Assembly (NCBI GenBank): GCA_030710605.1
Contig: CP092879.1
Location: forward strand, 81,208,935-81,272,934
DNA length: 64,000 bases
Direction of reading: 5' to 3'
From: Cordylochernes scorpioides
Taxonomy: Eukaryota > Arthropoda > Arachnida > Pseudoscorpiones > Chernetidae
The notes under the pieces: model-generated
What the model was told of the DNA's origin: nothing
Seen by the model: only the letters and a program-made list of their open reading frames with translations
The model's database searches: none
Part shown: one piece after another, positions 1-64,000 of the stretch
How the letters are laid out: the number at the start of each line of letters is the position of its first letter
Position numbering within the stretch: position 1 is the first letter of the stretch
Translations under genes and position numbers: made by a program

Positions 1-243
1 CACATCACACACTATTTATTTAGTTGGTCTTATTACCTTGTAGTTCTAAGATCCAATATGATACTGGGTGAATGGTGTAGATAGGTGCTACCAACAGCTG
101 TGTCTACATGTTAGGATCTGAAACAAAGATGTCTGTCCTCCATGTTAGACTGCCACAGTTTCACATTTTTGGAGTCAACAGAAGATATACATCAAGACAA
201 GAGCTACAAGGTAATAAGACCTAATCCAAATAATATTAAATTA

Positions 244-934
244 CTAGCGGACGTACCCGGCTTCGCCCGGGTTTTACCCGAGTAAAGGTTTGTCTAACGA
301 ATCTCTCGATAAAGTGAACATTTTTTCCCGGTCCCTTGAAAAATACTCGATAAGTTGAATAAAATCGATATTAATTGGTTCCCTCGGTAATTGGAAGTTA
401 AAGGAATAGTATCTTGCCTTGGAATTGTATCATTATTCTTGTATGGACGTACCCGGCTTCGCCCGGGTTTTACCCGAGTAAAGGTTTGTCTAACGAATCT
501 CTCAATAAAGTGAACATTTTTTCCCGGTCCCTTGAAAAATACTCGATAAGTTGAATAAAATCAATATTAATTGGTTCCCTCGGTAATTGGAAGTTAAAGG
601 AATAGTATCTTGCCTTGGAATTGTATCATTATTCTTGTCTCAAATAAATTGCCCTGTCATCCTGAATTTTGTCTTTCCAAATTTTCTACATTACAAAATC
701 ATCGTATCATCATGATAATATTTAGAGCAGATTGTTGAATTATAACAGATAAATTAGAATATTTATCTTGATTATTTTAAAGCGAAAAGTTATTTCAAAA
801 ATTTTATTTGCTAGAAACCTTCCCAGTACTATACTAAATAACTTCCCAAAGTTTCATGGCGTTCCAATGAGTGGTTTGGTCAGGCATAAAGGACAAACAC
901 ACCACACACATACATTCATTTTTATATATATAGA
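244..934 (-). mobile_element. Non-autonomous Helitron (minus strand)
   Basis: On the minus strand the element starts with TCTATATATATAAAAATG and ends with a GC hairpin around CCCGGGCGAAGCCGGG followed by CTAG. It is flanked by A on the 5' side and T on the 3' side, as expected for Helitron insertion between A and T. The 3'-terminal unit is present twice, at about 248-445 and 446-635. No Rep/helicase coding is present. The uninterrupted site is visible in the duplicate at about 20,216-20,230. Confidence 0.85.
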
Positions 935-956
935 TTAATTTGTTAACGTGATACTC

Positions 957-986
957 CTGTTGAAGGACTGACAAGTCCGAAAGCTT
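957..986 (+). ncRNA. Penelope-type hammerhead-like box
   Basis: CTGTTGA, an extra A, a 5-bp stem GGACT/AGTCC and GAAAGC follow one another, resembling the CUGANGA-stem II-GAAA core of hammerhead ribozymes. Related boxes occur at 20,245, 23,626, 40,373, 44,779-44,807 (minus) and 51,525-51,552. The 51.5-kb copy lies downstream of a GIY-YIG remnant, which supports a Penelope-like origin. The consensus CUGAUGA is altered to CTGTTGA, so cleavage activity is doubtful. Confidence 0.45.
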
Positions 987-1135
987 GAAAATAAAAAGTT
1001 GCACAAGAAACTTAACCCTGGAAGCTTCATTTATTTTATAAAATATATTAATAGTTTGTGATGTTTCAGTATCAACGTTGTTACATAAACGTCACACACA
1101 CTATTAATTTATTTGGATTTGGTCTTATTACCTTG

Positions 1136-1430
1136 GGGGGGTCGGTGGAAGGCTGGTTAAACCCTTTGGTTTTCGACCACTACGACCCGGGTTCAATTCC
1201 CGCATTGGACACTTTTTTTTTCTGTTTAAAAAAAAAAAATGCTCCAATGGCCCCCGATTCTTGCAAAATTCCAATCCACCAGCGAGTGCAAGTAACCAAA
1301 CGGGGCTCTGGCACATTTGTAAGTGCAAAGTCGAACTGCTTTTCACATGTGTAGACATGTGGTGCACTTACAGTAAAGCAGTCGCTAACTGCCCACCATG
1401 ATTATCATGGCTTTGAGATAAGAAAGAAGA
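1136..1430 (+). mobile_element. tRNA-derived SINE, copy a
   Basis: The head is a tRNA-like region with a B box reading GGTTCAATTCC, followed by a T run and a conserved body with ACAGTAAAGCAGTCG and TGATTATCATGG. It is flanked by the short direct repeat ACCTTG. Paralogous DNA at about 20,400 lacks it. Other copies are at 14,013, 30,544, 36,187, 43,261 (minus) and 43,456. Short ORFs across it are shadows of the repeat, not genes. Confidence 0.8.
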
Positions 1431-2389
1431 AGACCTTGTAGCTATTGTCTTCTTCTTTCTTATCTCCACTCAATCACACTAAGGTATCAAGCTTGTAAAG
1501 CTTGAGATTTTTTATGGTGTCTGCCGGAGAAGAGTAGAGCTCATCAATGGATGAGTCTTGATGTATATCTTCTGTTGGTTCCAAGAATCTGAAACTGTGG
1601 CAGTCTGACTTCTAACATGGAGGACAGACATCTTTGTTTCAGATCCTAACATGGAGGACAGACATCTTTGTTTCAGATCCTAACATGTAGACACAGCTGT
1701 TGGTAGCACCTATCTACACCATTCACCCAGTATCATATTGGATCTTAGAACTACAAGGTAATAAATCCAACTAAATAAATAGTGTGTGATGTTTTGGTAT
1801 CAGTGTTGTTACCATCTTTAGACAAAAGTGCTGAATGGTTAGTTACTGAAACGTACACACTAATAATCTATTTGGATTTGGTCTTATTACCTTGTAGTTC
1901 TAATCTATAATCCAAATTGTGCCTTATCATTTGTGGATATTTTTATAGACCAAGTCCCACTACGCTGTGTTGTTGGCTGTTGGGCTGAATACCCGCAGCT
2001 AACCACTCCTGAGGAATTTCCGAATGATTATTTTAAAATATTTTAAAATAATATTTTTTAAAATTTTCTTTTTATATATTCACCATATTTATTTCCTTTC
2101 AACTGCTATATTTTTCAATTAGAATAAAATATTATTTAATATATTATATTTAATATTTTAATGTCTGTAGAGTTAATATTTGATTATATTACTGAAAAAA
2201 CACATTGCCAATAAATTTATTTGTTACAATTATTTATGTTTCTAAAATATGTATTAATGCCATTTTGTCACTGATACTAAAAGTTAATCATGAAAATAAT
2301 ATAAAAACACACAATGGTTTCAATTAATATCATTAATTTATATTACAAAGCTATTTTTAAAAAAAATGTTATTTTAGCGAGTTAGATGA

Positions 2390-2481
2390 TAACCTAATCA
2401 TATAACCTTAATTCAACACTTCCTTTAATTCAACCGAAAGCTCTGATCCCTTGGGGTGTTGAATTAAAGAGGTTCGACTGT
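2390..2481. mobile_element. Fragment of pogo-like MITE family C
   Basis: The 3' half of the family seen complete at 13,599-13,875. It ends in AGAGGTTCGACTG followed by TA, the terminal inverted repeat of that family. The left half is missing or highly diverged. Confidence 0.6.
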
Positions 2482-3440
2482 ATATATATATATGTAGTCG
2501 AATTTAAAAAAAATTGGTTACAATTTTATATTACATGCAATTATTTCTTCTCTTTCTTATCTCCACTTAACAATCCTATCATAGTATCAATGAGCTTGTT
2601 GATGGTGTCTGCTGGGGAAGAGTAGAGCTCATCAATGGATAAGCCAATACAGTCAATAATGGGGTTTGGGGTTGTTGCAGGTTGATAATTTCACTTAGTA
2701 CATAGTAGGAAAACCTTGCAATCATTCTGGAAAGTCATTGTCCCTAGATAACTTGGCTTAAGTCTGAAAATCAAAGACTAATTGTTCTGTTTTGAGGACA
2801 CAGAACCGGTGCTTGTCCCTCCTGCTCTGTACCAGTTATGTGCAGCAGTAGATTTCTTTATCTCCACTCAATCCTATTAGGGCATCAAACCTGTAGAGAT
2901 GGTGTCTGTTGGGGATGCTGAGTAGAGCTCATCAATGGATGAGTCAATACAGTCTGTAGTACACCTAGTACATAGTAGGAAATCTTGCAACCATTCTGGA
3001 AAGTCATTGTCTGTAAGTCTGGAAATCAAGAACTGCTGTTCCCTTGGGAGGACAAACTTGGTGATTGTCCCTCCTGCTCTTTCTTATCTCTTCTTCTTTC
3101 TTGTCTTGATAGCTGCTCTATACCTCTCTTAATGACAAAGGCAGGCACATTCTACTTCACCCAGTCATATGATTAATTGACACAAAACACAAGATAATAA
3201 GACCAAATAAATGTGTGATGTTAGGTAACAACACTGTTACTGAAACGTCACACTATATTTATATGGATTTGGTCATATTATACCTTGTATTTATAATCTA
3301 TAATCCAAATTGTAACTTATCATAATTGATACAAAGTAGTGTTGCAGTTAGATTAACTTATCATCTAATTCCTTAGAATAATATTTTTAGAAAAATGGTT
3401 TTGTCTTCTTGATAAAGCACAATTTGGATTATAGATTATA

Positions 3441-3629
3441 ATAAAAGAAAATAAGACCTAATCCAAATAATTTATTAGTGTGTGACGTTTCGGCAACAAT
3501 ATTGTCACCATCATCAGACAAAAGAATAAAATCAGACTTTTTATTCTTTTGTCTGATGATGGTGACAATGTTGTTGCCGAAACGTCACACACTAATAAAT
3601 TATTTGGATTAGGTCATATTTTCTTTTAT
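3441..3629. repeat. Near-perfect 190-bp hairpin with hammerhead-like cores
   Basis: Two arms of about 90 bp are inverted around a very short centre near 3538. Each arm carries, on its sense strand, CTGATGA followed by a 7-bp stem (GGTGACA type) and GAAACGTCACACAC. The same hairpin family occurs at 4453-4635, 6916-7116, 23103-23286 and 27047-27249, with looser versions through 6120-6370, 16,380-16,950 and 26,240-26,490. It has no coding potential. Confidence 0.8.
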
Positions 3630-3969
3630 GTTCGGTCTTCTTCTTTCTTATCTCCACTCATATTAGGGTATCAAGCCTGTAGAGCTTGTTGATGGTGTCT
3701 GCTGGGGATGAGTAGAACTCATCAATTGATAAGTCATTACAGTCAATAATGTGTTAAGTAATGTGAAAAATAGTACAAATGTGATATTGTACTGGGATAA
3801 GGTTCATAAATTAAGAAAAAGGAGTCTTCTTATCGTGCAACTGAAAGTTGCTGAATAGTTAAATATATTGAATGAATTTGAAACTATTAGACACGTATGA
3901 TTCATACGAGTCTATAATAGTTTCAAATTTTGATAACAGATGGCGCACTAATGTATCATAATATATATA

Positions 3970-4147
3970 CAGTTAAACCTGTCTATAGCGCCCCCTCTTG
4001 GGACTCACCAAAATAAGGTACTATAGAGAGGGGGTGCTATAGACAGGTCACTTTTAATATAAATCTCATCGTACTACGTATTTAAAATCGGGTGCTATAG
4101 AGAGGGAGGTGCTCTTTAGAGGGGGGCGCTATAGACAGGTTTAACTG
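3970..4147. mobile_element. pogo-like MITE family A, copy 1
   Basis: Termini CAGTTAAACCTGTCTATAGC and its inverse are flanked by TA on both sides. The length is 178 bp with GC-rich subterminal repeats of CTATAGAGAGGG. The CAGT terminus and TA duplication are typical of pogo/Tigger derivatives. The paralogue is at 22,642-22,800. Confidence 0.85.
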
Positions 4148-4452
4148 TATATTGAATGCTTAAATAGTTTTGTAATATTAATTGATAATATGAATTGATA
4201 GTAATGAGCATTTTTAAATTTTGTTTACAGTATAACTTGTTTAATTCCACATCCCCTGGGTTTAAAGCTTTCCGTTAAAGTTGGTGTTGAATTATTGTCA
4301 GTTGATTATCAATTGATGGCAAGATTCACTGATGGACATTTTCTATTATAACCAAATATTTTTACTCATTAAAAACATAAGGTAATAAGACCATATAAAT
4401 AAATAGTGTTTCAGCAACAGCCTTGTTACCATTTTCAAACAAAACATTCAGT

Positions 4453-4635
4453 ACAAGAAAATAAGACCTAATCCAATTAATTTATTAATGTGTGACATTT
4501 CAGCAACAACATTGTCACCATCATCAGACAAAAGAATAAATGAGTAAATATTCTTTTGTCTGATGATGGTGACAATGTTGTTGTCGAAACTTCACACACT
4601 AATAAATTATTTAGATTAGGTCTTATTTTCTTGTA
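4453..4635. repeat. Hairpin repeat with hammerhead-like cores
   Basis: Same family as 3441-3629: arms of about 88 bp inverted around TGAGTAAATA. The right arm carries CTGATGATGGTGACAATG, then GTTGTCGAAAC. Its duplicate is at 23,103-23,286. Confidence 0.8.
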
Positions 4636-5061
4636 TTATAATCTTTAATCCAACTTGTGCTTTATAAAAAAATTCTGTACTTTTTAGGACTTGTCTGAAG
4701 ATGGTAACAACACTGTTACTGAAATGTCACACACTTATTTATATTTATTATATTACCAATCCTAAATGTAATTATATTTAATGGTGAGAGGTGAAAATTT
4801 TTCTCCTTTATAATGTATTTTTTAATAAAAATGTTTCTTTTGAAATAATTACAACAGGTTACTGGAGATGAGAATGGCTTTTCTTATAAAATTAAAAATA
4901 AATTCATCTCCAGAAACATGTTTTATTATTTGAATATATATTTAGGAGATGATGGATTGTCCATGGAGCAGATTGGTCCATGCACCCTGATCACAATACC
5001 AGTCAACTGAGGTGCCGTATGGATGTCCTCTTCTGGATTGATATCAGCCATATAGAGGGCT

Positions 5062-5267
5062 TATTTATTTATGCTTATGAGGTGATACAGCAGCGTATTT
5101 ACTATTAGAGAGGAGACAAAATGAATTAAATCTAGAAAAAAGAAGTGAGGACATATCGGTCATTAAAGTCTGAGAGGCAAGGCCTTCAGCCAGTTCAGGG
5201 CTTCCGGGGTGACAGAATGGAGATTGGAGATTCCTCCATTGAATTTGTACAACGGGCAGTCATCTAG
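5062..5267 (-). mobile_element. 5'-truncated non-LTR retrotransposon fragment
   Basis: A 206-bp insertion is bounded by the 11-bp direct repeat TATAGAGGGCT at 5051-5061 and 5268-5278. Copy 2 (around 23,960) has a single TATAGAGGGCT, so this is the empty site. The minus strand ends in a TAAATAA-type tail. It matches the minus-strand fragment at 28,390-28,711, whose reading frame ends in a cysteine/histidine region (HILDDCPLY) typical of the C-terminus of non-LTR reverse transcriptases. Confidence 0.75.
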
Positions 5268-5329
5268 TATAGAGGGCTGGGTATATATGGTCCGGATTTA
5301 GGAGATTTATTTCAAATATAAAAAGGTTT

Positions 5330-5564
5330 GTAGAACGACATTTGAAAATTATCCCGCATGTGTTTCTTTTGAATGAAAAATCCATCCCTGGACACTTTAT
5401 TTTTCCATTTATTATTTATTCTTCACAATTCATCCTTTCATACTTCATCCCTAAGGTTAGAAATAATCGTTATTTCTCCTTAAAAATAAATTTTGATTTT
5501 TTTGTTCAAAAGAAACACACGCAGGTTAATTTTCAAATATTGTTATATAATCATAAGCCGCATT
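5330..5564. mobile_element. Long-TIR MITE (AACGACATTTGAAAATTATC family)
   Basis: Inverted arms of about 45 bp begin with ACGACATTTGAAAATTATCC and contain GTGTTTCTTTTGAA. The interior holds CATCCCTGGACACTT, the tail of the tRNA-Thr-like SINE head seen at 8533. Related copies lie at 6591-6830, 8070-8762, 24,024-24,240, 26,711-26,960 and 28,195-29,203. The apparent 92-residue ORF is low-complexity and is not considered a gene. Confidence 0.75.
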
Positions 5565-5600
5565 ATATTGTATTGATTTCCTTTGATAGATATTGTAATA

Positions 5601-5761
5601 GAGTAGAAACCTCCCTTTAGCGGACACCTCTCTACAAAGGACAGTTTTCATTTGCAAAATTACCATTTTTTCAATTTAGCAACTCTCCGGTAAGAGGACA
5701 CCTCTACCTAAAGAACACTTTGGCTCTGTAATTAGGTGTTGTCAGGGAGGTAGTTCTACTG
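5601..5761. mobile_element. pogo-like MITE family B, copy 1
   Basis: Ends match ACCTCCCTTTAGCGGACAC and its inverse terminus GGAGGTAGTTCTACTG. The first base is G where copy 2 (24,295-24,454) has C. The interior carries GGTAAGAGGACACCTC. The length is about 160 bp and TA flanks are clear in copy 2. Confidence 0.8.
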
Positions 5762-6590
5762 TATATATGTAATTTATATATATTCAATTTATTTTTCTCT
5801 CACTATTTATTTCTACTTGCTTATTCACGATGAGAATGCAATTTTCCCAACTTTATTTTTATTTAGATTACAGTCTATATCTTCATTTCTACTTAACTGG
5901 GCTTTGAAGCTTGAGATTTTAAACAACTTCTATGTCATTGTGATTGCACAAACGTGATTACTGAAACATTCTATTTTTTTATTTGGTCTTATTGTGTTTA
6001 TAATCCAAATTGTGCCTTATCATAATAAAAGCTTTACTAAAAAGCATTTTAATTATACCATCCTGATCTATTACAATTTTGTCTTAGTGATAAGGTACAA
6101 TTTGGATTATAGATTATAAACAAAAGGTAACAAGACCAAATCCAAATAAATAAATAGTGTGTAATGTTTCGGTAACAGCATTGTTACCATATCTTTTGTC
6201 TGATGATGGTAACAACGCTGTTGTTGAAACCACACACACTATTAGAAAAGAATAAATGAGAATTATTAGATATTTTTTCTTATTTATTCTTTTGTCTGAT
6301 GATGGTAACAACGCTGTTACTGAAATATCACACACTATTTATTTATTTGGATTTGGTCTTATTACCTTGAATTTTCATTTATTTTTTAACACACTTTACT
6401 TAATTTCTAGGTAAACTGCTTGCTACATGATGGTATAAAAAGTTTGGGGCCAAAGAAGAATCCAATTAATGTAAGTGTTTATAAGTTGTAGTATATTGTA
6501 GTAGCTAGATATTGTAGTAGCCAGATATTTTAGTACCTGATTGATTAGAACAATATTGGGATTTATAATACCATATGAATGTGGCCTATG

Positions 6591-6830
6591 ATTGTAAAAC
6601 GACATTTGAAAATTATCCCTCATTTTTAATTTATATATATTCAATTTATTTTTCTCTCACTATTTATTTCTACTTGCTTACTCACGATGAGAATACAATT
6701 TTCCCAACTTTATTTTTATTTAGATTTATATCTTCATTTCTACTTAACTGGACTTTGAAGCTTGAGATTTTGTAAATTTTGATTTCAAAAGAAACACATG
6801 CGGGATAATTTTCAAATGTCGTTTTACAAT
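6591..6830. mobile_element. Long-TIR MITE, internal copy
   Basis: Starts ATTGTAAAACGACATTTG and ends with the inverse CAAATGTCGTTTTACAAT. The 240-bp unit is duplicated at 26,711-26,960. The interior is AT-rich with no open frame of interest. Confidence 0.8.
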
Positions 6831-6915
6831 ACTGTGATTTATTTGCCTCAGCTCCTGATCAACAAGTTTTGATACTGACTAATAACTTTATATTTTTTAT
6901 TATCCCATTTGTCGA

Positions 6916-7116
6916 TACAAGGTCATAAGACCTAATCCGAATAATTTAATTGTGTGTGACGTTTCGTCAACAGTGTTACCATCATCAGACAAAAGAATAA
7001 ATGAGAATTATTAGATATTTTTCCTCATTTATTCTTTTGTCTGATGATGGTAACAATGCTGTTGCTAAAATTTCACACACTATTAAATTATTTGGATTAG
7101 GTCTTATGACCTTGTA
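6916..7116. repeat. Hairpin repeat with hammerhead-like cores
   Basis: Ends TACAAGGTCATAAGACC and the inverse GGTCTTATGACCTTGTA define a 200-bp foldback. CTGATGATGGTAACAATG appears in the right arm and its complement in the left. The duplicate is at 27,047-27,249. Confidence 0.8.
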
Positions 7117-8069
7117 TTTATAATCCAAATTGTGCTTTATCATTATACATGTACAGTATACATATATGTTAATCTATATATTCAGTTATCTACGTGCAAA
7201 TTTTTCCAATGGTTTATTCAGTAGTTTTGATGCAGAAAAGTGACAAACATCAAATTACTTTGAAAATACTCATTTTCTTCAGCTCAAAGGAAGAATAACT
7301 TCTTAGGTCCATTGAAGTCTATCAAAAATGATAAAGCACAATTTGGATTATAGATTATAATATAAGGTCATAAGACCTAATCCAAAAATTGAATTAGGTC
7401 TTATTTTCTTTTATTATAATTTACTTTGAATAAATTCAGTAGTTTGTGTGTGTGATAATTTTTATTGTGCAAAAACAAAAAAAAATTAACCTGAATAATA
7501 AAGACTATGATGATGATGTTATCGATTCATTATTAGTAATCATCATCAATTTTAAAACAATTATAAAAGCAAGCTCAGATTCTGCGACGATGGATGTTTG
7601 CCTCCAACAATATTGCTCTAACAAATATCTAAGAGAATTATTATTCTTTGCTAGCTTCTTCTTCTTCTTCTTCTTTCTTATCTCCACCTAATCAGCTTGT
7701 AAAGCTTGAGCCTTTTGATGGTGTCTGCCGGGGGAAAATCATCATGATTGGGTGAAGTAAAATGCATCTGCCTTTGTCATTAAAATTGGGAGCACTACTC
7801 AGTGGCAGGCCGACTTAGCTCCAAAAGAAATGGCCGCCTCTGACATGAGGAACAGACGCCATGTGCAGCCGCTTCTAACATGGAGTACAAACACTGCTCA
7901 TCCTGTATCCCTGGATCAGGAGCCCTTACAGGGTACTATCAGCCGGGCCAGCTGAACCCAGGTTTTTTAGTGAGCGTGTTACTGCTCCCCCTCCTCCTTT
8001 TTCATCCGGGCTTGGGACCGGCAAAGACAGAGTTTGCTCGCAATTCTTTTTGCTAGCAATTTTAGATAA
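7117..8069. other. AT-rich DNA with CTT-repeat tract and foldback fragments
   Basis: No gene is supported. A (CTT)n-like tract lies at about 7655-7680; it is shorter in copy 2 near 27,790. The block around 7690-8040 (GATGGTGTCTGCCGGGGG, then GGCAGGCCGACTTAGC) is another dispersed repeat, seen again at 27,820-28,170 and inverted at 36,770-37,080. Confidence 0.6.
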
Positions 8070-8532
8070 TAAAACGACATTTGAAAATTATCCCGCATGT
8101 GTTTCTTTTGAACGAAAAATAGAAATTTATTTTAAGGTGAAATAATAATTATTTCTAACCTTAGGGATGAAGTATGAAAGGATGAATTGTGAAGAGGGAA
8201 AAATAAAGTGTCCAGGGATGGGAATTTTAGATAATAAACGTTCAAGGATGAGTATTTTTATTTATAAATGAATAAAAGATACTCATTCTTGGACTTTTAC
8301 TTTATTATCTAATCTTATTATTCTTTAGATTGTTATCATCATAGGAAAAAAATCATCATTGTATTATTATACATTTATACAATATTGTAACGTGTAAATT
8401 TAAGAAAGACAAACTTCAGGATGACATGGCAATTTATTTAGGGCAAGAACAAAATCAACACAATTATAAGATACAGGATAATCAATGAGGGAAGTTTCCT
8501 GAGTAGCAAAATATTTACGAACAGAAAAATAT

Positions 8533-8607
8533 GTCCAGGGTAGCCTAGTGAACATGGCATCTGCCCGGTAAGCGGAACACTGTGGGTTCGTTTCCCATCC
8601 CTGGACA
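8533..8607 (+). other. tRNA-Thr(GGT)-like SINE head
   Basis: TCCAGGG/CCCTGGA pair as an acceptor stem. A D-arm-like block, an anticodon arm TCTGC/GCGGA with loop CCGGTAA (anticodon GGT) and a T arm GGGTTCGTTTCCC follow. The loop has C instead of U at position 33, and the sequence sits inside a long-TIR MITE, so this is a tRNA-derived repeat head rather than a functional gene. The duplicate is at 28,976-29,050. Confidence 0.6.
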
Positions 8608-8802
8608 CTTTTATTTTTACGTTCATCATTACTCTTCACAATTCATCCTTTCATACTTCATCCCTTAGGATAGAAATAATTGTTATTTCTCCTTAAAATA
8701 AATTTGGATTTTTCGTTGAAAAGAAACACATGTGGGATAATTTTCAAATGTCGTTTTACAATCACAAGCCGCATTATATTGTATTGTATTATAAATAATA
8801 TA

Positions 8803-9671
8803 TGTAATATAATCCAAAGTTATTACACTGCAATATTTGATGTATTACACTGTTGTAGAATTCTGTCGACTTAACCGTTCTGTGACAATATAGTTGCGGA
8901 ATTTCTTGTTGTTCGATTTGAATGGTGAGGATTGGTTGAAACGCAGTCGTTGAGTGGCAAGTGAAGCACACAGTTAGGAATAATCAGGACACATGATGGG
9001 GTTTGAAAATAAAAGGCAACTGGGTTGGAGGAAAGAAAGCTTGAGAAGAGCGGAGCGGGTTTTGATTGTTAATTATCTGATCACATGGCGGTGATTGTAC
9101 TTAGCTGTAGGATGAGCAGAGGGAGAGAGGTCTAGAGCCGATGTCACCTTGTTGGAAGCCAAATCACAACTGACTATTCTTGCCTTTCGATTTAACACCA
9201 CGAGTTGGCTTCTTTCCCATTGGTCGAGGGATAGAACGTGCCCGTTTTCCTATTGGTTGACCTACTTAGTGGTTGCTTCCTAATTGGACCGGCGGCTGCT
9301 TTGATGGAAGATACGCCCGGCCTGGGTCAGGAAGTATCGTGTTAGTTCGACTCTATTTTACTTCCGCGGTATCAAATACGTCCGGTCTTGTTCCGGAAAT
9401 TGGGCGTCTCTCAAACTTTTATAACTTCTGGTCACCAGATACGTCCTGTCTTGTCCGGAAATATTGGTTTAAACTTAGCTCGCAGGGTTTCCGGGGTCAG
9501 AAGGTTAACTGTGACGTTATTAATAATTATGTTCTCTTCTAGATCTACCTCCTATGTCTTTTTGTTACTTTCTTTCCTCCAGTTACCTCATTCTTTATTA
9601 AATCTTTGAAAATCATACATTGTACATGCATAGTGGGTCGGGGGGCATACAATTATATACAAATTATGACA
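8803..9671 (-). repeat. LTR (3' LTR in element orientation)
   Basis: An 869-bp direct repeat matching 12,724-13,592. On the minus strand it begins TGTCATAATTTG and ends GGATTATATTACA, the TG...CA form of LTRs. Short ORFs within it occur identically in both LTRs and are not genes. Confidence 0.88.
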
Positions 9672-9839
9672 GATGCGCCCCCTACATGTGAAGAATTCAA
9701 GAAGGGGTTAGCCTGAGAGAATTCTGTAAGGTGAAAAATAATTTTGTGGGAAAATTAGTTGTGGGTATTGAGAGTCTATATACAAGCATTGGTGGCGATA
9801 TAAGAAGTAAAATAGAATGGTGTTGATGATATAGGTTGA

Positions 9840-10450
9840 GTATAATTAATAGAAATCAAAAAAATTTTTAAATTGTAAGAAATCAAAATGAATGCTATGG
9901 TACATAGTGGCTTAAAAAGAAAAGAAAATGCGCCTAACTAGTTTCTACTCGAAATTGGAAAAAAATCGAGGGAGTTCTATTAGGGCTTTTGAGAAATCAA
10001 AAATAATATAAAAATAAAAAGTTGGACGAAATCAAAGTAAATGCTTGGTTGCATGGTGGGGGAAAAAAAAATGCTTTGTTGCATGGTGAAAAAAAAGAAA
10101 AATGCCTAACTAATTTTTTGCTCGAATTTTGGGAAAAGAAATCGAGGAAATTTCATAAGGTCTTTTGAGAAATCAAAAATAAAAATAAAAATAAAAAGTT
10201 GGAAGAAATCAAAGTGAATGCTTGGTGCATGGTGAAAAAAAAAGGAAAAATGCCTAACCATATTCTCGCTCGGAATTGGGAATGGAAATCGAGGGAATTT
10301 TATTAGGGCTTTTGAGAAATCAAAATAATATAAAGTTGGAAGAAATCAAAGTGAATGCTTGGTTGCATGGTGGGAAAAAAAATAAATGTTTTGTTGCATG
10401 GTGGAAAAAAAAAATAAATAGGAAAAAAAAAAAGAATGTTTTTGTAAATC
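9840..10450. repeat. Imperfect tandem repeats inside the LTR element
   Basis: About four diverged units of roughly 150-170 bp each contain GAGAAATCAAAA, AAAGTTGGAAGAAATC, AATGCTTGGTTGCATGGTG and an A-rich run. The plus strand is strongly G+A rich with almost no C. No frame is convincingly coding. Confidence 0.7.
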
Positions 10451-12149
10451 AAAATAAAATATAATATCCAATTTTAAAAGAAAACCAATGAGTTCTCGTT
10501 GATTTGAAATTATGATAATATAAACTAATTGGTAAAAAATGATAATTAATGATTAAAGTGATAATAAGTTGAATAAATTGATAAATTGATTATATATTTA
10601 AATTTTAATTGAGAGAAAATAATGAAAATGATTAATATGAAAAATAAGGTGTATTGGTTTGAACCCTTTTGTATCTACATGCCCTGTAAATTTTTTAATT
10701 GCTCAATTATGCCCTATATATTTTTTGTCTTTGTGTGTGTTGTGAAAAATGTTAGAAGTCTGTAAAGTAATTGATTACTTATAATAGGGATGTGAACTCA
10801 TTTAGAATGTTTATGTGTCGTCTTGTGGATGTGGAATTGGATGGTAAAAATCGATATGTAGACTCGAACTGGAATCCAAAATCGGTGGCATAGAGAGGTT
10901 CCCAGTTGACCTCAATAGTGGACCTTCTCATTGTAATTAGAGATACGGAAGTGGGGTGTGTCAGGCAAAAGAGAGGGAATGAAATTGGAGATCGGACGAG
11001 GCGCTCCCCTTTGTTTGCATAGGCCGAATTTATCGCCGCGGACTACACTTCCTGTCGCGGTGTCTCAAAATTCTCACTTCCTGCCGTCTAATTTATTTTG
11101 AGTGCGACTTGCATCTTGTTTTTGGAGTGTGACTTATTTTGTGTACGAATTGTTTTGCGTAGTGTTGGTTGGATTCGTCGATACTTGTAGATAATCGGCA
11201 GGTGGGACAGGTTTTTACCTGTTTTGCGATGTCTTGTGTCATGTTCTGCCAATACATTGTGAAGAGATGAGTTGGTGTAAGTCCGACGTTATTTGTATTT
11301 TGAAAAGCCGGATGTTGTATCCATTTATTAGATCGAATGGTCGTTGTGACTTTAGTAAAAAATGCTATTCAGTGATATTAGAGTGGAATTGAGTGAAAAT
11401 GAGGCTTACGATGTGAACACGTGTTGAGTGGAGACGTGTCACAGGCGTGGTGAAAGGCGTCTGTGGCCAGAAATGAAGAGTTTTGTGGGGTGACCTGTGA
11501 CACGAATCGAGAGAAAAAAAAAATTTTGTGAATGAAAAGGTGTCACGCGAAGTCCTTGTTTGTACAAAATCTAACCTGTTCTCACTATGAACAACAAATT
11601 TATTAAAGTCATATATCGAAATTTCTATTGTTAGTGTATATGGCACCTTTTAAGGTGAACATTTTTTTAGTGTTTTGGGTAGACGAGATGATTGTTACTA
11701 ACGACGGTGCATGCGTTTGTTGGTTGTTGTCGTCTTTTGGCGCGAGTGTCGCGCTTGTTGGGCGGGTTGTGCGTGTTTGTTAGCGTGACGACGTATGGTC
11801 ATGTATGGATTTTGTGTGGTAAGTGTGTGAGCTGTGTTGGTGTACGGACACTTTTTTGGGCATTATTGGAATTGTAGGTTGGAGTCGTGGTGGCTTTATA
11901 TGTTGTGGGCATGAAAAGTTGCGTGGTGTGAGATTAGAATGGTGGCATGTAAATATTTGAGGTTTGGGCAATGAATGCAGGCAAGGGTTTCCATGTGTGA
12001 AAGCTTTGTGTGCTGTACGAGTCCTTTGGGACAGGTTTTGGTCTAGCCCGTGCGTGCATTCATTGAGTACAAGGTTAGATACATGATTAAAGGGGTAGGT
12101 AGGTTAGATAGAAGTCCAATGTCAATTTCTTGACGCCATAGGGGGGGTG

Positions 12150-12702
12150 CCTACCTTAGTCTCGAAAAGTCTGCTCGGCTGGGGTGTCTCTGGCTTGACT
12201 TGGTTGTTGTGGACTCGGGACTGGTGATTTTGGGACTGCTTGCACCGTCCGCACTTTTTCGTGGGCCGTCGGGGCTGGTCGATGTCGGCATTCGCTGTGC
12301 CAGTGCCTCGCGCCGCAGAACTTGCAGTTGGACGGCGGAAGAGGTGCATTCCATGCACCTGGGCGTCGGGGTGTGCTGTGATACGGGTACGGCATGGCGG
12401 TGGATGACTCCTCGGTGGTCGGTGTCCGGTCTCGGTGACACTTGCCTGGGGTGGTGGCACGTGCGTCGGCTGCCGCGCTCATCTCGCCTTTCGGTCGGCG
12501 GGGGGGTGTGGGCTGCTCCGGGGGTGGCGCTACGGAACGTCGTTTGTAGTTGAGTGGACCTTGCTCCTTGAAGTGCGGCGGTCAGCTGCAAAATTATTGT
12601 CGCCAGGGTGTGTTTTGTCGCTTCGCTGGTTGCCAGTTTCTTCCCTCTTTCTTTCGTAGGGTTGTCCGTTTTTACGCCTATGGGATCCTGATTTAATTCC
12701 AT
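12150..12702 (-). pseudogene. Gag-like remnant with zinc knuckle
   Basis: The minus strand opens with an ATG at 12702, 22 bases inside the LTR edge, and runs 183 codons rich in Ala, Thr, Pro and Arg. In another frame (12156-12482) a CX2CX3HX4C motif, CKFCGARHWHSEC, is visible. That spacing resembles the Gag zinc knuckles of BEL/Pao-type LTR elements. The N-terminal frame and the knuckle frame differ, so at least one frameshift separates them. The role would be RNA packaging in virus-like particles. It is the only retroelement protein trace in the 3.05-kb interior, so mobilisation would need proteins in trans. Confidence 0.55.
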
Positions 12703-12723
12703 CTCTTTATCCTGTCGACTCTA

Positions 12724-13592
12724 TGTAATATAATCCAAAGTTATTACACTGCAATATTTGATGTATTACACTGTTGTAGAATTCTGTCGACTTAACCGTT
12801 CTGTGACAATATAGTTGCGGAATTTCTTGTTGTTCGATTTGAATGGTGAGGATTGGTTGAAACGCAGTCGTTGAGTGGCAAGTGAAGCACACAGTTAGGA
12901 ATAATCAGGACACATGATGGGGTTTGAAAATAAAAGGCAACTGGGTTGGAGGAAAGAAAGCTTGAGAAGAGCGGAGCGGGTTTTGATTGTTAATTATCTG
13001 ATCACATGGCGGTGATTGTACTTAGCTGTAGGATGAGCAGAGGGAGAGAGGTCTAGAGCCGATGTCACCTTGTTGGAAGCCAAATCACAACTGACTATTC
13101 TTGCCTTTCGATTTAACACCACGAGTTGGCTTCTTTCCCATTGGTCGAGGGATAGAACGTGCCCGTTTTCCTATTGGTTGACCTACTTAGTGGTTGCTTC
13201 CTAATTGGACCGGCGGCTGCTTTGATGGAAGATACGCCCGGCCTGGGTCAGGAAGTATCGTGTTAATTCGACTCTATTTTACTTCCGCGGTATCAAATAC
13301 GTCCGGTCTTGTTCCGGAAATTGGGCGTCTCTCAAACTTTTATAACTTCTGGTCACCAGATACGTCCTGTCTTGTCCGGAAATATTGGTTTAAACTTAGC
13401 TCGCAGGGTTTCCGGGGTCAGAAGGTTAACTGTGACGTTATTAATAATTATGTTCTCTTCTAGATCTACCTCCTATGTCTTTTTGTTACTTTCTTTCCTC
13501 CAGTTACCTCATTCTTTATTAAATCTTTGAAAATCATACATTGTACATGCATAGTGGGTCGGGGGGCATACAATTATATACAAATTATGACA
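12724..13592 (-). repeat. LTR (5' LTR in element orientation)
   Basis: Partner of 8803-9671. It is followed directly by TATA and then the family C MITE at 13,599. Confidence 0.88.
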
Positions 13593-13598
13593 TATATA

Positions 13599-13875
13599 CA
13601 GTCGAACCTCTTCAATTCAGCATCCCAAAGGATCAGAGCTTTCGGTTGAATTAAAGGAAGTGTTGAATTAAAGTTAGATGATTAGCTAATCAAGGTAAAG
13701 TAGTATGTAAAAAAACATTCAACAGTTGAAATTCAAATTTTAAAATGGTCGAACTATCTGAACTGTCGTATTATCAATATTGTCGAATTACAGTTTGTTA
13801 TTTGATAGGCCGGAGGTAGGGACATCAGAATATGGTCAAATTATCGCAGAGTGTTGAATTAACTAGGTTATACTG
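13599..13875. mobile_element. pogo-like MITE family C, copy 1
   Basis: It starts CAGTCGAACCTCTTCAATTC and ends GGTTATACTG, with TA on each side. The length is 277 bp. The duplicate at 29,235-29,511 is nearly identical. There is no coding sequence. Confidence 0.8.
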
Positions 13876-14012
13876 TATATCAAAAATATATAATCGGTAT
13901 ATAAAATATAATAAATTACAATATCATTGCTGTGTTCTATTGTAGGCTCAGTTATATATTGCTCATTTAGATCTGTAGCCTTGTCTACTTGTGTGAATAT
14001 ATTGTCTACAAT

Positions 14013-14325
14013 GGGGGTCAGTGGAAGGATGGTCTAAACTGTTGTTTTTCGACTGCTATGACCCGGGTTCGATTCCCGCATTGGGCACTTTTTTTCTAAT
14101 TAAAAAAAAAATGCTCCAATGGCCCTCGAATCTTGCAAATGTCCAACCCCACCAGCGAGTGCAAATAACCAAACAGGGCTCTGGCAGATTTGTAAGTGCA
14201 AATTCTAACTGCTTTTCACATGTGTAGACATGTGGTGCGCTTACAGTAAAAGCAGTTGTCAACCTCTACCCACCATGATTATCATGGCCTGTACCACGTG
14301 TACTAGGGATAAGCAATATATATAT
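14013..14325 (+). mobile_element. tRNA-derived SINE, copy b
   Basis: Starts GGGGGTCAGTGGAAGG, has B box GGTTCGATTCC at about 14,066, and ends near GTACTAGGGATAAGC. It was inserted before the segmental duplication, because an equivalent SINE sits at 30,544. Confidence 0.8.
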
Positions 14326-14492
14326 ATTATTTGATATTTGAAAAAAAAAGCATTTTATTTTGTTGAACATACTAAAACTGGCTTAATGTAGGATTCCAAA
14401 CCTGCAATCATGGTAACTTAAGACCGCTGTGCCATATTTATCTCTCCTTGGTTCTCTTAAAGAAATCCAATCTTCTCTAACCTTGCATTGAT

Positions 14493-14800
14493 GGAGAAAA
14501 ATAAACTTACTTTTAAAGAAATAGAAACAGTAGCCAAAACAAAAATAAACAAGAACTGGAGGATCCCACCACAGCTGGTACAGTGGAGTGGACCAAGGAG
14601 GAGCTTTGAACCTCAGACAGCATCAAACAACAAGATTTAGAACAGGCCATCTCAAGCCATTGAAGATAGAAAATAACAACAAAATCTACTCCACTTGTCC
14701 AAAATATAGCTTGGCACCTGCAACCCCAGAACACATTTTGGCTTTCATTAGATGTACTAAACAAGACCTTTGGGATAGGGCACTGCTTATCATAAAATAG
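14493..14800 (+). pseudogene. C-terminal fragment of a non-LTR retrotransposon ORF2, copy 1
   Basis: The plus-strand frame reads RTGHLKP, then CPKYSLAPATPEHILAFIRC. This resembles the region after the reverse transcriptase domain in jockey/CR1-like elements, where a C-x2-C...H...C finger is usual; the second cysteine here is tyrosine. Relative to 31,019-31,336 this copy lacks about five bases near 14,570, which breaks the upstream frame. No RT domain is attached. Confidence 0.6.
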
Positions 14801-15119
14801 TTACATGGACTAATGGAATTTGAGTAATCTTTACACAAGGGGATAAGGAACAATAACATGATAGGGTTGGGCCATAACAAGTTGAAAGTAAAACTTAGCT
14901 AGTGACCTGGTCTTGTAGCTTTTACAATTTACATAGCGTGACATTTAATAAAACATGGCTGCCAGGATACAAACTTCTGATAAATTAACAGTTCCACCAC
15001 ACTGTCACTGGTACAATTTGGATTATAGATTATAAACACAAGGTAATAAGACCAAACGTTTCGGTAACAGCGTTGTTACAGAAATGTCACACATTATTTA
15101 TTTATTTGAACTCATTACC

Positions 15120-15783
15120 TTGTGTTTCTACACACCCAAAGTTTATGTGACTAACCCCCTCAATCTATAAATCTATGTAACACTGTGTATATATGTAAAT
15201 AAAGAAAAAAAGAAAGTACACAATATGCAACTTTTAAAAAATTCAATTTATTTTACCAATCACAAACATTTTTATAATTTTAGACACAATAAAATATATA
15301 TTTTTTAAATATATAAAAAAAAATTCTCTCTAAAAAAAAATTTATATAAAAAATCTATATAAGAAACAACATGTAGGTAGATATGTAAATAGGTATGTAA
15401 AGTGAGCAACTTTATCCTTACTGGACAAACACAACTCAAAAAGTATGATTTGAGGCCTTGTGATCATTTCAGCCGTCGTTTAAGAAGAGTACTTCAGAAA
15501 GGTCAACGCAGGAATTGGTCGCGGACATGGCGTAAAGTGCGCTGAATGTGAGATCAGAGAATATGGAAAAAAAGATGAAAAAAAAGATTAAATATCTTTG
15601 GTACAAGATGTGACATGGAGAATACAAAAATATAAAATTTATTTTATAGAGAGGAGATAACAAATAATGAAATCTTCATGTAAAAAATTGGTCCAATTTT
15701 GAAGGAAGGTATTGCCCACCAATTGTGTTACAGTAAAGATAAAGGAATATGACAAAAGAGAAAACTTTTAATTAAAAAAATAT
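15120..15783. other. AT-rich non-coding DNA
   Basis: A/T runs around 15,290-15,370 and a stretch shared with 31,680-32,320. I see no gene. The minus-strand ORF at 15,469-15,663 is not conserved in copy 2. Confidence 0.6.
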
Positions 15784-15986
15784 ACACTCATGGACAAAGC
15801 TTGAGGAAGTTGAAAGTCTTTGATGTCATCTGTCATCTATTTTATGAATGAGACAGAAGTTGTTTACACTTGGTTATCTCGTATGTCTTCAATAAAGTTC
15901 ACTGTAATATCTTTCAGAGTTATTGTCTGAATCCCGAAATACACATGCTAAAAGGTACAACTTCCTTAAGTTTTGTCCATGAGTGT
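15784..15986. mobile_element. mariner-like MITE family D, copy 1
   Basis: Ends ACACTCATGGACAAAGC and TTTTGTCCATGAGTGT are inverted and flanked by TA. The length is about 203 bp. Other members are at 18,581 (truncated), 32,321-32,522, 34,529-34,740 and 35,957-36,164. Confidence 0.85.
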
Positions 15987-17357
15987 ATATACAGTCAAAT
16001 TTCACTATAACACTTGGAACCAAGATTTTGTCATAACCACATGGGGACCTATGAGGAGGATCCATAAGAAATATTACATCCAGCAAGCCATTTTTAAATG
16101 GAAGGGGCCTGGCTCATCATAAAATGTGAATTTATAAACTCAATGGCGCATCACAGAGTTACAACAGCAGTGCTAAAGAGTGCATTAACAACCTGTTGCA
16201 AGAGATAGAGTATTTCAACATGTTGCAACACAACCTAAGTTGGTTCAACAACCTACCTTTGAACACAATGTGTAAATAAGGACAACTACTCCAGTTCAAC
16301 TGGCTTATATGCAAATTTTCTCTGAAAAGGCACAATGGTAGATTGTGATAAGGTACAATTTGGATTATAGATTAGAACTACAAGGTAATAAGGCCAATTC
16401 TAAATAAATTATTAGTGTGTACGTTTCAGTAAATAACCATTCAGCACTTTTGTCTGAAGATAACAACGTTGTAACCGAAACATCACACACTATTTATTTG
16501 GATTTGGCATTGTTACCTTAAGATTGTTGATTAGAAACATAAGGTAACAAGACCATATCTAACACAATAAATTGTGGTAACGATGTGGTTACCATCTTCA
16601 GTACTTTTGTCTGAAGAGATGATAACAAAACTGTTACCAGACAAAATGTAACACAATTTATTGATTTTGTCTTGTTACCTGAAATCATATTTCTTATAAA
16701 ATTTAGACACACCATCAGACGCCAATGTTCTGAGAACCATTCAGTGTTGATTTTAATAAAAAATAGCACAATTCTGTTATTAGGAAATGCCCCATAAACT
16801 TACTTTAACTTAGAACTACAAGGTAACAAGACAAAATCCAAATAAATTAATAGTGTGTGAGGTTTGAGTAACAACGCTGTTACTGAAACATCACACACTA
16901 TTTATTTGGAGATATGGTCTTATTACCTTGTAGTTCTAATCAATAATCCAAAAATTGTACCTTATTATTAATATAGAGTTGTTCTATACCCCTTGTCACA
17001 TTTATTATAGAGAATCTTCAATTGATTCTTACAATTATTGATCACTGATCATTTGTAACCAAGAGTAAAAAAAAACAAAACCAATCGCAATAGAAGAAAA
17101 CCATAGAGACCCTGGCCAGAAGGTTGGAGCAATGCCGTTACGCACTGTTTTAATTACTTTGTGGCCTTGTTTACTTTTTGGTAACAAGATGGCTACCCTA
17201 TCATCATTATCATAGCACCCATCATCGCTGAAAATTGGACCCTAGTTTCCACCCCTCCCATCTCCTTACCTTGTGAAAATAAAGGTCACTGATGTCAATA
17301 AAATTAAGTGGTAGTACGTTATTTCTTGATTTGTCGGATAGAATGCAGTTTTTACAT
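15987..17357. other. Repeat-rich non-coding DNA with foldbacks
   Basis: Inverted modules of the hammerhead-like hairpin family lie at about 16,340-16,510, 16,515-16,690 and 16,805-16,945. The module at 16,515-16,690 has the motif GTCTTGTTACC and the variant CTGAAGA. No gene is supported. The block recurs at 32,500-33,900. Confidence 0.6.
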
Positions 17358-17787
17358 TCTATATACAGTTACGAGCGTCATTCTTCATCTCTGTCACCGT
17401 TTGCATTTTTTTTGGAATGGCGCTCTCCTATTGGTTGGCTACGATCACGTGGCTACGATGGCGCCGCCACTACCCGAGACACTTTGTGTTTGACTTTGCC
17501 CCCCCCCCCACTCGCTCTTTGGTTGTTATAACTATTGTGTTGGAGCGGGTCGCTCCTTAAATAAATGCATATATTAGTTAATAACTAAATGGAATCCTCT
17601 CTTTCTTTTTCCCAGTAAGAAACGCCTACGGAAGCCAACAGTACATAGACAGATAAAGCACATAGGCTATAGTTATTAACTAATATATGCATTCATTTAA
17701 GATGCCAATTTATAATTGTAACAAATAGTATTTGAAACAAAACGTTCAATCGGGTAAAACACGGGCGTTGCCCGGGTCATTCGGCTA
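17358..17787 (+). mobile_element. Short Helitron-like element
   Basis: It begins TTCTATATACAG and ends with the hairpin CGGGCGTTGCCCG followed by TCATTCGGCTAG. Copy 2 at about 33,920 reads TTTTTACATGTTGACA with no insert, which fixes both ends. Inside, about 17,566-17,588 and 17,671-17,693 form a 23-bp inverted repeat around ATATTAGTTAATAACTA. Confidence 0.75.
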
Positions 17788-18580
17788 GTGTTGACAATAA
17801 AGGGCACTGATGGTTTGCGGCATCTATTGGAATAAATGTTAATAAAATCACGTGCTAGTACGTCATTTCTTGATTTATCGGATAGAATACAGTTTTTACA
17901 TGTTGACAATAAAGGGCACTGATGGTTTGCGGCATCTATTGGAATAAATGTCAATAAAACAAGTGGTTGTACGTCATTTCTTGATTTGTCGGATTGAATT
18001 CAGTTTGTCAACAGAAACATTCAGGTACCTCAACGGAGCGGGCGGTCCTGCAACACAGTGTTACCACTCTAATGGGACAACTTCAGTGGTGTTTTAACAG
18101 AATTAGTAATCTGCAGTTTGTTCAACTCACTAATTCTCAAACCACAGTTCCTCATCAAGGTAAATATGCAAATATGTTGTTGTTGTTGTTGTTTCTTATC
18201 CCCTTGTGTAATGAGAAATATGCAAATATACCTCACTAAGGTAAATATGCAAATATAAGGACTAACAAGATCCACCAATCAGAACAAGGCGATCAAAACA
18301 GCACAAATAGAGATAATTAGCCAACACACACACAGAGACAATAAGATAACACACACAATATATATATATTTATATAAAGCACACAGATATATAACGTACA
18401 TATAATATCTCAATATATATATATATGATTTTATTTCATAAAAAATATTCATTGTAAATATATAAAAATATAAGACTAGAAGAAAAAAATGTTTTTTTTT
18501 TCTCTCAATTGCCTTCCGCACACACACACAATATATGTAAATATATCAACACCTGTTAAATATAAAAATACTCAAATTAT

Positions 18581-18707
18581 ACACCCATGGACAAAACTTG
18601 AGGAAGTGGAAATTCTTGATGTCACCAGTCATCTATTTTTTTTAAGTAGATGTAGGAAATTTTGTTCACACTTGGTTATCTCATGTGTCTTCAATAAAAG
18701 CCACTAT
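18581..18707. mobile_element. Truncated mariner-like MITE family D
   Basis: The left end ACACCCATGGACAAAAC is present, but the right terminus is replaced at about 18,707 by Helitron-derived sequence. The complete paralogue is at 34,529-34,740. Confidence 0.65.
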
Positions 18708-19435
18708 GTTGAGCGATGTAGAAGATTATCACTGACAAACGGACGGACCAACAAACATCCATTTTTATATATATAGATATATATATATATATATATGTTC
18801 CCGGCTTCGCCCCAAGTAAAAGTTTGCTTAACAAACATTTGTTAAAACGATTCTAGCAAACATTCAATCCCTACTGAATCTATACTTGTCTACCTTCTCG
18901 ATAATTTTTTCCCGGTCCCTTGAAAAATACTCGATAAGTAGAAAAAAATCAGTATTAATTGGTCCACTCGGTAATTTGAAATTGAAGGAATAGTATCTTG
19001 CCACAAACGAAGATTTGTAAATAACTGTATTTAGCGAATGTACCCGGCTTCGCACAGTTTTTATCCAGTAAAAGTTTGCCTAACGAACATTTGTTAAAAC
19101 GATTCTAGAAAACATCCAATCCACCTATATATTGATTTATAAACGTATATAAATATAAATATTGTTATATGCGTTTAAATATATTTTTGAAACACATAAT
19201 ATTTTGAAAACATTTATTATATTTTAAATAAGATATTGTCACTTTTGTGAATTTGATAATTTTTTTTTTCTCAATGAATTATATATATTAATTTAAAATT
19301 TCATTTTTGTTATCATCATCACATACAATGTAATTTTTTTTATATAAACAAACGATAATAAACAACAACAATTAGACACCCTTCTATAATATGATGCAAT
19401 AGCGCGCCATCTGTTATCAAAATTCGAAACTATTT
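18708..19435 (-). mobile_element. Helitron fragments
   Basis: A 5'-end signature (minus strand, TCTATATATATAAAAATGG) ends at 18,776. Broken copies of the 3' unit with CCCGGCTTCGCCC and GTACCCGGCTTCGC start at about 18,799 and 19,040. None is complete. (TA)n separates the pieces. Confidence 0.6.
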
Positions 19436-19439
19436 TAAA

Positions 19440-19790
19440 GGCGTAAGATTCTTTTTGATATTAAACAATTTCTACTGTCCTTACTGCAATGGAAAAAATA
19501 ATGAGAGGGCCTGGCTCATCAGTGGTGAACCCTCTCAGCGGTTTCGCCAGTTTAATCTACCATACCGCTGTTATATTGCATTTTTGGAACTTCCTTTTAT
19601 AGTGATACTGATGCTAGACTATTGGAATGGGTATTTTAAGAAGAACTATGAAGAACTCTTCTATGGATACTGAATCATTCTGTAACCGTAGAAAGACGTC
19701 GTGTCCGTAAGCTTGTACAACCATCCTCTTGTATAAAGAAGCTGTTCTCCCTGACTTGGTGAACAGGGAGATTGGATCATAGCTACAAGG
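19440..19790. other. Single-copy stretch between the duplicated segments
   Basis: It is not seen elsewhere in the window. A 72-codon plus-strand ORF (19,455-19,673) has no feature I recognise. CTGGCTCATCA is shared with 16,110 and 32,645. Confidence 0.4.
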
Positions 19791-19990
19791 CAATAAGACC
19801 TAATCCAAATAAATTATTAGTGTGTACGTTTCACTAACTAAACATTCAGCACTTTTGATGGTAACAACACTGTTACCGAAACACATCACACTATTTATTT
19901 ATTTGGTCTTATTACCTTGTAGTTCTAAGATCCAATATGATACTGGGTGAATGGTGTGGATAGGTGCTACCAACAGCTGTGTCCATGTTA

Positions 19991-20126
19991 GGATCTGAAA
20001 CAAAGATGTCTGTCCTCCATGTTAGGATCTGAAACAAAGATGTCTGTCCTCCATGTTAGGATCTGAAACAAAGATGTCTGTCCTCCATGTTAGGATCTGA
20101 AACAAAGATGTCTGTCCTCCATGTTG
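19991..20126. repeat. 34-bp tandem repeat, 4 copies
   Basis: Units start at 19,991, 20,025, 20,059 and 20,093 and contain GATCTGAAACAAAGATGTC. Copy 1 has a single unit near 114-148, so the expansion followed the duplication. Confidence 0.85.
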
Positions 20127-20904
20127 GACTGCCACAGTTTCACATTCTTGGAGTCAACAGAAGATATACATCAAGACAAGAGCTACAAGGTAATAAGACC
20201 TAATCCAAATAATATTAAATTATAAATTTGTTAACGTGATAATCCTGTTGAAGGACTAACAAGTCCAAAATCTTGAAAATAAAAAGTTGCACAAGAAACT
20301 TAACCCTGGAAGGTTTATTTATTTTTTAAAATAAATTAATAGTTTGTGATGTTTCAGTATCAATGCTGTTACCAAAACATCACACACTATTAATATTATT
20401 TGGATTAGGTCTTATTACCTTGTAGCTCTTGTCTTGATGTATATCTTCTGTTGGTTCCAAGAATCTGAAACTGTGGCAGTGACTTCTAACATGGAGGACA
20501 GACATCTTTGTTTCAGATCCTAACATGGACACAGCTGTTGGTAGCACCTATCTACACCATTCACCCAGTATCATATTGGATCTTAGAACTACAAGGTAAC
20601 AAATCCAACTAAATAAATAGTGCGTGTTGTTTTGGTAACAGTGTTGTTACCATCTTCAGACAAAAGTGCTGAATGGTTAGTTACTGAAACACACACACTA
20701 ATAATCTATTTGGATTTGGTCTTATTACCTTGTAGTTCTAATCTATAATCCAAATTGTGCCTTATCATTTGTGGATATTTTTATAGACCTAGTCCCACTA
20801 CGCTGTGTTGTTGGCTGTTGGGCTGAATACCCGCAGCTAACCACTCCTGAGGAATTTCCGAATGAGAATCCTAAAATTAAGTTGACTGCAGGATGTTATA
20901 TATA

Positions 20905-22211
20905 CAAGGTATGTCCCATAAGTTCCCGACTGGGTCCATAAAAAAAAAAGGTAAGATTTTTTTAAAATTTTTTTATTAAAACTTTTCAAAGTAATCCCCC
21001 CTTGCTTCAACGCACCAGCGCTATCGTTTCTCCCAATTGTCGAAACAGTTTTTATAAGCCTCTTTTGGAATGCTCTTCAATGCTAACGGCGAGTTTTCTA
21101 TTATGTCATCCCTGGTGTCAAAATGTCTTCCTTTTAGAACTGCTTTAAGTTTGGGGAACAGGAAAAAGTCATTTGGTGCGATGTCTGGGAAATTGGGTGG
21201 TTGAAGTAGGATTTGTGTCCCGTTTTTCGCCAAAAAGCTAGTCATCAAGTGCGCTGTGTGAGGGCGAGCATTGTCATGGTGTAGGATCCAGCCACCATTA
21301 GTCCATTTTTCTGGCCTTTTTTTTCGAATCGCTTCCCTTAGACGGCGAAGAATGCCCAAATACATTTCCTTAATAACTGTTTGGCCTGCAGGAAGATACT
21401 CGTGATGAACAATGCCCTTGTTATCCGAAAAAGCGACCAGCAACACCTTGTTTCTGGATTTTTTGGGTCTAGGCTCACCCTAACCTCTCCACTCGGCAGA
21501 TTGAGGTTTGGTTTCAGGGTCATAGCCATAGACCCATGTCTCGTCGCCTGTGATTATCTTGTCTTTCCATTCTGGATCCGTTCTTGTCATTTCCATCATG
21601 TCCTCACAGGTTGCAAGCCGACACAGTTTTTGCTCATTGGTGAGGAATCTTGGGATGAATTTTGCAGGAGTCTTTTTGAGCTTCAAATCTTCGGTTACGA
21701 TCCTTCCAATCGTTGTTTTAGAGATGCCTGTGTCTTGCTCTAGCTCCAGCAAAGTGGTTCGAGGATTTTCTTTTATCAAATCGGTGATTTTTTGCACATT
21801 TTCATCAGTCCTTTGAAATTTTGGGCGTCCTTGACGAGGATCATCTTCAATGGAAATTCTGCCAGCTTTAAATCTAGAATGCCATTCAAAAACAGTTGTT
21901 CTCTTTGGGGCATCATTGGGGAATGCTTTATTAAGCATTTCAAAAGTTTCGGTTGCTGATATTTGAAGTTTCACACAAAATTCTATGCAAATCCTCTGCT
22001 TCAATTTTTGTTCCATCGTAAAATCGCCGCAGCACTAGGTGTGACCTTTAAATAAATTAGAATAACTTTGGCGCGCGCGCAAGTACCGCCTCGATATTGG
22101 TACCACCGTGTAGCCAGATATTTTTTCTATAATAAACAGTCAAATTCATTTACATTTTTCATTTATTTTTTTTTTATGGACCCAGTCCGGGAACTTATGG
22201 GACATACCTTG
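20905..22211 (-). mobile_element. mariner transposon with TA duplication
   Basis: The 1307-bp element is flanked by TA (20,903-20,904 and 22,212-22,213). The terminal inverted repeats are about 40 bp and begin CAAGGTATGTCCCATAAG. It encloses one transposase reading frame on the minus strand. Confidence 0.92.
20976..22016 (-). pseudogene. mariner transposase with two in-frame stops
   Basis: Start ATG at 22,014-22,016; the frame continues to TAA at 20,976-20,978, 347 codons including the stop, the normal mariner length. The N-terminal half holds the paired helix-turn-helix (FEWHSRFKAG, then DTGISKTTIGRI) that binds the terminal repeats. The catalytic DD34D triad is intact: D in TGDETWVYGY, D in HHDNARPHTA, and D in IAPNDFFLFPKLK, with 34 residues between the last two. 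Two TAG codons interrupt the same frame: after SAEWRG at 21,480-21,482 and after NWEKR at 21,021-21,023. No frameshift is seen, and the protein resumes to its usual end GDYFEKF. Inactivation is therefore by point mutation only. Confidence 0.92.
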
Positions 22212-22641
22212 TATATAGTCAAATTTTAAAAAAATTGGTTACAATTTTATATTACATGCAATTATTTCTTATCTACACTCAATCCTATCAAGGTATCAAT
22301 GAGCCTGTAGAGCTTGTTGATGGTATCTGTGCTGGGGATGAATAGAGCTCATCAATGGATGAGTCAATGCAGTCAATAATGTGTTAAACATGTGTTAAAT
22401 ACTTTGAAAAAATAGTACAAATGTGATATTGTACTGGGATAAGGTTCATAAATTAAGAAAAAGGCGTCTTCTTATCGTGCAACTGAAAGTTGCTGAATAG
22501 TTAAATATATTGAATGAATTTGAAACTATTAGACACGTATGATTCTTTTTAAAAATAACCCTTTTAAAAAGAATCATACATGTCTATAATAGTTTCAAAT
22601 TTTGATAACAGATGGCGCACTAATGCATCATTATATAAATA

Positions 22642-22800
22642 TAGTTAAACCTGTCTATAGCGTCCCTCTTGGGACTCATCAAAATGGGTACTATAGAGAG
22701 GGGGAGCTATAGACAGGTCACTTTTAATGTAAATTGCATCGTACTACGTATTTAAAATCGGGTGCTATAAAGAGGGAGGCGCTATAGACAGGTTTAACTG
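22642..22800. mobile_element. pogo-like MITE family A, copy 2
   Basis: Paralogue of 3970-4147. The first base has changed C to T (TAGTTAAACC), and an internal GCTCTTTAGAGG block present in copy 1 is absent. Confidence 0.8.
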
Positions 22801-23102
22801 TAGATTGAATGCTTAAATAGTTTTGCAATATTAATTGATAGTAATGATCCTTTTTAAAAAAATATTTACAGTTTAACTTGTTTAATTCCACATCCCCTGG
22901 GTTTAAAGCTTTCCATTAAAGTTGGTGTTGAATTTTTGTCAGTTGATTATCAATTCCTCACAACATTCCCTGCTTGGGATGGACATTTTCTAGGATAACC
23001 AAATATTTACTCATTAAAAACACAAGGTAATAAGAGCAAATAATAAATAGTGTGTGATGTTTCAGCAACAGCGTTGTTACCATTTTCAAACAAAACATTC
23101 AG

Positions 23103-23286
23103 TACAAGAAAATAAGACCTAATCCAAATAATTTATTAATGTGTGACATTTCAGCAACAACATTGTCACCATCATCAGACAAAAGAATATTTACTCATTT
23201 ATTCTTTTGTCTGATGTTGGTGACAATGTTGTTGCCGAAACTTCACACACTAATAAATTATTTGGATTAGGTCTTATTTTCTTGTA
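23103..23286. repeat. Hairpin repeat with hammerhead-like cores
   Basis: Duplicate of 4453-4635. The right arm here reads CTGATGTTGGTGACAATG, one substitution in the core. Confidence 0.8.
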
Positions 23287-23468
23287 TTATAATCTATAAT
23301 CCAAATTGTGCTTTATCAAAAAATTCAGTACTTTTTAGAACTTATCTGAAGATGGTAACAGCGCTGTTACTGGAACGTCACACACTTATTTATGTTTATT
23401 ATATTACCAATCATAAATGTAATTATATTTAATGATGAGAGGTGAAAATTTTTCTTATTTATAATGTA

Positions 23469-23710
23469 AAGAAGGTTGAAATCCTCTAAAGAATATAAGT
23501 GATAGATTTAAAGCGAACGAGGATGCGTTTCTTATAAGTTTTAATAAAGCCAAGCTTTCGGGTCAATAACCCTTCTACAGGACATCATATCTGCAATATA
23601 ATGCAAGATTCTCTTCAGATATGATGTCCTGTAGAAGGGTTATTGACCCGAAAGCTTGGCTTTATTAAAACTTATAAGAAACGCATCCTCGTTCGCTTTA
23701 AATCTATCAC
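23469..23710. mobile_element. Penelope-type inverted dimer with 14-bp target duplication
   Basis: Two 95-bp arms (23,499-23,593 and 23,616-23,710) are perfect inverted repeats by eye, separated by 22 bp. The insertion is bounded by TTATTTATAATGTA at 23,455-23,468 and 23,711-23,724. Copy 1 at about 4805 has an uninterrupted, slightly diverged version of that site. Each arm has the box CTGTAGAAGGG, a loop, then CCCGAAAGC, the same type found after the GIY-YIG remnant at 51.5 kb. Inverted, 5'-truncated insertions are characteristic of Penelope-like retroelements. Confidence 0.75.
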
Positions 23711-24294
23711 TTATTTATAATGTATGTTTTAATAAAAAGGCTTCCTTTGAAATAATTACAACAGGTTACTGGAGATGAGAGTGGCTTTTTTTATAAAATT
23801 AAAAATAAACTCATCTCCAGAAACATGTTGTTTTATTTGAATCTAGATTTAGGAGATGGTGGATTGTCCATGGATCAAATCGGTCCATGCACCCTGATCA
23901 CAATACCAGTCAACTGAGGTGCCCTATGGATGTCCTCTTCTGGATTGATATCAGCCATATAGAGGGCTGGGTATATATGGTCCGGATTTAGGAGATTTAT
24001 TTCAAATATAAAAAGGTTTGTAGAACGACATTTGAAAATTATCCCGCATGTGTTTCTTTTGAATGAAAAATCCATCCCTGGACACTTTATTTTTCCGTTT
24101 ATCATTATTCTTCACAATTCATCCTTTCATACTTCATCCCTAAGGTTAGAAATAATCGTTATTTCTCCTTAAAAATAAATTTCGATTTTTCGTTTAAAAG
24201 AAACACATGCAGGTTAATTTTCAAATGTTGTTATATAATCATAAGCCGCATTATATTGTGTTGATTTCCTTTGATAGAGTGAGATATTGTAATA

Positions 24295-24454
24295 CAGTAA
24301 AACCTCCCTTTAGCGGACACCTCTCTACAAAGGACAGTTTTCATTACCAAAATTACCATTTTTTCAATTTAGCAACTCTCCGGTAAGAGGACACCTCTAC
24401 CTAAAGAACACTTTGGCTCTGTAATTAGGTGTTGTCAGGGAGGTAGTTCTACTG
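24295..24454. mobile_element. pogo-like MITE family B, copy 2
   Basis: Starts CAGTAAAACCTCCCTTTAGC and ends GTAGTTCTACTG, with TA on both sides. It is 160 bp long and the partner of 5601-5761. Confidence 0.85.
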
Positions 24455-24780
24455 TATATATGTAATTTATATATATTCAATTTATTTTTCTCTCACTATT
24501 TATTTCTACTTGCTTACTCACGATGAGAATGCAATTTTCCCAACTTTATTTTTATTTAGATTACAGTCTATATCTTCATTTCTACTTAACTGGGCTTTGA
24601 AGCTTGAGATTTTATACAACTTCTATGTCATTGTGATTGCACAAACGTGATTACTGAAACATTCTATTTTTTTATTTGGTCTTATTGTGTTTATAATCCA
24701 AATTGTGCCTTATCATAATAAAAGCTTTACTAAAAACCATTTTAATTATACCATCCTGATCTATTACAATTTTGTCTTAG

Positions 24781-24973
24781 TGATAAGGTACAATTTGGAT
24801 TATAGATTATAAACACAAGGTAATAAGGCCAAATCCATGATAAGGTACAATTTGGATTATAGATTATAAACACAAGGTAATAAGGCCAAATCCATGATAA
24901 GGTACAATTTGGATTATAGATTATAAACACAAGGTAATAAGGCCAAATCCATGATAAGGTACAATTTGGATTA
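24781..24973. repeat. 57-bp tandem repeat, 3.4 copies
   Basis: Units start at 24,781, 24,838, 24,895 and 24,952 with TGATAAGGTACAATTTGG. The fourth is cut at 24,973 by the Helitron insertion and resumes at 26,230. Copy 1 has one unit at about 6089. Confidence 0.85.
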
Positions 24974-25210
24974 TCTCTATATATATAAAAGTCAATTCCT
25001 GTCTGTCTGTCTGTTTTGCGATAAACTCAAAAACTACTGAACCAATTGGTTCCAAATTTTGCATTTTGCTTTTTATAAACCTGAGGAAAATTTTTGGCTA
25101 CATTTTGCTTATTATTTTTGGCTATTTCTTTTTTTAATTTGAAGAACTATTTTTTTACGCGGACTAATCCGGAATGGAATGAATACCTAAATATGGCCAT
25201 TTTTTTTAAA

Positions 25211-25281
25211 GCATCAGTGGCTTAGTGGTAGAATGCTCGCCTGCCACGCGGGCGGCCCGGGTTCGATTCCCGGCCGATGCA
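25211..25281 (+). tRNA. tRNA-Gly(GCC)-like, Helitron-borne, probably pseudo
   Basis: A 71-nt cloverleaf with anticodon GCC, TTCGATT T loop and discriminator A, followed by a run of ten T. The sixth acceptor pair is A-C and the A box has CTTAGTGG. These changes suggest decay compared with the second copy at 25,619. Confidence 0.6.
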
Positions 25282-25618
25282 TTTTTTTTTTTACAATTTT
25301 TAAAACTAATTTATAAAAAATATAATATAAATATATACTATTATATCAACTATATGAATTAAATCAAATACCTAAACACTAATCTCTATATATATAAAAG
25401 TCAATTTCTGTCTGTCTGTCTGTTTCGCGATAAACTCAAAAACTACTGAACCAATTGGTACCAAATTTTGCATGTCGCTTTTTATAAACCTGAGGAAAAT
25501 TTTTGGATACAATTTGCTTAGTATTTTTGGCTATTTCTTTTTTTCATTTGAAGAACTTTTTTTTTACGCGGAGTAATCCGGAAGGGAATGAATACCCAAA
25601 TATGGCCATTTTGTATAC

Positions 25619-25689
25619 GCATCGGTGGCTCAGTGGTAGAATGCTCGCCTGCCACGCGGGCGGCCCGGGTTCGATTCCCGGCCGATGCA
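25619..25689 (+). tRNA. tRNA-Gly(GCC), Helitron-borne
   Basis: A 71-nt cloverleaf with all seven acceptor pairs (GCATCGG/CCGATGC), A box TGGCTCAGTGG, anticodon GCC in loop TGCCACG, B box GGTTCGATTCC and a T8 Pol III terminator. It looks structurally competent. It lies in the second unit of the composite Helitron, so transcription could be autonomous, although copy number argues for a passenger. Confidence 0.75.
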
Positions 25690-26710
25690 TTTTTTTTTAA
25701 CAATTTTTAAAATTCATTTTTATATTATATCTTCTATATATATAAAAATGAATGTTTGTATGTTTGTTTGTTTGTTTGTTGGTTTGTATGTCCGGTATAC
25801 AAATTCGCAGTAGTTCACTAATTCAAACCAAAATTTCCATACATAGGTAAAAAAATACGAGGAAAACGATAGGCTATTTTAAATTATATATAAATTAAAT
25901 ATTAAAACTATATATTCAAATTATTCTACTTAGCTCACGAACAGCGCCCTCTATCAAGGTTATAAATACGTTTAAAATCGAAATCTTCTCAAAATTTTAT
26001 TAATAATAGTGTGTTCGCTTAATAATTAGAATACTTGATCTAAATCAAAATATTTATAGACGCTCGCTCGATTTGAAGATTTATATCGTAACTAATCTGA
26101 CTGTAAAGTTTGGAGCGGGACGTTTCACAAGAGTGACATCCACGGCGCCAATTTATAATTGTAATGAATAGTGTTTGAATAAAACATTTAATTGGGTAAA
26201 CCCGGGCGTTGCCCGGGTCATTCGTCTAGTAGATTATAAACACAAGGTAATAAGACTAAATCCAAATAAATAAATAGTGTGTAATGTTTCGGTAACAGCA
26301 TTGTTACCATATCTTTTGTCTGATGATGGTAACAACGCTGTTGTTGAAACCACACACACTATTAGAAAAGAATAAATGAGAATTATTAGATATTTTTTCT
26401 TATTTATTCTTTTGTCTGATGATGGTAACAACGCTGTTACTGAAACATCACACACTATTTATTTATTTGGATTTGGTCTTATTACCTTGAATTTTCATTT
26501 ATTTTTTAACACATTTTACTTAATTTCTAGGTAAACTGCTTGCTACATGATGGTATAAAAAGTTTGGGGCCAAAGAAGAATCCAATTAATGTAAGTGTTT
26601 ATAAGTTGTAGTATATTGTAGTAGCTAGATATTGTAGTAGCCAGATATTTTAGTACCTGATTGATTAGAACAATATTGGGATTTATAATACCATATGAAT
26701 GTGGCCTATG

Positions 26711-26960
26711 ATTGTAAAACGACATTTGAAAATTATCCCTCATTTTTAATTTATATATATTCAATTTATTTTTCTCTCACTATTTATTTCTACTTGCTTA
26801 CTCACGATGAGAATGCAATTTTCCCAACTTTAGTTTTATTTAGATTTATATCTTCATTTCTGCTTAACATACATTCCTGGACTTTGTGAACCTTGAGATT
26901 TTGTAAATTTCGATTTCAAAAGAAACACATGCGGGATAATTTTCAAATGTCGTTTTACAA
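26711..26960. mobile_element. Long-TIR MITE, copy 2
   Basis: Paralogue of 6591-6830, with a few extra bases (CATACATTC) in the interior. Confidence 0.75.
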
Positions 26961-27046
26961 TACTGTGATTTATTTGCCTCAGCTCCTGATCAACAAGTTT
27001 TGATACTGACTAATAACTTTATATTTTTTATTATCTCATTTGTCGA

Positions 27047-27249
27047 TACAAGAAAATAAGACCTAATCCAAATAATTTAATAGTGTGTGACGTTTCGTCA
27101 ACAGTGTTACCATCATCAGAGACAAAAGAATAAATGAGAATTATTAGATATTTTTCCTCATTTATTCTTTTGTCTGATGATGGTAACAATGCTGTTGCTG
27201 AAATTTCACACACTATTAAATTATTTGGATTAGGTCTTATGACCTTGTA
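27047..27249. repeat. Hairpin repeat with hammerhead-like cores
   Basis: Paralogue of 6916-7116. The left end is TACAAGAAAATAAG, the right end CTTATGACCTTGTA. Confidence 0.75.
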
Positions 27250-28389
27250 TTTATAATCCAAATTGTGCTTTATCATTATACATGTACAGTAAACATATAT
27301 GTTTATCTATATATTCAGTTATCTACGTGCAAATTTTTCCAATGGTTTATTCAGTAGTTTTGATGCAGAAAAGTGACAAACATCAAATTACTTTGAAAAG
27401 ACTCATTTTCTTCAGCTCAAAGGAAGAATAACTTCTTAGGTCCATTGAAGTCTATCAAAAATGATAAAGCACAATTTGGATTATAGATTATAATACAAGG
27501 TCATAAGACCTAATCCAAAAATTGAATTAGGTCTTATTTTCTTTTATTATAATCTACTTTGAATAAATTCAGTAGTTTGTGTGTGTGATAATTTTTATTG
27601 TGCAAAAACAAAAAAAAATCAACCTGAATAATAAAGACTATGATGATGATGTTATCGATTCATTATTAGTAATCATCATCATTTTAAAACAATTATAAAA
27701 TCAAGCTCAGATTCTGCCACGATGGATGTTTGCCTCCAACAATATTGCTCTAACAAATATCTAAGAGAATTATTATTCTTTGCTAGCTTCTTCTTCTTTC
27801 TTATCTCCACCTAATCAGCTTGTAAAGCTTGAGCCTTTTGATGGTGTCTGCCGGGGGACAATCATCATGATTGGGTGAAGTAAAATGCATCTGCCTTTGT
27901 CATTAAAATTGGGAGCACTACTCAGTGGCAGGCCGACTTAGCTCCAAAAGAAATGGCCGCCTCTGACATGAGGAACAGACGCCATGTGCAGCCACTCCTA
28001 ACATGGAGTACAAACACTGCTCATCCTGTATCCCTGGATCAGGAGCCCTTACAGGGTACTATCAGCCGGGCCAGCTGAACCCAGGTTTTTTAGTGAGCTT
28101 GTTACTGCTCCCCCTCCTCCTTTTTCATCCGGGCTTGGGACCGGCAAAGACAGAGTTTGCTCGCAATTCTTTGCTAGCAATTTTAGATAATAAAAAGACA
28201 TTTGAAAATTATCCCGCATGTGTTTCTTTTGAACGAAAAATAGAAATTTATTTTAAGGTGAAATAATAATTATTTCTAACCTTAGGGATGAAGTATGAAA
28301 GGATGAATTGTGAAGAGGGAAAAATAAAGTGTCCAGGGATGGGAATTTTAGATAATAAACGTTCAAGGATGAGTATTTTTATTTATAAA

Positions 28390-28711
28390 TTTATTTATGC
28401 TTATGAGGTGATACAGCAACGTCTTTACAATAAGAGAGGAGACAAAATGAATCAAATCTAGAAAAAAGAAGTGAGGACTTCTCGGTCATTAAAGTCTGAG
28501 AGGCAAGGCCTTCAGCCAGTTCAGGGCTTCCGGGGTGACAGAGTGGAGATTGGAGATTCCTCCATTGAATTTGTACAGCGGGCAGTCATCTAGTATATGG
28601 GACATTGATTGTGGGACGTTGCAGGCACAATTTGGAGCATAATGTAGCCGCTGTATTGTCCGTGAGGTCAAGAGACGTACGGACCTCTATGGTGTTGATC
28701 TCTTGGCGGAA
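28390..28711 (-). pseudogene. Non-LTR retrotransposon C-terminal fragment
   Basis: It interrupts copy 2 where copy 1 (about 8270) reads TTTATAAATGAATAAAAG. The 60-codon minus-strand frame (28,489-28,671) has CACNVPQSMSHILDDCPLY, the C-x-C...H...C arrangement found at the C-terminus of many non-LTR ORF2 proteins. It is 5'-truncated and lacks RT and endonuclease. No clear target duplication is seen. A shorter relative is at 5062-5267. Confidence 0.7.
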
Positions 28712-28975
28712 CGAATAAAAGATACTCATTCTTGGACTTTTACTTTATTATCTAAACTTATTATTCTTTAGATTGTTATCATCATAGGAAAAAAATCATC
28801 ATTGTATTATTATACATTTATACAATATTGTAACGTGTAAATTTAGGAAAGACAAACTTCAGGATGACATGGCAATTTATTTAAGGCAAGAACAAAATCA
28901 ACACAATTATAAGATACAGGATAATCAATGAGGGAAGTTTCCTGAGTAGCAAAATATTTACGAACAGAAAAATAT

Positions 28976-29050
28976 GTCCAGGGTAGCTTAGTGAACATGG
29001 CATCTGCCCGGTAAGCGGAACACTGTGGGTTCGTTTCCCATCCCTGGACA
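28976..29050 (+). other. tRNA-Thr(GGT)-like SINE head, copy 2
   Basis: Duplicate of 8533-8607, with one change (AGCTTAG for AGCCTAG). Confidence 0.6.
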
Positions 29051-29234
29051 CTTTTATTTTTCCGTTCATCATTACTCTTCACAATTCATCCTTTCATACT
29101 TCATCCCTTAGGATAGAAATAATTGTTATTTCTCCTTAAAATAAATTTGGATTTTTCGTTGAAAAGAAACACATGTGGGATAATTTTAAAATGTTGTTTT
29201 ACAATCACAAGCCGCATTATATAAATAATATATA

Positions 29235-29511
29235 CAGTCGAACCTCTTTAATTCAACATCCCAAAGGATCAGAGGTTTCGGTTGAATTAAAGGAAGTGTT
29301 GAATTAAAGTTAGATGATTAGCTAATCAAGGTAAAGTAGTATGTAAAAAAACATTCAACAGTCGAAATTCAAATTTTAAAATGGTCGAACTATCTGAACT
29401 GTCGTATTATCGATATTGTCGAATTACAGTTTGTTATTTGATAGGCCGGAGGTAGGGACATCAGAATATGGTCGAATTATCGCTGAGTGTTGAATTAACT
29501 AGGTTATACTG
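29235..29511. mobile_element. pogo-like MITE family C, copy 2
   Basis: Starts CAGTCGAACCTCTTTAATTC and ends GGTTATACTG. The DNA just before it (29,220-29,234) is the empty site of the copy 1 LTR element. Confidence 0.8.
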
Positions 29512-29551
29512 AATATCAGAAATAAATAATGGGTATATAAAATATAATAAA

Positions 29552-30446
29552 CTAGCGGACGTACCCGGCTTCGCCCGGGTTTTACCCGAGTAAAAGTTTG
29601 TCTAACGAATCTCTCGATAAAGTGAACATTTTTTTCCCGGTCCCTTGAAAAATACTCGATAAGTTGAATAAAATCAATATTAATTGGTTCCCTCGGTAAT
29701 TGGAAGTTAAAGGAATAGTATCTTGCCTTGGAATTGTATCATTATTCTTGTATGGATGTACCCGGCTTCGCCCGGGTTATACCCGAGTAAAGGTTTGTTT
29801 AACGAATCTCTCGATAAAGTGAACATTTTTTCCCGGTCCCTTGAAAAATACTCGATAAGTTGAATAAAATCAATATTAATTGGTTCCCTCGGTAATTGGA
29901 AGTTAAAGGAATAGTATCTTGCCTTGGAATTGTATCATTATTCTTGTATGGATGTACCCGGCTTCGCCCGGGTTTTACCCCCAGGTAAAGGTTTGTTTAA
30001 CAAATCTCTCGATAAAGTGAACATTTTTTCCCGGTCCCTTGAAAAATACTCGATAAGTTGAATAAAATCAATATTAATTGGTTCCCTCGGTAATTGGAAG
30101 TTAAAGGAATAGTATCTTGCCTTTGAATTGTATCATTATTCTTGTCTCAAATAAATTGCCGTGTCATCCTGAATTTTGTCTTTCCTAATTTTCTACATTA
30201 CAAAATCATCGTATCATCATGATAATATTTAGAGCAGATTGTTGAATTATAACAGATAAATTAGAATATTTATTTTGATTATTTCTAGGCAAAAAGTTAT
30301 TTCAAAAATTTTATTTGCTAGAAACCTTCCCAGTACTATACTAAATAACTTCCCAAAGTTTCATGGCGATCCAATGAGTGGTTTGGTCAGGCATAAAGGA
30401 CAAACAAACAAACAGACACACATACATTCATTTTTATATATATAGA
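29552..30446 (-). mobile_element. Helitron with three 3'-end units
   Basis: Same family as 244-934: minus-strand start TCTATATATATAAAAATG and end CTAG, between A and T. The 3' unit with CCCGGGCGAAGCCGGG is present three times (about 29,556, 29,757 and 29,950). Copy 1 at about 13,911-13,917 reads AATAAATTACAATATC without it. Confidence 0.85.
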
Positions 30447-30543
30447 TTACAATATCATTGCTGTGTTCTATTGTAGGCTCAGTTATATAATGCTCATTTA
30501 GATCTGTAGCCTTGTCTACTCGTGTGAATATATTTCTTACAAT

Positions 30544-30850
30544 GGGGGTCTGTGGAAGGATGGTCTAAACTGTTGTTTTTCGACCGCTATGACCCGGGTT
30601 TGATTCCCGCATTGGGCACTTTTTTTCTAATTTAAAAAAAAATGCCCCAATGGCCCTCGAATCTTGCAAATGTCCAACCCCACCAGCGAGTGCAAATAAC
30701 CAAACAGGGCTCTGGCACATTTGTAAGTGCAAATTCTAACTGCTTTTCACATGTTTAGACATGTGGTGCACTTACAGTAAAAGCAGTTGTCAACCTCTAC
30801 CCACCATGATTATCATGGCCTGTACCACGTGTACTAGGGATAAGCAATAT
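30544..30850 (+). mobile_element. tRNA-derived SINE, copy c
   Basis: Paralogue of 14,013. It starts GGGGGTCTGTGGAAGG, with B box GGTTTGATTCC. Confidence 0.8.
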
Positions 30851-31018
30851 ATATATATTATTTGATATTTGAAAAAAAAAGCATTTTATTTTGTTGAACA
30901 TACTAAAACTGGCTTAATGTAGGATTCCAAACCTGAAAACATGGTAATTTAAGACCGCTGTGCCATATTTATCTCTCCTTGGCTCTCTTAAAGAAATCCA
31001 ATCTTCTCTAACCTTGCA

Positions 31019-31336
31019 TTGATGGAGAAAAATAAACTTACTTTTAAAGAAATAGAAACAGTAGCCAAAACAAAAATAAACAAGAACTGGAGGATCCCAC
31101 CTATGCACAGCTGGTACAGTGGAGTGGACCAAGGAGGAGCTTTGAACCTCAGACAGCATCAAACAACAAGATTTAGAACAGGCCATCTCAAGCCATTGAA
31201 GATAGAAAATAACAACAAAATCTACTCCACTTGTCCAAAATATAGCTTGGCACCTGCAACCCCAGAACACATTTTGGCTTTCATTAGATGTACTAAACAA
31301 GACCTTTGGGATAGGGCACTGCTTATCATAAAATAG
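31019..31336 (+). pseudogene. Non-LTR ORF2 C-terminal fragment, copy 2
   Basis: A 105-codon open frame containing RTGHLKPLK and CPKYSLAPATPEHILAFIRC. Here the frame is continuous, unlike copy 1 at 14,493. It is a fossil fragment of a jockey/CR1-like protein, without a promoter or an RT domain. Confidence 0.6.
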
Positions 31337-32320
31337 TTACATGGACTAATGGAATTTGAGTAATCTTTACACAAGGGGATAAGGAACAATAACATGATAG
31401 GGTTGGGCCATAACAAGTTGAAAGTAAAACTTAGCTAGTGACCTGGTCTTGTAGCTTTTACAATTTACATAGCGTGACATTTAATAAAACATGGCTGCCA
31501 GGATACAAACTTCTGATACATTAACAGTTCCATCACACTGTCACTGGTACAATTTGGATTATAGATTATAAACACAAGGTAATAAGACCAAACGTTTCGG
31601 TAACAGCGTTGTTACAGAAATGTCACACATTATTTATTTATTTGAACTCATTACCTTGTGTTTCTACACAACCAAAATTTATGTGAATAACCCACTCAAT
31701 CTATAAATCTATGTAACACGGTGTATATATGTAAATAAAGAAAAAAAGCAAGTACACAATATGCAACTTTAAAAAAATTCAATTTATTTTACCAATCACA
31801 AACATTTTTATAATTTTAGACACAATAAAATATATTTTTTAAATATATAAAAAAAAATTCTCTCTAAAAAAAAATTTATATAAAAAATTTATATAAGAAA
31901 CAACATGTAGGTAGATATGTAAATAGGTCTGAGCAACTTTATCCTTACTGGACAAAAACAACTCAAAAAGTATGATTTGAGGCCTTGTGATCATTTCAGC
32001 CGTCGTGCAAGAAGAGTACTTCAGAAAGGTCAACGCAGGAATTGGTCGCGGACATGGCATAAAGTGCGCTGAATGTGAGATCAGAGAATATGGAAAAAAA
32101 GATGAAAAAAAAGATTAAATATCTTTGGTACAAGATGTGACATGGAGAATACAAAAATATAAAATTTGTTTTAAAAAAGTTTTATAGAGAGGAATCACAA
32201 ATAATGAAATCTTCATGTAAAAAATTGGTCCAATTTTGAAGGAAGGTATTGCCCACCAATTGTGTTACAGTAAAGATAAAGGAATATGACAAAAGAGAAA
32301 ACTTTTCATTAAAAAAATAT

Positions 32321-32522
32321 ACACTCATGGACAAAGCTTGAGGAAGTTGAAAGTCTTTGATGTCATCTGTCATCTATTTTATGAATGAGACAGAAGTTGT
32401 TTACACGTTAAGTTGTTATCTCGTATGTCTTCAATAAAGGTCACTGTAATATCTTTCAGAGTTATAATCCCGATGTACACATGCTAAAAGGTACAACTTC
32501 CTTAAGTTTTGTCCATGAGTGT
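32321..32522. mobile_element. mariner-like MITE family D, copy 2
   Basis: Ends ACACTCATGGACAAAGC and TTTTGTCCATGAGTGT. Duplicate of 15,784-15,986. Confidence 0.85.
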
Positions 32523-34528
32523 ATATACAGTCAAATTTCACTATAACACTTGGAACCAAGATTTTGTCATAACCACATGGGGCCTATGAGGAGGTTCCAT
32601 AAGAAATATTACATCCAGCAAGCCATTTTTAAATGGAAGGGGCCTGGCTCATCATAAAATGTGAATTTATAAACTCAATGGCATCACAGAGTTACAACAG
32701 CAGTGCTAAAGAGTGCATTAACAACCTGTAGCAAGAGATAGAGTATTTCAACATGTTGCAACACAACCTAAGTTGGTTCAACAACCTACCTTTGAACACA
32801 ATGTGTAAATAAGGACAACTACTCCAGTTCAACTGGCTTATATGCAAATTTTCTCTGAAAAGGCACAATGGTAGATTGTGATAAGGTACAATTTGGATTA
32901 TAGATTAGAACTACAAGGTAATAAGGCCAATTCTAAATAAATTATTAGTGTGTACGTTTCAGTAAATAACCATTCAGCACTTTTGTCTGAAGATAACAAC
33001 GTTGTAACCGAAACATCACACACTATTTATTTGGATTTGGCATTGTTACCTTAAGATTGTTGATTAGAAACATAAGGTAACAAGACCATATCTAACACAA
33101 TAAATTGTGGTAACGATGTGGTTACCATCTTCAGTACTTTTGTCTGAAGAGATGATAACAAAACTGTTACCAGACAAAATGTAACACAATTTATTGATTT
33201 TGTCTTGTTACCTGAAATCATATTTCTTATAAAATTTAGACACACCATCAGACGCCAATGTTCTGAGAACCATTCAGTGTTGATTTTAATAAAAAATAGC
33301 ACAATTCTGTTATTAGGAAATGCCCCATAAACTTACTTTAACTTAGAACTACAAGGTAACAAGACAAAATCAAAATAAATTAATAGTGTGTGAGGTTTGA
33401 GTAACAACGCTGTTACTGAAACATCACACACTATTTATTTATTTGGAGATATGGTCTTATTACCTTGTAGTTCTAATCAATAATCCAAAAATTGTACCTA
33501 TTATTAATATAGAGTTGTTCTATACCCCTTGTCACATTTATTATATAGAATCTTCAATTGATTCTTACAATTATTGATCACTGATCATTTGTAACCAACA
33601 AGAGTAAAAAAAAACAAAACCAATCGCAATAGAAGAAAACCATAGAGACCCTGGCCAGAAGGTGGAAGCAATGCACACTGTTTTACTTACTTTGTGGCCT
33701 GGTTTACTTTTTGGTAACAAGATGTCTACAAGATGGCTACCCTATCATCATTATCATAGCACCCATCATCATTGATAATTGGACCCTAGTTTCCAACCCT
33801 CCCATCTCCTTACCTTGTGTAAATAAAGGGCACTGATGGCTTGCGACATCTATTGGAATAAATGTCAATAAAACGAGTGGTAGCATGTAATTTCTTGATT
33901 TGTCGGATAGCATTCAGTTTTTACATGTTGACAATAAAGGGCACTGATGGCTTGCGGCATCTATTGGAATAAATTTTCATTAAATTTTCTTGATTTGTCA
34001 GATAGAATTCAGTTTGTCAACAGAAACATTCAGGTACCTCAACGGAGCGGGCAGTCCTGTGTTGGTTGTACCACTCTAATGGGACAACTTCAGTGATGTT
34101 TTAACAGAATTAGTAATCTGCAGTTTGTTCAACTCACTAATTCTCAAACCACAGTTCCTCATCAAGGTAAGTATGCGAATATACCTCACTAAGGTAAATA
34201 TGCAAATATAAGGACTAACAAGATCCACCAATCAGAACAGGGCGATCAAAACAGCACAAATAGAGATAATTAGCCAACACACACACAGAGACAATATGAT
34301 AACACACACAATATATATATATTTATATAAAGCACACAGATATATAACGTACATATAATATCTCAATATATATATATAAGATTTTATTTCATAAAAAATA
34401 TTCATTGTAAATATATAAAAATATAAGACTAGAAGAAAAAAATGTTTTTTTTTTTCTCTCAATTGCCTTCCGCACACACACACACAATATATGTAAATAT
34501 ATCAACACCTGTTAAATACTCAAATTAT

Positions 34529-34740
34529 ACACCCATGGACAAAACTTGAGGAAGTGGAAATTCTTGATGTCACCAGTCATCTATTTTTTTTTAAGTAGAT
34601 GTAGGAAATTTTGTTCACACTTGGTTATCTCATGTGTCTTCAATAAAAGCCACTATGTATCAAATATCTTTCAGAGTTATTGTCTGATCTCAATATACAT
34701 ACTAAAAGGTACAACTTCTTTAAGTTTTGTCTATGAGTGT
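34529..34740. mobile_element. mariner-like MITE family D, third copy
   Basis: Ends ACACCCATGGACAAAAC and TTTTGTCTATGAGTGT. It is the last recognisable part of copy 2. Confidence 0.8.
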
Positions 34741-34750
34741 ATAATTTTTT

Positions 34751-35624
34751 AAAAAATGTTTTTTAGATATAACTTTTTTCTTTCAAATGATAATTAGGAC
34801 TTATTTTTGGCTTTCTCTCTCTCAGTGAGTACCAATTATTCCATTTTGTCTATTTACATGCAGACTTGTGCACATTTCTTCGATTTGCATAAAACAATGC
34901 AGAGAGAGAGAGAGTATGCAAATAAGGTGCAGACAGTATGTAAATAGGCTATAAAGTCTTTCCATAAAGTAGAATATAAACAGAAAGGATTATTATAAGA
35001 ATATAGCACTAGGAATGGCAAAGTTGTTAAAAAATCTCTTTCTTGCGTGTATCGCTCATAACAAACAATTACATCAATGGCTTGTATGTCTCTGTAAGGT
35101 CAAAAGTAGAATTTCAAATAATGGATCTCATTGATGGAGTGAAGAAACAATAACAAGACTAAAGATCCATCAAAGTGACCATCACACAGGAGTGATGTCC
35201 TTCTTGTAAAACAAACTTACTTGAAAGTTTTAGTCTTGTTATCTCCCATCATTTCTTATTTTGAATCCGCAAAAGGAAGACTTTTTGATAAAAAAAAATC
35301 TTCATATAAAAATATATAAATAAAAAGGCATAAATTGAATCAAAATATCATTTATGATCCAATATATGCCTTTTTATTTAAAGACTTATTTATAGTTTGT
35401 TCTATTTTCAAAATAAAAATATATATTTATAAAAAAAAAAAAAAAGAGATATATTGGATTGATTAATTAGAATAAAACAATCTAAAAAATATGTAAATTT
35501 GTGTTCGTGCAAATTTGTTCGGGAGTAAGATATAAGAAGAAGAAGCAAACAGGGAAGGCACTTGTGGAAGAGAGTCATCTAAGAAGGTAAAAGATCAGGT
35601 CGGGGGTGAGTAGCCCGGGAAATA
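34751..35624. other. AT-rich DNA downstream of the Rac gene
   Basis: It probably includes the Rac 3' UTR on the minus strand. Candidate poly(A) signals (AATAAA on minus) are near 35,373-35,378. A 16-bp inverted repeat AAATAAAAAGGCATA flanks 35,330-35,365. A (GA)n tract is at 34,899-34,912. No ORF of interest. Confidence 0.5.
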
Positions 35625-35915
35625 TCAGAGCAGACGACACCTGGATGTCTTCTGCAACTTAGGTTGGGGACAGAGCGTGGCACGGATGGCCTCGTCGAAG
35701 ACATTCTTCAGTCCTTTCTGTGTGAGGGCCGAGCATTCGAGGTACTTGATAGCTTTTATTTCTTTGGCCATGGCAAGGCCTTGCGGGTAGGAGATGGGGC
35801 TGAGCTTGCGCTCCTGCAGACGATCCACTGTGGCGCGGTCCTCGCGTAGGTCCAGCTTGGTGCCCACCAGGATGACAGGCACGTGAGGACAGTGGTGGGA
35901 CACCTCAGGGTACCA
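35625..35915 (-). CDS. Rac exon 5 (C-terminal, 96 codons plus stop)
   Basis: It begins after acceptor CCTGTGCAG with TGGTACCCTGAGGTG (WYPEV) and ends with the CRLL prenylation box and TGA at 35,625-35,627. The 96 codons equal Rac1 residues 97-192 with no indel. Branch-point candidates CTGAC and TACTGAA lie within 25 bases upstream. Codons are GC-rich, unlike the surrounding repeats. Confidence 0.93.
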
Positions 35916-38900
35916 CTGCACAGGCGTCAGTTGTTCAGGCTTCAGTAAACTTAACCCACTCATGGAGACAAAACTTGAGGAAGTTGTACTTTTTAGCATG
36001 TATATCGGAATTCAGACAATAACTCTGAAATATATTACAGTGATCTTTATCGAAGAAATACGAGATAACCAAGTGAAAACAGCCTTTGTCTCCTTAAAAA
36101 AAAAAAAAGAAGATAACCAACAATCTAAAAATAGGAAACTTCCTTAAGTTTTGTCCATGAGTGTAACACACTACTTTAGTAAATTCGGGGGATCGGTGGA
36201 GGATGGTCTAAACCGTTGTGTTTTCAACCGCTACGACCCGGGTTCGATTCCCGCATTGGGCACTTTTTTCTGATTTAAAAAAATGCTCCAATGGGCCCCG
36301 ATTCTTGCAAAAAAAGTCCAACCCCACCAGCGAGTGCAAGTAACCAAACGGGGCTCTGGTACATTTGTAAGTGCAAAGTCGAATTGCTTTTCACATGCGA
36401 AGACATGTGGTGCACTTACAGTAAAAGCAGTCGCCAACTTCTACCCACCATGATTATCATGGCCTGTACCACGTGAACTAGGGATAAGCAAAAAAAAAAA
36501 AAACCTTAGTAAATCCACCTTTGCCTGTCCTAAGCCCAGATAAAAAGAAAGAGGAGAACAAGCTTGCACAGCTGGCCTGGCTGAATGCCCCCTGTAAGAG
36601 CCCCAGGATGAGTCTGTACTCAGAGATAGGAGCAGCTTCACATGACATCAGTCCCTCATGTCAAAGATGACCTTGCTCCCAAAGGCCTTGTAAACATTAA
36701 GGTGAAAACATCAGTCTTCCAGTGATAAGTTTATTTTTTAAACATTTTACTTCCAATTTCTAGGTTTCAGGTAGAAAATCCCTTCTCCGCCTTTGCCGGT
36801 CCCAAGCCCGGATGAAAAAGGAGGAGGGGGAGCAGTAACAAGCTCACTAAAAAACCTGGGCTCAGCTGGCCTGGCTGATAGTACCCTGTAAGGACTCCTA
36901 ATACAAGAATACAGGATGAGCAGCGTTTGTACTCCCATGTTAGGAGCGGCTGCACATGGCGTCTGTTCCTCATGTCAGAGGCAGCCATTTATTTTAGAGC
37001 TAAGTCGGCCTGCCACTGAGTAGTACTCCCAGTCTTAATGTTAAAGGCAGATGCATTCTACTTCACCCAGTCATGATGGTTGTCAAGCTTTACAAGCTTG
37101 ATACCTTAATATGATTAAGTGGAGATAAGAAAGAAGAAATACCTTCTACATGTTTCTTCTGTAGGTCTTCCATGCCTGTGAAAGCTCTAGAGATTTGAAG
37201 TCAAATGTTAAGAATGAAACTTGTAATTGAAAGCTTTATGTTTTCACTTTAATGTTTACCAAGTCTTGGAGAGCCTACAGCCAATAAACAGTCTCCCTTC
37301 CAAAAGTTTTGCTCTATTTCACCTTAATGTTTACCAAGTCTTGGAGAGCCTACAGCCAATAAACAGGCTCCCTCCCAAAAGTTTTGCTCTATTTCACCTT
37401 AATGTTTACCAAGTCTTGGAGAGCCTACAGCCAATGAACAGGCTCCCTCCCAAGTCTTGGAGAGCCTACAGCCAATGAACAGGCTCCCTCCCAAGTCTTG
37501 GAGAGCCTACAGCCAATGAACAGGCTCCCTCCCAAGTCTTGGAGAGCCTACAGCCAATGAACAGGCTCCCTCCCAAGTCTTGGAGAGCCTACAGCCAATG
37601 AACAGGCTCCCTCCCAAGTCTTGGAGAGCCTACAGCCAATGAACAGGCTCCCTCCCAAGTCTTGGAGAGCCTACAGCCAATGAACAGTCTCCCTCCCAAA
37701 AGTTTTGCTCTATTTCACCTTAATGTTTACCAAGTCTTGGAGAGCCTACAGCCAATGAACAGGCTCCCTCCCAAGTCTTGGAGAGCCTACAGCCAATGAA
37801 CAGTCTCCCTCCCAAGTCTTGGAGAGCCTACAGCCAATAAACAGGCTCCCTCCCAAGTCTTGGAGAGCCTACAGCCAATGAACAGGCTCCCCCCCAAGTC
37901 TTGGAGAGCCTACAGCCAATAAACAGGCTCCCTCCCAAGTCTTGGAGAGCCTACAGCCAATGAACAGGCTCCCTCCCAAGTCTAGGAGAGCCTACAGCCA
38001 ATCAACAGTCTCCCTCCCAAGTCTTAGAGAGCCTACAGCCAATGAACAGTCTCCCTCCCAAGTCTTGGAGAGCCTACAGCCAATAAACAGGCTCCCTCCC
38101 AAGTCTTGGAGAGCCTACAGCCAATGAACAGGCTCCCTCCCAAGTCTTGGAGGGCCTACAGCCAATGAACAGTCTCCCTCCCAAGTCTTGGAGAGCCTAC
38201 AGCCAATGAACAGCTCCCTCCCAAGTCTTGGAGAGCCTGCAGCCAATGAACAGGCTCCCTCCCAAAAGTTTTGCTCTATTTCACCTTAATGTTTACTAAG
38301 TCTTGGAGAGCCTACAGCCAATGAACAGTCTCCCTCCCAAGTCTTGGAGAGCCTACAGCCAATGATCAGTCTCCCTCCTAAGTCTTGGAGAGCCTACAGC
38401 CAATCAACAGTCTCCCTCCCAAGTCTTGGAGAGCCTACAGCCAATGAACAGGCTCCCTCCCAAGTCTTGGAGAGCCTACAGCCAATCAACAGGCTCCCTC
38501 CCAAGTCTTGGAGAGCCTACAGCCAATCAACAGACTCCCTCCCAAGTCTTGGAGAGCCTACAGCCAATCAACAGACTCCCTCCCAAGTCTTGGAGAGCCT
38601 ACAGCCAATCAACAGACTCCCTCCCAAGTCTTGGAGAGCCTACAGCCAATGAACAGTCTCCCTCCCAAGTCTTGGAGAGCCTACAGCCAATGAACAGGCT
38701 CCCTCCCAAGTCTTGGAGAGCCTACAGCCAATCAACAGTCTCCCTCCCAAGTCTTGGAGAGCCTACAGCCAATCAACAGCCTCCCTCCCAAGTCTTGGAG
38801 AGCCTACAGCCAATGAACAGGCTCCCTCCCAAGTCTTGGAGAGCCTACAGCCAATCAACAGTCTCCCTCCCAAGTCTTGGAGAGCCTACAGCCAATCAAC

Positions 38901-41900
38901 AGTCTCCCTCCCAAGTCTTGGAGAGCCTACAGCCAATCAACAGTCTCCCTCCCAAGTCTTGGAGAGCCTGCAGCCAATCAACAGGCTCCCTCCCAAGTCT
39001 TGGAGAGCCTGCAGCCAATCAACAGTCTCCCTCCCAAGTCTTGGAGAGCCTGCAGCCAATCAACAGGCTCCCTCCCAAAAGTTTTGCTCTATTTCACCTT
39101 AATATTGATACAGAGAATTATTTTACTGAACTCAAATATTTCACCAGAGCTACAATAACTACTTTTTCACTAATTTTCAAAATTTTGTTTTACAAACAGA
39201 AATAATGTAGATGAGGCACAAATTGGATTATAGATTATAAACACAAGGTAATAAGACCAAATCCAAATAAATAGTGTGTGACGTTTCGGTAACAGCGTTG
39301 TTACCATCTTCAGACAAAAGTACTGAATGGTAAACATTAAAGTGAAAACATAAAGCTTTCAATGATAAGTTTCATTCTTAACATTTGACTTCAAATCTCT
39401 AGAGCAGTGATTCTCAACCTTTTTTTTGTTGCGGCATTATTTTAAAGATTTGAAAATTTGGCGGCACAATTTTAGAATTTCGCAGCACACTTTTGCTAAC
39501 TTGAATGCAAGAAAATTCAAATTATGTATCAATATTTCTATGCAAAATATAAGTAATATACATCTCTAACATTCAATTTGCTAATTTCGTTATTTTAAAA
39601 AGTAAAAAAATGAAAAAGAAAAAAAAAAAACCAATACAAACGTGAACATAATCATATGACTAAAATTCGGCGGCACATTTTTAGAATTTCGCGGCACACA
39701 AAATTACCGCGGCACATTGGTTGAGAATCACTGCTCTAGAGCTTTCACAGGCATGGAAGACCTACAGAAGAAACATGTAGAAGGTATTTCTTCTTCTTCT
39801 TTCTTATCTCCATTCAGTACTTTTGTCTGAAGATGGTAACAACGCTGTTACCGAAACGTCACACACTATTTATTTATTTGGATTTGGTCTTATTACCTTG
39901 TGTTTAGAAATAATGTAATATATTTTTCTCTCAATATATAATAAACTAGACGTGTGACCCGGGCTTCGCCCCGGGATTGACCCGTGTGCATATCTACCCG
40001 AGTGATATATATTTAGATAAGATTTTTTTTTATAATTGTTTGTTATTAGCATTATCTATTTGTTTGCATCAGCATAATTTATTCTAATCTTTGATAGAGG
40101 GCGCTGTTCGTGAGCTAAGTAGAATAATTTGAATATATAGTTTTAATAATTGATTTATATATTTTTTAAAATAGCCTATTGTCTTCCCCGTATTTTTTTT
40201 ACCTATGTATGGAAATTTTGGTTTGAATTATTGAACTACTGCGAATTTGTATACCGGACATACAAACAAACATACAAACATTGATTTTTATATATATAGA
40301 TATTTAAAATATGTATATAATAATATGTATATAAAAAATAGTATTTATTATTAAGTTGTTAACGTGATAATCCTGTTGAAGGACTGACAAATCCGAAAGC
40401 TTGAAAATAAAAGGTTTGCACAAGAAACTTAACCCTGGAAGCTAAATTTATTTTAAAATAACTACTGTACACACGAGGCTTCCACAGAAGACAGCCTACC
40501 TTGGCACGGACGTTCTCGAAGGACGCCGGGTTGACCAGGGAGTAACAGATGAGGAAGACATGCTGTGACAGACATGGAGTGAAACCATGGTAGCTACGGT
40601 AGAGTTAGAGGACCTACAGTCTCTGGGTAGGACAGAGGCCGTAGTCTGTCATAGTCCTCCTGTCCCGAAGTGTCCCATAGGTGTAGATTGACTGGCTTGC
40701 CGTCCACCATGACATGGGCCATGTAGTTGTCGCACCTGGCGATTGCACACGTCAGAGCCACATGTTCCTCTTAGATTACAGCCAAACTTTTACAGCAGCA
40801 ACAAGAAGACCTAATCCAAATAAATTAATAGTATGTGATGTTTCGGTAACAGAGTTCTCACACTATTGATTTATTTAGATTAGGTCTTATTTTCTTGCAG
40901 CTACAATCTATAATCCAAATTGTGCTTTATCATTTTACAGCAGAAACTTGGCTATAGCACCATAAGTTCCCTATTGTATTAACCGTGGTTGTATCAGAAA
41001 CATGGCTACACAAGGTAATAATACCAACTCCAAATAAATAAATAGCGTGTGACGTTTTGGTAGAAGTATTGTTACTATCAGCATACAAAAGTACTGAATC
41101 TATTCATATTCTCCATTCAGTACTTTTGTTCTGATGAACGCTATATGTTTCTTTTCAATAACATCATCAAATATTACCTCTACAGACCTTACTGCAATGA
41201 TATAAGTTATTGAATGAGATGGTTTGACTCATTCAATAACTTATATCATTACAGTAAGGTCTGTAGAGGTAATATTTGATGATGTTATTGAAAAGAAACA
41301 TATTGCCAGTAAATTAATTTGTTACAAATATAAGTGTAAAATGTACTCACACAGTAGGGATATAAGTGTAGAAAGTACTCATACAGTAGGGATATAAGTG
41401 TAGAATATACTCACACAGTAGGGATATAAGTGTAGAAAGTACTCACACAGTAGGGATATAAGTGTAGAAAGTACTCACACAGTAGGGATATAAGTGTAGA
41501 AAGTACTCACACAGTAGGGATATAAGTGTAGAAAGTACTCACACAGTAGGGATATAAGTGTAGAAAGTACTCACACAGTAGGGATATAAGTGTAGAAGTA
41601 CTCACACAGTAGGGATATAAGTGTAGAATGTACTCACACAGTAGGGATATAAGTGTAGAAAGTACTCACACAGTAGGGATATAAGTGTAGAAAGTACTCA
41701 CACAGTAGGGATATAAGTGTAGAAAGTACTCACACAGTAGGGATATAAGTGTAGAAAGTACTCACACAGTAGGGATATAAGTGTAGAATGTACTCACACA
41801 GTAGGGATATAAGTGTAGAAAGTACTCACACAGTAGGGATATAAGTGTAGAAAGTACTCACACAGTAGGGATATAAGTGTAGAAAGTACTCACACAGTAG

Positions 41901-42801
41901 AGGGATATAAGTGTAGAAAGTACTCGCACAGTAGAGGGATATAAGTGTAGAAAGTACTCACACAGTAGGGATATAAGTGTAGAAAGTACTCACACAGTAG
42001 GGATATAAGTGTAGAAAGTACTCACACAGTAGGGATATAAGTGTAGAAAGTACTCACACAGTAGGGATATAAGTGTAGAAGTACTCACACAGTAGGGATA
42101 TAAGTGTAGAAGTACTCACACAGTAGGGATATAAGTGTAGAAAGTACTCACACAGTAGGGATATAAGTGTAGAATGTACTCATACAGTAGGGATATAAGT
42201 GTAGAATGTACTCACACAGTAGGGATATAAGTGTAGAATGTACTCACACAGTAGGGATATAAGTGTAGAATGTACTCACACAGTAGGGATATAAGTGTAG
42301 AAAGTACTCACACAGTAGGGATATAAGTGTAGAATGTACTCACACAGTAGGGATATAAGTGTAGAATGTACTCACACAGTAGGGATATAAGTGTAGAAAG
42401 TACTCACACAGTAGGGATATAAGTGTAGAAAGTACTCACACAGTAGGGATATAAGTGTAGAATGTACTCACACAGTAGGGATATAAGTGTAGAAAGTACT
42501 CACACAGTAGGGATATAAGTGTAGAAAGTACTCACACAGTAGAGGGATATAAGTGTAGAAAGTACTCACACAGTAGGGATATAAGTGTAGAATGTACTCA
42601 CACAGTAGGGATATAAGTGTAGAAAGTACTCACACAGTAGGGATATAAGTGTAGAAAGTACTCACACAGTAGGGATATAAGTGTAGAAAGTACTCACACA
42701 GTAGGGATATAAGTGTAGAAAGTACTCACACAGTAGTAAGGTATTCTTCAGGGAAGGCTTTGTTGGTGTAACTGATGAGGAGACATGTCTTTCCCACGGC
42801 T
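35625..42801 (-). CDS. Rac-family Rho GTPase (exons 2-5)
   Basis: Spliced from 42730-42801, 40618-40735, 40500-40562 and 35625-35915, the exons encode residues equivalent to Rac1 13-192. Exon lengths are 72, 118, 63 and 291 bp; every junction has GT/AG and phases match. Visible elements: AVGKTCLL of the P-loop, switch I ending [19 protein letters not shown] of switch [16 protein letters not shown] (guanine specificity), ECSAL, and a C-terminal CRLL prenylation box. Rac proteins cycle between GTP and GDP at membranes and drive actin remodelling through PAK and WAVE. Oddities: switch I has T for P34 and C for F37, switch II has S for A59, and the tail is less basic than usual. Exon 1 (about 12 codons ending in the glycine completed by the first base of 42,801) was not found and probably lies upstream. 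It could be a functional divergent paralogue; reading frame conservation argues against a dead copy. Confidence 0.9.
35957..36164. mobile_element. mariner-like MITE family D in the last Rac intron
   Basis: Ends CACTCATGGAGACAAAAC and TTTTGTCCATGAGTG. It lies only about 41 bp upstream, in gene orientation, of the exon 5 acceptor, so it adjoins the branch-point region. Confidence 0.85.
36187..36503 (+). mobile_element. tRNA-derived SINE, copy d
   Basis: Starts GGGGGATCGGTGGAGG, B box GGTTCGATTCC, ends ACTAGGGATAAGC plus A13. It is antisense to the Rac intron. Confidence 0.85.
37263..39082 (+). repeat. 41-bp minisatellite, about 40 copies
   Basis: The unit runs from CTTGGAGAGCCTACAGCC through AACAGGCTCCCTCCCAAGT, with AATGAAC, AATAAAC and AATCAAC variants. 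Five or six positions carry a longer insert with AAAAGTTTTGCTCTATTTC and ACCTTAATG. Since 41 is not a multiple of 3, translation cycles through all frames, producing spurious ORFs up to 259 codons. It lies in the intron between Rac exons 4 and 5. Confidence 0.92.
39405..39733. mobile_element. hAT-type MITE with 8-bp target duplication
   Basis: Terminal repeats CAGTGATTCTCAACC and GGTTGAGAATCACTG are typical of hAT elements. The 8-bp CTCTAGAG is at 39,397-39,404 and 39,734-39,741. The inverted arm at about 37,180-37,200 retains a single CTCTAGAG, so it is the empty site. The 329-bp interior has repeated GCGGCAC motifs and no transposase. Confidence 0.92.
39946..40300 (-). mobile_element. Short Helitron in Rac intron
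   Basis: Minus strand: starts TCTATATATATAAAAATC after A, ends with hairpin CCCGGGGCGAAGCCCGGG and CACACGTCTAG before T. The length is 355 bp. Its body (AGCGCCCTCTATCAA on minus or plus) is shared with 25,930-25,965. Confidence 0.85.
40373..40402 (+). ncRNA. Penelope-type hammerhead-like box
   Basis: CTGTTGA, GGACTGACAAATCC, GAAAGC. Same sequence as 957-986 with one stem mismatch. A remnant only. Confidence 0.4.
40500..40562 (-). CDS. Rac exon 4 (21 codons)
   Basis: Acceptor CTGTCACAG, then CATGTCTTCCTCATC (HVFLI); it ends at GCCAAG before donor GTAGGC. It encodes [21 protein letters not shown] minus nothing; the first residue replaces the usual aspartate. The intron to exon 3 is only 55 bp. 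Confidence 0.92.
40618..40735 (-). CDS. Rac exon 3 (switch I/II region)
   Basis: Acceptor ATCGCCAG; the first G completes the V36 codon (GT from exon 2 plus G). It continues with [34 protein letters not shown], then donor GTAGGT. Gly60 and Gln61 equivalents are intact; residue 37 is Cys instead of Phe and residue 59 Ser instead of Ala. Confidence 0.92.
41144..41302. repeat. 75-bp near-perfect inverted repeat
   Basis: Arms 41,144-41,218 and 41,228-41,302 are complementary apart from about one position (TTACTGCAATG against CATTACAGTAA), with a 9-bp loop. The left arm starts TATGTTTCTTTTCAATAAC. It lies in the intron between Rac exons 2 and 3. Confidence 0.88.
41327..42735. repeat. 32-bp minisatellite built from a splice donor, about 44 copies
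   Basis: The plus-strand unit starts GATATAAGTGTAGAAAG and continues TACTCACACAGTAGG. On the gene (minus) strand each unit contains CTACTGTGTGAGTAC, the same 15 bases that span the exon 2 donor (CTACTGT/GTGAGTAC at 42,722-42,736). Variants are AATGTACTC for AAAGTACTC, and CAGTAGAGGG with two extra bases. The array abuts the exon directly. Confidence 0.93.
42730..42801 (-). CDS. Rac exon 2 (P-loop to switch I, 72 bp)
   Basis: Acceptor CTGTAACAG at 42,802-42,810; the first A completes Gly12, then [20 protein letters not shown] and LTTV. Donor GTGAGT is at 42,724-42,729. Lys16 and Thr17 equivalents that bind phosphate and magnesium are present. Confidence 0.92.
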
Positions 42802-42967
42802 CTGTTACAGACAACCATCATTAGATCAGAGGCTACCAAAGTCCAAACCATTCCCTAGTGGAGGTCTAGAGCTGGTCAAACATCCTGGATGAGCCAAGAT
42901 CTCCTCCAAACCCAGCAGGAAGCTATTCACTATTTAAAGAAACAATACAACAACAAAAAGGTTTTAA

Positions 42968-43261
42968 ACATGTGGTACAGGCCATGATAACCATGGTGGG
43001 TAGAAGTTGGCGACTGCTTTTACTGTAAGTGCACCACATGTCTACATATGTGAAAAGCAGTTTGACTTTGCACTTACAAATGTGCCAGAGCCCCGTTTGG
43101 TTACTTGCACTCGCTGGTGTGGTTGGACTTTTGCAAGAACCGGGGGCCATTGGAGCAATTTTTTTTTTTTTTTATCAGAAAAAAAATGTCCAATGAGGGA
43201 ATCGAACCCAGGTCGTAGTGGTCAAAAACCGACGGTTTAGACCATCCTTCCACCAACCCCC
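42968..43261 (-). mobile_element. tRNA-derived SINE, copy e (minus)
   Basis: Reverse of the SINE consensus: B box complement GGAATCGAACCCAGG at 43,198-43,212, body ending at the CATGATAACCATGG side. It is paired head to head with copy f at 43,456. Confidence 0.85.
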
Positions 43262-43455
43262 AAGGCAATGTTATATAAATAAGGGGAGGACATTCCACAC
43301 TTTTGTGTTCCTGTACATATCAATATAAACAGACAGTGAGATTCTCATTTCTTCAGACCATTGTTGCCACAGAATGTGTCAATACCCTAGTTCAGTCTGG
43401 GAAACTGTTCTTGTGAAATACAAGAAGACCTAATCCAAATAATTTATTAGTGTTA

Positions 43456-43767
43456 GGGGGTCGGTGGAAGGCTGGTTAAATCGTTTGGTTTTAGACCACT
43501 AGAACCCGGGTTCGATTCCCGCATTGGACACTTTTTTCTGTTTTAAAAAAAAAAAAATGCTCCAATGGCCCCCGATTCTTGCAAAAGTCCAACCCCACCA
43601 GCGAGTGCAAGTAACCAAACGGGGCTCTGGCATTTGTAGGTGCAAAGTCGAACTGCTTTTCACATGTGTAGACATGTGGTGCGCTTACAGTAAAAGCAGT
43701 CGCTAACTACCCACCATGATTATCATGGCCTGTACCACGTGTACTAGGGATAAACAAAAAAAAAAAA
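43456..43767 (+). mobile_element. tRNA-derived SINE, copy f
   Basis: Starts GGGGGTCGGTGGAAGG, B box GGTTCGATTCC, tail ACTAGGGATAAAC plus A12. Confidence 0.85.
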
Positions 43768-44956
43768 CATTAGTGTGACGTTTCGGTAACAATATTGTTA
43801 CCAGACAAAAGAATAAATGAGAAATAGTATTACAGCATGTTCTTAAATAGCACTGTTATCAAGTGTTTAAACACTATTTAAAAACTTGCTGTGATATTTT
43901 TTCTCATTTATTTTTTGGTCTGATGATGGTGACAATGTTGTTGCCAAAACGTCACACACTAATAAATTATTTGGATTAGGTCTTATTTTCTTGTATTATA
44001 ATCTATAATCCAAATTGTGCTTTATCATATTCTTGTGAAAAAATAGCCCAAATGTGATATTGTACTTTTTTAGAAAAATAATTCTAAATAGTAAGTATAT
44101 ATATATATTAATATAAAAGATCGAAATGTAAAAATCACTACGTCCAAAATCTTCGCTTTAACTCGTGTAAAACGGCTCGAAGGTACGGCGGTGTCAACGT
44201 ACAGCGCCGTCTACCAAAGTTAACCTTTTCTGGGAACTCACCAAAATAGGTATACACCCTTTTACACCCAAAACATAATAAGTGTTAGATATGTTTTAAT
44301 TAAAATTCTAATATACACTTTTATATATTTATTATATATGAATAAAAATAAACATTATTTATATAAAATTCTTATTTTGAGTTTTCAATATTACATTTTT
44401 ATCATAACATATGCTTTTGAAACTTACCCATCGCCCACTGCTACACATTTTACTGTTTGCATTTCGTTTTATGTTGGTAAAGTTAATAAAACAATATTTC
44501 AAAAAATAAATGACAATCGCATATTAAAAAATCCAATTGAATTTCAATTTCGTTTCATCACAAATCAATTTCAATTGAAAGATCAAATATTAAATAATAA
44601 AAATAATAAAGAAATGTTGTCAGATTATTAAATACACTTTTAGGTTTTTGTTTTTGTTTATGACGCTAGCATTTAATTTTAAATCTAGTTAAGTACAAAA
44701 GACCCCTAGAGGAACTTCTAATATAATAACGAATAGATTCAAAAAGGATAAGTTTCTTTATTTGAAAAATCAATTCGAGCTTTCGGGCGCAAGCTGCCCT
44801 TCTACAGGAATAATAGATACAATTTTAAGTAGATACTTATAATAAGTAATAAGAACTTCTAATATGTATATATGTTATACATATGTTGGGACACCTCGTG
44901 ACCATAATATGCCAAAGTAACCCAGAACCCCACCTAACCTAACCATATCCCACCTA
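43768..44956. other. AT-rich DNA, hairpin fragments and a Penelope-type box
   Basis: A hammerhead-like hairpin module spans about 43,768-44,030. On the minus strand 44,807-44,779 reads CTGTAGA, GGGCAGCTTGCGCCC, GAAAGC, a well-paired Penelope-type box. The 97-codon ORF at 44,338-44,631 is AT-driven, and I do not support it as a gene. Confidence 0.5.
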
Positions 44957-47527
44957 CAGTGGACCCTCGGTTTACGAGCACCTTGGAGTACGAGCTTTTC
45001 GCAGTACGAGCAAAATTTTTGAAAAATTTTACCTCGGATTACGAGTGAAATTTCGCATTACGAGCAACTCGTGATGGTTGCCCCTCTTCTCCATTTCCAC
45101 CTTTAGCGGCGGGATGAGGGCATATTTTTATATTAAATATTATTTTATTTATGGATTGTTATTAATCATTATAATATAAGTACAGTATATATATTTAATA
45201 CATACTATAATGTATATATTCAAATCGATACATATATATATATATATATATACATGTATATAGTATTTTAAAATTAAAGAAAACTTTTTTAATTTTTAAG
45301 ATAACTTTTTCCATTTGTAAACAAAGGCTCGAAGGTGTTATTAAAATTTAAAAAGTTGCTATTAAAATTTAAAAAGTTGCTATTAAAATTTAAAAATTTG
45401 CTATTAAAGTTAAAAAGTTTTCTTTAATCTTAAAATACTCTGTATATCATTTTGACTAATTTTAATTCAACGATAAAATTAACTCTCAATGATAAAGGAA
45501 TAGCTTTTTTTAATTTCTTATTTATTTTTTAGATTATATATGTATTTTCAAAAATTGGTGACAATTTCTACCTCTCTTGCTATAAAAATCCTATAAACAC
45601 TGCAAAATGGGCCCCGTGAAGAAATATGTTGAAAGAGAATTGGGTAAGAAGAAGGATATTATCACAATGGAGGCAAAGAGGGAAATGATTGAAAAGCACG
45701 AACGTGGCATGTGGGTGACAGAAATAGCGAGATTTTATAAGAAGTCGACATCAACGATTTGCACAATATTGAAGAAGAAAAAGGAATTAAGGGAGTTAGA
45801 TGTAGCAAAAGGAGTCACAAGACTATCAAAACAGCGTCCACGTCTTCTAGAAGAAGTTGAAAAATTGATTCTTGTATGGATAAACGAGAAGCAATTAGCA
45901 GGTAATACCATAACCCAGAATTTAATATGTGAAAAGGCAAAGGCCTTGTACGCCGAACTCAGGAGTAAAATACCATGTACATCAATCAATAGAGAACGAA
46001 GTACATGCAGACTTCAAAGCCAGCAAGGGGTGGTTCGAAAACTTTAAGAGGAGAAGTGGCATCCATAGTGTCACGAGGCATGGAGAGGGTGCAAGTTCGG
46101 ATGCTAAAGCAGCTGAGACATTCACTGCCGAGTTCGAGAAGCTCGCTGTTACCGAGTGTTACCACCCACAGCAAGTTTTTAATTGTGATGAAACAGGACT
46201 TTTCTGGAAAAAGATGCCGAAGAGAACCTACATTACAGCCGAAGCGAATACAATGCCCGGTCACAAGCCCATGAAAGACCGTCTCACCCTCTTGCTGTGT
46301 GCTAATGCAAGTGGAGATTTGAAAGTAAAGCCACTGCTCGTGTATCATTCTGAGAATGATCACTTACTGGATGAATTCAAGTTTATTGAGGTCAGGTTCC
46401 TCCCTCCTAACACCACCCCACTACTGCAGCCTATGGATCAGCAGGTCATTTCCAACTTTAAGAAAATATATATCAAAGAACTTTTTCAGAGATGCTTCGA
46501 ATTAACTGAAGAAACAAACCTTACTCTCCGAGAGTTTTGGCAGAATCATTTCAACATTGTCCACTGCCTTAAGATCATTGATAAAGCATGGAATGGAGTC
46601 TCCCAGAGAACTCTCGTTTCTGCTTGGACAAAATTGTGGCCTCACATCGTCCATGCATATGATTTTAAGGGGTTGTCTGGTGAACAGGAGCCACCAATTA
46701 TCGATGTTATTGTGTCTCTGGGGAAAACTTTAGGACTGGAGGTGAATGAGCCAATCATTCAAGAGCTTGTGGAGGAAGAAGATCAGGAGCTTACCACAAA
46801 TGAACTGATCGATCTTCATCGCGAGCAACACCAAGAGGCTAAGGAGGTGATCTCGTCTGGGGAAGAGGAGGATGAAAATTCACTGGGATCCCTCCCTTCA
46901 GATCAGATTCGGGAAATATGTGAATGTGGGAAACTGTGCAATTGTTCGTAGCAAAGCACCACCCGAATAAGCCGGCTGCTTTGCGAGCGACGGATCAGTT
47001 CAACGATAATGCGATGTCGCATTTCCGTGAAATTCTCAAAAAGAGGCAGAAGCAACAGTCATTGGACCAGTTCTTCGATAAAATTGAAAGAAAAAAATAA
47101 AATGTTATAAAATAACCCTTTTATGCCATTTTTCCCTCAAATAGTGGTTTTTTAACGCAATTGCATCAGCCATCCCAACATTATCTTTTATTATTATTTT
47201 TTTAAAATCTTTTTTATACATTTATTTATGCATTATCTTTTTATTTACTTATCACTAGGTTTGAAATTCAGTAACTATCACGTGTAAAATTTTTCTTTCG
47301 AATCTTTCATTAAAAATATGATAGCTATGATTTCAAATATTGAATGGAGTACAAGCTTCTCTTATACTTATCACGAAGTGTTTACCGACTCTAATTAAAC
47401 TAAAATTCATGGAAGAATTGCCCGAGTTTCAATTATTAAAAATAAGAAATTAGTTTCGCACTACGAGCGTTTTGGAGTACGAGCATGGCACTGGAACGGA
47501 TTATGCTCGCAAACCGAGGGTCCACTG
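44957..47527 (+). mobile_element. Tigger/pogo DNA transposon, TA-flanked
   Basis: Terminal repeats CAGTGGACCCTCGGTTTACG and the inverse TTTGCGAGCATA... side ending CGAGGGTCCACTG bound a 2571-bp element with TA on both sides (44,955-44,956 and 47,528-47,529). Subterminal GTACGAGC repeats occur at both ends. It contains one decayed transposase gene on the plus strand. Confidence 0.92.
45607..47100 (+). pseudogene. Tigger/pogo transposase, frameshifted and deleted
   Basis: ATG at 45,607 opens a CENP-B-like N-terminus with helix-turn-helix (VTEIARFYKKSTSTICTIL) and a second DNA-binding domain finishing KASKGWFENFKRRSGIHS. A frameshift lies at about 45,970-45,995. The DDE domain keeps the first aspartate (FNCDETGLFWKKMP) and the last (LPPNTTPLLQPMDQ). 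The stretch that should hold the second catalytic aspartate, between YHSEN and the FLPPNTT motif, is missing at about 46,348-46,375. A stop at 46,949-46,951 precedes a tail in another frame with FNDNAMSHFREILKKRQKQ, ending at TAA 47,098-47,100. It cannot transpose itself, but its ends are intact. Confidence 0.9.
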
Positions 47528-47529
47528 TA

Positions 47530-48709
47530 TGTCCATCTAAGCCACAAACCTCTGGTGATTGCGAGGTGTCGAGATGGAGCCTAAAGCCACCTTTAGCCTT
47601 GGCAGCACTGAGCCAGAGACCGAGATCCCCTTCCTGTAGTCAAGCCACCTGACCTATGGTGGATGACCTGGCCCCACCAACACCAAGTTAGTCTGAGATG
47701 GACTCAGACACCCCTTCCTGGTGGTCAAGACACCTGACCTATGGTGGATGGCCTGGCCCCACCAACACCAAGCTAGCCTGAGATGGACTCAGACACCCCT
47801 TCCTGTTGGTCGAGCCACATGTCCGATGGTGGCCGACTTGACCACAAGCCAGTCCAAGATGGACCCAGACGCCCCTTCCCTGTAGTCAAGCCATCGACCT
47901 ATGGTGCTTGACCTGACTCCACCACGAGCCCTGAACCTTTCCCAAGCTGACCCCAAGATGCCCAGAATCAACAATAATAATTATATTTTTTAAATCATTT
48001 TTTAATTCAATATTTTCATAATTTTTATTATTATTTTTTTGTGAATATATCTTTAATAATTTTATATTTAATTCATTTTTATCATTCTTTTTGAGATGCC
48101 TTTTTTTAAATTTTTTATTTTCATAGAGAGAAAAGTGATGATAGCCTTGAGGGGTGAGTTCAGCAACACTGGGGACAAAGAAGCGGGATATTTACATTCT
48201 TGAAAATTTTGATATTGACATTCGGATTTTTACATTTCTTTTTATTAACAAAAACTAGATTTTTTTTCTGAGAAGCAAAAAAGACTTGGAGTTGCGGAGG
48301 GCCGCTGGCTGCGGCCCTTGCCTGCCCCTTTTGAATGGTGGACATGGCTGGGATGAAGAGGTAGGTCGGGGATAATGGGACTTTGGCACGATAGGCCTTT
48401 TTTTTTTTTTCTTTTTGTATAAAGTTTGAAACTCCTCCCTTTTAACCTTATTTACAGTTTTTTTTCTTTAATATATATATTTTTAAATTATATATGTGTG
48501 TGATTTCATTAATTAATATAATAATAAAAAATGTTGTGCATTGAAAGATTTTATTAGTCAAAATAAAAATTTGTCTAATCAAAAAGATTGATTGGTCAAT
48601 TTCCCCATCAACATAATTGCTAGCCGGCACAGCTTTAGGTCTCTACATGTGCCATAGATGAATAAATTTGTGGTCTGGTTTTCTGCAGCCACTGGCGCCC
48701 TAATATATG
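47530..48709. other. GC-rich 84-bp tandem repeats, then AT-rich DNA
   Basis: Four units of 76-85 bp, marked by CCCCTTCC at 47,627, 47,711, 47,796 and 47,872, contain ACCTATGGTGGATG and GGCCCCACCAACACCAAG. Beyond 47,980 the DNA is AT-rich without genes. Confidence 0.7.
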
Positions 48710-50291
48710 TGTTGGGTCAGTTTTTCCACTAAATGGGACCCAACAAAGATGTAAACATTCATTTACATCATATAAATATATATATACGCAGTGTCTCGCC
48801 GAAGTGTTTGTTGCCTAGGTGGAGAACTCCCAACGATGGCCGACGATGCTCTAAAGGCCCCCTCCCTGACGCAGGGCCTCTCTTGGAAGGATGTACAAAG
48901 AGCACATGTACAAATAAAACTAGACACCTGAGGACACCAGACTTCCATGCCAAAAGCTGATGCCTGGTGGGGGGGAAAGACACGGGTGGTGACATCCAGA
49001 GACATCCGTGCTGGGAGCTGCTGTACCATATGTACATATATTCCCCTCAATTTTAGTAGTAGGTGACCTAAGGAAAACAATTTGTCATATAAACATGTAA
49101 ATCAATAATTTTTATATACTCGGGATATATATATATTAATTAATTTCCTAAAGGAATTAATTTTAGGGATTAATTTGTTTTATCCAATATACAATTTTTT
49201 TTTCGCGCGGCAACACGGTAAATTGGGGGCGTGATCATGATGACGTGCGTGTTTTTTTTCTTCCGACGAATGAAAATGCCCATGATCACGTGGGTGTTTG
49301 CTTTCGACGAATGAAAATGCCAGCCAATAGAAACTTTGGCATGATCAACGAATGGAAATGAAGAGAGGCTAGGATAAAAAGGGCCCGTCTTGACTAAACA
49401 GGGGAGATAGAGAAAAAGTCGCTCAGTGACAGGAGAGATCCAGCCAGTCGGGCCTGAGACGTAGAGGAGACCAGACCTTACCGCCCTTTCCGAGAGAAGG
49501 TAAGCCCCGCCATCATGGCCCAGCTCCCCCTTTTAATTTTCAAGTAGAACTAATCCATTTAGATTTTGGATGGGCCCTAAAGGGCTTTAAATACAAGATG
49601 GAATGTTAGTATTTTTCGTGTCTTGTCCCGTTAGAATAGATGGAGACCCATATTTTCTCTCATACAACGAAGAATTTGTAACCTTAAGTCACCTCTACCT
49701 AGATCATTATGTAAATAGAATGTCTCGCTAGTATAAAATGTCCCCAAAATTTTGCCCAATAAATATCTATATATATATAATTTATACAGAGAGTTTGGTT
49801 TCCCTTCATACATTTTCATTCTCTAGTTTTATGGTAATACCCCCCACCTTATTATCACAAATTGTACTGAATATGGACTACCGACTCTGATGGAATAGAG
49901 TTGTGTACTGTGTATTTGCTGTGATATATTGACACAGCAACAGTTGCAAAATACGACTTTATTAGGGCTGCCTTGAGGGTATCTATCTGTTAGGTTTTAA
50001 TAATATTTGTATCCTCATGTGAAGAATCTGTCTTTCCCTCACTGTTTGAACAAGATGTTGTATGTTTCTTACCTATTTGAAGGGAATGTTGCTAATAATC
50101 AAGTCTCCCATAAATTGCCGGCCATATACACTGTCGCGAGTGTCTGTGTTTCAGTATGTTCCATCATGTCTACCATTATATTGTTCGTTGATTTAAAATT
50201 AATAAGACCCATGTTGCCTTAAACTCATTAGGTTGTTCTCTTTATGATTTTATTGAAGACCTTTGTTTTAGATACATTACGATTATTAATG
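48710..50291 (+). repeat. LTR-like repeat X, copy 1
   Basis: Starts TGTTGGGTCAG and ends ATTAATG. Copies: 52,160-53,704 (minus), 55,546-56,223 (partial, plus) and about 60,404-61,846 (minus). In the last, a purine tract GGCAGGGGGAGGAT sits just before TGTTGGGG on the minus strand, as a polypurine tract would before a 3' LTR. It contains CCAAT and TATA-like promoter motifs and a splice donor. No coding region seen. Confidence 0.65.
49320..49405 (+). promoter_or_regulatory. Candidate Pol II promoter in LTR-like repeat X
   Basis: A CCAAT motif at 49,324-49,328 and GGATAAAAAGG at 49,372-49,382 are about 45 bp apart, followed 120 bp later by a donor-like GAGAAGGTAAGC at 49,493-49,504. This order resembles U3-R-leader of LTR elements. 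Inference only. Confidence 0.45.
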
Positions 50292-50292
50292 T

Positions 50293-51400
50293 TGTCGCGT
50301 TCCCGATTTTAGACCTACGAGAACGGAGCATGTAAGGAGTGACTTAGTAAAATTTCCTTAATACAATTTACGAGTGTAACCTTCGACTACAATGTCACCA
50401 CCATCCTCGGAATGTACGTTGTAACTTTATAAAAATTTCTTTATTAAAAACTGCAGGTGTAACATTTTAGTAACAGGGTCTCTACCCCAATAGGCGAAGC
50501 GTTTGATATAGAGATAAACAATGTAGAACTTGAGCATAAGAACTATAATTGGAAGGATGGAATATCAGATAATATACTAGGTACAGAAGGATTTAGAGGA
50601 ATGCAGTTCCAAGTAGAAGTTTCATGTCGGTGTGAGAGGGACCCCTCAAGAGAGGCCCCCCGTTGACGGATTTTTCCTGGAATGTATCGGGGCGTCGGGT
50701 ATCGCGCGGGAACTAACGACGTCTCAGGAATGTGGGGGTCCAGCGTCCATTCTCCCTCCCTGCATCTTCTTCCATGAAAGAGAAAATGGCGGACCCTTCC
50801 CCTGCCTTCCTCGTTGTCACAACTTATCCCTTTAAGAGATTCACTTTCTGGCGGTTCAGCAACCCACTGAAGACGCTGCGGACTACTTCGTAGGGGAAAT
50901 TATAATAATAGGCCTTTATAATTTCTACAGCTAAATTGTAAATAGATTCATACACAGGCATTTATAACCCAAATAACACAAACGATAGTCAAACATACAA
51001 ATTTACTTGTATCATACCCTACCCTCCTAACGGCATAACAGTAGCCCGAGGAATTAGGAAATATGGTATAAAGACATATTATGAAAACACCTAACATACG
51101 CGCAATAATCAGAAATCATAACAAAAAGATAGCCATAACTCACCAGTATTCAACAGTCAAGCGATGTAATCAATAGAATGCAACCAATGCAATAGTATGT
51201 ACAAAGGCGATACCCGGCAGACAAGTAATAGATAGAATGGATAGGCGCACCAGATCCATAAATAGAAATAATAGCAATTAGACATACGCTTCCTCATATT
51301 TAAGACAGTAACTCTTATTTCATTAACTCTGTTCCATAGCTAATTCAAGTTTCATAAGTTAAATTATTATATAATAGTTTTCACCTTAGTCTAGAAATAT
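50293..51400 (+). repeat. Repeat Y/PLE block, plus copy
   Basis: Starts TGTCGCGTTCCCG and runs through a GC-richer segment (about 50,630-50,890, GAGAAAATGGCGGACCC) into the GIY-YIG remnant. The whole block is inverted at 54,470-55,468. Short ORFs in the GC-rich part are not conserved between copies. Confidence 0.75.
50960..51265 (+). pseudogene. Penelope-like GIY-YIG endonuclease remnant A
   Basis: The plus-strand frame at about 51,174-51,233 reads IECNQCNSMYKGDTRQTSNR and then a stop, against the family pattern C-x2-C...Y-I-G-E-T-x-R. The glycine-isoleucine core is damaged (YKGDT). The upstream part aligns with remnant B after frameshifts. It is followed at 51,525 by a Penelope-type ribozyme-like box. 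Confidence 0.7.
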
Positions 51401-51524
51401 GCAAATAGCCTGTACTTAGCATATAACAATAGGTTAATAGTTCCTTTATGAAAATTTTGTAAAGATGTAAATATATTAGGTAAATATATATAGCTACTAA
51501 CTATCCACCACCATCGCGTTATTC

Positions 51525-51554
51525 CTATAGAAGGACCACCATATCCGAAAGCTT
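51525..51554 (+). ncRNA. Penelope-type hammerhead-like box
   Basis: CTATAGA, GGACCACCATATCC, GAAAGC about 260 bp downstream of GIY-YIG remnant A. The order matches Penelope-like elements, which carry hammerhead motifs in their terminal repeats. Confidence 0.5.
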
Positions 51555-51639
51555 GAGCCTTATTAAGCGGGAAAGAAAAATGATACGCAACCTCAGAGTT
51601 TCATTATTTTTTATTGAGATTTCGCAGAGGTTAAGATAT

Positions 51640-52159
51640 TTGAATCAGTTTGCTATCTGGATATATGTAGGAGGAACCCTACTTGTAAAGATTATATCTG
51701 AAGTCTAACAAATAAGATTTAAAGACAAGCAAACTATACACTTAATAGTGGACGGCTCTCCCATCATAAAGATAGACGCTGGAATGGAACCGCCATCCAT
51801 TTTACCGCCCCTACAGTCCAACGGACTTTGGAAGATCTCAGAAAAGATGAACATGTTACTATTAAAGACTAAAATCCTGAATATATAAGGCCAAATTAAT
51901 ATTTCTATTGAAGTACAGTAAGTTAAAAATCAATATTTCAAAATAGTTATCATGAAGTACCAGATTCAGATTTCTAGTAGAAAGTCTGATTAAACGTGCG
52001 GATATCATTTGATTCCCAATTTTATAATAAAGGTTCAACAAAGTGCGACAAGTAAGTTACCATCTGGATACATGTGAAGGACCCCATTTTATAAAGATTA
52101 TACCGGAATCTAACAGATAGGTTATAAGAGACAAACATACTATAGACTTATGCTATTGT
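51640..52159 (-). repeat. Repeat C, minus copy (degraded)
   Basis: Reverse complement of the block at 53,708-54,430 and 56,224-56,935, with many substitutions and several indels. It adjoins repeat X at 52,160 exactly as the other copies do. Confidence 0.7.
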
Positions 52160-53243
52160 CATTAATAAACGTAATATATCTAAAACAAAGGTCTTCAATA
52201 AAGCCGTATAGAGAACAACCTAATGAGTTTTAAGACAACATGTATCTTATTAATTTTAAATCAATGAACAATATAATAGTAGACATGATGCAACACACTG
52301 AAACACAGACACTAACAACGATGTATATGACCGGCAATTTATGGAGACCTGATTATTAGCAACATTCCCTTCAAATAGGTAAGAAACATACAACATTTCA
52401 TTTATACAGTGGGAGTAACATCATAGAGCAAAAGAATGGAGTATGTATGAGAGGGAACAAGAAATTGCTCTTATACGATATGTATCAGATATTTATTTGA
52501 ACTATTCAGATTTTTGGGGACACTTTTATGCTGGCGAGACATTCTATTTACATAATAATGTAGGTAGGGTGACTTAAGGTTACTATTTCCTCTCTATAGA
52601 TTGGAGAACATAGATCTCCATCCCTTCTAACGGGACAAGACACGAAAATACAAACATTCCATCTTGTATTTAAAGCCCTTTTAGGGCCCATTCTGGATCT
52701 AAATAGGGGGCTAAGCCATAATGGCGGGGCTTACCTTCTTTCGGAAAGCGGCGGCACGGACTGGTCTCCTCTACGTCTCAGGGTGGACTGTCTGGATCTA
52801 TATCCTGTCACTGAGCGACTTTTTCTCTCTCTCCTTTTTTTAGTCCAAAAACCGCCCTTTTTATCCTAGCCTTTCTTTATTTCCATTCGTTGGTCATGCC
52901 AAAATCTCTATTGGCTGGCATATTGATTCGTTGAAAGCAAACCCCCACGTGATCAATGGGCATCCCCATTCGTCGGAAGAAAAACACGCCCGTCCTCATG
53001 ACCACGCCCCCAATTTCCCGTGTTGCCGCGCGAGAAAGAAATTGTATATTGGATAAAACTAATTAATCCCTAAAAAAAAAATTAATTCCTTTAGGAATTA
53101 ATTAATATATATATATATCCCGAGTATAAAAAAAATAATGATTTACATGTTTATATGACAATTGTTTGTGTTACCGCGCAAGAAAATAAATTGTATAATA
53201 GATAAAACAAATTAATCCCTAAATTAATTCCTTTAGGAAATTA

Positions 53244-53292
<49 letters not shown>

Positions 53293-53704
53293 GAGTATAT
53301 AAAATTATTGATTTACTTGTATATATGACAAATTGTTTTTCTTAGGTCACCTACTACTAAAAATGGGGGGGAATATATGTACATATGGTACAGCAGTTCT
53401 CAGCACGGATGTCTCTGGATGTCACTCGTGTCTTCCTTCCCCCCACTAGGCATCAGCTTTTTGGCATGGATGTCTGGTGTCCTCAGGTGTCTAGTTTTAT
53501 TTGTACATGTGCTCTTTGTACATCCTTCCAAGAGAGGCCCTGCGTCAGGGAGGGGGCCTTTAGAGCATCGTCGGCCATCGTTGGGAGTTCTCCACCTGTG
53601 CAACAAACACTTCGGCGAGACACTGCGTATATATATGTTTATGTGATGTAAATGAATGTTTACATCTTTGTTGGGTTTTGTTTATTGGAAAAACTGACCC
53701 AACA
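52160..53704 (-). repeat. LTR-like repeat X, inverted copy
   Basis: Reads CATTAAT at 52,160 and finishes GACCCAACA at 53,704. It matches 48,710-50,291 on the opposite strand. It contains an expanded (TA)n tract at about 53,247-53,290. Confidence 0.75.
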
Positions 53705-53869
53705 ATGTCAATAGTACAAGTCTTTAGTTTGCTTGTTTTTATTTGTTAGATTCTGGTATAATCTTTATAAATAGAGTCCTTCCCATATATCCAGATGATA
53801 ACTTACTTATCGCCTTTTTGTTGAATCTTTATTATAAAATTAGGGTTTAAAAAAAGGATATCCGCATGT

Positions 53870-54136
53870 TTAATCAGATTTTCTACCAATAAAATCTGAA
53901 CCTAGTACTTCATGGTATCTAATTTGAAATATAGATTTTGACTTGTTATACTTCAATAGAAATGTTAATTTGGTCACATATATATTCAGGATCTCAGTTT
54001 CTAATAATATAACATGTTCATCTTTATCTGGGATCCCCCAAAGTCGTTGGATGATCTCAAAGAACGTGACACAAAAAGAGCGTGTCACGGACCCGAGTCC
54101 GTGGGTTTGAAGAGGCGGGCAATAGTTGACGATCAA
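53870..54136 (-). other. Unrecognised 88-codon ORF in repeat C
   Basis: The protein contains FFEIIQRLWGIPDKDEHVI and IYVTKLTFLLKYNKSK. An identical-length frame with three differences occurs at 56,382-56,648. The downstream end is a clear TAA; upstream sequence on the minus strand stays partly open in another frame. I do not recognise a family. Conservation may only reflect recent duplication. Confidence 0.4.
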
Positions 54137-54469
54137 TTCCAGCGTCTGTTTTGATGGCAGAGTCGACCATTATTTCATAGACCATTTTAATTTAATGTAG
54201 GAACGAGGATAATTCAATATTTCCCTCCTTTTCTTCCCAAGTACACGTGGGTCCTTAGTTTAATGGGGAATCTCTTTATACATCTGTCCTAAACTCACCG
54301 TTGAATCATTATTATAAAAAAAATCGGGATTAAAAGATACCTGCATGTTTAATCAGATCTTCTACCAATAATCTCTGAACCTGGTACTTCACGACATCTA
54401 ATTTGAGATACTGACTTCAATGTATCATACTTCAATAGCATCCAGACCACTTTTACGTATTTCTAAACT

Positions 54470-55468
54470 AAGGTAAAAAAACTACTATATAATAATTTAA
54501 CTTATGAAATTTGAATTAGCTATGGAACAGAGTTATGAAACAAAAGTTACTGTATTAAATATGAGGAAGAGTACGTTTAATTGCTATCATTTCCATTTGT
54601 GAATCTGGTGTGCTCATTCATTCTATCTATTACTTGTTTGCCGGTTTCGCCTATGTACATACTATTACATTGGTTGCATTCCATTAGGTATATTGCTTAG
54701 CTGTTGTATATTGGTGAGTTATGGCTATTGTTTTCTTTTGTTATGGGATTTCTGACTATTGCGCCTATATTGGGTGTGCTTTCATAATATGTCTTTATAC
54801 CATATTTCCTGATTCCTCGGGCTATTGTTACGCTGTTAGGAGGGTACGATATGACACAAACAGATTTGTATGTTTGACTATTGTTTGTGTTATTTGGGTT
54901 ATAAATGCCTTAATATGAATCTATTTACAGTTGATCTGTAGAAATTATAGAGACCTGTTGCTAAAATTTTTCACTATGAAATAGCTCCCAGCGTCTTCAG
55001 TGGGTTGCTAAATCGCCAGAAGGTGAATCTCTTAAAGGAATGGTTGGGACAACGAGGGAGGCAGGGAGAAGGGGTCGCCATTTTCTCTTTCATGGAAGAA
55101 GAAGCAGGAGGGAGAATGGACGTAAGTTGAAACCCCTGAGAAGTTGAATTCCACATTCCATAGACTTCGTTAGTTCCCGAGACACCCGACTCTATACACA
55201 TTCCAGGAAGGATCTGTCATCGGGCCTCCCTGACGCTGGGCCTCCTTTGGGGGGTCCCTCCCACGCCTTGTATGGAAGAAAGTTTTCCACTTGAGTCCTC
55301 CTGTACCTTGTACATTATCTGATACTACATTTCATCAAGACAACCTTAGCTGTTTAAGTCCTATATTTGTCTATTTCTATGTCACATTTGTATATCTTAA
55401 TAAGGAAATTGTACTAAGTCACTCCTTACATGCTCCATTCTCGTAGGTCTAAAATCGGGAACGCGACA
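54470..55468 (-). repeat. Repeat Y/PLE block, inverted copy
   Basis: On the minus strand it begins TGTCGCGTTCCCG at 55,468 and ends near TTAGAAATACG at 54,470. It mirrors 50,293-51,400. On the plus strand its end, AACGCGACA, directly precedes the tRNA-Lys complement. Confidence 0.75.
54594..54906 (-). pseudogene. Penelope-like GIY-YIG endonuclease remnant B
   Basis: The minus-strand frame carries IYNPNNTNN, SYPPNSVTIARGIRKYG, one TAA after NSPIYNS, then MECNQCNSMYIGETGKQVID and RMNEHTRF. The C-x2-C, Y-I-G-E-T and R...N-E-H residues of Penelope-type GIY-YIG nucleases are all present. These nucleases nick target DNA to prime reverse transcription. No RT domain is joined to it here. Confidence 0.8.
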
Positions 55469-55469
55469 G

Positions 55470-55545
55470 TGGCGCCCAACGTGGGGCTCGAACCCACGAC
55501 CCTTAGATTAAGAGTCTCATGCTCTACCGACTGAGCTAGCCGGGC
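55470..55545 (-). tRNA. Full tRNA-Lys(CTT) complement with CCA; retroelement PBS
   Basis: The minus strand folds as tRNA-Lys: acceptor GCCCGGC/GTTGGGC with two G-T pairs, A box TAGCTCAGTCGG, anticodon loop with CTT, B box GGTTCGAGCCC, discriminator G and then CCA. CCA is not encoded in animal tRNA genes. On the plus strand TGGCGCCCAACGTGGGGC (55,470-55,487) is a classical tRNA-Lys primer-binding site, one base after the LTR-like end CGCGACA. One substitution from the animal consensus as I recall it (TAATCTAAGGG). Best read as a copied primer tRNA; a true tRNA gene is the alternative. Confidence 0.8.
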
Positions 55546-56223
55546 CTGAGACGTAGAGGAGACCAGACCTTACCGCCCTTTCCGAGAGAAGGTAAGCCCC
55601 GCCATCATGGCCCAGCTCCCCCTTTTAATTTTCAAGTAGAACTAATCCATTTAGATTTTGAATGGGCCCTAAAGGGCTTTAGATGATAACTTAAAGAAAT
55701 GTTAGGGTTCATATACCTTGTCCCGTTAGAATAGATGGAGATCTATGCCTTCCCCCCCCCCCCCCCCCCCCCGTTATAAGAACAAATTTGTAACCTTTAG
55801 TCACCTCTACCTAGATCATTATGTAAATATGTAAATAGCTTGTCTCGCTAGTATAGATGTCCCCAACAAAATCTCGCCTAATCAGAATAAATATCTAATA
55901 CAAATATATGGAGAAATTTCCTTGTTCCCTCTCATACATACTCCATTCTTTTGCTTTATGATGCTACTCCCACTGTTTAAATGAAATGTTGTATGTTTCT
56001 TACCTATTTGAAGGGAATGTTGCTAATAATCAAGTCTCCCATAAATTGCCGGCCATATACACTGTCGCGAGTGTCTGTGTTTCAGTATGTTCCATCATGT
56101 CTACCATTATATTGTTCGTTGATTTAAAATTAATAAGAACCATGTTGCCTTAAACTCATTAGGTTGTTCTCTTTACGATTTTATTGAAGACCTTTGTTTT
56201 TAGATACATTACGATTATTAATG
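55546..56223 (+). repeat. LTR-like repeat X, partial copy
   Basis: Starts inside X at CTGAGACGTAGAGGAG, joined to the tRNA 5' end over the shared bases CGGGC. It continues to ATTAATG. It holds a run of 21 C at 55,752-55,772. Confidence 0.75.
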
Positions 56224-56935
56224 CCAATAGTATAAGTCTATAGTTTGCTTGTTTTTATTTGTTAGATTCTGTTATAATCTTTATAAATAGAGTCCTTCCC
56301 ATATATCCAGATGGTAACTTACTTATCGCCTTTTTGTTGAATCTTTATTATAAAATTAGGGATTAAAGGATATCCGCATGTTTAATCAGATTTTCTACCA
56401 ATAAAATCTGAATCTAGTACTTCATGGTATCTAATTTGAAATATAGATTTTGACTTGTTATACTTCAATAGAAATGTTAATTTGGTCACATATATATTCA
56501 GGACCTCAGTTTCTAATAATATAACATGTTCATCTCTATCTGGGATCCCCCAAAGTCGTTGGATGATCTCAAAGAACGTGACACAAAAAGAGCGTGTCAC
56601 GGACCCGAGTCCGTGGGTTTGAAGAGGCGGGCAATAGTTGACGATCAATTCCAGCGTCTGTTTTGATGGCAGAGTCGACCATTATTTCATAGACCATTTT
56701 AATTTAATGTAGGAACGAGGATAATTCAATATTTCCCTCCTTTTCTTCCCAAGTACACGTGGGCCCTTAGTTTAATGGGGAATCCCTTTATACATCTGTC
56801 CTAAACTCACCGTTGAATCATTATTAAAAAAAAAATCGGGATTAAAAGATACCTGCATGTTTAATCAGATCTTCTACCAATAATCTCTGAACCTGTTACT
56901 TCATGACACCTAATTTGAGATACTGACTTTATTTA
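56224..56935 (+). repeat. Repeat C, third copy
   Basis: Direct repeat of 53,708-54,420, very similar, interrupted at GAGATACTGAC by the non-LTR element's poly(T). The minus-strand 88-codon ORF at 56,382-56,648 is retained. Confidence 0.8.
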
Positions 56936-59900
56936 TTTTTTTTTTTATTTAACAGTTGGGAGAGACACGCCATATCCACAATTTGGATAATTGCGTGTAT
57001 ATTTTAAATTATATACAATTAATACAATTGAACATTGGAAATCATTAAAATTAAACGTTCAATGTCAAATTTTACATATAGCAATTATAAGTAGTAGCAT
57101 GAAATATGTACAGTCAACGCTTTCGCCTCAAAATATACATCCTGCAGAATCTATTTAACTTGATGTATTGGTCTTTATTGCAAGCAGCTTGGTTTGTATT
57201 AGTCAGGTAAAGTTGGTTTTCTTCCCTTAGATCAGAAGTTAATGGACAGTCTATCAGAAGATGTTCAGGGGTTTGTTGTTCGTTTCCACAAGTGCATGCA
57301 GGTGAACCAATTTTGCCAATTCTAAACAAATATGTGTTGAAGTCACCATGTCCAGTAAAAAATTGAACGTTATAGAAGTTGGGTTGAACATAGTTAGGAA
57401 TTCTTGAAGTATCAAAGAATCCCTTGAAATTATCATTGGCACCTCCATAGTATTCCTCAAATTTCTGGTTTATAAAATTAGATATCATTTTTCTTTTAGT
57501 TGGATCTGATTTTTTGTATCCAATATTCATTTTTAGTATATTTGTTTCAATAAAATCCGTGAGCTTCGGTGTTCTAGCAACAATATGAGTACAGTTTGAA
57601 GATGTTGAATTATAAACCTGTGTACTGTGCTTCAAAATTTTGTACTGCAGAGAGTTTAATTTATCTTTGACTTTTTTGGGTATAAAGTTGTACCAGATCG
57701 TGGAACCATAAGTTAGTGAACTTCGAAACAGTGTCTTATAGAGTTCTATTCTTCTCTTACTGTCCAGTCCCCATGCTTTCCCGGTTAATCCAATTAGGTA
57801 TCCACTAGCTCTATTTGTCTTAGTAATAATCTCATCAATATGGGGCACAAAATCCAATTTGTTTTTATATTTCTATGATTTTTAAAAGTTATTCCCATAA
57901 TCTTCAGTTTTTCTACCCGATTGGCAGTGATAGTGTTAGGAATTTTTGCAGCTATTTTGCTATTAAACAAGTATAAGATTTTCGTTTTCTCTTCGGATAC
58001 AGTCAACTTATTGTTCCCACACCAGTCTAATATTCTCCCCATGACCTTTCCTGTTGTATTCCGAAGTTCTGTCAAGTTGTTTCCCCAACATATCATAGTT
58101 AAATCATCCGCATATAAGCAATGATTTCACTGTTTGATTCTGAATAGTTATTCAATAAATCGTTTAGAATAATATTCCATATTGTAGGGGATATAGGCCC
58201 ACCCTGTGGACATCCCTTGCTTAATTTTTTGTGGGTTTCATTTGATGAGTATCTAAATCTCACTCTTCTATTATTAAGAAAAGACTGTAGTAGTTTTATT
58301 ATTGAAGCTTGAACGTTGACCTCATCTAGTCTTTTCAGCACCATCGGCCACCATGCATTGTCGAACGCTCCACTTATATCAACTGCGATTATAGCTGTAT
58401 ATTCTTTGTTTTTATGTTCTAGAGCTATTTTGACAATTTCATTTAATGCAGAGATAGTAGATCTTGATCTTCTAAATCCATGTTGACGAATGTTAAGCAG
58501 ATTTGAGTCTTCACAAAATTTTATTAGTTTGTTGTTAATTATTTTTTCAAATATTTTGGAAATGTTTGAGTTGAGACAAATGGGTCTGTAGCTTTTATAA
58601 ATTTTCATGTCTGTTTTACCTGGTTTGGGAATAATTATTACCTCAGATTTTTTCCATTCATTCGGATTATAATTTAAATCTAAGCATTTTTGAAAAAGTT
58701 TCACCAGTATTGGAACTATTAGTTGTTTAGTATGTTTTATCATATTGTTAGAAATATTATCAATTCCAGGCGTTTTCTTTGAGTTTAGCTCATCAATTAT
58801 TCCATTTACTTCATTGGGCGTTATTATTATATTTTCTTTATTATGAAATCCTAAAATATATATATATAGTTCCTTATGTTTTTGTGGAAGGTTGTATCTT
58901 CATTATCTCTATCATCGGGGAAAAGGTTGTTCAAAAGTTCTACTGTCTTCTGGAATCGTTCTTCATCTTTATTCACTTCTAAGATTTCCAAAATGCCCTT
59001 TCGGTTAGAACCGTTTTTAATATTTTTGTATACCCTGTATAAATTTCCATATGGGTTTTTTGATTTGATGTCCTCTAAGAAAAACCTCCAAGACATTCTT
59101 TTAGCCTTTTTTATTTCCCTGACGTATTTGTTTCTTGCACTTTTATACTGTTGTTGAATATGGATAGAGGGATTTTTCACCCGATAATAGGAGTTACGGA
59201 GGTATTTACAATAGCTCTCAAGGCGTGTCAAGTCCGCGTTCCACCATCTGTTTATGTTGTTTTTTATTTGTTTGTTTTTTCTTAGTTTAAGAGTATTATA
59301 CGCTGCTTCAATGAGCGTATTCGAAAGTTCTTTTACCGCGCTATCGACGTCTTTCCTTGTATTTGCTGTATCTAAAAAGTTTTCGATATTATTTTGATCT
59401 ATTTTAATGAAATTCTGGGCAAAATTTGACCAGTTCGCCTTTACTTCACTGAATTTCCATGTGGAATAATTAGTAGCTGTGGTGAAATTGTCAGTTATAT
59501 GTACTTCATAGATTATTGCTACATGATCAGAGATCTGCGATATTTGTTCTGTGTGCCAGTCTCTGATAGCTGCTATTGCTTGTTTGTTAGTCAGCGTCAG
59601 ATCAATCACACTAGCATTTCGACATGTAGTGGATTTATTATTATGTATGATTAAGTTCGTTTCGTCAATGATGGGGATCAATCTATGCCCATTGTAATTT
59701 TTTGTAGAATCATACCATAATGGCGATCTGGCGTTAAAGTCACCACTTATAATTAGAGGCGTGTTTATAAATGTTTCAGTTAGTGATCTGAAGAATGTTT
59801 CGTGCTCCTTTCTCATAGAATTGGGGTGAATATAAATATTTGATATAGCAATTTTCTTACTTTCTGTTTGTATAGAAATGGTTGTGGCGAAGGAGTTAGT

Positions 59901-60175
59901 GAATTCTTTTATTAGTTTAATTTGTAACGCATTGTTTCTAACAATTATTGCTGTATTTATATTTGGACTGTTTTCCTGATGATATATATATTGTTTCCTG
60001 GAAAAATTATATCTTCTTTTATTTTATAAGGCTCCTGAATCAGAATTAAGTCTGTGTTTATGAATTTTTTGGATGAATATAGTTCACTCATGCAGGTATT
60101 GCTTTTCCTAGCATTTTGTTGAATAATTTTAATTCTATCAGTAGCTGTTTTTCTTCCCTTCATATGCATTCAAAT
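56936..60175 (-). mobile_element. R1-like non-LTR retrotransposon
   Basis: The 3' A-rich tail is seen as T-rich DNA at 56,936-56,955. ORF2 spans endonuclease, reverse transcriptase and a C-terminal zinc-finger-like region on the minus strand. The 5' boundary is uncertain (60,170-60,400), and I could not find a target duplication. No ORF1 (Gag-like) was recognised. Confidence 0.85.
57114..60169 (-). pseudogene. Non-LTR ORF2 (endonuclease-RT), frameshifted
   Basis: Fragments in order: 60,169-59,957 begins the AP-type endonuclease (IQQNARKS, LILIQEPY). 59,816-58,851 has GDFNARSPLW, IDLTLTN and SDHVAI. 58,743-58,099 holds RT motifs (YRPICLNSNISKIFEKII, QHGFRRSRST, AVDISGAFDNAWW, GCPQGGPISP). 58,096-57,794 and 57,857-57,114 carry the thumb and a C-terminal CTCGNEQQTPEHLLIDC finger. 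At least four frame changes separate them. One is a 2-bp gain inside the YADD active-site codons at about 58,110-58,117. The motif style and QEPY/GDFNA spacing suggest the R1 clade. The protein nicks target DNA and copies its RNA in place; this copy cannot. Confidence 0.88.
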
Positions 60176-60403
60176 GGTGTTTTAATTCTTGTTCTCCTCT
60201 TCTTGAATTGTTGAGTAATCGGTACGCTGCATCGTGTTTTTAATCTCTCTTTCGTAGATCGGGCACGCTTGGGTATTTGGTTTATGATCTAAATTTCCGT
60301 TCTTAAAATATGGGTGTGATGTGTTCCCCAGTTTGGATAGTTGAAAAGGGAGGGTACACGATGTGACTTATTAAAGTCTCCTTACTTAAGTATATATATA
60401 TAT

Positions 60404-61846
60404 ATATAGCAATTTAGGCCAACAACCCCATGTATATAACCCGCAGCAAGACCTTAATGTTGTATAATGGTAAATATGATGGAATAACGCACTGAAACAC
60501 ATAAAAGTACAAACATCACTAAAACCTGACAGATAATTACCCTCAAAGTAGCCCTAATAAAGTCGTAATTTTGTAACTGTTGCTGTGTCAATATATCACA
60601 GCAAAGATATAGTACACAACTCTATTTCAACAGAGTCGGTTGTTCTATAATTTGTACACTTTGTGAAATTAAGGTGTGGGGGGTAGTACCATAAGGCAAA
60701 TTATGTATGAAATAGGTAACAGAGGAAACAAGAAAATTTTTCTAGATATTTATTTAAATATCTTAAAATTTGGGAACATGTCTATACTGACGAGATATGC
60801 TATTTACATAGTAAAATTTTAGATAGAGGTGACCTGAAGTTACTTTATAGCCCTTTAGGGCCCATGCGAAATCTAGGTTGTCTACTACACAAAAGGGGGG
60901 GGGGGAACCTAGATCTCCATCTATTCTAGCGGGACAAAATATACGAACCCTAACACTCCTTTTAAGTCACTTAAAGCCCTTTAGGGCCCATTCAGAATCT
61001 AAATAGATTAGCTTCTGTTCGAAAAAAAAAAAAAAAAAAGAGGGGGGCTAAGCCATAATGGCAAAGGGCTTACCTTCTCTCGAAAGCGGCGGCAAGGTCT
61101 GGTCTCCTCTACGTCTCAGGCCCGTCTAAAAATCGTCCTTCTCACTGAGCGACTCCGATCGAAATTCCCTTTTGGCAAAGAACCTTCTTTTATATCATCT
61201 CATTCTCCATTTTCATTCGCCGAAAGAAACACCAATCAAAATGGCCAACGGCTCCAGTATCAATTTCATAGACGCCCCAGGCCTCTCCCCTTCAAAATAG
61301 AACATATAGTATTACCAAAACAAAAAAAAAATCTAAAGAGAGAAACAACCCCTGCGGTAGTGTAAGATTTCAGACTCCCTCCCCCCCGTCCTTCCACATG
61401 GGTTGAAATACAATCCTCCCTTTTTCTCGGGATGGTATATATATCGCCCCCCCGTCTTGGCTAAAATTGACCCAGGCCCTTTTTACCTGGACTGTAATGT
61501 GATGCTTTCCTTTCTAGGGAAGGATATTTTATAAGTTTCAGTCTTTAGAGATCTTCCTTCTCCATTTTTCTCTTTTTTTTTTTTTTTCTGGTCACCTTTA
61601 CCTAAATTTTTGGTGAGGGGAATATATGTACATATGAAACAACAGTTTCCAGCTCGGATGTCTCTGGATGTCTTCTTCTTTACCAGGCATCAGCTTTCGG
61701 CATGGAAGTCTGGTGTCACCAAGTGTCTAAGTTTCTGGGCAAAAAAATGGTCTGTAAGTCTATGTGGGAGGGAAGCCATGTATCCATTTGATTTGATTAT
61801 ACATACGCCTTCTGTTGGGGTATGGTTACAAAAAAACGTGCCCCAA
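60404..61846 (-). repeat. LTR-like repeat X, diverged inverted copy
   Basis: Minus strand: GGCAGGGGGAGGAT (61,847-61,860) then TGTTGGGGCACG. Shared landmarks are CTGAGACGTAGAGGAGACC, the CTTACC/GGTAAG donor region and ACAGCAACAGTT. Indels and homopolymers are frequent. As a 3' LTR on the minus strand, its interior would lie to the right. Confidence 0.65.
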
Positions 61847-61860
61847 CAATCCTCCCCCTG

Positions 61861-64000
61861 CCAAGTAATGGACAAATGCGTTTGTGCTATTCATTATTCA
61901 TCTGCCTTTCATCAGTTACTATGAAAGCAGGTCCATTTCTAGCAAAATGCATTTTCCATTACTAGGTGAAGCCAGATGTACCGAAACCTATAGGTAAGAT
62001 AAGGCTAGTCAAAATGATGGTATGCCATTCTAGATGTTTATTATTCCGAACATTAGTGGGCATTGCGCATCCTGGCAAAGGGGTTTTTATGTGCTATTAT
62101 TCTGTCAGAACACTGTTATCAAATAGGTTATTGGGGACAGTCATATCATATGTATGGAGGTAAGCAAGGTCATCTGTCTTACCATTCATGGGTATATATA
62201 CCACCCTTCCACTTTCTTCTTTGGTCTTGAGGAGTAGGCCTTCCTAGTGCTAAGTCCTCTCAACCCCATCCTTGCCTCTTGGGGTACTGGATTCATTGCT
62301 ACCTTCTTTCTGCTAACAATACAGTTAGGACATTTCCCTATTACATATTATATATGAAAAATTGGGCGCCAAGAAGTCGTTTAGAAATAACTGACTAGTC
62401 CAACTCCTAAAACATGCCAGCATCTTTATTTTCGTACCAATCAAGACATTCGTGTGGTATAGTTATATATATATACAATCAAAGGAAAGGATAATTATAG
62501 TTAGCTGAAAGAAATATCTTGGTATATAATGATTAGCCTATGACATGATGACCTTTGCTAAATAAAATTACAGAAAACAAATTATGTAAGTAATCATTAA
62601 ATAAGGCACGGAATATGTAATGATAAAATGAATCCTTCCATGTTATATGATGAGTATAACATATATATTAAAAAAAAAAAACATATCATGTAGATAGTGA
62701 TTAAAAATGTTAAGATATAAGTGATAAAAATCATCCCATGATAGATGACAAAAGAAAACTACTACAAGATTATATATGGTGACAAAATATATATAATTAA
62801 ATATTTAATATAAATATTAATATCATGAATGTCAAAATAAAATTGTTGAAATGAATAGTATATGACTATAATATAATATATATGATATAAAAATAATAAC
62901 ATATTGAAAAAGAAAATGTAAACATAATATATATTTGTGCGCTGAAGGTTCAAGGTTTAGTATCTCAGTTAAGTTTTTCAATCTTATTCAGTCTGGAATC
63001 ACGAGTTGGTCACTGGGTAATATTCGTCTATCCCGGTCCTACTGGAGGGTGTGTTTTCTCTTATGTGTTAGATTCCTCTGTTACAATACTCTCTCAGCTC
63101 AGATGGGTACGTCATTTAGAATCTTGGTCAAATGGAATATATCCCAGACCTCTATTAAACTACACAGTCCATTTAAATCTAGGGTGACAACCGTATGAAG
63201 AGAATTTTTCTGTTTTGGCAGAGCGACTAATCAATTTCTACTATTTTGTTTGTGACTCCGTTTACCTTGTCTCTGGGGTGTGTACAGTTCAGCTACCTCC
63301 CCCTTCCAAGAAATTCATATTACTTTCATCTACTAATATACCCTCTATTCATTGACCTGAATCCTACAAATCTACATCTTATAAATTTGAATTTTATCAA
63401 TCTGAAATTTTGGTTCTTTTACAAATTCCTTCAGAATTCTACTCCCTGTATAACTGCTCTTAATTCTACTGTCCTCAATACAACACTTCTAAAACTTTGA
63501 CTCATTGGCTCGTTCTGGCGTCTCGTTCGCGGTCCTTATAGTTAACTAATACTTTAAAATCTTATCCTATCATGAAACGAGTTTAAACTCGTTGAAGGTC
63601 CTAATAATTACTTATTCTGCCTCTCGAATCGGTCTTATACTCGAATTCATTCCAACAAAACGTATGGCAGGGCGAATCCTTTATTAGAAGAAACTTCCGC
63701 TAGCTATGGGGAATCAAATTGGTACCAAAAAAAAAAAATTCAATAGACGGAAACACTTCGTCTAGAATAACTGGGCAATCTCTGCCTACATGCCAATCTT
63801 ACAGGACCTCCCGTCTAGAACACCCTCGCTCCAGCCACGCTAAAAGCGTCGAAACTACGGTGTCAGATCGGTTACCCAAGGTCGCGCCGTTATACCCCAG
63901 GTTATACGGCATGGCTAAAACAAATCCCCCATCCTGCATAAAATTCAATCTATACCTCTTCGTTTCCTCTAATGAGGAGAAGTTTTGTGGGTTTTCTGGT
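61861..64000. other. Probable LTR-element interior, unrecognised
   Basis: If 60,404-61,846 is a 3' LTR, this is the 3' internal part on the minus strand. I translated several stretches and found no integrase, RT or envelope motif. 62,400-62,935 is very AT-rich; 63,590-64,000 is more balanced in composition. Short ORFs (87, 84, 65 codons) are not supported. Confidence 0.4.

Follow-up and report, generated by a model that had tools for sequence, protein, structure and literature searches.

A splice-donor minisatellite overlapping the exon 2 border of Rac-like paralogs in a pseudoscorpion

The stretch of DNA analysed here (the window, 64,000 nucleotides) comes from the pseudoscorpion Cordylochernes scorpioides. 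In a tblastn search, the human RAC1 sequence matched the exons of a single Rac-like gene in the window. The gene lies on the minus strand, and its five-exon model has GT-AG introns, a coding sequence of 579 nt, and a product of 192 aa with the C-terminus CRLL (Table 1). The product belongs to the Ras family in Pfam (PF00071, E = 6.9e-51). Its exons align to human RAC1 and its database matches are named Rac, placing it in the Rac subfamily by both domain and sequence. On the gene strand, a tandem array begins at the exon 2 donor, ACTGT/GTGAGT (the slash marks the exon-intron boundary). The window gene is copy B of four Rac-like genes (A, B, C, and X) located in the last 280 kb of contig C17. 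No further Rac-like gene was found by tblastn (E up to 0.01) in the 316,808 bases at the end of C17.

Table 1. Features of the Rac-like gene and its array in the window
Feature	Position	Strand	Basis
Alternative first exon from P0014 (MEKRGNHHELLVMRNFTRNP + AG/gtaaaa)	45033..45094	-	matches at A, B only
Exon 1, codons 1-12, phase 2 donor GG/gtaagt	44428..44462	-	tblastn, gene model
Exon 2, 72 nt, ends in Val36 GT/	42730..42801	-	tblastn, gene model
Exon 2 last 9 nt, homologous to the unit's exonic bases	42730..42738	-	paralog comparison, gene model
Authentic exon 2 donor GT (TGT/GTGAGT)	42728..42729	-	gene model
Minisatellite of ~32-bp units, 44 donor junctions (first authentic, 43 decoys)	41328..42736	-	TRF, pattern match, unit tables
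43 decoy donors, first to last; GTGAGT kept in 40/43	41350..42697	-	unit tables
Exon 3, 118 nt	40618..40735	-	tblastn, gene model
Exon 4, 63 nt, after 55-nt intron 3	40500..40562	-	tblastn, gene model
Exon 5, 291 nt including stop; CRLL, CAAX-like end	35625..35915	-	tblastn, gene model

TRF resolved the array as a head-to-tail minisatellite with a period of 32, 43.9 copies, and 97% match, in agreement with the roughly 44 units of 32 bp reported by an earlier sequence-only reading of this DNA. With up to two mismatches, CTACTGTGTGAGTAC had 44 matches in the window, all on the minus strand and within the array (shuffle control: mean 0.03, largest 1). The match at the highest coordinates, 42722-42736, is the exon 2/intron 2 junction itself (ACTGT/gtgagt), so the earlier statement that the units share these 15 bases with the donor junction was borne out. 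The claim that every 32-bp unit carries them holds only in part, because 38 of the 44 units are 32 bp long, three are 34 bp, and three are 31 bp, and the 15-mer is exact in only 40 of 44. GTGAGT is intact at 41 of the 44 window junctions, and dozens of decoy donors are indeed offered at the level of sequence. The array was also said to start at the exon-intron junction. It does include that junction, but by comparison with the array-less paralog X the repeat begins 9 nt inside exon 2, and 7 of these 9 nt still match in the window copy. The minisatellite therefore overlaps both the 3' end of the exon and the next donor. The idea that the unit keeps the canonical exon 2 codons Y-I-P-T-V was rejected, since X shows that only CCCTACTGT is exonic; the TATAT in the unit is intronic, and its Y-I reading arises by chance. 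A scan of viral contigs for the unit gave 0 matches. A title search of open-licence literature with limited terms found no earlier description of the array.

The number of donor junctions differs among the paralogs (X 1, C 9, B 44, A 47), and intron 2 measures 615 nt in X, 682 in C, 2090 in A, and 1994 in B. Copy number thus varies among recent paralogs lying in duplicated blocks on C17. GTGAGT is intact in most units of each array-bearing gene (A 46/47 and C 8/9, besides B) and at the single junction of X. Reading frames and GT-AG introns are intact over five exons in A, B, and C, and over exons 2-5 in X; no exon 1 was found for X, which has a run of 100 N upstream of exon 2. Across the whole genome there are 98 exact 15-mers (A 45, B 40, C 8, X 1, and 4 on contigs C5 and C10). 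The reversed control pattern has 7 matches in the genome, so a few chance matches of the 15-mer are expected. The four matches on C5 and C10 were rejected as relatives of the array, their surroundings looking unrelated. A 'telomeric' description of the locus was likewise dropped; the last 8,608 bases of the contig lack TTAGGTTAGG, and only 'near contig end' stands. The unit order of A and B is common at both ends ('fbbgbbg' near the start and 'jk' at the end) and different inside. The array of the A/B ancestor was therefore probably already long. The array of C either never grew or shrank.

The switch I residues Pro34 and Phe37 are both retained in X, while A and B have Thr34 and Cys37 and C has Thr34 and Phe37. 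Since these residues are not all kept, the genes are, as judged from their predicted products, Rac-like paralogs and not typical Rac proteins. More canonical Rac1 exons were found on contig C2, where the reading covered exons 2, 3, and 5. Compared with human RAC1, 2 of 63 residues (13-75) and 17 of 96 (97-192) are different in this Rac1. Because of these exons, the window gene is probably not the main Rac of the animal. Exon 2 of the C2 gene ends in GAATACATTCCAACAGT/GTAAG, and no array was found there. Intron 2 of the Rac-like genes occupies the same position as in the C2 gene.

The origin of the array can be read from X, which has the flank GAATACCT, the 32-bp segment CCCTACTGT/GTGAGTACATTCTACACTTATAT, and the flank TTGTAACAAATTAA. 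The unit corresponds to the last 9 exon bases and the first 23 intron bases of X, where it is present in one copy. In A, B, and C the segment is repeated with small changes between the same flanks. Exon 2 ends in TACTACTGT in these three genes (Pro34 to Thr), whereas their units and X have CCCTACTGT; the unit therefore predates the exon change. When exon sites were rooted with the C2 Rac1, five derived states were shared by A, B, and C and three by A and B, giving X,(C,(A,B)). One rooted site, in exon 5, conflicts with this order, and eight more sites, at which all four paralogs are unlike the C2 Rac1, are uninformative for rooted patterns. In the unrooted DNA following the array, 9 and 8 sites support the same splits and 0 support the alternatives. 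These comparisons support descent of the array from the exon 2 donor region, with X as the carrier of the unexpanded state, and from within one genome this origin appears well supported. The earlier proposal of slippage from the exon-intron border thus keeps the border as the source, through the single copy in X, the same flanks, and the rooted sites. Slippage as the founding mechanism fared less well, as by reading only 1 bp (T) is common, and hence ambiguous, at the founding junction. The founding event may thus have been a duplication made during break repair, with slippage or unequal exchange expanding it afterwards.

We considered what donor choice would do to the transcript of the window copy. 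In the spliced model, only the authentic donor gives the 192-aa product. Skipping it yields GTG TGA, and all 43 decoys stop after codon 36. Use of a decoy could therefore only lower the amount of full-length product. The sequence-only reading had expected a downstream donor usually to shift the frame; this is superseded, as all 43 decoys end at codon 36 regardless of unit length. Donors were scored, as that reading had proposed, with a human donor matrix. The authentic junction scored 1.03 against a maximum of 8.63, and the donors of exons 1, 4, and 3 scored 4.68, 4.62, and 0.16, respectively. With the same matrix, GT sites scoring at least 1.03 in exon 2 and intron 2 numbered 41 inside the array (the authentic one included) and 2 outside. 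Because most competitors equal the authentic donor, position would have to separate them. Among identical donors, downstream ones may be preferred, according to older work on two-donor splicing.

Exon 2 might also be unused altogether, since the model of a database protein, P0014, lacks exons 1 and 2. Among the best 120 of 7988 matches, this C. scorpioides protein was the nearest by identity (154 of 156 aligned residues), and no other protein exceeded 81% identity; hence there is no full-length model of A, B, C, or X among those best 120. P0014 represents three member sequences, one of which was examined, and its residues are those of copy A and not of the window copy B. In its model, an alternative first exon is joined to exon 3. 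The N-terminal stretch of P0014 has no counterpart in the Rac model; window positions 45094-45032 encode it exactly. The alternative first exon had no match at C or X in the 316,808 bases searched.

Two kinds of comparison bear on selection. For the donors, 97 decoy units of A, B, and C showed substitutions in 2 of 6 donor columns versus 5 of 24 other columns (p = 0.60), in a test that left out the last two columns of the unit (including the flank-bound ends) and length changes. For the genes, B and X differ by 1 nonsynonymous and 7 synonymous changes in exon 5 versus 11 and 4 in exons 2-4 (Fisher p = 0.0094), exon 1 of X being missing. Exon 5 has the same sequence in A and C, and conversion may therefore have acted on it. 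With C2 as the outgroup, the changes in exons 2-3 unique to A, B, and C numbered 9, 9, and 11 (8 nonsynonymous each) against 1 in X. The binomial p values are 0.02, 0.02, and 0.006, in tests that share history and set aside 5, 5, and 3 sites (A, B, C) where both differ. Each of A, B, and C differs from X at 15 of 190 sites in exons 2-3, while in the post-array part of intron 2 plus intron 3 the differences are 11/645 for A, 17/645 for B, and 8/456 for C (p = 1e-4, 0.002, and 3e-4). Intron 4 of C, with a difference of ~0.34 over the first 400 nt, looks non-homologous and was unused in this comparison. The faster divergence of exons 2-3 than of introns hints at selection on these genes. Synonymous divergence of exons 2-4 from X is also high (dS 0.07-0.10), and for this reason adaptive change, relaxed constraint, and gene conversion in the introns cannot be told apart here.

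We favour a reading in which a 32-bp segment (9 nt from exon 2 and 23 nt from intron 2) underwent a single tandem duplication after X had branched off from the lineage leading to A, B, and C, as the comparison within one genome shows. The duplicate would then have expanded, likely through slippage or unequal exchange, to give the minisatellites of three paralogs, with 9, 44, and 47 donor junctions, nearly every unit adding a donor identical to the authentic one. Splicing of exon 2 would mostly use the exon's own donor and would leak to some extent to the first few donors downstream. The leaked mRNA would carry TGA directly after codon 36 and would probably be removed by nonsense-mediated decay. 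With a canonical Rac1 on another contig, the array would be tolerated and not selected. To the duplicated-donor history and the tolerated, leaky minisatellite taken jointly, we assign a probability of roughly 0.68.

The array might do more than persist. Its length could act as a splicing rheostat that sets the share of exon 2 transcripts lost to decoys, the output of a paralog falling with copy number. Several observations would fit: the authentic GTGAGT is kept in 40 of 43 window decoys, the early stop is the same for every one of them, the array sites reaching the authentic score far outnumber those outside it (41 versus 2, by human donor frequencies), and junction number varies from 1 to 9, 44, and 47 among the paralogs. 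However, the donor bases bear no sign of being kept, and a loss of output may be harmless with the canonical Rac1 elsewhere, making such a rheostat unlikely in our view. The tuning of Rac output suggested earlier is likewise unsupported, the donor columns showing no depletion of variants. A more speculative extension, which we would regard as a long shot, takes the genes as a natural dose series of 1, 9, 44, and 47 competing donors, almost all of them identical. Array length would set the fraction of productive Rac-like mRNA, as a length-tunable poison element that mutates by whole units and has permitted rapid change around switch I in the copies bearing an array. The further suggestion that the array soaks up U1 was rejected as implausible; U1 snRNP is abundant, and one locus could hardly titrate it. 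The array would be irrelevant to splicing if transcripts of A and B started at the other first exon and joined it to exon 3, bypassing exon 2. P0014 has this structure, and its first exon is intact in the window with a donor. Yet the P0014 model may be an automatic prediction, perhaps made after repeat masking, and its product would have neither P-loop nor switch I. No match to the alternative exon was found at C or X in the bases searched, and the frame and both splice sites of exon 2 are kept in all four copies. We judge the bypass improbable because all copies keep exon 2 intact and the model could result from repeat masking.

The duplicated-donor history itself could be reversed, X having formerly carried an array that was removed by a deletion between the first unit and the last. 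Such a deletion is mechanically easy, and the single unit of X resembles the last unit of A and B. X nevertheless keeps the canonical Rac1 states at protein positions 26, 34, and 43, and the canonical Rac1 has no array, which leaves this order of events very improbable. An artefact of assembly, or a tandem placement of haplotypes from a single locus, appears least credible of all. The 100-N runs beside X and between X and A, the 74-N run between A and B, and a difference between A and B at 11 of 826 sites that could be allelic would be consistent with it. The arrays differ, however, in unit order and private variants, and C and X show 2-4% difference from the other copies and from one another, in a nested series. 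Were A and B alleles, this would mean no more than length polymorphism of the array. The tolerated minisatellite with leaky decoy splicing is the most likely reading.

Minisatellites at exon-intron borders are already known, in human IFI6 and in human segmental-duplication paralogs, and the pseudoscorpion array belongs to that kind. In IFI6 (6-16, G1P3) the minisatellite is located where exon 2 ends. With a unit of 12 bp, use of a downstream donor there keeps the frame and adds residues. Both arrays cover the 3' end of an exon and its donor, and in the pseudoscorpion array most units carry an intact donor. The unit of the window copy does not keep the frame, and every downstream donor truncates the product; the outcome differs and not the architecture. 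The IFI6 minisatellite is credited to Turri, Cuin and Porter (1995), and two of its downstream repeat units are used as donors, giving three mRNAs (PMC4526556), so donor use is reported there in RNA, whereas the pseudoscorpion array is described from DNA. Unlike IFI6, the pseudoscorpion array has an unexpanded paralog within one genome. De Grassi and Ciccarelli (2009) described variable internal tandem repeats in paralogs from human segmental duplications and counted 27 intron modifications after manual inspection (PMC2812944). Those cases share with our array a minisatellite at an exon-intron border whose copy number varies among recent paralogs. The human repeats were found from transcripts and can form new introns, while the pseudoscorpion intron sits at the old Rac position and was seen in genomic DNA. 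Intron gain of the Rogers type also involves a tandem duplication carrying splice signals, but it needs an AGGT segment and creates a new intron. The pseudoscorpion unit carries a donor and forms no new intron, and no AGGT was found in its 14 unit types, read by eye. What is special here is the truncating outcome, together with a preserved single-copy state and a copy-number series in one genome.

To our knowledge, choice among identical donors has mostly been studied with a few engineered sites. In this genome the same exon stands before 1, 9, 44, or 47 near-identical donors, and the founding duplication is readable to the base. In the window copy, every wrong donor leads to the same stop after codon 36, so that the choice would be easily countable in long-read cDNA. 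The array offers a clear example, outside mammals, of a minisatellite born from a splice junction.

Exons 2 and 3 of three Rac-like paralogs (A, C and the window copy B) differ at 15 of 190 sites from those of X, the paralog lacking the donor array, and this divergence rate is about 3 to 5 times higher than that of the neighbouring intron. The differences are mostly amino-acid changes, among them Pro34Thr, common to all three copies, as well as Phe37Cys and Ala59Ser, which occur in A and B. The alternative first exon in the model of P0014, the database protein of copy A, showed no match at C or X within the region searched; its sequences in A and B are identical.

Directly past the donor array, intron 2 contains an inverted repeat, which is also present in A and X and has a truncated form in C. 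Judged by eye, this element looks like a small DNA transposon. The Rac-like introns hold seven of the nine arrays found in the 317 kb covered (at least 8 copies, period 10 or more). In intron 4, the minisatellite period is 41 bp in B and 75 bp in A and X, and X has a second minisatellite, also of 32 bp, whose sequence is unlike the exon 2 donor array. An 86-bp form similar to the GTACCCGGCTTCGCCCGGGTTTTACCCGAGTAAAGG repeats of the window is carried by L013, a further stretch of this genome. The two Rac-like matches on another contig, C7, are each in a single frame with no stops and 64% identical to the query over codons 1-191, and they are perhaps retrocopies.

Coordinates of the features (L009, another stretch of the genome)
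Feature	Location	Remark
Exons 2-3, B	window 40618-42801	
Alternative first exon, P0014 model	window 45094-45033	sequence match
Intron 2 inverted repeat	window, about 41080-41320	
Intron 4 minisatellite(s), B	window 37409-39078	
Rac-like intron 4 minisatellite(s)	L009 4471-5463	
Rac-like intron 4 minisatellites	L013 3046-3702 and 4616-6107	
Two related tandem repeats	window 249-638 and 29557-30145	196-198-bp unit with GTACCCGGCTTCGCCCGGGTTTTACCCGAGTAAAGG
Two Rac-like matches	G000 (genome) C7:61062486-61063055 and C7:61161952-61162521	equal scores
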